From: a virus
Virus record (IMG/VR): IMGVR_UViG_3300030109_004479
Coordinates: 35,543 to 67,291 of that record
Reading direction: 5' to 3' (one strand)
Length of the DNA stretch: 31,749 nt
Below the pieces are notes generated by a model. That model ran no database searches. It was not told where the DNA came from and saw only the letters and a program-made list of their open reading frames with translations. The position numbers and the translations under genes were made by a program. Positions 1 through 31,749 of the stretch are shown here, in pieces. The number at the start of each line of letters is the position of its first letter. Position 1 is the stretch's first letter.

Positions 1-2
1 TG

Positions 3-968
3 TTTGTAACTAATCTAAATGACGAGGACGAAAGAGAATTTAGAGAAGGCAGTCCTAAGTGGTCAAGAATCCAAAACTTACTTTATGTCAGACAAAACGG
101 GCAACTAAACTCCATGAGTTTCAGTTATGTTCATCCTATGTCTCCAATCTTAGATTCCCTAATGCGGGGTTTTGAGAGTGCAGTAAGGGGTGAACCTAAA
201 AAAGCAATAGAAGCTCTAACTACAGATTACCTATTAAACACATTCTTAAACGAGCAGATTATGTTCTCCGCAATGATGGACGTGTTCGTATTTAATGAAG
301 ACGCTAACACGGGCAGAGAAATCTACACTGAGTATTCCCCCGATGCTCTTCAGTTGAAGTTAAAGTACATTTATGAAAAAGGTTTAGAGCCGCCTTCATT
401 AACGGCCACTAGAAAAATAATTAAAGCAACAGGAGATGCCGACTACAAAACAGGAGAGGATGCTAGAACATTTATGGGAGCTCCATACTACAGTCCTGAG
501 GGGGAGTTCTTTAGGCATATAACTCCTGTTAAATTCCACGCACTTCAGTTAGAGCAACTAGCAAGGAGACGCTTCAAAGAAATTCAAGGCGGGTTGTATG
601 GTGAACTCTCCAGAAAAAATGTACTTCTTAACGAAGAAAAAGGTTATCAAAATAAACAAGTCCAAAAAATTATTAACAGGGAATACCAAGCGATGGAATC
701 AGCTTTGAAAGATGCTCGTGCTGCTTACTTAGTTTACTCAAAAGCTTTAGGTGAAACAGCTGTTAAAGATATAATGAAAGGAGCTAGACTTAGAAAAAGT
801 TTAGTAGATATAGTAGCTAAGGGATACATAACCACTGAAGACTTCCAAAGCGAAGGACAAGGTATAAAGGATTACTTGTCAGACAGAAACTTAGACATAA
901 GAAGACAAAGAGTTATAGATGCCTACAAAAATAGTATGGGTGGATCACTCCTTAGGAGTCTTGATTAA
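3..968 (+). CDS. C-terminal part of a large phage protein (5'-truncated by the window edge)
   Basis: The reading frame is open from base 3, upstream of the first in-frame ATG at 114, so this is the last ~321 residues of a longer protein and 114 is probably not its start. The visible part is mostly alpha-helical and charged. A segment about 70-140 residues in (LNEQIMFSAMMDVF..., then ...ANTGREIYTEYSP) resembles, by eye, the helical 'large polyvalent protein'-type domains found in very long phage virion or ejection proteins. The C-terminal ~130 residues are rich in Lys, Arg and Glu and look helical or coiled. It faces the minus-strand genes tail to tail across a 160-bp gap. On a circular map it could be the last late gene, such as an internal virion protein, but that is inference. 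No catalytic motif was recognised. Confidence 0.75.
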   Translation, partial: FVTNLNDEDEREFREGSPKWSRIQNLLYVRQNGQLNSMSFSYVHPMSPILDSLMRGFESAVRGEPKKAIEALTTDYLLNTFLNEQIMFSAMMDVFVFNEDANTGREIYTEYSPDALQLKLKYIYEKGLEPPSLTATRKIIKATGDADYKTGEDARTFMGAPYYSPEGEFFRHITPVKFHALQLEQLARRRFKEIQGGLYGELSRKNVLLNEEKGYQNKQVQKIINREYQAMESALKDARAAYLVYSKALGETAVKDIMKGARLRKSLVDIVAKGYITTEDFQSEGQGIKDYLSDRNLDIRRQRVIDAYKNSMGGSLLRSLD

Positions 969-976
969 GTAGAACC

Positions 977-1032
977 CCGTACACCGTACATTTTAAACCC
1001 CTCATAGATCATGATACAGTGTACAGGGCTCA
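977..1032. repeat. Heptamer-periodic repeat array A (8 units)
   Basis: Eight consecutive 7-bp steps in one register; seven end in CA. Units include CCGTACA (twice in tandem), GTGTACA and GGGCTCA; the third unit (991-997) is degenerate. The array lies just after the stop codon at 968, in the gap between convergent genes, and runs into the stem-loop at 1033. The same unit family recurs at 2187, 3962, 4539 and, inverted, at 4653. Confidence 0.7.
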
Positions 1033-1072
1033 TCGTGGGAAAGTAACAACGAAGTAAAACCTTTCTCCACGA
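1033..1072. terminator. Stem-loop between convergent genes, possible bidirectional terminator
   Basis: An 11-bp stem (TCGTGGGAAAG at 1033-1043 against 1061-1072) with one bulged T at 1066 and a 17-nt loop. It sits between the plus-strand stop at 968 and the minus-strand stop at 1129. Neither side has a good T-run, so it may stabilise 3' ends rather than terminate intrinsically. Confidence 0.45.
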
Positions 1073-1128
1073 GGGGGACGCATTTAAGTCCCTCAGTATT
1101 ATCAGTAGCGTGTATTGAAGATATATAA

Positions 1129-1407
1129 TTAAAGCTCGTCGTCAATATTATTTGAATTATTTTTAGGTTCTCGTAGAACCATCTCATAAAAACTAGTTAT
1201 AGCAGCAGCTTTATCGGGCCCTTTATACAAAACCACATCAAATTTAGATTCAATATTTGGTATGTATGAGTGGGCTACTACTGCGTAATTGTCCTCTCCT
1301 GAGCCCGTCTGAGCATACATACATATGCTTTCATAAGGCCCTTGTTCAGGTTTCTCTAGTTTTAATAGTACTTCCCTGACTGCGTTAGGTTCTGTTGCTG
1401 TTTGCAT
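1129..1407 (-). CDS. Small hypothetical protein, last gene of the left minus-strand set
   Basis: A 92-residue protein with no recognised family. The middle (residues ~20-75) alternates hydrophobic and polar residues (ICMYAQTGSGEDNYAVVAHS, then FDVVLYKG), which suggests a small beta-alpha fold. The C-terminus is short, acidic and Asn-rich and looks disordered. Its ATG lies inside the end of the DnaA-IV-like gene (23-bp overlap), so translation is probably coupled to it. No clear Shine-Dalgarno precedes the start. An overlapping minus-strand frame at 1002-1187 looks like noise. Being in one set with a DNA-binding protein hints at an early or regulatory role, but nothing in the sequence shows a function. 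Confidence 0.65.
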   Translation of the reverse strand: MQTATEPNAVREVLLKLEKPEQGPYESICMYAQTGSGEDNYAVVAHSYIPNIESKFDVVLYKGPDKAAAITSFYEMVLREPKNNSNNIDDEL

Positions 1408-1693
1408 AGTTGTCTATGTGTTCATTCAAAGACTCAAGAGTATCTTTTACGCTACTCTTGTGTTGTTTTACTTTCTTCTCAGCCATAATGACTGTAGAAA
1501 AATGTCTATTAAACATCTTACCCACCTCTACCAAAGTGTACCCCCTAGCCCGTGCCGCAAACATTCCTAAATGCCGCCACTGACACACAGCCGCATCTCG
1601 TGTTCCGCTTTTTAAATCTTCTGCCGAATAGCCCGAAACGCTAGATAAAGCATCTAATATATGTGCCGACGATGTCTTTTTATGTAGTATCAT
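1385..1693 (-). CDS. Stand-alone DnaA domain IV-like DNA-binding protein
   Basis: A 102-residue protein that aligns by eye along residues ~10-78 with the C-terminal DNA-binding domain of the replication initiator DnaA (domain IV, Bac_DnaA_C family). The parallels, in order, are a first helix with a 'GYSAEDLKS' turn (E. coli has a similar 'IKVADLLSK'), a basic loop ending QWR near 38-40 (E. coli RPRQM), a helix LGMFAARARGYTLVEVGKMF, and a signature NRHFSTVIM at 62-70 matching GRDHTTVLH. The AAA+ ATPase domain is absent, so it can bind DNA but not form a DnaA-type ATP filament. The Asp-His pair that reads the DnaA box in E. coli is His-Phe here, so the target site is probably different. It overlaps both neighbours (14 bp upstream, 23 bp downstream) in a three-gene operon. 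Likely roles are control of replication origin use, interference with host DnaA, or transcription regulation; these are inference. Confidence 0.75.
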   Translation of the reverse strand: MILHKKTSSAHILDALSSVSGYSAEDLKSGTRDAAVCQWRHLGMFAARARGYTLVEVGKMFNRHFSTVIMAEKKVKQHKSSVKDTLESLNEHIDNYANSNRT

Positions 1694-1895
1694 TTGTATG
1701 TAAAATATGGTTTAACCTCTTAGCTAATTTATTGTTCTTTAATTGAAAGGGCTCCCCCACAAAAGCGGGCATCTCTGGTGGTGAAATTATAGGGAACATT
1801 TTCACAGAGTCAGGTTCTACTATTCCTTCATTATCTATTACACCCTCTATCATGAAGGGCATATTATTTGGAAATACTTCCCTAATTATCTGCAT
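1680..1895 (-). CDS. Small hypothetical protein, first gene of the left minus-strand set
   Basis: A 71-residue protein. It has many Pro and hydrophobic residues in the first two thirds (FPNNMPFMIEG, then MFPIISPPEMPAFVG) and a basic C-terminal tail (LKNNKLAKRLNHILH). No family was recognised. Its 3' end overlaps the DnaA-IV-like gene by 14 bp, which suggests translational coupling. The region before the ATG is AT-rich with no strong Shine-Dalgarno. It may be a partner or regulator of the DNA-binding protein, but only the position supports that. Confidence 0.6.
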   Translation of the reverse strand: MQIIREVFPNNMPFMIEGVIDNEGIVEPDSVKMFPIISPPEMPAFVGEPFQLKNNKLAKRLNHILHTNDTT

Positions 1896-2162
1896 ACTTA
1901 ACTCTAATCTTTCTATAATTTCAACGCAAGTTCAAAAATGGGGTGGCATTCATACGTTAAAAGGAAAACATGTAAATTTTTTTTAAAACTAAAACTGGCT
2001 CATAAATCGCTCAGGAATGGAGGCAGTGATTATTAGGTAAGTATTAGCCATATATTAATAAGAGCCTTTTAAGGGCTGTTTTAAACCCCTTCAGAATTAA
2101 ATACAGAAGGCAACGGTACAGGATAAATCCATACAGGCGATTCTCAGGCAGTTTAAAATCAC

Positions 2163-2198
2163 AAAAAAAAGCGGTGCACCCATTACAGGTACACCGCT
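2163..2198 (-). terminator. Rho-independent terminator of the right minus-strand set
   Basis: Read on the minus strand this is a GC-rich stem (AGCGGTG at 2170-2176 with CACCGCT at 2192-2198, extended by ACC/GGT after one mismatch) followed directly by eight U residues (A-run at 2163-2170 on the plus strand). It lies 18 bp past the stop of the 2217 gene. The upstream arm doubles as part of the heptamer repeat family: AGGTACA, CCGCTCA and GTGTTCA run in register from 2187 to 2207. Confidence 0.85.
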
Positions 2199-2214
2199 CA
2201 GTGTTCAGTATTTA
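2187..2214. repeat. Heptamer-periodic repeat array B (4 units, fused to a terminator)
   Basis: Units AGGTACA, CCGCTCA, GTGTTCA and GTATTTA in one 7-bp register, the first three ending in CA. The first two form one arm of the terminator at 2163-2198. GTGTTCA is identical to units in the arrays at 3962 and 4539. Confidence 0.5.
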
Positions 2215-2216
2215 AT

Positions 2217-2393
2217 TTAGCTATCCTTTACAGACTGCTTAGTGACCTGAACTTTGGTCACCTGATTAAGCTCATCAACATAGGATATTGCCTCCTCTAT
2301 TTTTTCTTTTATCTCCTTTCCAGTGGGCTCCAACTCGCACCAATGCGACGGAGCTCCATAGAAAGTGAACTTATATAATTTTGCTTTTTTCAT
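2217..2393 (-). CDS. Small hypothetical protein
   Basis: A 58-residue protein if it starts at the ATG whose first base is 2393. That ATG forms a 4-bp ATGA overlap with the stop of the upstream gene, so I prefer it to a GTG two codons earlier (2399). The N-terminus is basic with aromatics (KKAKLYKFTFYG) and the rest is an acidic, probably helical segment with many Lys and Glu (KEIKEKIEEA) and then a polar tail. No family was recognised. It is the last gene before the terminator at 2163-2198. Confidence 0.65.
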   Translation of the reverse strand: MKKAKLYKFTFYGAPSHWCELEPTGKEIKEKIEEAISYVDELNQVTKVQVTKQSVKDS

Positions 2394-2737
2394 AACCACG
2401 GTTGGATATCTTTTAAAGTTCGTTTTATAAAATAGTTAATTACAGGTGCCAATCCTAACGGACTAACAAACTTGCGAACCTGCCTTAACATTTTTATCCT
2501 ATCTAAACCTGAGCGCACTATTTGACGTTCCTCAAGTGTGAGGGGCTCCAGAGTTTCTAAGTCTAGAGCTGTAATCCTATCCCACGATTGCCTCCTAACA
2601 ACTGCCCAACCAATTGATTTTGCATATGTTAGTGCAGACTTACGAGTAGGGAAAGGGATCTCAAAGTCAGGGCAGAGTCGGCTAACTAAAGCCCACTCTG
2701 ACCCAACTCTGATTAGATAACTACCTGACCGTGCCAT
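2390..2737 (-). CDS. Hypothetical basic protein
   Basis: A 115-residue protein. Residues ~5-50 (YLIRVGSEWALVSR, then PFPTRKSALTYAKSIGWAVVRR) look like a compact alpha-beta domain with conserved-looking Trp and Arg residues. Residues ~70-115 are a basic helical region (RSGLDRIKMLRQVRKF). The positive charge would fit nucleic-acid binding, but no family was recognised. Its ATG overlaps the stop of the DUF932-like gene by one base (TAATG), and its own stop overlaps the next ATG (ATGA), so it is the centre of a translationally coupled trio. Confidence 0.7.
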   Translation of the reverse strand: MARSGSYLIRVGSEWALVSRLCPDFEIPFPTRKSALTYAKSIGWAVVRRQSWDRITALDLETLEPLTLEERQIVRSGLDRIKMLRQVRKFVSPLGLAPVINYFIKRTLKDIQPWL

Positions 2738-3906
2738 TAGCTGACTAACTCAGGTGCAGTGGTTGCTAATAAAGAATCACGCTTAACAGTTGGAAGCGTA
2801 ATCAACTTTCCTGCGATCTCCTCCAACTTAACTCGACGGCTAAATGATTCAACCTCCTGAGCCATGCGAGTCACTGCGGCCTGTACACCGTACAAGTTAG
2901 GCTCCTCATTTTGCATGGCCATCTCAGCTATCTTAGTTTCGATATCTGAAAACTTATTTTCAGTACCAACTCTTTTTATAACCTCAATTGGATCACCAGT
3001 TACCTGTGCCTCATGAGACTCTTTTAAAATCTCAGCGAACTCGGCATGCTTCTTAGGATCAAGTGCCGCTCTGGTAGCGTCAGCTATAAGTACTTTAAGT
3101 GAAGCTAACTCAGCCTTGCGGAAGCTATCAGCTTGTAACTTACCGTACTCCTGAGAGATCTTAGAACCTCTATGAACCTCTCGGAATTCCATATGATTCT
3201 GCTGACCAAATCTTAGGCCATTTAAGCAATAAGCATCACACGCAAAAAAGCTACCTTCAAAGGCCCCATCACCTGTACCACTATTTGAAATACTGGTACC
3301 TAAGTGAACTTCCCTGTCACCGTTTGCAGTTGGCATTACTACCACTGGATCTTTTGTGACAATGTTAAAGTAAGTACGCTCCATAGTAGCTCGGCCACCT
3401 AAGATTACATACTCGGTATCATGCTCTTCAATTACTGGTATCATGGTCTCAAGAATGAGATCATCATCTATTGGCTTGTAAGTATCACCACAGAATGCCC
3501 TTGCTACAAATAAGCCTGCCTCATTTTGCTGAGACCTTACCAAGAACTTTCTAGAGTCTCTCTCAAACTGCTCGTTAACAATTTGAGTAAGCAATGGCTT
3601 CTGGTCAGTCTCAACTAAGTGATCACTGAGTGAGCTGAGGCCCTTAGCCAATTTGCCATACATTTTCTTATTGAAGTGGCGGTTGGTTGGGAACTCGAAT
3701 TGTGGCTTGTTAGGATCAGTGTTCGACAAGTTAAAGGTGAACCGTTTCATTTCCTCACTCCAGTCAAATCTCATTTGTGAAGAGTGACCAATCAGGTCGA
3801 CACGCTCACGAGAAATTTGCTCCCACAATTTATCCAAAGGTCTTACCGCAGCATTCTTGCTACTTGATCTTGGAGTTAATACGGCTTGTTCATTTTCTAT
3901 ATTCAT
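2737..3906 (-). CDS. DUF932-like protein
   Basis: A 389-residue protein. The middle matches, by eye, the pattern of DUF932-type phage and plasmid proteins: RAFCGDTYKPIDDD near residues 136-149, the beta segment EYVILGGRATMERTYFNIV, SNSGTGDGAFEGSFF near 206-220, a CLNGLRFG turn near 227-234, and HRGSK near 244-248. The last ~130 residues are helical and charged. DUF932 proteins are common in phages, plasmids and genomic islands, but I know of no settled biochemical function, so no reaction is proposed. The N-terminal ~30 residues are Ser/Asn-rich and probably disordered. The ATG follows a 94-bp gap with no Shine-Dalgarno. The leader shares the 12-mer CTAACAAACAAC with the leader of the 4419 gene. 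Confidence 0.65.
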   Translation of the reverse strand: MNIENEQAVLTPRSSSKNAAVRPLDKLWEQISRERVDLIGHSSQMRFDWSEEMKRFTFNLSNTDPNKPQFEFPTNRHFNKKMYGKLAKGLSSLSDHLVETDQKPLLTQIVNEQFERDSRKFLVRSQQNEAGLFVARAFCGDTYKPIDDDLILETMIPVIEEHDTEYVILGGRATMERTYFNIVTKDPVVVMPTANGDREVHLGTSISNSGTGDGAFEGSFFACDAYCLNGLRFGQQNHMEFREVHRGSKISQEYGKLQADSFRKAELASLKVLIADATRAALDPKKHAEFAEILKESHEAQVTGDPIEVIKRVGTENKFSDIETKIAEMAMQNEEPNLYGVQAAVTRMAQEVESFSRRVKLEEIAGKLITLPTVKRDSLLATTAPELVS

Positions 3907-3925
3907 AATGTATATTTTGTTTTTC

Positions 3926-3937
3926 GTTGTTTGTTAG
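3926..3937 (-). promoter_or_regulatory. Shared leader motif, copy 1
   Basis: CTAACAAACAAC on the minus strand, 20-31 nt upstream of the DUF932-like ATG. The identical 12-mer lies 15-26 nt upstream of the 4419 gene. Both are followed by A-rich, Shine-Dalgarno-free sequence with a nearby CAACGAAA. A translation enhancer or regulator site is possible. Confidence 0.5.
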
Positions 3938-3961
3938 TCAGTACTAGTTGTAAGTGCTGAA

Positions 3962-4010
3962 GTGTGCACCCTGCATTGTACAGGGTGCAGTGTTCAGTGC
4001 TCACTCCTCA
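3962..4010. repeat. Heptamer-periodic repeat array C with a 9-bp hairpin
   Basis: Seven units in one 7-bp register, all ending in CA (GTGTGCA, CCCTGCA, TTGTACA, GGGTGCA, GTGTTCA, GTGCTCA, CTCCTCA). The array contains a perfect stem, TGCACCCTG at 3965-3973 with CAGGGTGCA at 3981-3989, loop of 7. It covers the stop codon (4001-4003) of the minus-strand gene 4001-4186. The hairpin lacks a U-run, so it may be an attenuator or 3'-end stabiliser rather than a terminator. Confidence 0.75.
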
Positions 4011-4186
4011 ATAATAAACCAAGGCGATAGGTCGCCAGACTTTACCGACTCATTCAAATACTTAAGCAACTGCTCAGTGACATCTTCTGAACTGCTACCA
4101 GTGAAACTCAAGTTGCATGACGCACTAAAGTATTTCGTTTCATCAGCCGTACGCATAAGCTTACCGTCTTTAAATTTATACTTCAT
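4001..4186 (-). CDS. Small hypothetical protein
   Basis: A 61-residue protein. An N-terminal beta-like part (YKFKDGKLMRTADETKYF) is followed by Ser-rich sequence and a helix (TEQLLKYLNESVKSG), ending WFIIEE. No family was recognised. Its ATG overlaps the upstream stop (ATGA at 4183-4186), typical of a coupled operon. A plus-strand frame across the same DNA (3954-4202) lacks such context, so the minus-strand reading is preferred. The last codons are made of heptamer repeat sequence. Confidence 0.65.
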   Translation of the reverse strand: MKYKFKDGKLMRTADETKYFSASCNLSFTGSSSEDVTEQLLKYLNESVKSGDLSPWFIIEE

Positions 4187-4419
4187 ACTTCTGAATCGTT
4201 AGAGCCCCAGTCTGAAGTACCGTTATTAAAACGGTTTACTACGTCACCTACGTTGACCTCAAGTTGGCCGACAAATGGGGCACAAGCTTGGGTTATTACG
4301 TTGCTGACCTGTACAGTGTCACAAGCTACGATTTTAGTTACCGTACCAAACAATGTTCTCTCACATTCTAAGGCTCCATAGTTAAAGGCGACAAAGTCAC
4401 CACGTTTTATTGTATTCAT
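4183..4419 (-). CDS. Small hypothetical protein, first gene of the right minus-strand set
   Basis: A 78-residue protein predicted to be a small beta-barrel: KRGDFVAFNYG, then LFGTVTKIVACDTVQVSNV, then VGQLEVNVGDVVNRF. The spacing of Gly, Val and Asp resembles KOW- or SH3-like barrels that bind nucleic acid, but this is only a fold-level impression. It is promoter-proximal: a candidate promoter lies at 4465-4492 and the leader contains a short hairpin (AGGGG/CCCCT at 4444-4458) and the shared CTAACAAACAAC motif. No Shine-Dalgarno is visible. Confidence 0.65.
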   Translation of the reverse strand: MNTIKRGDFVAFNYGALECERTLFGTVTKIVACDTVQVSNVITQACAPFVGQLEVNVGDVVNRFNNGTSDWGSNDSEV

Positions 4420-4433
4420 AATTTCGTTGTTTA

Positions 4434-4445
4434 GTTGTTTGTTAG
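4434..4445 (-). promoter_or_regulatory. Shared leader motif, copy 2
   Basis: Second copy of the 12-mer CTAACAAACAAC on the minus strand, 15-26 nt upstream of the ATG at 4419. It touches the leader hairpin at 4444-4458. Confidence 0.5.
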
Positions 4446-4464
4446 GGGTTCATCCCCTCAAGTA

Positions 4465-4492
4465 ATAGTACTAGCTGAGCTCTACAACTCAA
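4465..4492 (-). promoter_or_regulatory. Candidate promoter for the right minus-strand set
   Basis: On the minus strand, a -35-like TTGAGT (4492-4487), a 16-bp spacer and a -10-like TACTAT (4470-4465). It would give a leader of about 40 nt. Each hexamer has one or two mismatches to the sigma-70 consensus, so this is tentative. Confidence 0.35.
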
Positions 4493-4538
4493 CAGTTAAT
4501 TAAGATAAACTTATTAGCCATATGTGATTAACTTTATA

Positions 4539-4594
4539 GGGCTCAGTGCTCAGGGCTCAGGATTCATTGTACAGGATACGGTGTTCAGGGCTCA
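4539..4594. repeat. Heptamer-periodic repeat array D (8 perfect-register units)
   Basis: Eight 7-bp units with no insertions; seven end in CA and one in CG. GGGCTCA occurs three times, with GTGCTCA and GTGTTCA. This is the clearest array and gives the working consensus G(G/T)GNTCA. It lies about 120 bp upstream of the 4419 gene start. Confidence 0.8.
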
Positions 4595-4652
4595 GCTTGG
4601 AATGTATCAATATGAATCTGGCTTTGGAGTTTCAGATATCAGCACCGCTCAT

Positions 4653-4680
4653 TGAATACTGAACAATGAACACTGAAAAA
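4653..4680 (-). repeat. Heptamer array E, inverted orientation
   Basis: On the plus strand TGAATAC, TGAACAA, TGAACAC and TGAAAAA follow each other in one register. Read on the minus strand these give GTGTTCA, TTGTTCA and GTATTCA, the same unit family as the arrays at 3962 and 4539. An ACCGCT box lies immediately upstream, at 4644-4649. Confidence 0.6.
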
Positions 4681-4763
4681 AGCATAGGGATCAGCGGGTG
4701 ATATTCGTTACTCACTGAGAGTCATACAGTTGTACAGGAATCAAGACTAATCATTACGCATAT

Positions 4764-4822
4764 TGTAGGAAGTTATGACGCCACGGGTGGGGGTGGTAGT
4801 TTTCGTGGCAGATCCTCCTACA
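4764..4822. other. Long imperfect stem-loop with G-rich loop
   Basis: The outer stem is TGTAGGA (4764-4770) with TCCTACA (4816-4822). The inner stem is GCCACG (4780-4785) with CGTGGC (4804-4809). A 9/6-nt asymmetric internal loop separates them, and an 18-nt terminal loop is G-rich on the plus strand. AT-rich DNA follows at once. It could be a small structured RNA, an origin stem-loop or a regulator site. Confidence 0.5.
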
Positions 4823-4890
4823 TATATACACCTTTATAAAAAAATTAATGGGAAATTCCATTTTTTGTAGCGGGTTTTTTATTTTTAATA

Positions 4891-4952
4891 AGCGGTCGCT
4901 CAAAAAAGGCACCGCTCTTTTTAAAAAACAGGTTAAATAAGCGGTTACCGCT
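4891..4952. promoter_or_regulatory. AGCGGT/ACCGCT inverted boxes, candidate operator or iterons
   Basis: AGCGGT at 4891-4896 pairs with ACCGCT at 4911-4916. A second pair forms the 13-bp palindrome AGCGGTTACCGCT at 4940-4952. Related AGCGG or CCGCT cores lie at 4645, 4692 and 4868, and the same AGCGGT/ACCGCT pair forms the ends of the terminator at 2170-2198. The palindrome covers the -35 position of the candidate plus-strand promoter. Confidence 0.5.
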
Positions 4953-4971
4953 CATAATAATAGTATATAAT
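4943..4971 (+). promoter_or_regulatory. Candidate promoter for the late operon
   Basis: A perfect TATAAT -10 hexamer at 4966-4971 in AT-rich DNA. The hexamer 17 bp upstream (GGTTAC, 4943-4948) is a poor -35 and lies inside the 13-bp palindrome, as expected if an activator or repressor controls it. The leader to the 5143 ATG would be about 165 nt. Confidence 0.4.
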
Positions 4972-5062
4972 ATTTAGATAAAAAGTTTGCAATACTAAGG
5001 GAGCCGAGATATCGTAAGAAAACAGAAGGGGGTGGGGGGTCAGAAAGCTTTAATATATAGTG

Positions 5063-5096
5063 CTCACAGTTTCTACTGTACAGTGGAAAGTGTGAG
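5063..5096. promoter_or_regulatory. 34-bp near-perfect inverted repeat with no loop
   Basis: Arms 5063-5079 and 5080-5096 match at 15 of 17 positions. They are built of CTCACA/TGTGAG, TTTC/GAAA and the central palindrome ACTGTACAGT. It lies 47 bp upstream of the first late gene. A two-fold symmetric site this long suggests a dimeric protein operator; as RNA it would be a hairpin without a U-tract. Confidence 0.65.
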
Positions 5097-5121
5097 AGGA
5101 CTAAAGAAGAGTTATATATAA

Positions 5122-5135
5122 GGGGGGTACCCCCC
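5122..5135. promoter_or_regulatory. Perfect G6TAC6 palindrome at the ribosome-binding position
   Basis: GGGGGGTACCCCCC ends 7 nt before the ATG at 5143. The only Shine-Dalgarno-like bases (AAGGGGGG) are inside it. If folded as RNA it would hide the ribosome-binding site of the first late gene; as DNA it is an unusual perfect symmetric site (it contains GGTACC). Confidence 0.65.
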
Positions 5136-5142
5136 TAAAACT

Positions 5143-5586
5143 ATGAAGAAACAAATACCATACGCTAAGAAGTACGAGATAAACGAAGAGCACGACATAT
5201 TTAACAATGGTAAGCTTTTAAAACCTTCCGTTAAAAATGGTGTGTCCTATGTAAACTTGTACTGTGATGACGGGTCACGGAGATACCTTAAGGCTTCTAA
5301 ATTGGCCGAGGACACGTTTAAACCAAAAAAGAGGACAATCACATCAGACATCATCTTAAACAAGATGGGAGCAAAACTAATCCCTCTTTGGGAGAGGTAC
5401 GCCATTACTGATTACGGAGCCGTGTTTTGTGTAGACCCTCCCAAGAGGGGGAAAGGAGCGAACGAGTGTTTCATGGTTAAACAAAGATTTATACGAGACA
5501 CACCATATGTAACCCTGCATAGTTTTTCGGGAGACAGGAAAACAATAAAGGTGGATGACTTGATGAAAGAGGCGTGGGATTATTAG
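5143..5586 (+). CDS. NUMOD4-like two-module protein without nuclease domain
   Basis: A 147-residue protein with two tandem segments like the NUMOD4 modules that usually accompany HNH homing endonucleases. Module 1 is about residues 8-59 (...FNNGKLLKPSVKNGVSYVNL... then SKLAEDTF). Module 2 is about 79-145 (ERYAITDYGAVF, then TPYVTLHSFSGDR, KVDDLMKEAW). Each follows the pattern 'start of beta hairpin, Gly-x-Val/Leu, GY.V.L, Leu..A..F'. No HNH motif is present, so it is probably a DNA-binding protein rather than a nuclease. It is the first gene of the late block, just upstream of the portal gene and behind several symmetric DNA sites, so it could regulate late transcription; a broken homing endonuclease is the alternative. 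The ATG is set by the palindrome and spacing. Confidence 0.55.
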   Translation: MKKQIPYAKKYEINEEHDIFNNGKLLKPSVKNGVSYVNLYCDDGSRRYLKASKLAEDTFKPKKRTITSDIILNKMGAKLIPLWERYAITDYGAVFCVDPPKRGKGANECFMVKQRFIRDTPYVTLHSFSGDRKTIKVDDLMKEAWDY

Positions 5587-5625
5587 ACCTTGCTGGGACT
5601 ATTATTTAGATATAAATTTAAGCAC

Positions 5626-7839
5626 ATGTCTACAAAGTACGATATTGAAGCGTTAAATGATTTAGGTTCTTTAGACGAAAAGGGAAAACCTGTTAAGTCT
5701 CGATTAAAAGATGTAAAGAGTGCCCTAGCTATTTTTAATAATTTATTAAAAGCGGATGAAAAGTCAGCAGTGAACCGTGCTCGTGTGGACGCAATGTTTG
5801 ATGGGGCGAGTCCTTATAATCAGGGAACGTTAAATTCCAGCGGTCAGGGGTTAAAAACAAATTTAAATTTTGGGGAGGCTCAGAGACTGCTTGATGTATC
5901 TCTTTCAGCGTACGTTGATTTATATTCGTCGTTAGAGAAACTTGTAGAAGTGAAGGGTACGATGGGAGACCCTTCTGAGGTTGGGTATTTTGAAGATGTT
6001 GTTTCTGAAGAAATAACTCATTTATTGCGGAGTTGGCCTGAGTTTCACAGTAGTTATTTAAGACTGTGCACTACTTTTATTAAACACGGAGTCGCCTTTT
6101 CGTATTTTGACAATCCAGAAGAGTGGCGGTTTAAAGTAGGTTCTTTTGCTGATATTTTAATACCGAGGCAAACACCTGCTAATGAAAACTGTATTGATGT
6201 AGCAGTGGGCAGGAGAAACTATTTATTGCATGAATTGTATGCTTTTATTAAAAACCCTGAAGCAGCTGAAAAAGTAGGTTGGAATGTAGAAGAAGTAAAA
6301 AGAGTCATCCTTAAAAATGCTACTACTTCCTCAAGAAACTACAATACTGTTGGAAACAACTGGGAAGCTTTACAAGCGCAATTAAAAAACAACGACATTT
6401 ACGAAGGGCATCAGAATCCTACGGTAGCGGTGTTACATTATTGGGTGCGGGAAATGGATGGAACTGTAAGTCATTATATTTCTGCGGAAGAGTCACCAAA
6501 GGATTTTATGTACCAAAAGTTAAGTAGGTATGACAAACCAGAGAGAGCATACGTTTTGTTCACATATGGAACAGGTAGTAATGGTACATACCATTCTATC
6601 AGGGGGTTAGGACATCGGATCTTTAACCACATTCAGACAAGTAATCGATTGCGTTGTCAGATGGTGGATGGAGCGATGTTGGGTTCGGCAGTTATGATTC
6701 AACCAGAGAGCCAGCGGGCGTTAGATGAATTAGGGTTCACTTATTATGGAGCATATGCCGTGCTCTCCCCCAATGTTAACATTATAGAAAAAGCTGCACC
6801 AAATTTAAGTACAGCTGTACAGCCAGCACTGAATGACATATCCAATCAGTTGGCAATGAACACTGATACCGTAAGCACTTACGGCCAGCAGAGTTCACCG
6901 TACAAGAATCAGATGCAGGTTGTAGCTGACATGGATGTACAGACTAGATTGTCAGGTGCATCCCTTAATCTGTTTTATGCATCATGGAATCGTTTATTGC
7001 GAGAAATTGTACGTAGAATAGTGAGTAGTAAGAAGAGGGACAGGGATCTTGATGATTTTTACACTAGATGTTTTAATAGAGGGGTTCCCGTTGAGTTTGT
7101 TAAGTCTTTAGACCTAGATAGAACGAAAGCTGTTAGGTCTATAGGTAATGGTTCTTATGCAAATAGATTGGTAGCTCTTAGGGAGTTACAAGCAATTTCA
7201 GGTTCTTTTGATGAAGTTGGTCGTAAAAATCTTACTCGTGACATTGTAGCTACTCGTGTAGGACATGACCTAGCTGACAGGTATGCGCCAAACGTGGAAG
7301 TAGATAGGGAAACTGTAGATAACAAGATAGCTATATTGGAAAACCAACAACTTTCTGAGGGAACACCAATCCCTGTTATTTCAAATGAAATGCATGGAGC
7401 TCATTTACAAATTCACGCACCTGCTTTGATGCAGATAATAGAGCAACTTAACGCAGGAGCCGCAGACCCAGTCTCGTCTTTACCAGCCTTGCAATCTTAT
7501 TATCAACATATTTCTGAAACGGTGCAGCAGCTTGCGGGCGACCCTGCTGCCGAAGGGTTAATTGGAGAAACTAAACAAGTTTTACAGTTTGCTGAAGAGA
7601 TGATTAATAACACATCTAAACAAGTTCAAAAGATGCAAAGAGAAGCAGCTCAGTCGCAAGGGCAAGAATCTGAAGGAGGAGGCGAGATGCAGACTAAAAT
7701 TCAAGAGCATCAGTTAAAGATGCAAATGGCTCGTGAGAAAGCCAATTTGGACTTAGAGCTTAAGAAAGCTAAGTTTGAGCAAGAGCAAGCTATGAGAGAT
7801 GCAGAAAATGTCTTGAAAATGCAACAGGATATGGCATAA
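5626..7839 (+). CDS. Portal protein (podovirus-like)
   Basis: A 737-residue protein from ATG 5626; a TTG twelve codons earlier is less likely. Portal proteins form the dodecameric ring at the capsid vertex through which DNA is packaged and ejected. I call it portal from length (about 700-760 residues in several podovirus groups), position directly before a small gene and a scaffold, and composition: an alpha-beta N-terminal part with many aromatics, a central clip/stem-like helical part (GLGHRIFNHIQTSNRLRCQM, then MNTDTVSTYGQQSSPY near residues 405-422), and a C-terminal ~70-residue Gln/Glu/Lys-rich coiled coil (HQLKMQMAREKANLDLELKK). No portal-diagnostic catalytic motif exists, so the name rests on context and pattern. 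It starts 39 nt after the previous stop with no strong Shine-Dalgarno. Confidence 0.7.
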   Translation: MSTKYDIEALNDLGSLDEKGKPVKSRLKDVKSALAIFNNLLKADEKSAVNRARVDAMFDGASPYNQGTLNSSGQGLKTNLNFGEAQRLLDVSLSAYVDLYSSLEKLVEVKGTMGDPSEVGYFEDVVSEEITHLLRSWPEFHSSYLRLCTTFIKHGVAFSYFDNPEEWRFKVGSFADILIPRQTPANENCIDVAVGRRNYLLHELYAFIKNPEAAEKVGWNVEEVKRVILKNATTSSRNYNTVGNNWEALQAQLKNNDIYEGHQNPTVAVLHYWVREMDGTVSHYISAEESPKDFMYQKLSRYDKPERAYVLFTYGTGSNGTYHSIRGLGHRIFNHIQTSNRLRCQMVDGAMLGSAVMIQPESQRALDELGFTYYGAYAVLSPNVNIIEKAAPNLSTAVQPALNDISNQLAMNTDTVSTYGQQSSPYKNQMQVVADMDVQTRLSGASLNLFYASWNRLLREIVRRIVSSKKRDRDLDDFYTRCFNRGVPVEFVKSLDLDRTKAVRSIGNGSYANRLVALRELQAISGSFDEVGRKNLTRDIVATRVGHDLADRYAPNVEVDRETVDNKIAILENQQLSEGTPIPVISNEMHGAHLQIHAPALMQIIEQLNAGAADPVSSLPALQSYYQHISETVQQLAGDPAAEGLIGETKQVLQFAEEMINNTSKQVQKMQREAAQSQGQESEGGGEMQTKIQEHQLKMQMAREKANLDLELKKAKFEQEQAMRDAENVLKMQQDMA

Positions 7840-7846
7840 GTCATAA

Positions 7847-8173
7847 GTGGCTAATAAAAAAGTAACATCTAGAAAAATAATTTCCCTTCCTATACCATTA
7901 GATTTATGGTTTAAGGATGTCAAAAAAGTTGAAGAGTTGCGTGAAATCTTGGGATCTGAGGCTTTGCAGACGGCAATTGCTATACTCAAAGAAATTTCAG
8001 GCCCCACCAACGGAGGAATTGGTTCCGACCCAGTTACAACTAGTCAACGTTACGCTTGGAGCGCAGGGTACCGTGACGCTTTCAATGATCTCTATAAGTT
8101 AACTAAATATAGAACTGAAAATAAAACACAAGTACAGGAAGAATGGAAACACATTCAGATACAACAACAATAG
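7847..8173 (+). CDS. Small protein between portal and scaffold
   Basis: A 108-residue protein starting at GTG 7847, 7 nt after the portal stop; no ATG is nearby. It is basic at the N-terminus (NKKVTSRK), then has a helix (KKVEELREILGSEALQTAIAILKEI), a Gly-rich turn (GPTNGGIGSDP), and a helical segment with aromatics (RYAWSAGYRDAFNDLYKL). The 'SAGYRDAFNDLYKL' segment reminds me of short structural proteins found between portal and scaffold in podoviruses, but I cannot name the family. Its 3' end overlaps the scaffold ATG by 31 bp and carries the scaffold's ribosome-binding site. Confidence 0.65.
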   Translation: MANKKVTSRKIISLPIPLDLWFKDVKKVEELREILGSEALQTAIAILKEISGPTNGGIGSDPVTTSQRYAWSAGYRDAFNDLYKLTKYRTENKTQVQEEWKHIQIQQQ

Positions 8174-9306
8174 ACGGGCCCACAACAATAGAAAACATTC
8201 CAGACCAAAATAATGGGTCTGAGGATGCTTCTTTTTTTGATGCAATAGAACAAGCTCTAACGGGAGCTAGTGAGGATCAACCCCAGCTAGAGGCCCCGCC
8301 AGAGCCAGAAGCCCAGCCAGAACAAGAGGCCCAGCCTGAATCAAAAGAAACTGAAACAAAGTCAGAAGATTCAACCCCTGATCCTTTAGAAAGTTTGACT
8401 GAAGATGTAGGAGAAGAGTGGACTCCTAAGGCAGCTACTAGATTTAAACAATTAAAGACTGAATTAAAAACAAATAGAAGCGAGCTCGAACAACTTCAAC
8501 AAGCGGTAAAAGAAAAAGAACAACAAATTTCTGAAATGAAAGGTTTATCTGAGAATGAAGATTTTTCTCAGATGAAAGAAAAGCTAGCCGAATTTGAAAG
8601 ACAACAATCTTTTAATGATTTAGAAAACACAGAAGCTTATAAAACAGCAGTCTCTGAGCCTTTGGAGGCTGTTTTTGATACTTTAAATATTTTGGCTGAA
8701 AAGTATGAAGTTGATCCTGATAATATTTTAGATGCTTTGGATATGGAGTCTATAGAAGAACAAGATGAAAAAATATCTGATATTTTTCATGGAGCCTCTG
8801 ATAGAGATAAAGTTAAAATATTTAGAGCAATAGAAGAGATTGAACCTATTCTTGAAAAAAGAGAAGAACTTCACAAGAATGCAGAAGAAGCATTAGGAGA
8901 AGCTAAATTATTAGAAGAGGAGAAAAGTAATGCTATTGCAGCAGAGGAGTTAAAACACAGACAAGCAGTTACTCAAAATGTAATAGACAGAGTGTCTGAA
9001 AAACTACCTTTTTTAAAGGGCCTTGAAGGAGTGGATATGGAAGCAATTAAAGAAAAAGCGTATGCAGAGTCGCCAAATGTAATACATCCTGTTGATTTTG
9101 CTTACAACTCTGTAGCTGCTCAATTGCTTCCTACTTTGATAAAGGAATATTTTCAAACTGTAAAAGAAAATGATTCTCTTACAGATAGACTTGCTGACTA
9201 TGAAACAGCGGAACCTAACATGTCTGGACAAGTTTCTGGTAGATCTGCTGCTAAAGACAATTTAGATTTTGCTTCTGCAATTGAAGCAGCCCTTAGTGGG
9301 AACTAA
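8143..9306 (+). CDS. Capsid assembly scaffolding protein
   Basis: A 387-residue, strongly acidic protein. It has a Pro/Glu/Gln-rich disordered N-terminal third (residues ~45-85, repeats like PEPEAQPEQEAQPE), a long coiled coil (about 98-165, Glu/Gln/Lys heptads) and a second helical region (about 230-275). This composition and the place between portal and major capsid genes fit an assembly scaffold that shapes the procapsid and then leaves it. A short motif near the N-terminus (residues ~31-41, FFDAIEQALTG) is repeated at the extreme C-terminus (~376-386, FASAIEAALSG), which suggests two copies of a coat-binding helix. A good Shine-Dalgarno (AGGAAG) precedes the ATG inside the upstream gene. 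Confidence 0.75.
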   Translation: METHSDTTTIDGPTTIENIPDQNNGSEDASFFDAIEQALTGASEDQPQLEAPPEPEAQPEQEAQPESKETETKSEDSTPDPLESLTEDVGEEWTPKAATRFKQLKTELKTNRSELEQLQQAVKEKEQQISEMKGLSENEDFSQMKEKLAEFERQQSFNDLENTEAYKTAVSEPLEAVFDTLNILAEKYEVDPDNILDALDMESIEEQDEKISDIFHGASDRDKVKIFRAIEEIEPILEKREELHKNAEEALGEAKLLEEEKSNAIAAEELKHRQAVTQNVIDRVSEKLPFLKGLEGVDMEAIKEKAYAESPNVIHPVDFAYNSVAAQLLPTLIKEYFQTVKENDSLTDRLADYETAEPNMSGQVSGRSAAKDNLDFASAIEAALSGN

Positions 9307-9323
9307 CTAAACCAAACAAATAT

Positions 9324-9521
9324 ATGAAAAAAATTGCATTATTATTGTGTGTCATTCCAGTTCTATTCTGTGGTGTTTCTTGTAGTACATTAAACACTGG
9401 AGCAGGTATTAACGTACCTTTTACAGATAATGGCAGTGGAGAACCTGTGAAAGTCTCTTTAGAGGTTAACGCAAAAGTTCTTCCTCCTAAATTCTGTATA
9501 GGGTTAGATATAAAGGAATAG
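9324..9521 (+). CDS. Small lipoprotein
   Basis: A 65-residue protein with a typical lipoprotein signal: KK at residues 2-3, a hydrophobic stretch 4-18, and Cys20 as the likely lipidated residue in GVSC (position -3 is Gly rather than the usual Leu). The mature part (~45 residues) is beta-like and polar (INVPFTDNGSGEPVKV, then NAKVLPPK). It would be anchored to a membrane of a host with a diderm or monoderm envelope. Known phage lipoproteins include outer spanins and superinfection-exclusion proteins; the sequence does not decide. The leader (CTAACTAAACCAAACAAAT) lacks a Shine-Dalgarno. Confidence 0.7.
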   Translation: MKKIALLLCVIPVLFCGVSCSTLNTGAGINVPFTDNGSGEPVKVSLEVNAKVLPPKFCIGLDIKE

Positions 9522-9523
9522 AC

Positions 9524-9736
9524 ATGCCCTCCCCAGATTGGGAGCAACTGTATAGAGAGAAATCTTTAGATCTTATCCGTTGCAGGATAAGATGCTCTCT
9601 GTACAGGGAGGGAGTAGAAAAAACTTTATACCATTTAAAAAAATGGGGGTATAGCCCTCATGAATCTTTAAAGTCTCAACATTTAGCTGAGGACGGGGTG
9701 TGGAAGCGTATTGAAAACAAGCGATTGTCTCAATGA
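9524..9736 (+). CDS. Small hypothetical protein
   Basis: A 70-residue, basic, probably helical protein (LYREKSLDLIRCRIRCSLYR, then HLKKWGY). It contains two Cys close together. No family was recognised. It starts 2 nt after the lipoprotein stop and has one of the few clear Shine-Dalgarno sequences in the window (AAAGGAA, 7 nt before the ATG), so it is likely made at a good rate. Its function is unknown. Confidence 0.65.
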   Translation: MPSPDWEQLYREKSLDLIRCRIRCSLYREGVEKTLYHLKKWGYSPHESLKSQHLAEDGVWKRIENKRLSQ

Positions 9737-9758
9737 AAAAATAGTATATATTTAAAGC

Positions 9759-10064
9759 ATGGCTGAATTAAAAGGAGCAAAAAGAGTTTTAAAGCAAGCA
9801 TTAAAGGATGCTAAAAATAAAAAACGCACAGCAAAAAAAGCCCGTAAGTACGAAAAGTCTGACCAATTTCGTGGGCCAAGAGATCCACGGTCTATGAAGA
9901 TTAAGAAGAAAAACTTACCCTTTGAAATGGGTGGTAAACAAGGAAAACAAAGTCTTTCTGAAATAGATGCGGTTGAAGCAATGGGCAAAAGCAAACAAAA
10001 AACCCCTAAAAAGAAGGAACCTGTGCGTAGAAGATTAAGAGCAGACGACCCTAATGTAGATTAA
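9759..10064 (+). CDS. Lys/Arg-rich small protein
   Basis: A 101-residue protein with many Lys and Arg clusters (KNKKRTAKKARKY, KIKKKNL, KKKEPVRRRLR), low hydrophobicity and predicted disorder except a possible central helix. The charge suggests binding to DNA or RNA, or a packaging role; no domain was recognised. It begins a run of five tiny basic genes with overlapping or 1-nt-spaced junctions (9759, 10066, 10376, 10564, 10628). No Shine-Dalgarno is visible. Confidence 0.65.
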   Translation: MAELKGAKRVLKQALKDAKNKKRTAKKARKYEKSDQFRGPRDPRSMKIKKKNLPFEMGGKQGKQSLSEIDAVEAMGKSKQKTPKKKEPVRRRLRADDPNVD

Positions 10065-10065
10065 G

Positions 10066-10374
10066 ATGGCAAAGAAGTTTAAAAGACTTGCCTCAGGAAA
10101 AATAAAGTATAGAGGAGAAACTTTTGCAGGTTTTAATAAACCTAAAACAACTCCTAGCCACCCTAAAAAAAGCCACATTGTTTTAGCTAAAAAAGGAGAC
10201 AAAGTAAAAATTATTAGGTTTGGTCAAAAGGGAGCTAAAACAGCTGGCAAACCAAAAGCAGGTGAGTCTCGTAGAATGAAAATGAAACGTAAATCTTTTA
10301 AAGCAAGGCACGGGAAAAATATTAAAAAAGGAAAAATGTCAGCAGCTTATTGGGCTAATAAAGTAAAATGGTAA
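10066..10374 (+). CDS. Small basic protein of a marine-phage type
   Basis: A 102-residue protein that starts 1 nt after the previous stop. It has a compact middle (HIVLAKKGDKVKIIRFGQKG) and a basic C-terminal block ending KGKMSAAYWANKVKW. I recall this type of sequence from marine podovirus genomes (a short conserved protein with the 'KRKSFKARH' and 'MSAAYWANKVKW' blocks), where it has no known role, but I cannot give a family name with certainty. High positive charge and a conserved C-terminus suggest nucleic-acid contact or a virion role. Confidence 0.7.
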   Translation: MAKKFKRLASGKIKYRGETFAGFNKPKTTPSHPKKSHIVLAKKGDKVKIIRFGQKGAKTAGKPKAGESRRMKMKRKSFKARHGKNIKKGKMSAAYWANKVKW

Positions 10375-10375
10375 T

Positions 10376-10567
10376 ATGAGTTTATACGAAAACATACACA
10401 AAAAAAGAAAAAGAATAAAAGCTGGGAGTGGAGAGAAGATGAGGAAACCTAACTCTAAAGGAGCTCCTTCAGCGCAAGATTTTAAAGATGCGGCAAAGAC
10501 AGCTAAATATACAAAAGGACAAAAGAAAGAGTTGAAAGCAGCAAGTCGTAGATCAAGAAGGTCATGA
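10376..10567 (+). CDS. Small basic protein of a marine-phage type
   Basis: A 63-residue protein. The N-terminus 'MSLYENIHKKRKRIKAGSGE' and the 'RKPNSKGAPSAQDFKDAAKT' block recall short conserved proteins seen next to the previous gene in other marine phages. The C-terminus is Lys/Arg-rich. It is 1 nt downstream of the preceding stop, and its own stop overlaps the next ATG (ATGA at 10564-10567), so translation should be coupled. No function is known to me. Confidence 0.65.
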   Translation: MSLYENIHKKRKRIKAGSGEKMRKPNSKGAPSAQDFKDAAKTAKYTKGQKKELKAASRRSRRS

Positions 10568-10626
10568 GATATAATAAAACAAAAAAGCCAGTCAAGCCTA
10601 AGCCTAAGCCTAATACTAAGTACTAA
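10564..10626 (+). CDS. 20-residue Lys/Pro-rich mini-protein
   Basis: A very short frame starting in an ATGA overlap with the previous stop: 20 residues, Lys/Pro-rich, with KPVKPKPKP in the middle. The DNA shows a short AAGCCT tandem repeat. The coupled start and the continuity of tiny basic genes argue that it is real, but it is short enough to be chance. The next ATG is 1 nt after its stop (10628). Confidence 0.5.
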   Translation: MRYNKTKKPVKPKPKPNTKY

Positions 10627-10627
10627 A

Positions 10628-10795
10628 ATGAAGAAAGCTTTTAAAAAGCACATGATGTACAAAGATGGTAAAGGTGTTATGGCTAACACTTATGAAGACC
10701 ATCTTAAACTTAAGAAAAAAGGATATGGGCATAAGAAGCCTAAGTCTTTTACAGAAGCTGTCGAAGCTGGCTTAAAGAAAAAAAGTGGATACTAA
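10628..10795 (+). CDS. 55-residue basic mini-protein
   Basis: A 55-residue frame starting 1 nt after the previous stop. It is Lys-rich at the start (KKAFKKHMMYKDGKG), then has MANTYEDHLKLKKKGYGHKK and a helix (SFTEAVEAGLKKK). The 'VMANTYEDHLKLKKKGYGH' block looks like conserved short phage proteins I have seen in marine phages. Its last 11 bases overlap the next gene. Its function is unknown. Confidence 0.65.
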   Translation: MKKAFKKHMMYKDGKGVMANTYEDHLKLKKKGYGHKKPKSFTEAVEAGLKKKSGY

Positions 10796-11078
10796 AACTA
10801 TACTATCACTAGGGATAGGGCTTGTAGTACAAGCTGCGGGTATAGTGTGGTGGGCTTCTAAACTACAATCTGAAGTTCAGCACAACGATTTTCAAATACA
10901 GATGATCGCTAAAGATGTAAGCGAAAACTCAGAGTTTGTTAAACTTTGGCCCGCAGGTAAGTGGGGTTCTGGGTCACTACCTTCTGATGTTCGTCAAGAT
11001 TTGAAGATAGGAATGCTAGAAATGGACATGGATAAAGTAATGTCAAAGTTGTATAACGGAGTACCAAAGGATCATTAA
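10785..11078 (+). CDS. Small membrane protein, holin- or spanin-like candidate
   Basis: A 97-residue protein from GTG 10785, overlapping the previous gene by 11 bp. Residues ~6-25 (ILSLGIGLVVQAAGIVWWAS) are a single transmembrane segment. After it come a short polar helix (30-55) and a conserved-looking block (LWPAGKWGSGSLPSDVRQDL) and a helix to the end. One N-terminal membrane anchor with a soluble coiled part is seen in phage holins and in inner spanins, so a lysis role is possible; no lysozyme gene is in the window to support this. The following gene is secreted. Confidence 0.65.
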   Translation: MDTKTILSLGIGLVVQAAGIVWWASKLQSEVQHNDFQIQMIAKDVSENSEFVKLWPAGKWGSGSLPSDVRQDLKIGMLEMDMDKVMSKLYNGVPKDH

Positions 11079-11079
11079 T

Positions 11080-11448
11080 GTGAGATGGCTGTTAACAGCC
11101 CTGTTTTGTAGTATTGCCCCGTTACTTCAAGCAGACGATCATTGGGGAACTATACCACCAGTACCTGATATAACTATAGAGCATGACATCTATAGTGGGT
11201 GGATAACACTTGGTTGGGTATCAGATTCTACTTTTGACCGTCCTATCTGGTATATAGTAGAAGTAAAACAGGTAGATCAAGATGGTGTTATAGACCCAGA
11301 GTTCCTTTGGCATAGGCCATTTGTACCAATACGTAGTAATTTCAACGAGTATATCTCGTTTAGATTACAATACAAAGATTCCAATGGAAAAATCTACGAT
11401 TGGATAAGCTCAGAAATGTTTAGGGTCAGGGTAATGTGGGGGGCTTAA
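11080..11448 (+). CDS. Secreted beta-sandwich-like protein
   Basis: A 122-residue protein from GTG 11080 (an ATG at 11078 reads straight into a stop). Residues 1-18 form a signal peptide (MRWLLTALFCSIAPLLQA), with likely cleavage after LQA. The mature part has the alternating pattern and aromatic spacing of a fibronectin type III-like beta sandwich (GWITLGW, WYIVEVKQVD, FRLQYKDSNGK, MFRVRV). It would act outside the cytoplasm. Possible roles are lysis, cell-envelope change or exclusion; none is shown. It closes the small-gene cluster before the capsid leader. Confidence 0.6.
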   Translation: MRWLLTALFCSIAPLLQADDHWGTIPPVPDITIEHDIYSGWITLGWVSDSTFDRPIWYIVEVKQVDQDGVIDPEFLWHRPFVPIRSNFNEYISFRLQYKDSNGKIYDWISSEMFRVRVMWGA

Positions 11449-11457
11449 AATTCAAGG

Positions 11458-11486
11458 TTGCTTAAATATTTTAATAGGTTTATATT
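11458..11486 (+). promoter_or_regulatory. Promoter candidate for the major capsid gene
   Basis: TTGCTT (11458-11463), a 17-bp spacer and TATATT (11481-11486), a good sigma-70-like pair in AT-rich DNA. It lies in the 233-bp gap before the capsid gene and would give a ~190-nt leader with repeats and a hairpin, so extra capsid transcripts are likely to start here. Confidence 0.5.
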
Positions 11487-11501
11487 TTACCTGTCACGGG
11501 T

Positions 11502-11578
11502 CGGTTGCTCTAGCCATTAATTAGTTCAGACCTAAAACGCACTAAGAATTTTGCGGTTGCTCTAGCCTTAAATAGTTC
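11502..11578 (+). repeat. Two-copy direct repeat in the capsid leader
   Basis: CGGTTGCTCTAGCC occurs at 11502-11515 and again at 11554-11567, 52 bp apart. Both are followed by a similar TTAA...TAGTTC stretch (to 11527 and 11578). Two near-identical ~25-bp units just downstream of the promoter candidate suggest a regulator-binding site or a leader RNA element. Confidence 0.6.
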
Positions 11579-11605
11579 TAGTCAAGATTCAATTAACTTT
11601 GAAAT

Positions 11606-11635
11606 AGACCACAATCCATCGATATGGAGTGGTCT
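11606..11635 (+). terminator. Hairpin in the capsid leader (attenuator or RNA stabiliser)
   Basis: AGACCAC (11606-11612) pairs with GTGGTCT (11629-11635), and inside it TCCAT pairs with ATGGA around a 4-nt loop, with two bulged A. No U-run follows; instead five CTTAA repeats follow. It is more likely a 5' stabiliser or processing site for the capsid mRNA than a terminator. Confidence 0.45.
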
Positions 11636-11637
11636 GC

Positions 11638-11662
11638 CTTAACTTAACTTAACTTAACTTAA
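11638..11662 (+). repeat. Five tandem CTTAA repeats before the capsid start
   Basis: (CTTAA)5 lies directly after the leader hairpin and ends 19 nt before the capsid ATG at 11682. It keeps the translation start unpaired and free of a Shine-Dalgarno. The repeat number could vary between related phages. Confidence 0.8.
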
Positions 11663-11681
11663 ATAATTAGAAACAAATAAA

Positions 11682-13001
11682 ATGGCCGCAGACTTCGGAC
11701 TACCACACGATTTTGCAACAGATGCCTCCGCAGCAGTAGATACTGTTCTTACCCAAGAAGCGGGGCGAATTGGTGCAGATATTCACAAGGCAACTCTCCA
11801 CACATCACCGTGGATTGACCTTATTAAACAAACAACCTTTCCAGAAGGAATGGGGTATCAATTGAGTACACTTATTTATGACCGTGCTCTTCCACTATCT
11901 CCTATTAACAAGGACTTTACTGACTCTGGTATTAGTGTAGGTGTTGACTTTTCACCTATCGGATCAACTCACGGAACTGCCGCTAATGGTATGTCTGCGA
12001 ATCAGCAAGACCAGACTTTGTCTATAGGTACTGAGAAAGCAAGTGTTAACACTCTTGACTTCACTAAAGTTCAAAAGAACTACAGCCTTGAGAGAGCTAT
12101 CGTTGAGTCTCCACGAATTAACGTTGAGGAACTTCGCTACACTGCTCACAGAACTGAGCAACTTCGGGCTATTATGGATATTCTGAAAGAGTCTACCCGC
12201 CATTCGTGGGAAGAGCGTTACCGTGATGAGTATTCTAAGCTCTGCGACAACGTAGTTGAGTGTTCAGCCTCAGGCACAGCCACTACTACTAATCTTGAAG
12301 GAACGGTTCTTACCGCTATTAACGTAGATACTGGAAACAACGGTTGTGACATTGACGCTAATATCTCCAACAAGATTCTTGATGATATTTACTTCAAACT
12401 TGTTAGAGCTGGTGCTGGAGCAAACGCTTATGGCCGTGAGAATGGCCGCCCAGTGTTCTCCCTTGTTCTTTCGTCTGAAGCATCATATCAATTGATGACT
12501 GAAGCTGGATTCCGTGATGACGTGCGTTACAATAATGCTAAAGTTTCTGACCTCATTGCTCCATTAGGAGTTGAGAAGAGCTTTAGAGGTTTCTATCACT
12601 TGGTAGATGATCTTGCACCACGTTTCTCATTTAACGCTAGTACTGACAAACTGGAAAGAATTGATCCTTACACTGTTAGTGATACTACTGGTTCTGCAAC
12701 GAACAAGGTTATTGTTAACACTGCTTACGATTCTGCCGACTTTGAAGCAGCTTACGTTCTCGTTGATAACGTGATGGAGTCTTTGATTCCTGCACCAATC
12801 ACTAATGCTAACGGATTATCCTTTAATCCTGTTAACTACAAAGGTGAGTTCAAGTGGACTAACATCCCTGATGTAACACTTAACCCAGACGGAACTATTG
12901 GTTTCTTCAGAGGTATTCTTGCTTCGGCTTCTAAGCCAATCAAGACTAACTTCGGGTATGCCATATTGTTCAAGCGTACAAGTAGTACACCTGCTGCTTA
13001 A
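11682..13001 (+). CDS. Major capsid protein
   Basis: A 439-residue protein that forms the icosahedral head shell. The support is position directly after scaffold and small genes, its own promoter candidate and leader, a hairpin just downstream (13009), and a composition rich in Ala, Asn, Asp and Thr with one long helix (about residues 125-185, ...NYSLERAIVESPRINVEELRY..., then RAIMDILKESTRHSWEERYRD) as in HK97-fold capsids. Codon choice also differs from the neighbours by eye (more GTT, CGT, GAC and AAC-type codons), as in highly expressed genes. No name-giving motif exists, so the call rests on context. The ATG is preceded by an A-rich spacer after the (CTTAA)5 tract. Confidence 0.8.
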   Translation: MAADFGLPHDFATDASAAVDTVLTQEAGRIGADIHKATLHTSPWIDLIKQTTFPEGMGYQLSTLIYDRALPLSPINKDFTDSGISVGVDFSPIGSTHGTAANGMSANQQDQTLSIGTEKASVNTLDFTKVQKNYSLERAIVESPRINVEELRYTAHRTEQLRAIMDILKESTRHSWEERYRDEYSKLCDNVVECSASGTATTTNLEGTVLTAINVDTGNNGCDIDANISNKILDDIYFKLVRAGAGANAYGRENGRPVFSLVLSSEASYQLMTEAGFRDDVRYNNAKVSDLIAPLGVEKSFRGFYHLVDDLAPRFSFNASTDKLERIDPYTVSDTTGSATNKVIVNTAYDSADFEAAYVLVDNVMESLIPAPITNANGLSFNPVNYKGEFKWTNIPDVTLNPDGTIGFFRGILASASKPIKTNFGYAILFKRTSSTPAA

Positions 13002-13008
13002 TTCTAAA

Positions 13009-13036
13009 GTGGGGTTCCCGTAAAAAGGAACCCCAC
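13009..13036 (+). terminator. Perfect hairpin after the major capsid gene
   Basis: GTGGGGTTCC (13009-13018) pairs perfectly with GGAACCCCAC (13027-13036) around an 8-nt loop, 7 nt past the capsid stop. The following bases are AT-rich but not a U-run, so termination may be partial; mRNA 3'-end protection is equally possible. Confidence 0.6.
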
Positions 13037-13064
13037 ATAATATTAATTTTAACTATTAAAAATT

Positions 13065-13211
13065 ATGCCAACTTTAGATGATTCGCCTATATTAGAAATA
13101 TTAACTTCTACTACTATGGCTGACGACGACCTTGTATTGGTCTATGATCAGTCAGAGCAAAAGATAAAAGCTATTACAATAGCTCAACTTAGAGTAGATA
13201 TTAACGTCTAA
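13065..13211 (+). CDS. 48-residue small protein between two hairpins
   Basis: A 48-residue acidic protein with a beta-like middle (ADDDLVLVYDQSEQKIKAI) that resembles the short 'adaptor' blocks found at the N-terminus of some phage fibre proteins. It is too short for certainty. It is flanked by the capsid hairpin and by the intrinsic terminator at 13239, so it may be co-expressed with capsid protein (a decoration or accessory protein). The ATG is preceded by an AT-rich, Shine-Dalgarno-free sequence like that of other genes here. Confidence 0.55.
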   Translation: MPTLDDSPILEILTSTTMADDDLVLVYDQSEQKIKAITIAQLRVDINV

Positions 13212-13238
13212 CCTTAAAGGTTTACTATTCACAATAAT

Positions 13239-13280
13239 CCCCGATCCTCTTGATAAAGCAGGGGATCGGGGTTATTTTTG
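13239..13280 (+). terminator. Rho-independent terminator after the capsid unit
   Basis: CCCCGATCC (13239-13247) pairs with GGATCGGGG (13263-13271), followed by TTATTTTTG. It is a strong stem with a U-rich tail on the plus strand. The next gene begins only 19 nt later with no obvious promoter, so read-through of this terminator probably sets the level of the downstream tail genes relative to capsid. Confidence 0.8.
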
Positions 13281-13298
13281 TACAACCAATTATTTATT

Positions 13299-13778
13299 AT
13301 GCCGACTGTAGGAAAAAAGAAATTTAAATACGATGAAGAGGGTATGGCGGCTGCTGAGGCAGAAGCTGCTGACTCTGGACAAGAAATGAGTATGGTGGAT
13401 AAAGTAGATGATACTTTGTCTGGTTTAGAAATGCCTGAGCAGGATATTGCTATGCCTGATGAAATAGAACCCTCTGTAGATGAAATGGCTGAGGAGGAAC
13501 CAGAAACAGACGTTCTTGATCAAGGTTTATTGATGCAATTATTTAGAATTGTTTACAGGCAAGACTATGATCCAAACAATCAAAAGCACCAGTCTCAGTT
13601 ATCTGTAATAGAGAGCACTCTGGATCAAAACCCAGAAATGGCTAGCAGGTTGAAAGATGGTGAAATGTCTATGACTGACTTTGCATTGCGTGTATATAAG
13701 GGAATGGTTCCTTCTGAAGAAGCTACAATGACGGCTCCTGCTGTTACGCCTGAAGCAGGTAATTCTTATATGGCTTAA
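13299..13778 (+). CDS. Acidic virion-associated protein
   Basis: A 159-residue protein from ATG 13299 (an upstream TTG at 13278 lies in the terminator tail). The N-terminus 'MPTVGKKKFKYDEEGMAAAE' resembles a short conserved start seen in several marine phage proteins. The rest is highly acidic with many Met (MDEI.., EMAEEEPETD) and a helical segment near 85-110 (LLMQLFRIVYRQDYDPNNQK). It may be an internal or scaffold-like virion protein; function unproven. It is the first gene after the capsid terminator. Confidence 0.6.
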   Translation: MPTVGKKKFKYDEEGMAAAEAEAADSGQEMSMVDKVDDTLSGLEMPEQDIAMPDEIEPSVDEMAEEEPETDVLDQGLLMQLFRIVYRQDYDPNNQKHQSQLSVIESTLDQNPEMASRLKDGEMSMTDFALRVYKGMVPSEEATMTAPAVTPEAGNSYMA

Positions 13779-13779
13779 T

Positions 13780-14328
13780 ATGGCACTTACCTCTTTAAAC
13801 TTAGTTCAGCAATTATCTGCTAACCTTACCTCAACAGGGATTAGGGGGAATATTCCACTCGGTGGTACGAACACAACCGTGCTTAGTTCGGACGATGCCG
13901 ATTACATGTATGAGTTTACTATAGAAGCAGCCGCTAATGGTAATGTAACAACATGGAACTTAGCTACAAATCAGTTAACAAATACCACTGGGAATGCTTA
14001 CATAAATCAACCTTCAGGAGCTATTGCACGGGATGCTAATGGGGATGAAGTGCATCTTCCTGATGGTCAAAGTCCATCTGTAGATGATAAGATTGTAGCC
14101 ATATATTATGAAACTGAAGCAACTAATACAGGAAACATTGCGATTGCTGCTTCAAACCCTGTTTATGGCACAGTTACTTTTAACTCAGGAGTAGGGACTA
14201 CTGTAGGAGTTAGAGTTCCAAGATCCGCTTTATTTATTCCAAGATGGGAGGCTTCTTCTGGCACAGTTACTTTTACGTTTAGTGCATCTGGAGATAAACT
14301 ACACGGAATTTTCTTAGGCAAGACATAA
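13780..14328 (+). CDS. Structural protein, possible head decoration or tail protein
   Basis: A 182-residue protein with a Gly/Thr/Asn-rich, beta-predicted sequence. The second half has repeated 'SGTVTF' patterns (YGTVTFNSGVGTT, SGTVTFTFSASG), as in beta-sandwich virion proteins. It starts 1 nt after the previous stop. No family was recognised; the neighbours are virion genes, so it is probably part of the particle. Confidence 0.6.
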   Translation: MALTSLNLVQQLSANLTSTGIRGNIPLGGTNTTVLSSDDADYMYEFTIEAAANGNVTTWNLATNQLTNTTGNAYINQPSGAIARDANGDEVHLPDGQSPSVDDKIVAIYYETEATNTGNIAIAASNPVYGTVTFNSGVGTTVGVRVPRSALFIPRWEASSGTVTFTFSASGDKLHGIFLGKT

Positions 14329-14331
14329 TAA

Positions 14332-15813
14332 ATGGCAACATCCCCGAACAGAAGACAACGGGTATTTGAGTTCGCAACTCCAAAGGTAGCGGATTTAGTT
14401 GTTGTCGAAGTGGTTGACGTTAGCAGAAAAGCGGGGTCTGCCGAAACTATAAGTGATAGTGCTTATGGGTCTAATCATCCTAACACAGATAAGTTTCCTG
14501 ACTTTAAATTAGCTTTAATTAAAAATGCTGATGAAGATCAAGGCCAGTTTCAATACTGGTATTATGTAAAAGACAGGGCTAGTCAAGACGACTATAACTG
14601 GGAGTTCCAAGCTGCGGGAGGCTCTAATCCTTTGTATGATACTGTGGTCAGAACGTATGTAACTCTTCGTAGTAGCTACGAAACCAACTCTCCTAAAATA
14701 GGTTACAATACATCCGTTGATACCGAAGCTTTATTAAACTTAGGTCAGAAGAAAGATAATAATACTTACATGCCTTCGGGCGATACAGACTTAACTCCCT
14801 TTTCAGGAACCGTCTTGGCAGGTACAGACTCTAGTGGAGCGGCTATTCTAGCAACTAGAACAAATGGAGTTAAATTTGACACTGATTATATTTTATTTGA
14901 AAGAAGACAAGTTCGTTCAGGAGATGAGACTTTGGATTCTTTATATGTTGTAGAGCAGCGGGTATTTATAAAAAAGATCCCTATTCGTGGAACGGACGTA
15001 GACGCAGAGTTTAATTTTGCTCTTCGCTCTAAACAAACAATTTTTCATAAAGACGAGCTACCTGTAAAAACTACAGTGTTTAAGGAATCAGACACAACAG
15101 TACCTACAGACCCTTCTAAGAACACTTCTCAAGTTTTTGCTTTAGGGAACGCAGCTACTGCTCAGGGCCCTATTCCTTTTTTTGGATCTAAGTTAATAGA
15201 TGGTGAGGGGTCTAATAAATTTGGTATTCTTTGTGAAGGTAGACAGTTGTCAGATAATTGGTATTCTATTTCTGAAAAAGAAGTTGTTAAGACAGATACT
15301 AATAACTTAGTTCGATCTTATACTACATATCAAAATTATACGTGGCCAGCTGTTCTTGATCGAATTGCAGATGAAAACTGGACACGGAATGACGGGGGTA
15401 CCGACACCATAGTTTATCCTATCTATAAAAGAGGTGCCTATAGTGGCCCTACTAAAGTATTAGTTCAATTGTATTGGACAGACTCTGATACTGGTTTTCC
15501 TACATCTACTTCTCAAGACGGAGGGCACACTCATATAGGAACAATAAATCCAATGCTTCCTGAGCCTTTAGTATTTCAGACTCCCATAGCAACGGTAAAC
15601 GTACCTCCTACTTTACATAACCAAATTTTGGTTACAGCTACAACAGGAAGCAACCACCCTGTATACAATTATATAGGAACTCGCTGGCTGTTTTTAAAGA
15701 CAAATCATGTAGATTGGCCTGACACTATTATAATAGCGGATTCACAGAGACCTTATAGAGGAGGTTTTTTGAGGGAAAAGATAACTGCATATAAACCTGT
15801 AGCTTCTACATAA
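14332..15813 (+). CDS. Large structural protein, probably tail
   Basis: A 493-residue protein, Thr-, Ser- and Asp-rich with regular beta-like segments and no signal peptide. A DGGHTHIG element near residues 395-402 matches the HxH motif seen three times in the next protein. The last ~60 residues contain aromatics and basic residues (RWLFLKTNHVDW). It lies between the decoration-like and fibre-like genes, so a tail or tail-tip role is likely. No enzymatic motif was seen. Confidence 0.6.
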   Translation: MATSPNRRQRVFEFATPKVADLVVVEVVDVSRKAGSAETISDSAYGSNHPNTDKFPDFKLALIKNADEDQGQFQYWYYVKDRASQDDYNWEFQAAGGSNPLYDTVVRTYVTLRSSYETNSPKIGYNTSVDTEALLNLGQKKDNNTYMPSGDTDLTPFSGTVLAGTDSSGAAILATRTNGVKFDTDYILFERRQVRSGDETLDSLYVVEQRVFIKKIPIRGTDVDAEFNFALRSKQTIFHKDELPVKTTVFKESDTTVPTDPSKNTSQVFALGNAATAQGPIPFFGSKLIDGEGSNKFGILCEGRQLSDNWYSISEKEVVKTDTNNLVRSYTTYQNYTWPAVLDRIADENWTRNDGGTDTIVYPIYKRGAYSGPTKVLVQLYWTDSDTGFPTSTSQDGGHTHIGTINPMLPEPLVFQTPIATVNVPPTLHNQILVTATTGSNHPVYNYIGTRWLFLKTNHVDWPDTIIIADSQRPYRGGFLREKITAYKPVAST

Positions 15814-15814
15814 C

Positions 15815-16870
15815 ATGGCTGATATTGATGCTAGTGGTAGAGGAGATGTAAAAGAATCTGCTGGGTCAAGCCTAACAGAACTTAATTTAGTTGATAACCC
15901 CTACGGTGAGTTTCAACACAATATATTTGATGCAAACTACGAACATTCTCCGTACACCTCTTTTAATGGTTCGGGGGCCTCTAGTGGTTCAGGTTCTGGG
16001 TTAGGGAGTATAACTCCTGTACATCCTTTTAAATTAGAAAGATTTGTAGATTCTTCAGGGAGCCCTAGGACTCGTTTATATAAAGGTTATTTACGATATT
16101 GTATTAATACTTTTAAAACAATAATTCAAAGTGATACTAAAACGACTACTGCTTATAGCACTTCTGCAAATGGTTCAGATGCTAATTCAAAAACACACAC
16201 TGAAAGTGCTCATACCCACAGTCTTACTGACTATACTGGAAGTGTTTATTCTTCTGGTGGATCATACTCCGACACCCCCCACCAACATAATTTAGGAGGT
16301 AGTACTGAAGGAGTTGATTCTCCAACTGATGGGCATTTTCACAAGATTCCCGATTTAGTACCTTCAACCTCAACAGTAGATAAGTTTGTGTGTGTTCATG
16401 GGCAGACGGAAGGGCAAGGAATTTTAAGAGATGTGTCGGCAAACGGTTTTGGTGAAATTACAAATGATTTAGGGGAAGGCACGGGGGTTTATGCTATGGA
16501 CTTACCTGTTGGAGATACATTTGGTTCTATTTTTTTAAAATGGAAAATAGTTTTATCTGATACGGTTGATCTTTCTGGGGTTACTATAAGTGCTGCTGAT
16601 GTAACAATTCACAGAGATGCTGCTGTAACTAAAGAAGCTCACGAACTTTCAGACGATGACCAACTTCCTAAATTAGAATCAGACAACGAAGGAGCTAGTA
16701 TGACTAATTTTGATAGAGGAGGTGAGTCTGAAGATGACAGGACGGCTTACTTTTATGTAAAAATAGGCGAGTCCTACCCTGCTGCGGAAGGCTCCCTTAA
16801 ATCTATTGTGCAAATAACTTACGATAATATTAACTGGACTCCTTTACTAATATCAAGAGCGAGTACATAA
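15815..16870 (+). CDS. Fibre- or tip-like protein with three HxH motifs
   Basis: A 351-residue protein. It has a Gly/Ser-rich linker (residues ~50-65), then a Ser/Thr-rich region with HTH at ~133-135, HQH at ~156-158 and HFH at ~174-176. Such His-x-His motifs bind metal ions in trimeric phage fibre tips (the iron sites of the T4 long tail fibre gp37 tip are the known case). The C-terminal half is acidic and beta-like (ISAADVTIHRDAAV, then YFYVKIGESYPA). A receptor-facing or needle role is inferred. It starts 1 nt after the previous stop. Confidence 0.6.
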   Translation: MADIDASGRGDVKESAGSSLTELNLVDNPYGEFQHNIFDANYEHSPYTSFNGSGASSGSGSGLGSITPVHPFKLERFVDSSGSPRTRLYKGYLRYCINTFKTIIQSDTKTTTAYSTSANGSDANSKTHTESAHTHSLTDYTGSVYSSGGSYSDTPHQHNLGGSTEGVDSPTDGHFHKIPDLVPSTSTVDKFVCVHGQTEGQGILRDVSANGFGEITNDLGEGTGVYAMDLPVGDTFGSIFLKWKIVLSDTVDLSGVTISAADVTIHRDAAVTKEAHELSDDDQLPKLESDNEGASMTNFDRGGESEDDRTAYFYVKIGESYPAAEGSLKSIVQITYDNINWTPLLISRAST

Positions 16871-16879
16871 TGGGGCTGC

Positions 16880-17575
16880 ATGGTAGACCCTAAGTATATA
16901 AAGCTTAGTTATTGGTTTGATCGCATCTATGTTATTAATAGACCTGACAGACCTGTTCGATTAGCTAGATTTTTTAAACATATAGAAGAACTCGGATTAG
17001 CAGAAAGGCATGAAGTTATAGTATACCCAGCAATTATGGGGAATAAAACAACGTGCCCTCCTTATTTTTTAGCGGGAGCTGGAGCGTGGGGGTGCTTAAA
17101 ATCCCATAGCAATATAATAGAAAATGCTATTATGGAGGTAGAAATTAAAGGAGAGACACACGGAATAGATAGTATTCTTATACTAGAAGATGATGTGCAG
17201 TTTATTGATAACCCTTACCAATTGATATTTAATTTTTTGTCTAATATCCCTAAAGATTGGGATCAATTATATTTGGGAGGCCAACATAGAATGAAACCGA
17301 TAGCTACTGAAAACTCGGAAATTAAAAGGGTTATAAGTACTAATAGGACGCATGCTTATGCTTTAAACAGTAAAATTTATAAAAAAGTATATGCACATAT
17401 TAATAATGCTACTGACTATATAGGCAAAAAAGATTATCATGTAGATGGTCAGTTAGAAGAAGCCCACAGAAAACAGGCATGGAACGTGTATTGCCCTCCT
17501 AAATGGCTAGCTGGGCAATGTGCTAATATAAGTGATGTAAGTAACACGGAAATCCCCTATAAAATATGGGACTAG
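16880..17575 (+). CDS. Glycosyltransferase, family 25-like (LPS type)
   Basis: A 231-residue enzyme with the order of motifs of glycosyltransferase family 25: an N-terminal IYVINRPDRPVR (residues ~16-27, donor-side motif), GAWGCLKSH (~68-76), the acidic ILILEDDV (~99-106, a likely metal/nucleotide-sugar site), an S/T-H-AYAL segment (~155-162), and YHVDGQL (~186-192). It would transfer a sugar from a nucleotide-sugar to a protein or lipid. Its place inside the tail block suggests glycosylation of a virion protein such as a fibre, but host-envelope change is also possible. It starts 9 nt after the previous stop. Confidence 0.8.
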   Translation: MVDPKYIKLSYWFDRIYVINRPDRPVRLARFFKHIEELGLAERHEVIVYPAIMGNKTTCPPYFLAGAGAWGCLKSHSNIIENAIMEVEIKGETHGIDSILILEDDVQFIDNPYQLIFNFLSNIPKDWDQLYLGGQHRMKPIATENSEIKRVISTNRTHAYALNSKIYKKVYAHINNATDYIGKKDYHVDGQLEEAHRKQAWNVYCPPKWLAGQCANISDVSNTEIPYKIWD

Positions 17576-17583
17576 TTGACAGC

Positions 17584-17624
17584 TTGAATTAAGCACAATT
17601 TCTCTTATATTTAGTATATTGTGC
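17584..17624 (+). promoter_or_regulatory. Promoter-like element and start-codon hairpin
   Basis: TTGAAT (17584-17589), a 16-bp spacer and TATATT (17606-17611) form a plausible promoter; a perfect TTGACA at 17576 has no well-placed -10. A perfect 7-bp inverted repeat, GCACAAT (17593-17599) and ATTGTGC (17618-17624), brackets the -10 and contains the GTG start of the next gene, so it may be an operator or a hairpin that covers the start codon. Confidence 0.45.
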
Positions 17625-18676
17625 CAGCATTAACTACCCAGCAATTAGAGACTACTCATAAAAAGTATTTAGATGCATCTAATGCTTCCCCTTCTGATTT
17701 TTGGGAAGCCTTAAATGAAATAATGCCCAGAATATATAAAATGGGCTACTGGCGGGAAATGCTTTTAGAGCATTCCCAAAGTGCTAAAGATGAATACATA
17801 TCACTGCCTCCAGAAACCGATTCATTAGTAGCGGGTATATTAGATAATAACCCGTTACCTACAAGATCCTTATGGCACGACTATAAAATTTTTGGTACTA
17901 ATGATCGGGATGACACCCTTTTAAGTTCTTTTATTGATGATGGGTATGCTCCAACGTACAGGGATTTAGTATCAGGCAGCCAGTATAAAATAAAATATTC
18001 TTCTTTAAAAGGCCCTTTTAACACTAGACCTGAATTAGGAAAAATAAACATTAGGTTTAGGCAACACAGCGATGCAACAAATCACCACGGTGTAATTCAT
18101 CCAGAAACAAAACTAGAGTTATCTTCTTATACAGAAGTTACTCATGATTTTAAAGCTTCTTTTTCGACAGGAGACGCTGCTGGATTTGAACTTGATTTAG
18201 TAGCAGATACCGATGTTACGGACATAGTGTCTATTACTTGGTCTGATATGGAATCGGATCATCCTATAATTGTTGTTGCGGAATATCAAGGAGTAGCTGG
18301 AGAAAGCATAACTACAGATAGTACAAAAGATTTAATGCTTGCAGAAATTAATTCAAGAAATGGAGTATCAAGGTACAGAAGATTTAGGGTAGGAGGCACA
18401 AACGATACCTCAACAGCACATTTACTTTTGAAAAGAAGATGGATAGATTGCGACAGTGCTCATGATCTAATTCACATCCCATCTAATGCAATTATAAAAC
18501 ACGCTCTTTTAGGTAAACTGGGAGAAGATAACGGAGATGCCCAAAGAGCAGAGTATCATTGGGGCTTAGTAACCCAACTTTTAGAATCAGACACTGACTC
18601 TTATAGGGGGACTGCTAAACCCACTTTAAACATAGCCCCTAATGGCGTAGGTGGTGGTATGTTAGGGATGTATTAA
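17621..18676 (+). CDS. Tail or connector structural protein
   Basis: A 351-residue protein from GTG 17621. It is mixed alpha-beta, with an N-terminal helical part (residues ~5-60, TTQQLETTHKKYLDAS, then EALNEIMPRIYKMGYWREML), a beta-rich middle and the C-terminal sequence 'SYRGTAKPTLNIAPNGVGG'. This overall pattern is like phage adaptor or tail proteins, but I cannot name the family. It sits between the glycosyltransferase and the small tail genes, has its own promoter-like element and a start codon inside a 7-bp inverted repeat. Confidence 0.6.
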   Translation: MPALTTQQLETTHKKYLDASNASPSDFWEALNEIMPRIYKMGYWREMLLEHSQSAKDEYISLPPETDSLVAGILDNNPLPTRSLWHDYKIFGTNDRDDTLLSSFIDDGYAPTYRDLVSGSQYKIKYSSLKGPFNTRPELGKINIRFRQHSDATNHHGVIHPETKLELSSYTEVTHDFKASFSTGDAAGFELDLVADTDVTDIVSITWSDMESDHPIIVVAEYQGVAGESITTDSTKDLMLAEINSRNGVSRYRRFRVGGTNDTSTAHLLLKRRWIDCDSAHDLIHIPSNAIIKHALLGKLGEDNGDAQRAEYHWGLVTQLLESDTDSYRGTAKPTLNIAPNGVGGGMLGMY

Positions 18677-18703
18677 CAATTTAACAATAAAACAAATTAT
18701 ATT

Positions 18704-18985
18704 ATGGCTGAAAACAGAACATTAAAAGGAATATATGGAGAAGCAGGAGCTACTATGCGTAGCGGGACTGAGTCAATCGAAAAAGATATATGCGCAATTC
18801 TCGTTATTGAGGCTGCCGTCTTAGATGCTACGGGAACTATTTGGGCTGAACTTACTGATACTGGTGTGGGAGCAAAAGCCCTAAAGGGGGGTGTTACTCT
18901 TCCTGCGGGAATTACTATCTACGGACAGTTTTCCAAAGTCACCTTGGATAGTGGCACAGTTCTTTGCTATCACGCTTCTAAGTAA
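18704..18985 (+). CDS. Small structural protein
   Basis: A 93-residue protein with a repeated beta-strand-like pattern (ICAILVIEAAVLDATG, then GVTLPAGITIYGQFSKVTLDSGTV). It is rich in Ala, Gly and Val and lacks a signal peptide or membrane segment. It may be a decoration, connector or tail-tip protein. The leader (AACAATAAAACAAATTATATT) is A-rich with no Shine-Dalgarno. Its stop is 2 nt before the next ATG. Confidence 0.6.
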   Translation: MAENRTLKGIYGEAGATMRSGTESIEKDICAILVIEAAVLDATGTIWAELTDTGVGAKALKGGVTLPAGITIYGQFSKVTLDSGTVLCYHASK

Positions 18986-18987
18986 TC

Positions 18988-19461
18988 ATGGCTAACATAG
19001 AGATTAAGAGGGGTCAGCAGACTCAAGTAGATATAAAGTATATCCCTTCGGGGGAGACATATACTAAAAACTTTTTTAATGCTACGACTCTTGGTTCTGC
19101 TCCTAAAAAATTTAGGCATAAAGCTTCATTAGTTCTTAGGAGGAAAACAAATAATTCTGTTCAGGGAGAGGTTGTAGATACTTTAACTACGACAGACACA
19201 GCAGCGTCAGCTTCTACCTCATCTTTACAATCAACATCGGGGAGGATTAGATTTCCTAACGTAGGGGCTTCTAATACAGCTAACGCAAATATCACATTGC
19301 ACTTTGATACCGCAGCTTCTGATGCGCTCCCTAACGAAAAAATTACTATTTTTGGCGATTTAAAAATTACTGATGTTGCTCCTGACGGTAGCGAAGCAAC
19401 TACTGATGAAGTTATTAACTCTTTCCGATTAACTTTTGATATAATACCAGAAATTATCTAA
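18988..19461 (+). CDS. Structural protein upstream of the giant fibre
   Basis: A 157-residue protein with a beta-sandwich-like pattern. It has an N-terminal basic strand (IEIKRGQQTQVDIKYIPS), a Ser/Thr/Ala-rich middle (TTTDTAASASTSSLQSTSG) and strands (NITLHFDTA, KITIFGDLKITDVAP). It lacks a recognised family. It overlaps the giant fibre gene by one base (TAATG), so the two are translated together and it may be the fibre's attachment or chaperone partner; this is inference. Confidence 0.6.
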   Translation: MANIEIKRGQQTQVDIKYIPSGETYTKNFFNATTLGSAPKKFRHKASLVLRRKTNNSVQGEVVDTLTTTDTAASASTSSLQSTSGRIRFPNVGASNTANANITLHFDTAASDALPNEKITIFGDLKITDVAPDGSEATTDEVINSFRLTFDIIPEII

Positions 19462-22400
19462 TGGCAAATGAAGAAGCTACTGTTTCACAGACGGTCAATA
19501 CGGTTACCGTTACACCACCCGCAGCAAGCACATTAAGTGTAACTTCTGCGACAGGGGGTACTTTAACATCTCCTGAAAGCACATCTAGCTTAGTTGCGGT
19601 AACAGTTGCTCCATCTACAGCAAGTTTAACAATAGAGAGCAAATTAGCCCCTAAAGATAGCCCAATATTTACAGGCACTCCTACAGCACCGACAGCTTCT
19701 GCGGGAACTAATACGACTCAGATAGCGACTACTGCGTTTGTTAATAGTGCAATTACGCTAGAGAATACTCTAGCTGAGATGGATGATGTTAACTTCACAT
19801 CTCTGGGAGATAATGAGATCATACAATATGATACCTTCTCTTCTAAATGGTTAAACCAAACTTTGTCTGAAGCAGGTATTGCTTCGACATCATCTTTATC
19901 TGCACACACCAGTGCAACGAATAATCCTCATAGTGTCACCGCTACTCAAGTCAACTTAGGAAATGTTACTAATGAGTCTAAGGGCACGATGTTTACGAGT
20001 CCTACATTTACAGGGACTCCGCTTGCACCTACTGCATCAGCAGCGACTAACAGTACACAGATAGCAACAACTGCTTATGTTACTACTGCGGTTAGTAACC
20101 TAATAGACTCAGCCCCTGCTGCACTCGATACGCTTAATGAGTTAGCAGCAGCTTTGAATGACGATGCTTCGTTCTCGACAACAGTAACTAATTCGATAGC
20201 TTTAAAAGCACCTTTAGCAAGCCCTGCTCTTACAGGAACACCTACAGCACCTACAGCTAACGCAGGTACAGACACTACACAGATAGCAACGACAGCTTTT
20301 GTAAATGCTGCGGTAGCTTTAGAGAACACTTTAGCTGAGATGGATGACGTTACGTTGGCATCTTTAGCTGACAATGAATTACTACAATACAATTCTTCTA
20401 ATAGTAAATGGGAGAATAAAACGATATCAGAAGTAGGGTTAGCTTTAGCCTCTGATTTAAGCACACACATTGGGGCTACTAACCCACATAATATTACTTT
20501 ATCTGGTCTTGGAGGACTCCCCCTCGCAGGTGGCACGATGACTGGCAGCATCGTCTTGAATGATGATGTTAAAGCTATTTTTGGAACTAGCTCCGATGGT
20601 CTTGAGATTTATCACGATGGAAGTAATTCAATAATTAAAGATTCAGGCACAGGAGTTTTAAATATACAAGGATCTACTCAGGTTAATATCGGGGGAGTTA
20701 ATGGGCAAAATGGTGTTCAGTACATCGAAGGAGGTGCTGTAAGGTTGCGTCATAACAATGTTGTAAAACTAGATACAACATCTACTGGTGTAACAATAAC
20801 TGGAGAGTTGGTAGCTACCTCTTTAGACATATCTAACGATGTTGATATTGATGGTACGACAAACTTAGATGCCGTTGATATTGATGGCAACGTACAACTG
20901 GATGGAACTCTCACTGTTGGAGTAGACGATACAGGCTACGATGTTAAATTCTTCGGAGCTACTTCTGGCAGATATCTTCTTTGGGACGAGAGTGCAGACG
21001 CTTTAAGGCTAACTGACTGGACTCCATTATATCTTGGGGCAGGTAACGATCTTCAGTTATATCACGACGGTACTAATAGTAATATAATTAATACCAATGG
21101 AGATCTTACTATTCAGAACTCCGCAGATGATAAGGATATTATCTTCCAATGCGACGATGGTAGTGGAGGTATAGAAACCTATTTCTATTTGGATGGTTCA
21201 GCTTCTTCAGGAAATCCGATTACTAGATTTCCTGACGATAGTCGATTAACCTTTGGAAACAGTGGTGATTTAAAAATTTACCACAATGGAACTGACTCAT
21301 ACATTTCTAACAATACAGGCAGTTTAATTATTGGTGCTTTTGGTGATGATAAAGACATTATATTTAAATCTGATGATGGCAGTGGAGGCACAGAAGTTTA
21401 TTTCCGTTTAGACGGCAGTCTTTCATCAGGAAACCCATTTACTGTTTTCCCTGATAATGCAAGATTAGCTTTAGGGACTAGTGCCGACATGACGGTTTTT
21501 CATAACGGCACAGATAATTATATTATTGGAAGCACTGGAGACATGTACGTCAGACAGAGTGCTAACGATAAAGATATAATTTTTGAGTGCGATGACGGAA
21601 GCGGTGGAGTAGAAACCTATTTCCGTTTAGATGGTTCTGCTTCAAGTGGTAACCCTATCACAAATTTCCCAGATAATTCTTTTTTATCTTTTGGTTCAAG
21701 TCATGATTTTAGTATTTACCATGATTCGACTAATACATACATCGCTAATTCAACTAACGATTTATACATTCAAAATAATGCTGACAATGCGGATATTATA
21801 TTCAGGAGTGATGATGGCAGTGGTGGTGTAGCAGAATACTTCCGTTTAGACGGTGGTGATGAAACAATTATTTTTTCAAAAACCCTTGATGTTACTGGAA
21901 GTCAAAATATAAAGCTAACTGACAATGGTAGACTTAGACTCGGAAACAGTAATGATATAGACATATATCATGGGGGTGCTAATTCTTTTTTAATAAATAG
22001 CACGGGCGATTTAACTATCAGAAATGCTGCCGACGACAAAGATATTATATTCCAAGCAGATGACGGTAGTGGTGGAAATGAAACCTATTTTTATTTAGAT
22101 GGTTCCCTAAATTCTGGCAATTATCCGATAACAGTTTTTCCAGATGATTCTTCTTTATGTTTTGGCGACGGCAGAGATTTAGTTATAGCTCATAATGGAA
22201 CTGACACCAATATTAATAATTATGTTGGGCATCTTAATATTATTAATAGAGCCGATGATAAAGACATTGTTTTTTATTCCGATGATGGCAGTGGAGGCAC
22301 AGAAGTTTATTTCCGTTTAGATGGCTCTTTTTCTGGAGGTGACCCATATACAGTATTCCCAGACAATTCAAATTTAGTTTTAGGTACAGGAGGTGATTTA

Positions 22401-25400
22401 CATTTTAATCACGATGGTACTAACTCATCTATAAAAAATCATACAGGAGATCTTCAATTTATTCAGTACGCTGACGACAAGATGATCCGTTTCTATAACG
22501 ATAACGGAAGTGGCGGTACTATAGAATATCTTAGAGTTGATGGTTCAGAGGAAAGAACAGTTTTTTCAAAAGATGCAAGGTTACTAGACGATGTTAAATT
22601 AAACTTTGGGGCAAGTTCAGATCTAAAGATCTACCACGACGGGAGTAATTCATACATTCGAGACGAAAGCGGAACAGGTGATTTAATAATCAGCACAAAT
22701 GCGTTCAGATTAAAATCGGCAAATAATGGCGAGACTATGATGACTGCCTTTGAGGATGGGGCTACTAATTTGTACCATAATAATGTACAAAAGTTTGAGA
22801 CAACCTCCACAGGCATAGCAATTACAGGAGGTATAACAACAACAGGAGCTTCTACTTTATCCAGCACACTTACAGTTGGAGTGGATGACACAGGACACGA
22901 CGTTAAATTTTTCGGGGCTACAAGCGGTTCCTATATGCTTTGGGATGAAAGCGCAGACAAGTTAATTTTAAACGAAGCTTCTCTACAAATTGTAGACGCT
23001 ACCCCTAATATTCAGCTATATGATTCTGACACAGCTAATCAATTCAATATAGATTTCAATGGTGCTGACGTTACGTTTAAAGCTGCTACACCCGATGGAG
23101 ATATTCTTTTCCAAGCTGACGACAATAGTGGTGGGTTAGAAACCTACCTTTACTTTGACGGAGGTAATAATAATATAAAGTTTTTAAAAGACACTAATTG
23201 GGTAGATAATGAAAAAGCTTTATTTGGTACTGGCAGTGATTTAAGAATATTTCATGATAGTGCTCACAGTTATATACAGAGCAACGGTACAGGTGACCTT
23301 TATATCCAGCAATATAATGATGACAAAGACATAGTCTTTCAAGCTGATAATGGGTCTGGGGGTTTAGATACTTATATGTTGTTGGATGGAAGTGCCACAA
23401 ACATAAAAGTAGTCAAAGATTTAAATGTTAGCGATTCAGCAAAATTAACATTGGGCGATGGTAGTGATCTAAAGATTTACCACGACGGGACTCATAGTTA
23501 TATAGATAACAGTTCAACATTTCTTATTTTAGAAAGTGACAATATAATTTTAAGGAACAACGCAGGAGACGAAGACTACGCCAAATTTTTAGGTGATGGA
23601 GCCGTTGAGTTATATCACAACGACGTAAAGAAATTCGAGACAACTGCTGCTGGGGCAACTGTAACAGGAAACCTAACGGTATCAGCCGACCTCATTATCA
23701 ATGGTACTACGACTACGGTTAACAGTACGACTGTCACGATTGACGATCCTGTATTCACCCTTGGTGGTGACAGCGCACCTTCAAGTGATGACAACAAAGA
23801 TAGGGGTATCGAGTTCCGTTATCACAATGGTTCTGCTGCTAAGATAGGTTTCTTTGGGTGGGACGATAGTGCTTCTGTATTTACCTTTATTGCTGATGCC
23901 TCGCCATTATCGGAAGTTTACAGTGGATCTGCTGGCAATGTGGCGTTTGGCAATATAGCAGGAACTTTAACCACAGCAGCCCAAGGCAATATCACTTCGT
24001 TAGGTACACTCACTACTCTTACTGTAGATGATATAACTATTAATGGTTCTACTATTTCTGACGGAGGTGCTTTTTCATTAGACGTTGGAGCCGATATAAC
24101 ATTCGATGCAGGTGGTGGTGATATCATATTAAGCGATGATGGTACAATAGTTGGTACTCTCAGCATGAATCAGAATGGTGGGGACTTTGAGATAAGGTCA
24201 AGAGTATCTGATAAAGATTTAGTATTTAAAGGTAATGATGGAGGTTCAGAGATTACTGCACTTACCATTGATATGTCAGCAGGTGGCGACATTGTCGCTG
24301 TAGATAATAAAAAGTTCAAGGGAACAACTTATTCAAGCTCTTACATAAAGTTTGAAGATGATACAAAAGTAAGTGCAAATAGTGACATTATATTTGATGT
24401 TAATGGTTCTACGGAATTAATGCGTCTTGAAGAGGGAGGTAACGTAGGTATAGGCACTACAAGCCCTGCAAGAACTTTATCAGTTGTAAGTGGTTCTGGA
24501 ATTGTTTCTACATTCACAAGCTCAACATCAGAAGCTAAAATATTTTATAAAGCTAGTGGTACATCAGGAGATTACCATGTGGGTACAGGAGCTAGTGGGG
24601 ACAACTTAATACTACTCGCAGGGACTTCGGAAAGGATGCGGGTTACTTCTAGTGGTAGCGTGGGTATAGGAACTACAAGCCCAGATGAAAAACTTCATGT
24701 ATTAGGAGATATATTAATAGATGCTGGAAGCGTTAACACTAATACTGGAGAACTAGCATTTACAACCCAATACAATACAGCATTTATAAAATCAAGTTAC
24801 ACTGATCCCGCAAACATTACAGAAACCTATTTGGCTTTCCATGCGAATACATCGGGGGCTGCTAATGGAACTGTAGCAGAGCAAATGAGAATAGCTGGCA
24901 GTAAAGTAGGTATAGGTACAACCTCTCCACTTTCAAGACTCGATGTACGAGGAACAGTTCAAGTAGGTGTCGATGACACAGGACACGATGTAAAATTCTA
25001 TGGTGCTACGAGTGGTTCCTATATGCAATGGGATGAGAGTGCCGATAAACTGATTTTAACTGAAAGCTCTTTGCAGGTTATTGCAGGGACTCCTAACATT
25101 CAGCTATATGACTCCAGTTCAACAGGTACTTTTGATATTACTCTGGACGGGGTTAACACCACTTTAAAGAATGGAGGGACTGACGGAGATTTAATTTTCA
25201 GTTCCGATAATGGTAGTGGGGGAGAGGAAACCTATTTCTTTTTAGATGGGTCATTGAATACTGACTCGACTCCAAAAACAGTATTCCCTGACCACTCTAA
25301 GTTACTTTTCGGTTCAGGTAATTTTGATCTTAGGATTTATCATGATGCCACAGATTCTAGAATTGAAAACAATACTGGCGATTTATACATTATAAATTAT

Positions 25401-26951
25401 ACAGATGACAAGGATATTATATTCCAATCTGACGATGGGAGCGGTGGAATAGAAACCTATTTCTACTTAGATGGTTCATTATCAAGTGGAGAGCCTAATA
25501 CCGTATTTCCAGATAATTCACATTTGCGTTTCGGAACTGGTGCTGATTTAGACTTCGTACATGATGGGAGTAATACTTATATAAATAACTCTACTGGCGA
25601 TTTATATATTACTAACAATGCTAACGACAAAGATATTATTTTCCGAAGCGATGATGGCTCTGGTGGAAATGAAACCTATTTCTATTTAGATGGGTCAGCT
25701 TCTTCTGGCAACCCTATTACAATATTTCCAGATAACTCTTATTTGCAGTTTGGAACTGGTATGGACTTAGGCATAGTCCATAATGGAACTAATGCCCTTA
25801 TTTCAAACACAACTGGAAATATTAAGTTTACTAATTATGCTGATGATGCCGATATAAAGTTTGAATGCGATGATGGTAGTGGAGGTGTTACAGAATATTT
25901 CCGTGTAGATGGGGGCGCAACAAACATTCTTTTTAGTAAAGAGTTAAGGCTACTTGATGGCGTTCAGATCCAGTTGGGTACTAGCCTTGATATGTTATTT
26001 ATGCACAATGGTGCAAATGGGGCTATTACAAATAATACAGGCAACCTTATTATTAAAAATAACAATGATGACGGGGATATAATATTTGAATGTGATGACG
26101 GGTCAGGTGGTATAGCTGAATATTTCCGTTTAGATGGTGGGTTAGGTTATTTATTTGTTAGCAAAACTTTAAACTTTGCTGACAATGTCCCTGCAACATT
26201 TGGCCCAGCAGGTGATTTAAATATTAGGCATGATGGAACCGACTCATCAATTACTAATAACACAGGAGACTTATACGTTCGCAATACCGCAGACGACAAA
26301 GACATTATTTTCAAAGCGGATGCTGGTGGTACTGAAGCTGAGATCATGCGGATCGATGGCTCGACAGGTCGGGTTGGAATAGGCACTACAAGCCCAGCAC
26401 AAAAGCTCCATGTAGAAGGAACGGCAAGAATTACTGGTCATACCGATATAGCAAACTCAATAGACATATCAAACACTACAAGAATTTATACAAAGTTAGG
26501 TGTAGGTAATAGTAGTTGGGTTACTCCCACCGAAGCGTTAGAAGTTAGAGGAAATGCAAGGATAGGAAGCAGTACAACTAACGGACATTTAATTGGCAGA
26601 AAAGATTATTCAGTAACCCAAACCTTCTCAACTGGCTTAACAGTCACACTGGCCGACCATACTGCTTGTCATGTAAAAGTATTCATATCAGGTGATTGGA
26701 GCAACCATAGTTCCTTTGCTTATGTCGGTGAGTTCTTTATACAGAACACTGGCAATGTGGGATCGTACAATGAGCCAGGAATTATACTAACAGAACACGA
26801 CAATTTAACTACTGATGGGATCTTATCACAAATCGTAGATGGGACAGGGGACAGTTTCACAATTCAATTTAGAGCAAACACTAGTAGTGCAACGTCAGTA
26901 TCAGGAAGACTTTGTTATCACGTAATGGGAGACGCATCAGCAGTATCATAA
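19461..26951 (+). CDS. Giant repetitive tail fibre protein
   Basis: A 2,496-residue protein. Residues ~60-290 hold three repeats of the phage tail-fibre type (GTPTAPTA...TTQIATTAFV). From residue ~375 there are at least fifteen ~70-residue repeats built as 'DLxIYHDGxxSYI', 'GDLYIxN', 'DDKDIIF', 'DDGSGG', then 'YF(Y/R)LDG'. VGVDDTG blocks occur near residues ~486, ~1139 and ~1836, and four GIGTTSP blocks near ~1664, ~1735, ~1817 and ~2307. The last ~115 residues are a different, non-repetitive beta domain, the likely receptor-binding tip. It probably forms a long trimeric fibre. No peptidase S74-type self-cleaving chaperone is seen at the end. It starts in a one-base overlap with the previous stop. 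Confidence 0.85.
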   Translation: MANEEATVSQTVNTVTVTPPAASTLSVTSATGGTLTSPESTSSLVAVTVAPSTASLTIESKLAPKDSPIFTGTPTAPTASAGTNTTQIATTAFVNSAITLENTLAEMDDVNFTSLGDNEIIQYDTFSSKWLNQTLSEAGIASTSSLSAHTSATNNPHSVTATQVNLGNVTNESKGTMFTSPTFTGTPLAPTASAATNSTQIATTAYVTTAVSNLIDSAPAALDTLNELAAALNDDASFSTTVTNSIALKAPLASPALTGTPTAPTANAGTDTTQIATTAFVNAAVALENTLAEMDDVTLASLADNELLQYNSSNSKWENKTISEVGLALASDLSTHIGATNPHNITLSGLGGLPLAGGTMTGSIVLNDDVKAIFGTSSDGLEIYHDGSNSIIKDSGTGVLNIQGSTQVNIGGVNGQNGVQYIEGGAVRLRHNNVVKLDTTSTGVTITGELVATSLDISNDVDIDGTTNLDAVDIDGNVQLDGTLTVGVDDTGYDVKFFGATSGRYLLWDESADALRLTDWTPLYLGAGNDLQLYHDGTNSNIINTNGDLTIQNSADDKDIIFQCDDGSGGIETYFYLDGSASSGNPITRFPDDSRLTFGNSGDLKIYHNGTDSYISNNTGSLIIGAFGDDKDIIFKSDDGSGGTEVYFRLDGSLSSGNPFTVFPDNARLALGTSADMTVFHNGTDNYIIGSTGDMYVRQSANDKDIIFECDDGSGGVETYFRLDGSASSGNPITNFPDNSFLSFGSSHDFSIYHDSTNTYIANSTNDLYIQNNADNADIIFRSDDGSGGVAEYFRLDGGDETIIFSKTLDVTGSQNIKLTDNGRLRLGNSNDIDIYHGGANSFLINSTGDLTIRNAADDKDIIFQADDGSGGNETYFYLDGSLNSGNYPITVFPDDSSLCFGDGRDLVIAHNGTDTNINNYVGHLNIINRADDKDIVFYSDDGSGGTEVYFRLDGSFSGGDPYTVFPDNSNLVLGTGGDLHFNHDGTNSSIKNHTGDLQFIQYADDKMIRFYNDNGSGGTIEYLRVDGSEERTVFSKDARLLDDVKLNFGASSDLKIYHDGSNSYIRDESGTGDLIISTNAFRLKSANNGETMMTAFEDGATNLYHNNVQKFETTSTGIAITGGITTTGASTLSSTLTVGVDDTGHDVKFFGATSGSYMLWDESADKLILNEASLQIVDATPNIQLYDSDTANQFNIDFNGADVTFKAATPDGDILFQADDNSGGLETYLYFDGGNNNIKFLKDTNWVDNEKALFGTGSDLRIFHDSAHSYIQSNGTGDLYIQQYNDDKDIVFQADNGSGGLDTYMLLDGSATNIKVVKDLNVSDSAKLTLGDGSDLKIYHDGTHSYIDNSSTFLILESDNIILRNNAGDEDYAKFLGDGAVELYHNDVKKFETTAAGATVTGNLTVSADLIINGTTTTVNSTTVTIDDPVFTLGGDSAPSSDDNKDRGIEFRYHNGSAAKIGFFGWDDSASVFTFIADASPLSEVYSGSAGNVAFGNIAGTLTTAAQGNITSLGTLTTLTVDDITINGSTISDGGAFSLDVGADITFDAGGGDIILSDDGTIVGTLSMNQNGGDFEIRSRVSDKDLVFKGNDGGSEITALTIDMSAGGDIVAVDNKKFKGTTYSSSYIKFEDDTKVSANSDIIFDVNGSTELMRLEEGGNVGIGTTSPARTLSVVSGSGIVSTFTSSTSEAKIFYKASGTSGDYHVGTGASGDNLILLAGTSERMRVTSSGSVGIGTTSPDEKLHVLGDILIDAGSVNTNTGELAFTTQYNTAFIKSSYTDPANITETYLAFHANTSGAANGTVAEQMRIAGSKVGIGTTSPLSRLDVRGTVQVGVDDTGHDVKFYGATSGSYMQWDESADKLILTESSLQVIAGTPNIQLYDSSSTGTFDITLDGVNTTLKNGGTDGDLIFSSDNGSGGEETYFFLDGSLNTDSTPKTVFPDHSKLLFGSGNFDLRIYHDATDSRIENNTGDLYIINYTDDKDIIFQSDDGSGGIETYFYLDGSLSSGEPNTVFPDNSHLRFGTGADLDFVHDGSNTYINNSTGDLYITNNANDKDIIFRSDDGSGGNETYFYLDGSASSGNPITIFPDNSYLQFGTGMDLGIVHNGTNALISNTTGNIKFTNYADDADIKFECDDGSGGVTEYFRVDGGATNILFSKELRLLDGVQIQLGTSLDMLFMHNGANGAITNNTGNLIIKNNNDDGDIIFECDDGSGGIAEYFRLDGGLGYLFVSKTLNFADNVPATFGPAGDLNIRHDGTDSSITNNTGDLYVRNTADDKDIIFKADAGGTEAEIMRIDGSTGRVGIGTTSPAQKLHVEGTARITGHTDIANSIDISNTTRIYTKLGVGNSSWVTPTEALEVRGNARIGSSTTNGHLIGRKDYSVTQTFSTGLTVTLADHTACHVKVFISGDWSNHSSFAYVGEFFIQNTGNVGSYNEPGIILTEHDNLTTDGILSQIVDGTGDSFTIQFRANTSSATSVSGRLCYHVMGDASAVS
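20590..26340 (+). repeat. ~70-residue fibre repeats (fibre 1)
   Basis: Protein-level repeats with DDGSGG-type cores at about 21154, 21371, 21591, 21806, 22061, 22280, 22498, 23119, 23346, 25202, 25431, 25650, 25866 and 26094, and a degenerate one near 26325. Spacing within runs is about 215-220 bp. The DNA is diverged between units (for example DDGSGG is written with many synonymous codons), so these are repeats of the protein, not recent tandem duplications. Confidence 0.8.
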
Positions 26952-26952
26952 A

Positions 26953-29900
26953 ATGGCAGACCAAACTATACCAACAATTAAAAATTTAAGAGGCAATATC
27001 GGAATCGGTACTGCGAGTCCAGCAGAAAAACTTCATGTTGATAGTGGCAACATTCAACTTACTAATGGCAACTACATAATCTTTGATGGGCCTACACCAA
27101 AGCAAACTAAAATGCGTTCTTACTATGATGGTAGTTCAACGCATTTAGCAATGACTGTTGCTAACACATCTATTTTAGATTTAAAGGCTGATGGACTAGT
27201 TACATTTTCTGGCACTGGTGGTGGTGCATTAACCATTGGTTCTCATATAGATTTGGGGGACAGTCAAAAAGTAAGGCTTGGTGCTTCAGATGATCTACAG
27301 ATCTACCACGATGGAACCCATAGTTATATAACCAATAATGTAACTGGTAGTCTTTATATACAGTCAGGAAATTCAATACAATTAGAAAGCTCCACTGGAG
27401 AAAATATGCTTGTAGCAACTGCAAATGGTGCGGTTGAATTATACCACAACAACTCCAAGAAGTTCGAGACAACCACAGATGGAATCGCACTTCACGGTAA
27501 TGGCTATATTGATTTACCTGATAACGGACGAGCTAGATTTGGGGCAGGTTATGATTTAGCAATTTATCACAGTGGTTCTCATAGTTACATAAAAGATGAA
27601 GGCACTGGAGGACTTTATCTCCAAACAAACGGCCCTGCTATTTACTTCCAAGATACTGATGGAAATCCTATGGCTCAGTTTACTGATGGTGGTCATTGTT
27701 TCTTAATGTCTGAAGGAACTACTAGGTTCCAGACATCTGCAACAGGAGCCACTATAACTGGCGACTTAACAGTTACAGGCGGTCTAACCATCAATGGCAC
27801 AACGACAACCATAGACACTACTAATTTATTAGTTGAGGATAAGAACATTGTCATAGGCAATGTAGACACCCCATCTGACACAACGGCTGATGGTGGTGGT
27901 ATTACCCTGAAAGGTGCTAGTGATTATACTATTGCATGGAGCAATTCAACAGATTACTGGACATTTAACCAAGGCATTGAAATTGATGTAGGCAGTACAA
28001 ATGCCAAAGGAATAAAAATTGGCAACGATAGTTATGATGCCTCAATCATTCCAACTAGTCTTGGAGGTGTTGCTATATCATCTAGTGATCCATTTTTGTT
28101 TTATATAAATAGCGCAGTCAGGGCAACATTTACAACTGATGGTAAATTAAATTTTCCAGATAATGGTCGAGTAAGTTTAGGATCTGCAAATGATTTAGAG
28201 TTATGGCACTCTGGCAGTCATAGCTATGTAAGTAATAATGTTGGTGATTTGTTTATTTATAATAACACTAACGACGGTAATATTACATTTTATAGCGACG
28301 ACGGTTCTGGAGGTGTTACAGAATATTTCCGTGTAGATGGAGGAGCTAATCAAAATGTTTTCCCAGTAAGTGTTTTATTAAATGATGGTGTTTACTTACA
28401 CATGGGCACGGGTTCTGATCTACAAATTTGGCATGATGCCACTAACTCTAACATTCAGAATAACACTGGTGATTTTTACATAACTAACACAGCGGATAAC
28501 AAAGATATAATTTTTCAATGTGACGACACGTCTGGAGGAACAACTCCATACTTCCGTTTAGATGGAGATTCTGGATACACTAAGGCGCATAAAGAAATCC
28601 GTATGGATGATTCAATACCACTTCGTATTGGAACAGGTGGTGATGCTCGTTTCATGCACGATGGTAACAATACCTATCTAGATAATTACACAGGCGACTT
28701 TTATATTCGCCAAGCTACTGACGACAAAGACCTCATCTTCCAATGCGACGATGGTAGTGGGGGTAATGCAACCTATTTCTTCTGTGACGGATCTCTTGCT
28801 GGAAGCACTAACTGGACAGTCTTCCCCGATAATTCAATTATAGCTATTGGATCTGGTTTAGATTTAAGGATATACCATGATGGAACACAATCTTGGGTTT
28901 ATAATACAGTTGGCGATCTCAAGATAGCGAATGGCGCAGATGATAAGGACATTATCTTCCAATGTGACGATGGTAGTGGAAGCTTTGAAACCTATTTCTT
29001 TTTAGATGGATCTAAATCTACAGGAGATCCATATACAATCTTCCCAAACAATTCTTTCTTAGGTTTTGGAGATTCTGGAAACTTACTCATAAGGCACACT
29101 GGTCTAGGGGCTAGTATACAAAACAATGGTGGGGATATTTCCATCACACAAAACACTAATGATGGTGATATAAGGTTTTATTGTGATGATGGCTCTGGCG
29201 GAACGGCAGAATATTTCCGTGTTGATGGGGGCGCAGAACTAACCTATTTTTCAAAATCAATTAGATTTGCCGACGGTATTCAATCGGGTTTTGGTGCTGA
29301 TAATGACCTTGTTATTTACCACAACACTAGTGGTGATTCCGTTATAGATAACTTTACTGGAGATCTTTATATTTCAAATAAAGCAGATGATAAAGATATT
29401 GTTTTCAGAAGTGATGACGGTAGTGGGGGTTATGAAACCTACTTCTTTTTAGATGGTTCCTATGGTTCCAGTGGTTATACATGGACTGTATTTCCTGATC
29501 AATCAGTTGCAGCTTTTGGAGATTCTAAAGACCTAAGAATTTATCACGCATCCAATTCATACATTTACAACACTGTTGGAGATTTACAAATAATAAATGG
29601 TGCAGACGACAAAGATATTACTTTTCAATGCGATGATGGTAGTGGAGGATATGAAACCTACTTCTTTTTAGATGGGTCAGTTTCAAGTGGCAACCCATAT
29701 ACAACCTTTCCTGACAATTCGAGACTTACATTTGGCAGTAGTCGTGACCTACAAATTATGCACAACGGTACAAATACCGTTGTTGAAAATTTAACAGGGA
29801 ATTTAAGTTTTATAAATTACGCTGACGACAAGGATATAGTTTTCCAATCTGATGATGGTAGCGGTGGAGTTACCGCTTACTTAACAATAGATGGCTCTGG

Positions 29901-31749
29901 AGGTTATATGTGGGCTTCCAAGAGTCTTCTTTTTGCTGACAATATTTCAGCACAGTTTGGTAACTCTCAAGATTTATTTATTAAACACGATGGCACTGAT
30001 TCAATTATTGAAAACTCCACTGGCCATATAAGAATTACAAATAAAGCTGATGATAAAGATATTATTTTCCAGAGTGATTATGGTGATGGCACTGTTGCAA
30101 CTTATTTTAGATTAGACGGCAGTTTTGGTGGGGCAGGTTACCCAACAACTGTATTCCCTAACGACTCATCATTAAGGTTTGGTAATCAAGGGAACCTGCA
30201 AATAATCAACAATGGCACTGATTCATACATTCAAGAGAACAATGGTGACCTTTATATAAGGCAAAGTACAGACGATAAAGATATAATTTTCCAATGTGAC
30301 GATGGCTCTGGTGGTATAGAAACCTATTTCTATTTAGATGGTTCCATTAATGGAGGTAATCCTTTTACTGTTTTTCCAGATAACGCAAGGATAGCTTTTG
30401 GAACTGGTTTAGATTTAAGATTTACTCACGATGGGAATGATAGTTTCATAACACAAACTGGAACAGGGGATTTATACATTCAAAATATTGTAGATGACAA
30501 AGATATAATTTTCCAGTCTGATAATGGCTCTGGTGGAACAGAAACCTACTTCTATTTAGATGGTTCAGCTTCTTCTGGTAATCCTTTTACAGTATTTCCT
30601 GACCTTAGTGAACTAGCTTTTGGAGATAGTAGAGATCTTAGAATCAAACATACTGGTGATAGTTATATTACTAGTTATTCGGGTAGTCTTTACCTCCGCA
30701 CGGACACTACGGATGGTGATATAAGGCTTCAGTCTGACAATGGATCTGGAGGAATGACTGATTACTTAATTTGTGATGGTAGCCAAGTCACTATTCGGAT
30801 GAAGAGGCAGACGAAATGGGATAACAACATACTGGCAACTTTTGGCGATAGTGATGACCTTCAAATATACCATGACGGAACGGACAGTTATATTTCTAAT
30901 ACGCAGAACGAAGGAAATCTAGTAATTGAAAACGGGGCAAACGGGAAAGATATTCTATTTAAATGCGATTCTGGCGACGGTGGTTTACATGAATATGTTC
31001 GCCTAGATGGGGGTCTGTTCCACACCATATTTTCAAAATCCACTCAACACGCAGATGGTGCTTATGCAAAATTTGGAAATGCTGGCGATATGCAGATTGT
31101 GCATGATGGTAGCAATAATATTATACAAGCTACTGTCGGTGATTTAATCATACAAAATACTGCGAATGATAAAGACATCATCTTTAAATCTGATGATGGC
31201 TCTGGTGGAGTAGAAACCTATTTCTTTTTAGATGGTAGTGCTTCAAGCGGTGATCCTATTACTGTTTTTCCTGATAGTTCCAAACTGTGTTTTGGAACAG
31301 ATTTCGACCTTAGACTTTTTCACACTTCTGGTAATTCTTACATTGATAATTATGTAGGCGATTTATTAATTAGAAACCAAGCAAACGATGGAAATCTTTC
31401 TTTTGTTTGTGACGATGGCTCTGGAGGTATGGCTGAATACTTCCGTCTAGATGGTGGGATAACAAATATTACCTTTAGTAAAGAACTTAAATTACTAGAT
31501 GCTGTTCAAATTCAATTAGGCTCTGATGTTGATATGGTAATAACCCACAATGGAGCTAATGGGTTCATTACTAATAATACAGGTGATCTAACTATAAAAA
31601 ACAATGCAGATGATAAGGACATTATATTTCAATGTGACGATGGCTCTGGTGGTGTAGCTACTTACTTCAGTTTAGACGGATCAGGCGCACCAAATCCAAG
31701 GACAACTTTTCCAGACAACTCAACACTTCAGCTTGGAACAGGCGGTGAT
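26953..31749 (+). CDS. Second giant repetitive fibre protein (3'-truncated by the window edge)
   Basis: The frame opens at ATG 26953, 1 nt after the stop of the first fibre, and I translated it line by line to the last base without a stop: 1,599 codons, so the real gene is longer. It begins with a GIGTASP block (residues ~16-24), then a ~400-residue region with IYHDG-type blocks and a TTTTIDTTNLLVEDKN segment matching TTTVNSTTVTIDDP in the first fibre, then sixteen DDGSGG-type repeats to the edge. It is clearly a paralog of the 19461 gene by repeat grammar, but there is no copy of that gene's N-terminal tail-fibre repeats. It is likely a second long fibre or a partner of the first; the C-terminal tip is outside the window. 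Confidence 0.85.
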   Translation, partial: MADQTIPTIKNLRGNIGIGTASPAEKLHVDSGNIQLTNGNYIIFDGPTPKQTKMRSYYDGSSTHLAMTVANTSILDLKADGLVTFSGTGGGALTIGSHIDLGDSQKVRLGASDDLQIYHDGTHSYITNNVTGSLYIQSGNSIQLESSTGENMLVATANGAVELYHNNSKKFETTTDGIALHGNGYIDLPDNGRARFGAGYDLAIYHSGSHSYIKDEGTGGLYLQTNGPAIYFQDTDGNPMAQFTDGGHCFLMSEGTTRFQTSATGATITGDLTVTGGLTINGTTTTIDTTNLLVEDKNIVIGNVDTPSDTTADGGGITLKGASDYTIAWSNSTDYWTFNQGIEIDVGSTNAKGIKIGNDSYDASIIPTSLGGVAISSSDPFLFYINSAVRATFTTDGKLNFPDNGRVSLGSANDLELWHSGSHSYVSNNVGDLFIYNNTNDGNITFYSDDGSGGVTEYFRVDGGANQNVFPVSVLLNDGVYLHMGTGSDLQIWHDATNSNIQNNTGDFYITNTADNKDIIFQCDDTSGGTTPYFRLDGDSGYTKAHKEIRMDDSIPLRIGTGGDARFMHDGNNTYLDNYTGDFYIRQATDDKDLIFQCDDGSGGNATYFFCDGSLAGSTNWTVFPDNSIIAIGSGLDLRIYHDGTQSWVYNTVGDLKIANGADDKDIIFQCDDGSGSFETYFFLDGSKSTGDPYTIFPNNSFLGFGDSGNLLIRHTGLGASIQNNGGDISITQNTNDGDIRFYCDDGSGGTAEYFRVDGGAELTYFSKSIRFADGIQSGFGADNDLVIYHNTSGDSVIDNFTGDLYISNKADDKDIVFRSDDGSGGYETYFFLDGSYGSSGYTWTVFPDQSVAAFGDSKDLRIYHASNSYIYNTVGDLQIINGADDKDITFQCDDGSGGYETYFFLDGSVSSGNPYTTFPDNSRLTFGSSRDLQIMHNGTNTVVENLTGNLSFINYADDKDIVFQSDDGSGGVTAYLTIDGSGGYMWASKSLLFADNISAQFGNSQDLFIKHDGTDSIIENSTGHIRITNKADDKDIIFQSDYGDGTVATYFRLDGSFGGAGYPTTVFPNDSSLRFGNQGNLQIINNGTDSYIQENNGDLYIRQSTDDKDIIFQCDDGSGGIETYFYLDGSINGGNPFTVFPDNARIAFGTGLDLRFTHDGNDSFITQTGTGDLYIQNIVDDKDIIFQSDNGSGGTETYFYLDGSASSGNPFTVFPDLSELAFGDSRDLRIKHTGDSYITSYSGSLYLRTDTTDGDIRLQSDNGSGGMTDYLICDGSQVTIRMKRQTKWDNNILATFGDSDDLQIYHDGTDSYISNTQNEGNLVIENGANGKDILFKCDSGDGGLHEYVRLDGGLFHTIFSKSTQHADGAYAKFGNAGDMQIVHDGSNNIIQATVGDLIIQNTANDKDIIFKSDDGSGGVETYFFLDGSASSGDPITVFPDSSKLCFGTDFDLRLFHTSGNSYIDNYVGDLLIRNQANDGNLSFVCDDGSGGMAEYFRLDGGITNITFSKELKLLDAVQIQLGSDVDMVITHNGANGFITNNTGDLTIKNNADDKDIIFQCDDGSGGVATYFSLDGSGAPNPRTTFPDNSTLQLGTGGD
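28200..31749 (+). repeat. ~70-residue fibre repeats (fibre 2)
   Basis: Cores of the DDGSGG type at about 28300, 28515, 28745, 28970, 29180, 29410, 29635, 29855, 30070, 30297, 30517, 30735, 30965, 31192, 31408 and 31632. Spacing is about 210-230 bp. The array is still running at the window edge. Confidence 0.8.

Follow-up and report, generated by a model that had tools for sequence, protein, structure and literature searches.

What are the tandem seven-base units that recur in the leftward gene block of this phage, and are they read as DNA or as RNA? The window (the whole stretch of 31,749 nucleotides analyzed, to which coordinates refer unless given as contig positions) covers bases 35543–67291 of a 67,291-base viral contig, G000, and is closely preceded there by ten N (contig 35532–35541). 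This contig encodes an uncultured tailed phage with a family A DNA polymerase, a DUF5906 protein, a PD-(D/E)XK nuclease, a helicase, and a terminase; its portal, capsid, and terminase gave no match among 50,697 annotated phage records. Its two closest sequenced relatives are G001 (72.7 kb, ~91–95% nucleotide identity across the leftward block) and G002 (54.9 kb, ~67–85% identity in the alignable pieces).

Several other features of these genomes were observed along the way. Contig 18236–35551, outside the window, is a single open reading frame of ~5,771 codons with the ten N at its end. The DUF5906 and DNA polymerase genes are present twice in G001 (C1 2848–5013 and 68705–70870), the two copies being ~88–90% and 97–99% identical to G000, possibly through duplication or a joined assembly; another contig, G019, likewise carries doubled genes, two for the helicase and two for the terminase. 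Five exact copies of CTTAA (11638–11662) lie just upstream of a capsid-type gene (11682–13001), and a 78-aa leftward protein (4183–4419) matches the N-terminal domain of ribosomal protein L11 weakly, under the curated cut-off. Finally, G000, G001, and G002 each hold two copies of a conserved element of ~120 bp, one ahead of the rightward structural genes (5020–5131) and one immediately past the terminase gene (contig 16022–16143); it encloses a near-perfect 34-nt palindrome (about 5063–5096) and could serve as a late leader or promoter.

Across the non-coding sequence of the leftward block, the self-match at lag 7 was 0.325 versus 0.267 in dinucleotide shuffles (z 4.95), with further peaks at lag 14 (z 4.5) and lag 21 (z 2.4); the remaining lags from 3 to 20 stayed within about 2 SD, but lag 2 was also raised (z 4.5). 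The 7-bp autocorrelation proposed in an earlier note on this DNA is thus clearly above that of shuffled intergenic sequence. A unit profile was then built from 26 units of the tracts listed in that note, with a consensus of about KKGYNCA, so that matches in the leftward block are partly by construction and matches elsewhere are not. Inspection of the units and the profile both bore out a strict 7-bp register at 4539–4594 (segment score 65.8), which is also the top lag-7 stretch of the entire window, at 3962–4010 (52.4), at 977–1032 (32.3), at 4653–4680 in inverted orientation (27.0), and at 2187–2214 (23.3). The tract at 977–1032 had been counted as eight units; they are in register, but the middle ones (TTTTAAA, CCCCTCA, and TAGATCA) form a hairpin loop and are not good units. 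The looser tracts described at 2099–2150 and 4716–4743 did not score as tracts, the second having two units at most.

In ten simulated genomes, profile scores seldom went above 16 and never above 17.5, and tracts were called at a score of at least 20 across four units. At this threshold the full contigs contained 9 tracts in G000 (67 kb), 10 in G001, and 8 in G002; the reversed profile gave no match in any of the three, and column-permuted profiles gave a mean of 0.2 in G000 (200 trials) and of 0.2–0.3 across the three, with maxima of 7, 6, and 5, respectively. The gaps of the late block do lack tracts, as had been noticed, with no profile match of 17 or more at 5000–31749. The tracts were also said to be confined to the gaps of the leftward block, and this held only in part: the five gap tracts are there, but others lie within genes outside the window, at contig 6362 (the primase-like DUF5906 gene), 12206 (helicase), 14694 and 15275 (terminase), and 32436 (the 5771-aa ORF).

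This density seems to belong to a narrow lineage. Six related contigs that are whole or nearly whole have 0–2 tracts each, versus 8–10 in the three phages. A clade-wide feature was considered and rejected: 30 profile matches were found in 76 related contigs, but 3 of 60 permuted profiles equalled or exceeded this number, and the 23.5 matches per Mb compare with 14.6 reached in unrelated viral contigs. An initial comparison of 72 versus 2 matches, made against the reversed profile alone, overstated the clade-wide signal.

The phage units run head to tail every 7 bp, as in heptanucleotide tandem repeats, but they are diverged in all tracts and nowhere near-identical. Exact repeats of this kind are known in prokaryotes, such as TAACTGA in Beggiatoaceae (PMC4679880) or GGGAATC in Xanthomonas and GGGGA(T/C)T in Nostoc (PMC4692102), and like the phage tracts they are mostly intergenic. 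When rotated and read on the other strand, TAACTGA becomes GTTATCA, which like the phage units places CAG every 7 bp. In the main genome studied, however, the TAACTGA sets lie mostly just upstream of start codons (PMC4679880), whereas the phage tracts lie past gene ends, in a control region, or within genes. The TGAACACTG-like tracts that the earlier note vaguely remembered from bacterial genomes do exist. Tandem repeats of GTGNNCA are very common in viral and genome collections, other heptamers are common too, and similar ones occur in many phyla, often as pure unit repeats. A specific excess of GTGNNCA in viral contigs was discarded, as a backwards control pattern was also abundant among the matches listed, in part through related words. 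An inverted partner within 90 bp was found for 23 of 156 bacterial arrays, and a vocabulary like that of the phage was seen in one order (7 of 296 genomes, 1 for the backwards control) and in one class (6 of 274 genomes, 5 for the control). For the host-derived repeats suggested in the earlier note, the wide spread of similar heptamers would speak in favor, whereas the frequent purity of the arrays and the small share of genomes that have them would speak against. No report of a comparable heptad set in a phage was found in the open-licence literature.

Since tandem heptamers of so many sequences, the control pattern included, abound in the DNA of bacteria and viruses, and since surveys tie them to polymerase slippage (PMC4679880), the tracts could be the functionless remains of a heptanucleotide microsatellite that arose by replication slippage. 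We consider this unlikely. In gaps A–C (those of hairpins A–C, described below), G000, G001, and G002 differ by substitutions and by indels of other lengths, with no gain or loss of a 7-bp unit, gap D aligning only poorly, and the hairpin arms that the tracts form are better conserved than the adjoining genes. Moreover, about half of the sampled viral triplets are pure repeats, whereas the phage units are heterogeneous, and the tracts within genes are not protein insertions, two of them looking synonymously conserved.

The gap tracts coincide with predicted hairpins. Hairpins A, B, and C fold strongly in G000 (z −3.4 to −5.4) and have orthologs in G001 and G002. Hairpin A (977–1032, minus strand) lies between two convergent gene ends, at 968 (plus strand) and 1129 (minus strand), and both of its arms consist of heptads around the loop in the middle. 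Its fold is much stronger on the minus strand (dG −32.0, z −4.7) than on the plus strand (dG −16.7, z −0.7) because the G·U wobble pairs of the leftward RNA become A·C on the opposite strand. The stem is kept in G001 and G002. Two stem positions differ between G000 and G001, with pairing preserved in the leftward RNA only, while in G002 the inner stem has become CACACA/TGTGTG, changed on both sides yet still paired above a conserved stem base, so that the heptads are lost and the structure is kept. This covariation rests on few changes because the leftward block is common to three genomes only. An additional inverted repeat, TCGTGGGAAAG ... CTTTCTCCACGA, adjoining hairpin A at 1032–1076 was spotted by eye.

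Hairpin B (2169–2199, minus strand), found in a terminator scan, has a G+C-rich stem of 14 pairs followed by a T run, a combination present at this hairpin only and absent from A, C, and D. By this pattern it would be a leftward intrinsic terminator. It is conserved in G001 and G002 and folds at z −3.4 on the minus strand and −2.9 on the plus strand. The heptad tract at 2187–2214 (AGGTACA CCGCTCA GTGTTCA GTATTTA) supplies one of its arms and continues into an unpaired extension; the orthologous tract of G002 scores 43.4 with the profile.

Hairpin C (3950–4010) is found past the stop of the gene at 4001–4186 (minus strand) and ahead of a DUF932-like gene. Its arms are made of heptads, the seven-unit tract at 3962–4010 (plus orientation) overlapping the stop codon of that 61-aa gene. 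These arms are nearly identical across the three phages, versus 81% identity in the neighboring gene region, and include a block of 28 bp that is identical in G002, in which the loop is 37 bp longer. Hairpin C folds on both strands (z −3.5 to −6.1). In the divergent control region, the eight units at 4539–4594 (plus orientation), the longest heptad tract, pair with the four inverted units at 4653–4680 (minus orientation) as hairpin D (z −2.9 on the minus strand, −0.9 on the plus strand). Only A and B show clear strand asymmetry, pairing fully just in the leftward RNA; C, D, and a hairpin specific to G002 (at 39360) fold about as well on one strand as on the other. A search of 900–5200 against Rfam gave no match at the gathering level and two weak sub-threshold matches, to sRNA families only.

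We tentatively favor, though at somewhat less than an even chance, the idea that the tracts are cis elements acting at the nucleotide level, mainly as stem-loops of the leftward RNA. The tracts of the leftward block would mostly be stem-loop arms in that RNA, placed after or between genes. The sequence itself shows the periodicity, the predicted stems with their conservation in both relatives, the terminator signature of B, and the strand-asymmetric pairing of A and B; the functions that follow are inferred from it. Hairpin B would end leftward transcription, and hairpins A, C, and D, assigned to this role because they have no U run, could shape mRNA ends through processing, stabilization, or weak termination. 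The heptad form may have its origin in the near self-complementarity of units such as TGNNCA: a heptamer tract can then fold on itself, and its stems would later be refined by substitution. Among the meanings listed in the earlier note, the RNA-binding tract is the nearest, in that the gap tracts are predicted arms of RNA stem-loops with one terminator-like hairpin among them, though not in the sense of RNA bound by a protein. A comparable arrangement is found in the P6b stem of the Nostoc trnL group I intron, where degenerate 7-nt repeats (TDNGATT or NNTGAGT) pair into an RNA stem (PMC4476775), as in hairpins A, C, and D. However, P6b belongs to a self-splicing intron and varies in length by 7-nt units, whereas the phage tracts, by the Rfam search, are not in a group I intron and show no such variation between the three phages in gaps A–C.

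The tracts within genes do not fold well, hence RNA structure does not account for the entire set. Four in-gene tracts were observed versus a mean of 0.25 under synonymous-codon randomization (150 trials for each null, with a maximum of 1, or of 2 with within-gene permutation), and the four matches are all on one strand, whatever the direction of the gene. In the terminase gene, comparisons among six sequences find an unchanged codon in 94% of cases within the tract at 14694–14721 (contig) versus a mean of 57%, the top of 191 windows for synonymous conservation in that gene; the helicase tract, with 74%, is in the top 5% of windows. A neighboring weak heptad stretch near terminase codons 127–138 is also among the best synonymously conserved. 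Conversely, conservation does not extend to G002 for the tracts at contig 6362 and 15275, and heptad score and synonymous conservation showed no overall correlation genome-wide. The strongest few loci had a synonymous excess of +0.15 (permuted mean 0.00, SD 0.075, maximum 0.20), which is suggestive only. These in-gene tests were all chosen once the tracts had been seen and carry that caveat. Protein insertions were rejected as the origin of the in-gene tracts: those of the terminase are in segments whose alignment with 19 related sequences shows no insertion, and the segment of the helicase tract aligns except for about 2 extra residues. As the relatives at large show just 2 in-gene tracts versus 0.43 expected, the excess belongs to the lineage of G000, G001, and G002. 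A bias of tract orientation relative to genes, initially strong, was traced for the most part to the TGA stop codons that one strand of the unit contains, because tracts within ORFs show the opposite bias.

These in-gene tracts are better explained if a protein reads the heptads as contiguous sites in double-stranded DNA, for regulation, replication, or segregation, in the manner of Omega/ParB on plasmid pSM19035; the hairpins would then follow from sites that are almost palindromic and are found in both orientations. The strict register of degenerate units, the longest tract lying in the divergent control region, the excess over the synonymous-codon null, the common strand of the in-gene matches, and a terminase tract that ranks first in synonymous conservation among the windows examined in its gene are all consistent with such a reader, and the nearly equal folding of C, D, and the G002-only hairpin on both strands would also suit recognition at the DNA level. 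In addition, the leftward block encodes a 102-aa protein (1385–1693, minus strand) with a DnaA domain-IV-type DNA-binding domain (PF08299, E 1.3e-10), which is, by this resemblance, a candidate heptad reader. Yet this gene also occurs in relatives with just 1–2 tracts, its presence in 6 of 20 related contigs showing no clear link to tract number, and DnaA boxes are not enriched. The parS sites of pSM19035 consist of at least four contiguous 7-bp repeats, direct and inverted, in control regions (PMC9499535), and the phage has runs of eight (4539–4594) and seven (3962–4010). However, their consensus, WATCACW, differs from the KKGYNCA of the phage, and they are read by a ribbon-helix-helix ParB acting with a ParA, neither of which was found among the 20 phage proteins scanned with Pfam. 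As hairpin A of G002 also retains its stem while dropping the heptads, and the pairing of A and B favors one strand, we hold recognition by a DNA-binding protein to be doubtful, if still a real contender.

The spread of the tracts along the contig, mostly in one orientation, could also suggest recombination or packaging signals scattered along a single strand of the phage DNA. This is very improbable: the tracts are clustered in one block, and their orientation is weakly defined, the unit core TGNNCA being palindromic. To our knowledge, no recombination or packaging signal has the form of a heptad tract.

Beyond the stem-loops of the leftward RNA that we prefer, there is a small chance that a degenerate heptad vocabulary, kept across one lineage in gaps and, through synonymous codons, in genes, is read genome-wide by a phage-encoded factor. 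Tandem seven-base repeats are of a known kind; a dense, diverged, and conserved set of them in a phage is unusual. The role of tandem heptamers in bacteria was left open in the studies that described them (PMC4679880, PMC4692102), and a small phage genome offers a compact setting for their function. Diverged heptads maintained as conserved hairpins, together with two in-gene tracts that look synonymously conserved, make this function testable through mutations in a small number of stems or units.
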